A stretch of DNA of 5,107 nucleotides, taken from contig JAQICW010000320.1 in assembly GCA_027858355.1 (NCBI GenBank), positions 1 to 5,107 of the forward strand. The letters run 5' to 3'. Position numbers and translations under genes: made by a program. This DNA is from Desulfobacula sp. (GTDB lineage Bacteria > Desulfobacterota > Desulfobacteria > Desulfobacterales > Desulfobacteraceae). Below, piece after piece: positions 1 through 5,107 of the stretch (its first letter is position 1; each line of letters starts with the position of its first letter). Below the pieces are notes generated by a model, which did no database searches, was not told where the DNA came from, and saw nothing but the letters and a program-made list of their open reading frames with translations.

Positions 1-122
1 AAGTAACTTCTTCTTCTTCTAAAGTAACTTCTTCTTTCTCTAAAGTAACTTCTTCTTTCTCTATAGTTACTTCTTCTTCTAAAGTAGCTTCTTTTTCCTC
101 TAAAGTGACTTCTTCTTTCTCT
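1..122. repeat. 21-bp tandem repeat (coding heptad repeat)
   Basis: Six consecutive units are visible. On the plus strand they read approximately AAAGTAACTTCTTC plus a T/C-rich tail. Units at 21-41 and 42-62 are identical. The unit at 63-80 is shortened to 18 bp, and those at 81-101 and 102-122 carry a few substitutions. The unit at 1-20 is cut by the window edge. All unit lengths are multiples of three, so the frame of the minus-strand gene is kept and copy number changes would only lengthen or shorten the Glu-rich stretch. The sense strand is almost pure purine. Confidence 0.9.
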
Positions 123-175
123 AAGGTTTCAGTATTCATTTTTTGATTTTTGTTTTCTTCAGCAATGTCATTCAT
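1..175 (-). CDS. N-terminal part of an acidic repeat protein, probably 30S ribosomal protein S1 (partial)
   Basis: This leftward reading frame begins at ATG 175-173 and leaves the window still open after 58 codons. A Shine-Dalgarno sequence AGGGAG (191-186) lies 10 nt before the ATG, which favours this start over a second in-frame ATG at 139. The visible protein begins MNDIAEENKNQ and from about residue 17 is a run of roughly seven-residue units of the type T-L-E-K-E-E-V. It is extremely rich in Glu, with no hydrophobic segment or signal peptide. No functional domain is inside the window. The identity rests on context: rpsA commonly follows cmk in proteobacteria, and S1 proteins often have an acidic N-terminus before the first S1 domain. 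S1 binds mRNA on the 30S subunit and helps initiation. Another acidic protein cannot be excluded. The reading frame is solid; the S1 name is an inference. Confidence 0.6.
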   Translation of the reverse strand, partial: MNDIAEENKNQKMNTETLEKEEVTLEEKEATLEEEVTIEKEEVTLEKEEVTLEEEEVT

Positions 176-246
176 TAATATTAATCTCCCTAAACGTATT
201 TTATACTCCTCCACAGAAACAAAATTATGGTCAAGTACAATTTGCC

Positions 247-275
247 TTTATATCAAATGAAAATAAAAAAATCAA
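247..275 (-). promoter_or_regulatory. Candidate sigma-70-type promoter for the acidic/S1-like gene
   Basis: On the minus strand a -35 box TTGATT (275-270) is separated by exactly 17 nt from a -10 box TATAAA (252-247). Transcription would begin near 240 and give a leader of about 65 nt before the ATG at 175. The leader contains a second purine-rich GGAGGAG (212-206) not followed by a start codon. The surroundings are AT-rich, so chance matches are possible, but this is the best-spaced pair in the 117-nt gap after cmk. The gene may also be read through from cmk, as I see no strong terminator between them. Confidence 0.4.
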
Positions 276-292
276 CAAAATTATTAAGCTTT

Positions 293-952
293 TCAGGCCT
301 TCTCAATGCATTTGACCATTTTTTCAACCACCTGCTCAATGGTTAAAAACGAAGAGTCAATTTTAATGGCATCTTCTGCCGGCTTTAAAGGTGCTGTTTT
401 TCTTTGAGAATCTTTCCCATCCCTTATTTTCATCTCTTCTTGAACCAGTTTAATATCCTTTGTTTCATCGGGCATTTCATCATTCCGCCTTTTTGCACGA
501 ATAGATAAATCTGCAAAAAGGAAAAATTTATGTGCGGCATCAGGAAAAACCACAGTTCCCATATCCCTGCCTTCAAAAACCGCATCCTTTGTTTTTGCGA
601 TATTCCTTTGAATACCCAGCAGGGCTGCTCTTACCTGCGGTTTTGCAGAAGATGCAGATGCCAGCATGGATATGTCGGGTGTCCTGATAAAATTTGTTAT
701 ATCCCTGCCCGACGATATTAAGATGAGTCTATCCTTTTCCATCAAAAAATTAAGATCCAGATGTTTTAAAAAAACGTCAAGAACTTCATCATTTTCCCAG
801 TCAATTTCCTGTCTTTGGATTTCATAGGCCACCCCCCTGTACAAGGCGCCCGTGTCAACATAAACACATCCCAGTTTTTTTGAAAGCTTCCTGCTTACTG
901 TTGTCTTGCCTGCCCCGGCAGGACCGTCAATGGTAATAATTCTGGTGTTCAT
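293..952 (-). CDS. cmk: (d)CMP kinase (cytidylate kinase)
   Basis: This cytoplasmic enzyme transfers the ATP gamma-phosphate to CMP or dCMP, giving (d)CDP for nucleic acid and lipid precursor pools. The 219 residues match the usual bacterial length of about 220-230. The P-loop G10-PAGAGK-T17 lies at the N-terminus, followed by the family motif DTGALYR (33-39). The GRDMGTVVFPDA stretch (128-139) holds the conserved Arg/Asp of the nucleotide pocket. RDGKDSQRKTAPL (177-189) and IDSS (198-201) match the lid and C-terminal signature of the family. No key motif is missing. ATG 952-950 is preceded by AAGGA seven to eight nt upstream, and this site overlaps the TAA stop of hisC (963-965). The intergenic gap is 10 nt, so co-transcription and probably translational coupling with hisC are expected. 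It ends in TGA. Confidence 0.97.
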   Translation of the reverse strand: MNTRIITIDGPAGAGKTTVSRKLSKKLGCVYVDTGALYRGVAYEIQRQEIDWENDEVLDVFLKHLDLNFLMEKDRLILISSGRDITNFIRTPDISMLASASSAKPQVRAALLGIQRNIAKTKDAVFEGRDMGTVVFPDAAHKFFLFADLSIRAKRRNDEMPDETKDIKLVQEEMKIRDGKDSQRKTAPLKPAEDAIKIDSSFLTIEQVVEKMVKCIEKA

Positions 953-962
953 AACTAAATCC

Positions 963-2054
963 TTATTTTTGTAAAACCTTTTTCAGCGCAGCAATAAAAA
1001 TAATATTCTCTTCTTTTGTGCCCGTATTCACCCTTAAAAACGTATCAAACCCGTATGATTTCATTGACCTTACGATAACACCCAGTTTCAGCATTTGTTC
1101 AAATACCTGGGTTGCATCTGTTTTAAGATCCATCATTAAAAAATTAGATTGGGTGGGCAGGCAGTGAATACCAAGGACAGCCAGTTGATCAAACAAAAAA
1201 TCAAGACCATCATGGGTGGTTTGGATACTCTTGTTTAAAAATTGTTCATCCCCAATGGCAGCAACAGCTGCCGCCTGGGCAAGAGTGTTCACATTAAAGG
1301 GTTGCCTGATCCTGTTTAAAATTTGCGCAATTTCAGTATCCATTATGCCATACCCTACTCTGAATCCTGCAAGTCCATAGGCTTTGGAAAATGTCCTCAA
1401 AGTGACAATTCTTGGATCATGCAATGGGTTTTGCAGGGAATTATAAACTGCTTTATCCCTTACAAATTCAATATAGGCTTCATCCACAACAATAATGACA
1501 TCATCAGGCACTTTTTGTGAAAATTCATTGAATTCATTATAAGTAATTGTACTGCCTGTTGGATTAAACGGGTTGGTTATAAAAACCAATCTGGTTTTAG
1601 ATGATATTTTGTCTACAATGCCTTCAAGATTTGTTGAAAAATCAGTTAAAGGAACCCTGACAGGTATTGCTTTAGCTGTTTTAACACTGATTTCATACAT
1701 TAAAAACGAGGGGAGCGGCATTAAAGCCTCATCACCAGGATTTAAAAAGCCATGGGCCAAAAGTGCGATAATATCATCAGACCCGTTCCCCAAAACAATA
1801 TTCTGGGGGTTAACATGAAATTTTTGGGCCAGCATACCAGTTAAAACAGGGGCTGTGGATTCAGGATACCGGTTCATGACCTTCATGTGTTTTGAGACTG
1901 CATCATAAACCTTTGGTGAAAACCCAATGGGATTTTCATTGGAGGCAAGCTTGATCACATTGGAAATATTATACTCTTGTTCAACCTCCTTGAGAGGTTT
2001 GCCTGGCTCATAGGGCTTAATTGTTGCTATTGATTTACTGATTTTAAATTTCAT
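963..2054 (-). CDS. hisC: Histidinol-phosphate aminotransferase
   Basis: This PLP-dependent fold-type I aminotransferase exchanges imidazole-acetol phosphate and glutamate for histidinol phosphate and 2-oxoglutarate in histidine biosynthesis, in the cytoplasm. The 363 residues are typical of HisC. Visible landmarks are the substrate-entrance motif LASNENPIG (36-44), LGNGSDD (88-94) for phosphate/cofactor contact, NPFNPTG (161-167), DEAY (191-194), the PLP Schiff-base lysine K224 in TFSKAYGLAGFRVGYG (221-236), with R232 as a phosphate ligand, and R341 in LRVNTGT for the substrate carboxylate. All are intact. Some family members also act on phenylalanine, tyrosine or related substrates, and the sequence alone cannot exclude a broad-specificity role. 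The ribosome-binding site before ATG 2054-2052 is weak (AGAGA about nine nt upstream). It is the first gene of the leftward cluster and diverges from the NamZ-like gene. No other his gene is in the window. Confidence 0.95.
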   Translation of the reverse strand: MKFKISKSIATIKPYEPGKPLKEVEQEYNISNVIKLASNENPIGFSPKVYDAVSKHMKVMNRYPESTAPVLTGMLAQKFHVNPQNIVLGNGSDDIIALLAHGFLNPGDEALMPLPSFLMYEISVKTAKAIPVRVPLTDFSTNLEGIVDKISSKTRLVFITNPFNPTGSTITYNEFNEFSQKVPDDVIIVVDEAYIEFVRDKAVYNSLQNPLHDPRIVTLRTFSKAYGLAGFRVGYGIMDTEIAQILNRIRQPFNVNTLAQAAAVAAIGDEQFLNKSIQTTHDGLDFLFDQLAVLGIHCLPTQSNFLMMDLKTDATQVFEQMLKLGVIVRSMKSYGFDTFLRVNTGTKEENIIFIAALKKVLQK

Positions 2055-2089
2055 GGCCTGATCTCTTTTTAATTAGTTATCGCCTGCCT

Positions 2090-2114
2090 TGTACTCGGCT
2101 CGAAGAGGAGTGTA
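2090..2114 (-). other. Small hairpin in the hisC leader
   Basis: ACTC (2093-2096) and CTC (2099-2101) pair with GAG (2105-2107) and GAGT (2108-2111), leaving a 2-nt bulge (GG at 2097-2098) and a 3-nt loop. Two G-U pairs and one A-T pair can extend the base. No U-run follows in either direction, so it is not a simple terminator. It lies between the candidate hisC promoter and the hisC start and would be in the mRNA leader. I see no histidine-codon leader peptide. Function unknown; it may be fortuitous. Confidence 0.3.
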
Positions 2115-2145
2115 TGCTCACAAAAATTTTCAGGTTTTCGATCAG

Positions 2146-2174
2146 ACACTATTTATGATTTGAAATTTTGTCAA
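2146..2174 (-). promoter_or_regulatory. Candidate hisC-cmk promoter
   Basis: Reading leftward, a perfect TTGACA (2174-2169) is followed after 17 nt by TAGTGT (2151-2146), which keeps the key T, A and final T of a -10 box. Transcription would start near 2139, giving an 85-nt leader before the hisC ATG. It overlaps the rightward candidate promoter at 2160-2187, so RNA polymerase could probably not occupy both at once. Confidence 0.45.
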
Positions 2175-2187
2175 TGGCTATGATAAT
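2160..2187 (+). promoter_or_regulatory. Candidate promoter for the namZ-like/rnhA pair
   Basis: TTGAAA (2160-2165) is followed after 16 nt by GATAAT (2182-2187). Predicted start near 2194 gives a leader of about 33 nt with AAGGA (2217-2221) placed six nt before the ATG at 2227. It is interleaved with the leftward hisC promoter. Confidence 0.45.
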
Positions 2188-2226
2188 TAAGAAATTAGAA
2201 TTTAACAGATAAGGTTAAGGATTTTT

Positions 2227-3402
2227 ATGAAAAACAAGGTAACCATCGGGCTTGAAAAGCTTATCAAAGATCCACCTGAATACCTGAAAGGAAAAAGGCT
2301 TGGCCTGTTATCCAACCCGGCATCCGTTGACTGTTGTTTCACACATGCATCAGAACTTATCCATTACTTTTTCCCGGGACAATTAAAAGCATTATTTTCT
2401 CCACAGCATGGTTTTTATGCTGAAAAACAAGACAACATGATTGAATCCGGACACTTTAGGGAACCACAATTAAATATTCCCGTATACAGTTTATACAATG
2501 ATACAAGGATTCCAACCCAAAAAATGTTTGATCAGATTGATGTTCTGCTTATTGATATTCAGGATGTTGGAACACGGGTTTATACATTTATTTATACTGT
2601 TGCCTATTGCCTTGAAACTGCGGCAAAGCTTAAAAAGCAGGTTGTTATCCTTGACCGGCCCAACCCCATCGGCGGAACACAAATTGAAGGCAATATTCTT
2701 TCAAAGGATTATGCCTCCTTTGTTGGCATATTTCCTATTCCCATGCGGCATGGATTGACCATTGGAGAAATTTCACAATTTTTTAACCAGGAATTTCAAA
2801 TAGGGTGTAACCTGACTATCATCCCCATGAACGACTGGAAAAGACAGATGTATTGGCAGGACACGAAACTGTCCTGGATTGCCCCTTCCCCTAATCTGCC
2901 CACACCGCAATCATGCATGGTTTATCCGGGACAAGTTATTTTTGAAGGCACTAACATATCTGAGGGACGTGGTACAACTTTGCCTTTTGAGCTATTTGGT
3001 GCCCCTTTTCTGGACACTAAAAAAATTAAACCCGAGGCTGATAAGTTGATAAAAGGCGCTTTCCTGCGTCCCGTAAATTTTGAACCCACTTCTGGAAAGT
3101 GGCAGGGCAATATTTGTAGAGGCTTTCAAATTCATGTTACTTCAATAAAAGAATTTAAACCTTATTTTTCATCCCTGGTCTTAATGCAATTAATTATCAA
3201 GCATCACAAAAATGACTTTAAATTTAAAACCCCACCCTATGAATATGAATTTGAGCGGATGCCCATGGATCTGATCCTGGGCAGCAAAACACTTCGAAAA
3301 AGACTGACCAATTTAGAAGACATAAGTCTTTTATCAGATCAATGGCAGGATGAACTTAAACAATTTAAATCCCTTTCAGGAAAATATTATTTATATGAAT
3401 AA
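2227..3402 (+). CDS. DUF1343 / NamZ-family exo-beta-N-acetylmuramidase-like protein
   Basis: The family (Pfam DUF1343, GH171) includes Bacillus subtilis NamZ (YbbC), which removes terminal MurNAc from peptidoglycan fragments during cell-wall recycling. The 391 residues cover the whole family core. Diagnostic blocks are LLSNPASVD (27-35), LFSPQHGFYAEKQ (56-68), PVYSLYNDTRIPT (85-97), LLIDIQDVGTRVYTF (107-121), DRPNPIGG (143-150), the VGIFPIPMRHGLTIGE block (166-181), PSPNLPT (220-226) and VYPGQVIFEGTNISEGRGTT (232-251) followed by PFELFGAP (253-260). No signal peptide or membrane helix is visible: the protein starts MKNKVTIGLEKLIKD. It therefore appears cytoplasmic, unlike the secreted Bacillus enzyme, and would act on imported muropeptide sugars or another substrate. 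ATG 2227 has a good AAGGA site. The last 8 nt overlap the RNase H gene. Family assignment is strong; the exact substrate is inferred from the family. Confidence 0.9.
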   Translation: MKNKVTIGLEKLIKDPPEYLKGKRLGLLSNPASVDCCFTHASELIHYFFPGQLKALFSPQHGFYAEKQDNMIESGHFREPQLNIPVYSLYNDTRIPTQKMFDQIDVLLIDIQDVGTRVYTFIYTVAYCLETAAKLKKQVVILDRPNPIGGTQIEGNILSKDYASFVGIFPIPMRHGLTIGEISQFFNQEFQIGCNLTIIPMNDWKRQMYWQDTKLSWIAPSPNLPTPQSCMVYPGQVIFEGTNISEGRGTTLPFELFGAPFLDTKKIKPEADKLIKGAFLRPVNFEPTSGKWQGNICRGFQIHVTSIKEFKPYFSSLVLMQLIIKHHKNDFKFKTPPYEYEFERMPMDLILGSKTLRKRLTNLEDISLLSDQWQDELKQFKSLSGKYYLYE

Positions 3403-4084
3403 TGATCAAGATCAGGCCGACTCATGGAAAAGGATGAGTTTTAAAGGCAACAAAGTTTGGGCCCAAACAGACATTAACAAAAACCTTTTGATTGAAAAAG
3501 GCATGGTATTGATAAAGTACAATTTAAAACAAGATTATGAATATCGGGTCAAGCCAGAGAGCCTGAACCCTGAAGAACAGGCTGTTCCAGCTCAAAAAAA
3601 ATCAATGTCTCTTCCATCATCAATAAAACCCGGGGCCAAAAATGTCACAAAAGAGCAAAAACTTAAAACGGACCTGCCCCACAATTGTATTAGAATCTAT
3701 ACAGATGGTGCATCCTCGGGCAATCCAGGTCCTTCCGGCATTGGTATTCTTTTTATTCATGGTAAAAATAAAAAAGAAATCTCACAATATATTGGCTTGG
3801 CAACCAATAATATTGCAGAGCTGACGGCCATAAAAAGGGCTTTGGAAGAACTAAAGCGAAATGACTTGCCCGTTCGTATTTTTTCAGACTCAAGTTATTC
3901 TATCGGATCATTGACAAAAAACTGGAAACCCAAAAAAAACCAGGCGCTTATTTATGAAATTAGAACATTAATGAATAAATTTTGTGACCTGGCATTCATT
4001 AAAGTAAAAGGACATTCAGGGATTAAAGAGAATGAGGTAGTAGATTTTCTTGCAACATCTGCCATCAAAAAAGGCCCGCAATAA
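3395..4084 (+). CDS. Ribonuclease HI-type protein with extra N-terminal domain
   Basis: The enzyme cuts the RNA strand of RNA/DNA hybrids, for example R-loops and primers. From the ATG at 3395 the product has 229 residues. The RNase H domain spans about 97-225 and shows the full catalytic set: D104 in YTDGASSGNPGPSG, E142 in NIAELTA, D165 in FSDSSYS, and D217 after ENE in GHSGIKENEVVDFLA, with H207 matching the flexible-loop histidine. Residues 1-57 form a separate small domain (WKRMSFKGNKVW ... LIKYNLKQDYEYRV) that is not the hybrid-binding domain known from eukaryotic RNase H1. A polar linker (about 58-95) joins them. ATG 3395 overlaps the upstream stop as ATGAATAA, suggesting coupling; AGGA lies about 13 nt upstream, which is long. 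An in-frame ATG at 3350 would add 15 residues but has no suitably spaced site. Ends in TAA. The symbol is left blank because rnhA normally denotes the single-domain form. Confidence 0.92.
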   Translation: MNNDQDQADSWKRMSFKGNKVWAQTDINKNLLIEKGMVLIKYNLKQDYEYRVKPESLNPEEQAVPAQKKSMSLPSSIKPGAKNVTKEQKLKTDLPHNCIRIYTDGASSGNPGPSGIGILFIHGKNKKEISQYIGLATNNIAELTAIKRALEELKRNDLPVRIFSDSSYSIGSLTKNWKPKKNQALIYEIRTLMNKFCDLAFIKVKGHSGIKENEVVDFLATSAIKKGPQ

Positions 4085-4092
4085 TGCAGGCC
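4067..4092 (-). terminator. Rho-independent terminator of the small membrane protein gene
   Basis: On the minus strand GGCC (4092-4089), one mismatch and a GC pair, a six-nt AU-rich loop, then GC and GGCC (4076-4073) are followed directly by six T (4072-4067). It lies 23 nt past the TAG stop of the leftward gene and inside the last codons of the convergent RNase H gene. An adjacent small hairpin CCCTC/GAGGG with a TTT loop (4091-4103) sits where the rightward transcript would end. It lacks an immediate T-run, although T-rich sequence follows from about 4117. Confidence 0.6.
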
Positions 4093-4115
4093 CTCTTTGA
4101 GGGTATATAAAAAGT

Positions 4116-4382
4116 CTATTTTTCTTTTTTCAGTTCATCAAGTTCTTTTTCAAGTTTTTCAATTTTGGTTTTATCATCCTGGGTTGCTGGTGCTTCAACA
4201 CCATCATCTTTTTTCCATGAATCTTTCAGTTCGTCAAATCCAAGATAAAGAGCAAGTCCACCGCCCAGAAGAAGAACAGGTGGGATGCATCCTGCTAAAA
4301 GGATTAAAAACTGATTAAACCAGACAGCTATTCCCACAACACCAAGAAGAACCGCAATAGCTCCACCAATTAACGTTTTCAT
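4116..4382 (-). CDS. Small two-helix membrane protein with coiled-coil tail
   Basis: An 88-residue protein with a strong ribosome-binding site, AGGAGG (4395-4390) seven nt before ATG 4382-4380. Residues about 4-21 and 26-49 form two hydrophobic, glycine-rich helices; the second contains P34-P35 and a GGG at 40-42. The short polar link (around W21-F22-N23-Q24) suggests a helical hairpin in the inner membrane. The tail (50-88) is charged, with an Ala/Pro/Thr linker and heptad spacing I74, L77, L81, L84 indicating a short coiled coil, presumably cytoplasmic. There is no cleavable signal sequence. I recognise no enzymatic motif. The helix-pair pattern (LG..G...W near the end of helix 1, G..P..LL..G near helix 2) recalls the small magnetosome protein MamI, but from memory only, and does not establish that role. 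It stands alone, convergent with the RNase H gene, and ends in TAG followed by a terminator. Confidence 0.88.
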   Translation of the reverse strand: MKTLIGGAIAVLLGVVGIAVWFNQFLILLAGCIPPVLLLGGGLALYLGFDELKDSWKKDDGVEAPATQDDKTKIEKLEKELDELKKEK

Positions 4383-4469
4383 AAGAAATCCTCCTAAAAA
4401 TTTAGTTCAAATAACAAATTATTCTTTTACAATTCAACAAATTTAAAAATTGTCACTATAAGATAAAAA

Positions 4470-4498
4470 AAAATAGCATAAGCCTTTATATTTATCAA
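4470..4498 (-). promoter_or_regulatory. Candidate extended -10 promoter for the small membrane protein gene
   Basis: Leftward: TTGATA (4498-4493), a 17-nt spacer, then TATTTT (4475-4470), directly preceded by TGC, as in an extended -10 element. The predicted leader is about 80 nt and ends in the AGGAGG site. The region is so AT-rich that other starts are possible. Confidence 0.4.
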
Positions 4499-4502
4499 GG
4501 CT
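4481..4502. repeat. Inverted repeat AGCCTT/AAGGCT
   Basis: Perfect 6-bp arms (4481-4486 and 4497-4502) separated by 10 nt. The -35 box of the leftward candidate promoter lies largely in its right arm and loop, so it could be an operator. As a rightward terminator it is weak, since no gene ends upstream on that strand and the following sequence is only moderately T-rich. Confidence 0.4.
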
Positions 4503-4515
4503 ATTTATTTTAAGA

Positions 4516-4544
4516 TTGCCATTCCAATTAACCTTTGATAATTA
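4516..4544 (+). promoter_or_regulatory. Candidate promoter of the PlsB-like gene
   Basis: TTGCCA (4516-4521), a 17-nt spacer, then TAATTA (4539-4544) preceded by TGA, an extended -10 form. Predicted start near 4551 gives a leader of about 40 nt, with GGGGACG (4580-4586) before the ATG at 4592. Confidence 0.4.
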
Positions 4545-4556
4545 ATGTAGGTTAAT
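4527..4556. repeat. Inverted repeat ATTAACC/GGTTAAT overlapping the PlsB-like promoter
   Basis: Perfect 7-bp arms at 4527-4533 and 4550-4556 with a 16-nt gap. The dyad spans the -10 box and the predicted transcription start, a position typical of a repressor operator. A 23-bp arm-to-arm spacing puts both half-sites on about the same face of the helix. No regulator is identified. Confidence 0.4.
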
Positions 4557-4591
4557 ATTATTTACAGAAAAATCCTTATGGGGACGAATTA

Positions 4592-5107
4592 ATGAAATTA
4601 TTTCAAAAGCTTAAAGACCTTATTATAAATTTCAGGCTTAAGCTTCGCAGAATGATCACCTGCATGCTGGGCAACACCTATGATTACTTTTTATGTTTTT
4701 ACCCGAGCCACTCAGGATATTTTATCCAAAAGCTGATTAAACGATTGATCAATAAGCTTAATTTTGATGATCACAATATAGAAAAAATAAAATCCATTCA
4801 TTAGGACAGCATTGTTGTTTATGCCAGTAAAAATAAAAGAATTCTAGATTTTTTATATTATCATACCAAGCTTAAAGGCCTTGACCTGCCTTATCCCCAG
4901 ATTGGGTTTGATTTCAGGTTCTTTTTTCTTTTACCTGTCAAACGTCTGTTACAGATCCTTCTTTGTCACCTGGATTATTTTTTCCACCATTTTAGTTTTA
5001 AAGATCCTTATACAACAGGGTATGCCACAAAAGAATTGTTAAACGGCAGATCTGGTTTTGTCTGCCTTATTGAAGAAGAAGATTTTTATAAACGATTTAT
5101 CAAATCA
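4592..5107 (+). pseudogene. PlsB-like glycerol-3-phosphate acyltransferase, interrupted by in-frame TAG and cut by window end
   Basis: The frame opens at ATG 4592 after GGGGACG and runs 70 codons to TAG (4802-4804). It then continues in the same frame, with no further stop, for 101 codons to the window edge. Both halves read as one protein. The first half is a basic amphipathic N-terminus (MKLFQKLKDL ... FYPSHSGYF). The second (DSIVVYASKNKRILDFLYYH ... PQIGFDFRFFFLLPVKRLL ... DYFFHHFSF ... GFVCLIEEEDFYKRF) follows the layout of the PlsB acyltransferase domain around motif I. PlsB acylates glycerol-3-phosphate at the inner membrane, the first step of phospholipid synthesis. The place of the motif-I histidine (HxxxxD) appears to hold N81, with D86 kept, so this belongs to a divergent subfamily. 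No internal start with a ribosome-binding site follows the TAG. The gene is either a nonsense-mutated pseudogene or intact through amber recoding. Family call moderate; interruption certain as sequenced. Confidence 0.65.
4802..4804 (+). other. In-frame amber codon in the PlsB-like gene
   Basis: TAG follows CAT (His70) and precedes GAC (Asp72), without a frame change. One base change from CAG, AAG or GAG would create it. If read through, it may be a pyrrolysine or suppressor position. I see no clear stem-loop just downstream. TAG is also the apparent true stop of the small membrane protein gene at 4116-4118, so amber is not wholly reassigned here. Confidence 0.9.

What the first reader, a model, noticed from the sequence alone, without database searches (positions are those of the whole stretch)
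4592..5107. In-frame amber codon inside an otherwise intact PlsB-like gene: recoding or fresh pseudogene
Seventy codons before and 101 codons after TAG 4802-4804 form one continuous family-like protein in the same frame, with no other stop or frameshift. The gene keeps a plausible promoter and ribosome-binding site. Some sulfate-reducing Desulfobacterota are known to carry the pyrrolysine (Pyl) system and read TAG as an amino acid. A membrane acyltransferase would be an unusual host for Pyl, so a recent nonsense mutation or a sequencing error remains the simpler reading.
Basis: partly seen in the sequence, partly recalled or inferred. Interest (0 to 1): 0.75.

Follow-up and report, generated by a model that had tools for sequence, protein, structure and literature searches.

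The report
Amber codon in Desulfobacula plsB gene
A marine sulfate-reducing bacterium carries one stop codon inside what looks like its only gene for starting membrane-lipid synthesis, and because close relatives have the machinery to read this stop codon as the rare amino acid pyrrolysine, the gene may still work, although a sequencing error or a fresh mutation is not excluded.

Summary
In detail: TAG 4802-4804 is codon 71 of the first 172 codons of a PlsB-like glycerol-3-phosphate acyltransferase, cut by the contig end; both sides look coding and match intact 881-aa orthologues. The contig is Desulfobacula (95.4-97.5% DNA identity to three MAGs). In 22 of 22 loci that span the codon it is sense, Lys in the three closest, so the TAG is private and derived. 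New: (1) two of those three MAGs carry pyrrolysine genes (tRNA-Pyl, pylB, mtbB/mttB with in-frame TAG; pylS found in one); the third shows none. (2) PlsX was found in 0 of 8 relatives, PlsY in 0 of 24, a PlsB-type match in 24 of 24: PlsB looks like the sole such enzyme, so a null allele is hard to accept. (3) Residue 71 is a variable loop position. Against recoding: TAG is an ordinary terminator in these genomes and on this contig; in 1.58 Mb from 14 Pyl-bearing relatives I recognised no other TAG-interrupted gene besides methyltransferases (one short hit unresolved; recall 67%); the window's own genome is not held. Best reading: a neutral Lys-to-TAG change tolerated through pyrrolysine insertion (0.42), ahead of sequence error (0.28), true nonsense or truncation (0.2) and other read-through (0.08).

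The parts
4592..5107 (+). First 172 codons of a plsB-like gene (glycerol-3-phosphate acyltransferase), cut by the contig end, with one in-frame TAG
   Evidence: Translation; 22 loci aligned over residues 1-172; intact orthologues of 881 aa; orthologue P0009 matches PlsB profiles over residues 179-865, below their cut-offs, and Pfam PF01553 and PF19277
4802..4804 (+). The in-frame TAG, codon 71; sense in 22 of 22 spanning loci, Lys in the three closest
   Evidence: residue 71 variable in 120 homologues; loop 68-73 between helix 60-67 and strand 74-79 in the predicted model of P0009
4592..4801 (+). 70 codons before the TAG
4805..5107 (+). 101 codons after the TAG, coding-like; only start-type codon in frame is TTG 149 at 5036-5038
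4580..4584 (+). Ribosome-binding core GGGGA (AAGGA in L001, L002, L003)
4116..4382 (-). Conserved 88-aa ORF whose terminator is TAG (4116-4118); L001 and L003 end it with TAA, L002 with TAG: TAG acts as a terminator on this contig

Best explanation
A Lys codon of plsB mutated to TAG in one Desulfobacula lineage. The change is tolerated because the cell's tRNA-Pyl(CUA), kept for methylamine methyltransferases, competes with the release factor and inserts pyrrolysine, a lysine derivative, at a variable loop position. Full-length PlsB is then made, probably at reduced level. Shown: the TAG, its private and derived nature, coding continuity after it to the contig end, Pyl genes in close relatives, PlsB as the only recognised enzyme for this step in relatives. 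Inferred: that this organism has the Pyl genes, that suppression suffices for growth, that the rest of the gene is intact.
For: Pyl genes in two of the three closest MAGs. G002: pylS C-terminal domain, two tRNA-Pyl, two pylB, two pylSn, mtbB with TAG and four mttB with one in-frame TAG, one of them partial. G001: tRNA-Pyl, mtbB with TAG and a pylB cut by the contig end, two mttB with TAG. tRNA-Pyl in 14 of 24 relatives, pylS over cut-off in 9 of 24. PlsX 0 of 8, PlsY 0 of 8 and 0 of 24, PlsB-type match in 24 of 24, one in each of G001-G004. Variable site with Lys commonest, in a predicted loop. +4 base is G, as at the TAGs of the two mttB and one mtbB looked at. No other lesion in 172 codons. 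Precedents: Thg1 in archaea and a predicted Thermincola case (passages of PMC3639795, and PMC8211752).
Against: The window's own genome is not held, and G003, as close as the others, shows no tRNA-Pyl, no pylS or pylB over cut-off, no pylSn and no TAG-type mttB over cut-off. TAG ends 15.5% of 1087 ORFs in nine Pyl+ genomes against 15.4% of 280 in G014. Among 14 TAG hits in 1.58 Mb of Pyl+ DNA none besides four methyltransferases is recognisably an interrupted gene. The TAG is not conserved in any of 22 loci. Two private changes sit in the ribosome-binding core. In Acetohalobium UAG is reported to mean Pyl only on trimethylamine (PMC8211752 passage), which would suit an indispensable gene badly.
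Confidence: 0.42

Rival explanations
1. Sequence or assembly error, or a chimeric or minor-strain contig end: the main allele has a sense codon at 4802.
For: The site is one base change from the AAG of L002 and L003 and lies 305 bases from the contig end. No second assembly with this TAG could be shown: the 70-aa search gave only the window's own entry (2 member sequences, 1 contig) and a 118-aa partial relative with Lys. The 250-base bin 4751-5000 holds 10 private changes, the second highest.
Against: Private changes: 23 nonsynonymous and 39 synonymous codons in the window, 15/35 in L001, 24/29 in L003, with similar transition:transversion counts (43:23, 34:17, 37:20); adjacent private pairs 5, 7 and 4; the other long ORFs of the window are open.
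Confidence: 0.28
2. A real nonsense mutation that ends PlsB at residue 70, either a doomed or dispensable allele, or one bypassed by starting translation inside the gene.
For: Two private changes in the ribosome-binding core fit relaxed selection. The PlsB-profile match of the orthologue begins only at residue 179, so a product from TTG 149 would keep the catalytic part. Nonsense alleles occur in the clade: a TAA-interrupted oxidoreductase-like ORF, named by eye, in G002 (L175). Eight of 24 relatives have a second PlsB-profile match, one of them full length (G022), so a spare copy in this organism is not excluded.
Against: No PlsX in 8 of 8 and no PlsY in 24 of 24 relatives, one PlsB match in each of G001-G004. 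No second lesion in 172 codons. In the window the only start-type codon after the TAG is TTG 149, in the middle of the predicted N-terminal domain and without a clear ribosome-binding site.
Confidence: 0.2
3. Read-through of the UAG by a near-cognate tRNA or by another suppressor tRNA, without pyrrolysine.
For: In-frame stops in bacterial genes under purifying selection are reported to be widespread (PMC7918605, abstract and outline only).
Against: No special structure follows the codon; where Pyl genes exist they are a sufficient cause. Other suppressor tRNAs were not searched for.
Confidence: 0.08

Closest known systems
Pyl in archaeal tRNA-His guanylyltransferase (Thg1) by neutral evolution (Heinemann 2009; known here through passages of PMC3639795 and PMC8211752, the paper itself is not held)
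   Same: A non-methyltransferase gene with a lineage-private in-frame TAG in an organism group that decodes TAG as Pyl
   Different: There an archaeal protein; here a bacterial, apparently indispensable membrane-lipid enzyme, with no protein evidence and Pyl genes shown only in relatives
Predicted drift-type TAG gene of Thermincola potens (PMC3639795, passages)
   Same: A bacterial gene predicted to have gained a tolerated TAG by chance
   Different: There two nearly identical copies in one genome; here a single copy on one contig
MtbB/MttB methylamine methyltransferases with Pyl
   Same: In-frame TAG with coding on both sides; present in the same clade
   Different: There the TAG is conserved and Pyl is catalytic; here it is private and at a variable site
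PlsB glycerol-3-phosphate acyltransferase (TIGR03703; PDB 9vuq; human GPAT1 8e4y)
   Same: Orthologue P0009 matches the PlsB profile over residues 179-865, 9vuq_E by sequence (E 1.7e-68) and GPAT1 by fold (E 8.1e-25)
   Different: Below the curated PlsB cut-off (432.5 against 618.5 bits); the first ~178 residues, where the TAG lies, are outside the profile match

Membership tests
Pyl-containing protein, neutral-drift type (Thg1-like) | In-frame TAG with family-like coding on both sides | tested here: met
Pyl-containing protein, neutral-drift type (Thg1-like) | Sense codon in relatives at a tolerant position | tested here: met
   22 of 22 spanning loci sense; column 20th most variable of 172
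Pyl-containing protein, neutral-drift type (Thg1-like) | Pyl decoding genes in the same genome | not testable with these tools
   No genome held; present in two of the three closest MAGs, not seen in the third
Pyl-containing protein, neutral-drift type (Thg1-like) | Pyl residue seen in the protein | not testable with these tools
   Needs proteomics
Functional Pyl enzyme (MtbB/MttB type) | TAG conserved among orthologues | tested here: not met
   0 of 22 spanning loci
Wholesale reassignment of TAG | TAG no longer used as terminator | tested here: not met
   TAG ends 15.5% of 1087 ORFs in nine Pyl+ relatives; terminator of the 88-aa ORF
PlsB (TIGR03703 equivalog) | Score over the curated cut-off | tested here: not met
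   Orthologue P0009 432.5 against 618.5 bits; 0 of 24 relatives over cut-off
PlsB/GPAT superfamily | HX4D motif and GPAT C-terminal domain | tested here: inconclusive
   Met in orthologues: H386 and D391 invariant in 50 sequences, PF01553 and PF19277 over cut-off in P0009. The window ends before these parts; its own pieces match no family
Pseudogene | Further lesions in the reading frame | tested here: not met
   None in the 172 codons held; the remaining ~709 codons lie off the contig
Pseudogene | Function dispensable or backed up | tested here: inconclusive
   In relatives PlsX 0 of 8, PlsY 0 of 24, one PlsB match in G001-G004 but two in 8 of 24; own genome not held

The most novel reading that the evidence does not exclude
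In this Desulfobacula lineage the only enzyme that starts phospholipid synthesis carries pyrrolysine, so membrane synthesis and growth depend on Pyl decoding: an amino acid kept for methylamine metabolism has become essential through one neutral mutation in a housekeeping gene, in a bacterium whose relatives still end about one gene in six with TAG.
Probability: 0.25. Interest if true: 0.75.

Novelty: new member of a known kind. Interest (0 to 1): 0.42.

Why it matters
If real, it would be a bacterial counterpart of the archaeal Thg1 case: evidence that a natural amber-decoding system lets sense codons drift to TAG even in indispensable genes, a first step by which a dual-use codon can move towards reassignment. 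It would also make testable how much UAG is read as Pyl outside methylamine growth. The one search for pyrrolysine together with PlsB listed two papers, both on synthetic cell systems by title.

Tried and rejected
Rejected: wholesale TAG reassignment (TAG ends 15.5% of 1087 ORFs in nine Pyl+ genomes; TAA/TAG exchange at the 88-aa ORF). Rejected: a known cis signal (no Rfam match at E <= 1 in the window; fold z-score 0.19 for 100 bases after the TAG). Rejected: a conserved functional Pyl site (0 of 22 loci). Not supported: a generally error-rich contig.

Led nowhere: the same TAG in a second assembly. An excess of TAG interruptions in Pyl+ relatives: of 14 TAG hits, 4 are mtbB/mttB, 9 are by eye two neighbouring genes in one frame, and 1 (G004, L144, 56 and 53 codons either side) is unresolved; none was checked by its own homology search. 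Recall on simulated interruptions was 369 of 551 (67%), and 182 of 551 (33%) where no start codon follows within 12 codons. The 1.58 Mb are 14 genomes counted as Pyl+ because tRNA-Pyl was found, very uneven (650,814 bases from G002, several under 15,000); L022 was left out because it lies on the same contig as L187. Backup stops within 10 codons follow TAG more often in the Pyl+ set than in G014 (0.51 against 0.25), but base composition was not controlled and I draw nothing from it. A loose TAG list for G004 was noise. One search found none of its terms in that paper.

Limits: MAG completeness is not told, so absences are weak, G003's too. pylC, pylD and other amber-suppressor tRNAs were not searched.

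Full report
What is there. The window is a 5107-base piece, seemingly a whole contig, of a Desulfobacula species. It holds ORFs that look like cmk, an aminotransferase, a DUF1343 protein and an RNase H (names by eye and recall; ORFs), a conserved 88-aa ORF, and at its right end the first 172 codons of a PlsB-like acyltransferase. Codon 71 is TAG at 4802-4804. Coding scores are strong on both sides (17.7 and 17.6 over 50 codons).

Relatives. A scan of genome contigs returned 24 loci. Three are 95.4-97.5% identical to the window in DNA over their aligned stretches: L001, L002 (Candidatus Desulfobacula maris) and L003. L023 and L024 start after codon 71; in the other 22 it is sense: 13 Lys, 5 Pro, 2 Gln, 1 Asn, 1 Thr, with AAA, AAG and AAG in the three closest. 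In the 120 listed homologues (of 371 found) residue 71 is K in 49, P in 34, T in 12, Q in 9 and others in 16, and the column is the 20th most variable of 172. A database of predicted proteins is biased against stops, so only the loci speak to how often a TAG occurs. In a predicted model of the nearest intact protein (mean pLDDT 75.9) residue 71 lies in a loop between helix 60-67 and strand 74-79. The TAG is thus a private, derived change at a tolerant site.

Can this clade read TAG? The PylS C-terminal domain exceeds its cut-off in 9 of 24 relatives, and one more (G007) is cut by a contig end. tRNA-Pyl is found in 14 of 24. G002 has pylS, two tRNA-Pyl genes, two pylB and two pylSn, mtbB with an in-frame TAG and four mttB with one TAG, one of them partial. 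G001 has tRNA-Pyl beside an mtbB with TAG and a pylB cut by the contig end and two TAG-type mttB; its pylS and pylSn were not found, which a broken assembly could explain. G003 shows no tRNA-Pyl, no pylS or pylB over cut-off, no pylSn, and no mttB over cut-off (one 37-bit fragment there holds a TAG). Pyl decoding is therefore probably ancestral in the group, but the window's own status is unknown. PMC8318568 (passages, and part 1 of 2 of section 9) reports Pyl genes and a TAG-containing trimethylamine methyltransferase in Desulfobacula-related bacteria.

Is a broken plsB acceptable? A PlsB-profile match is present in 24 of 24 relatives, none over the curated cut-off; 16 of 24 have one match, among them G001-G004, and 8 of 24 have two, in G022 both full length. 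PlsX was found in 0 of 8; PlsY in 0 of 8 by TIGR00023 and 0 of 24 by PF02660; these three control searches each rang in 8 of 14 known genomes. PlsB thus looks like the only enzyme for the first acylation in the close relatives. That losing it would be lethal is an inference. An internal start is possible in principle, since the PlsB-profile match of P0009 begins at residue 179, but in the window only TTG 149 is available, inside the predicted N-terminal domain.

Is it an error? Private changes in the window (23 nonsynonymous and 39 synonymous codons; codon 71 is not among them because L001 and L003 differ there) resemble those of L001 (15/35) and L003 (24/29), as do transitions and transversions. 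The 250-base bin 4751-5000, which holds the TAG, has 10 private changes, second to 11 in 2251-2500. A single wrong base cannot be excluded by such tests. The ribosome-binding core has two private changes with little predicted loss of pairing: mild support for decay or for noise.

Does the clade show other cases? In 1.58 Mb from 14 genomes with tRNA-Pyl the coding scan gave 14 TAG hits: 4 mtbB/mttB, 9 pairs of neighbouring genes by eye, 1 short unresolved hit in G004. Recall on simulated interruptions was 67%, 33% where no start codon follows within 12 codons. A TAA-interrupted oxidoreductase-like ORF in G002 (L175) shows that other nonsense alleles occur. TAG ends 15.5% of 1087 ORFs in nine Pyl+ genomes and 15.4% of 280 in G014, where no Pyl gene was found. 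On this contig a conserved ORF ends in TAG where L001 and L003 have TAA. TAG remains a terminator, so decoding would work by competition with the release factor, as a review passage describes (PMC8211752). Of chance nonsense changes 29-36% would be TAG, so the kind of stop favours Pyl only about threefold.

Judgement. A neutral Lys-to-TAG change tolerated by Pyl insertion is the best account (0.42); rivals are sequence error (0.28), real nonsense with loss or truncation (0.2) and other read-through (0.08). The kind is known: Thg1 in archaea and a predicted Thermincola case (PMC3639795 passages; the Thg1 paper is not held). What would be new is a bacterial, apparently indispensable gene.

Noticed in passing
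G002: C24 (L085) and C16 (L077); also G012: G002 carries two tRNA-Pyl genes that differ (100% and 88% identity to the probe), two pylB and two pylSn, but only one pylS C-terminal gene was found (C377). G012 also has two tRNA-Pyl and two pylSn. Two Pyl systems may coexist in one bacterium.
   Followed up: partly
window 4116-4118 (-): The terminator of the conserved 88-aa ORF is TAG here and in L002, L015, L017, but TAA in L001, L003, L008, L011, L013, L022; L019 runs on to a later TAA (10 relatives read).
   Followed up: yes
window 2-214 (-): The start of an ORF upstream of cmk has an acidic repeat-like stretch (EEVTLEKEE) that varies between relatives.
   Followed up: no
L175 (G002:C41): An oxidoreductase-like ORF, named by eye, is interrupted by an in-frame TAA.
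   Followed up: no
G004:C103:133611-133709: A 33-residue pylSn-like fragment lies just before pylB, with a TAG in the frame; no full pylSn was found in G004.
   Followed up: no
orthologue P0009, residues about 74-165: By eye the N-terminal part of this PlsB looks like a degenerate copy of the acyltransferase domain (a strand, then a helix, as around the HX4D motif); the TAG lies just before its first strand.
   Followed up: no
Pyl+ relatives against G014: A second in-frame stop within 10 codons follows TAG in 0.51 of Pyl+ ORFs and 0.25 in G014 (TAA 0.56 and 0.46, TGA 0.55 and 0.41); base composition not controlled.
   Followed up: no
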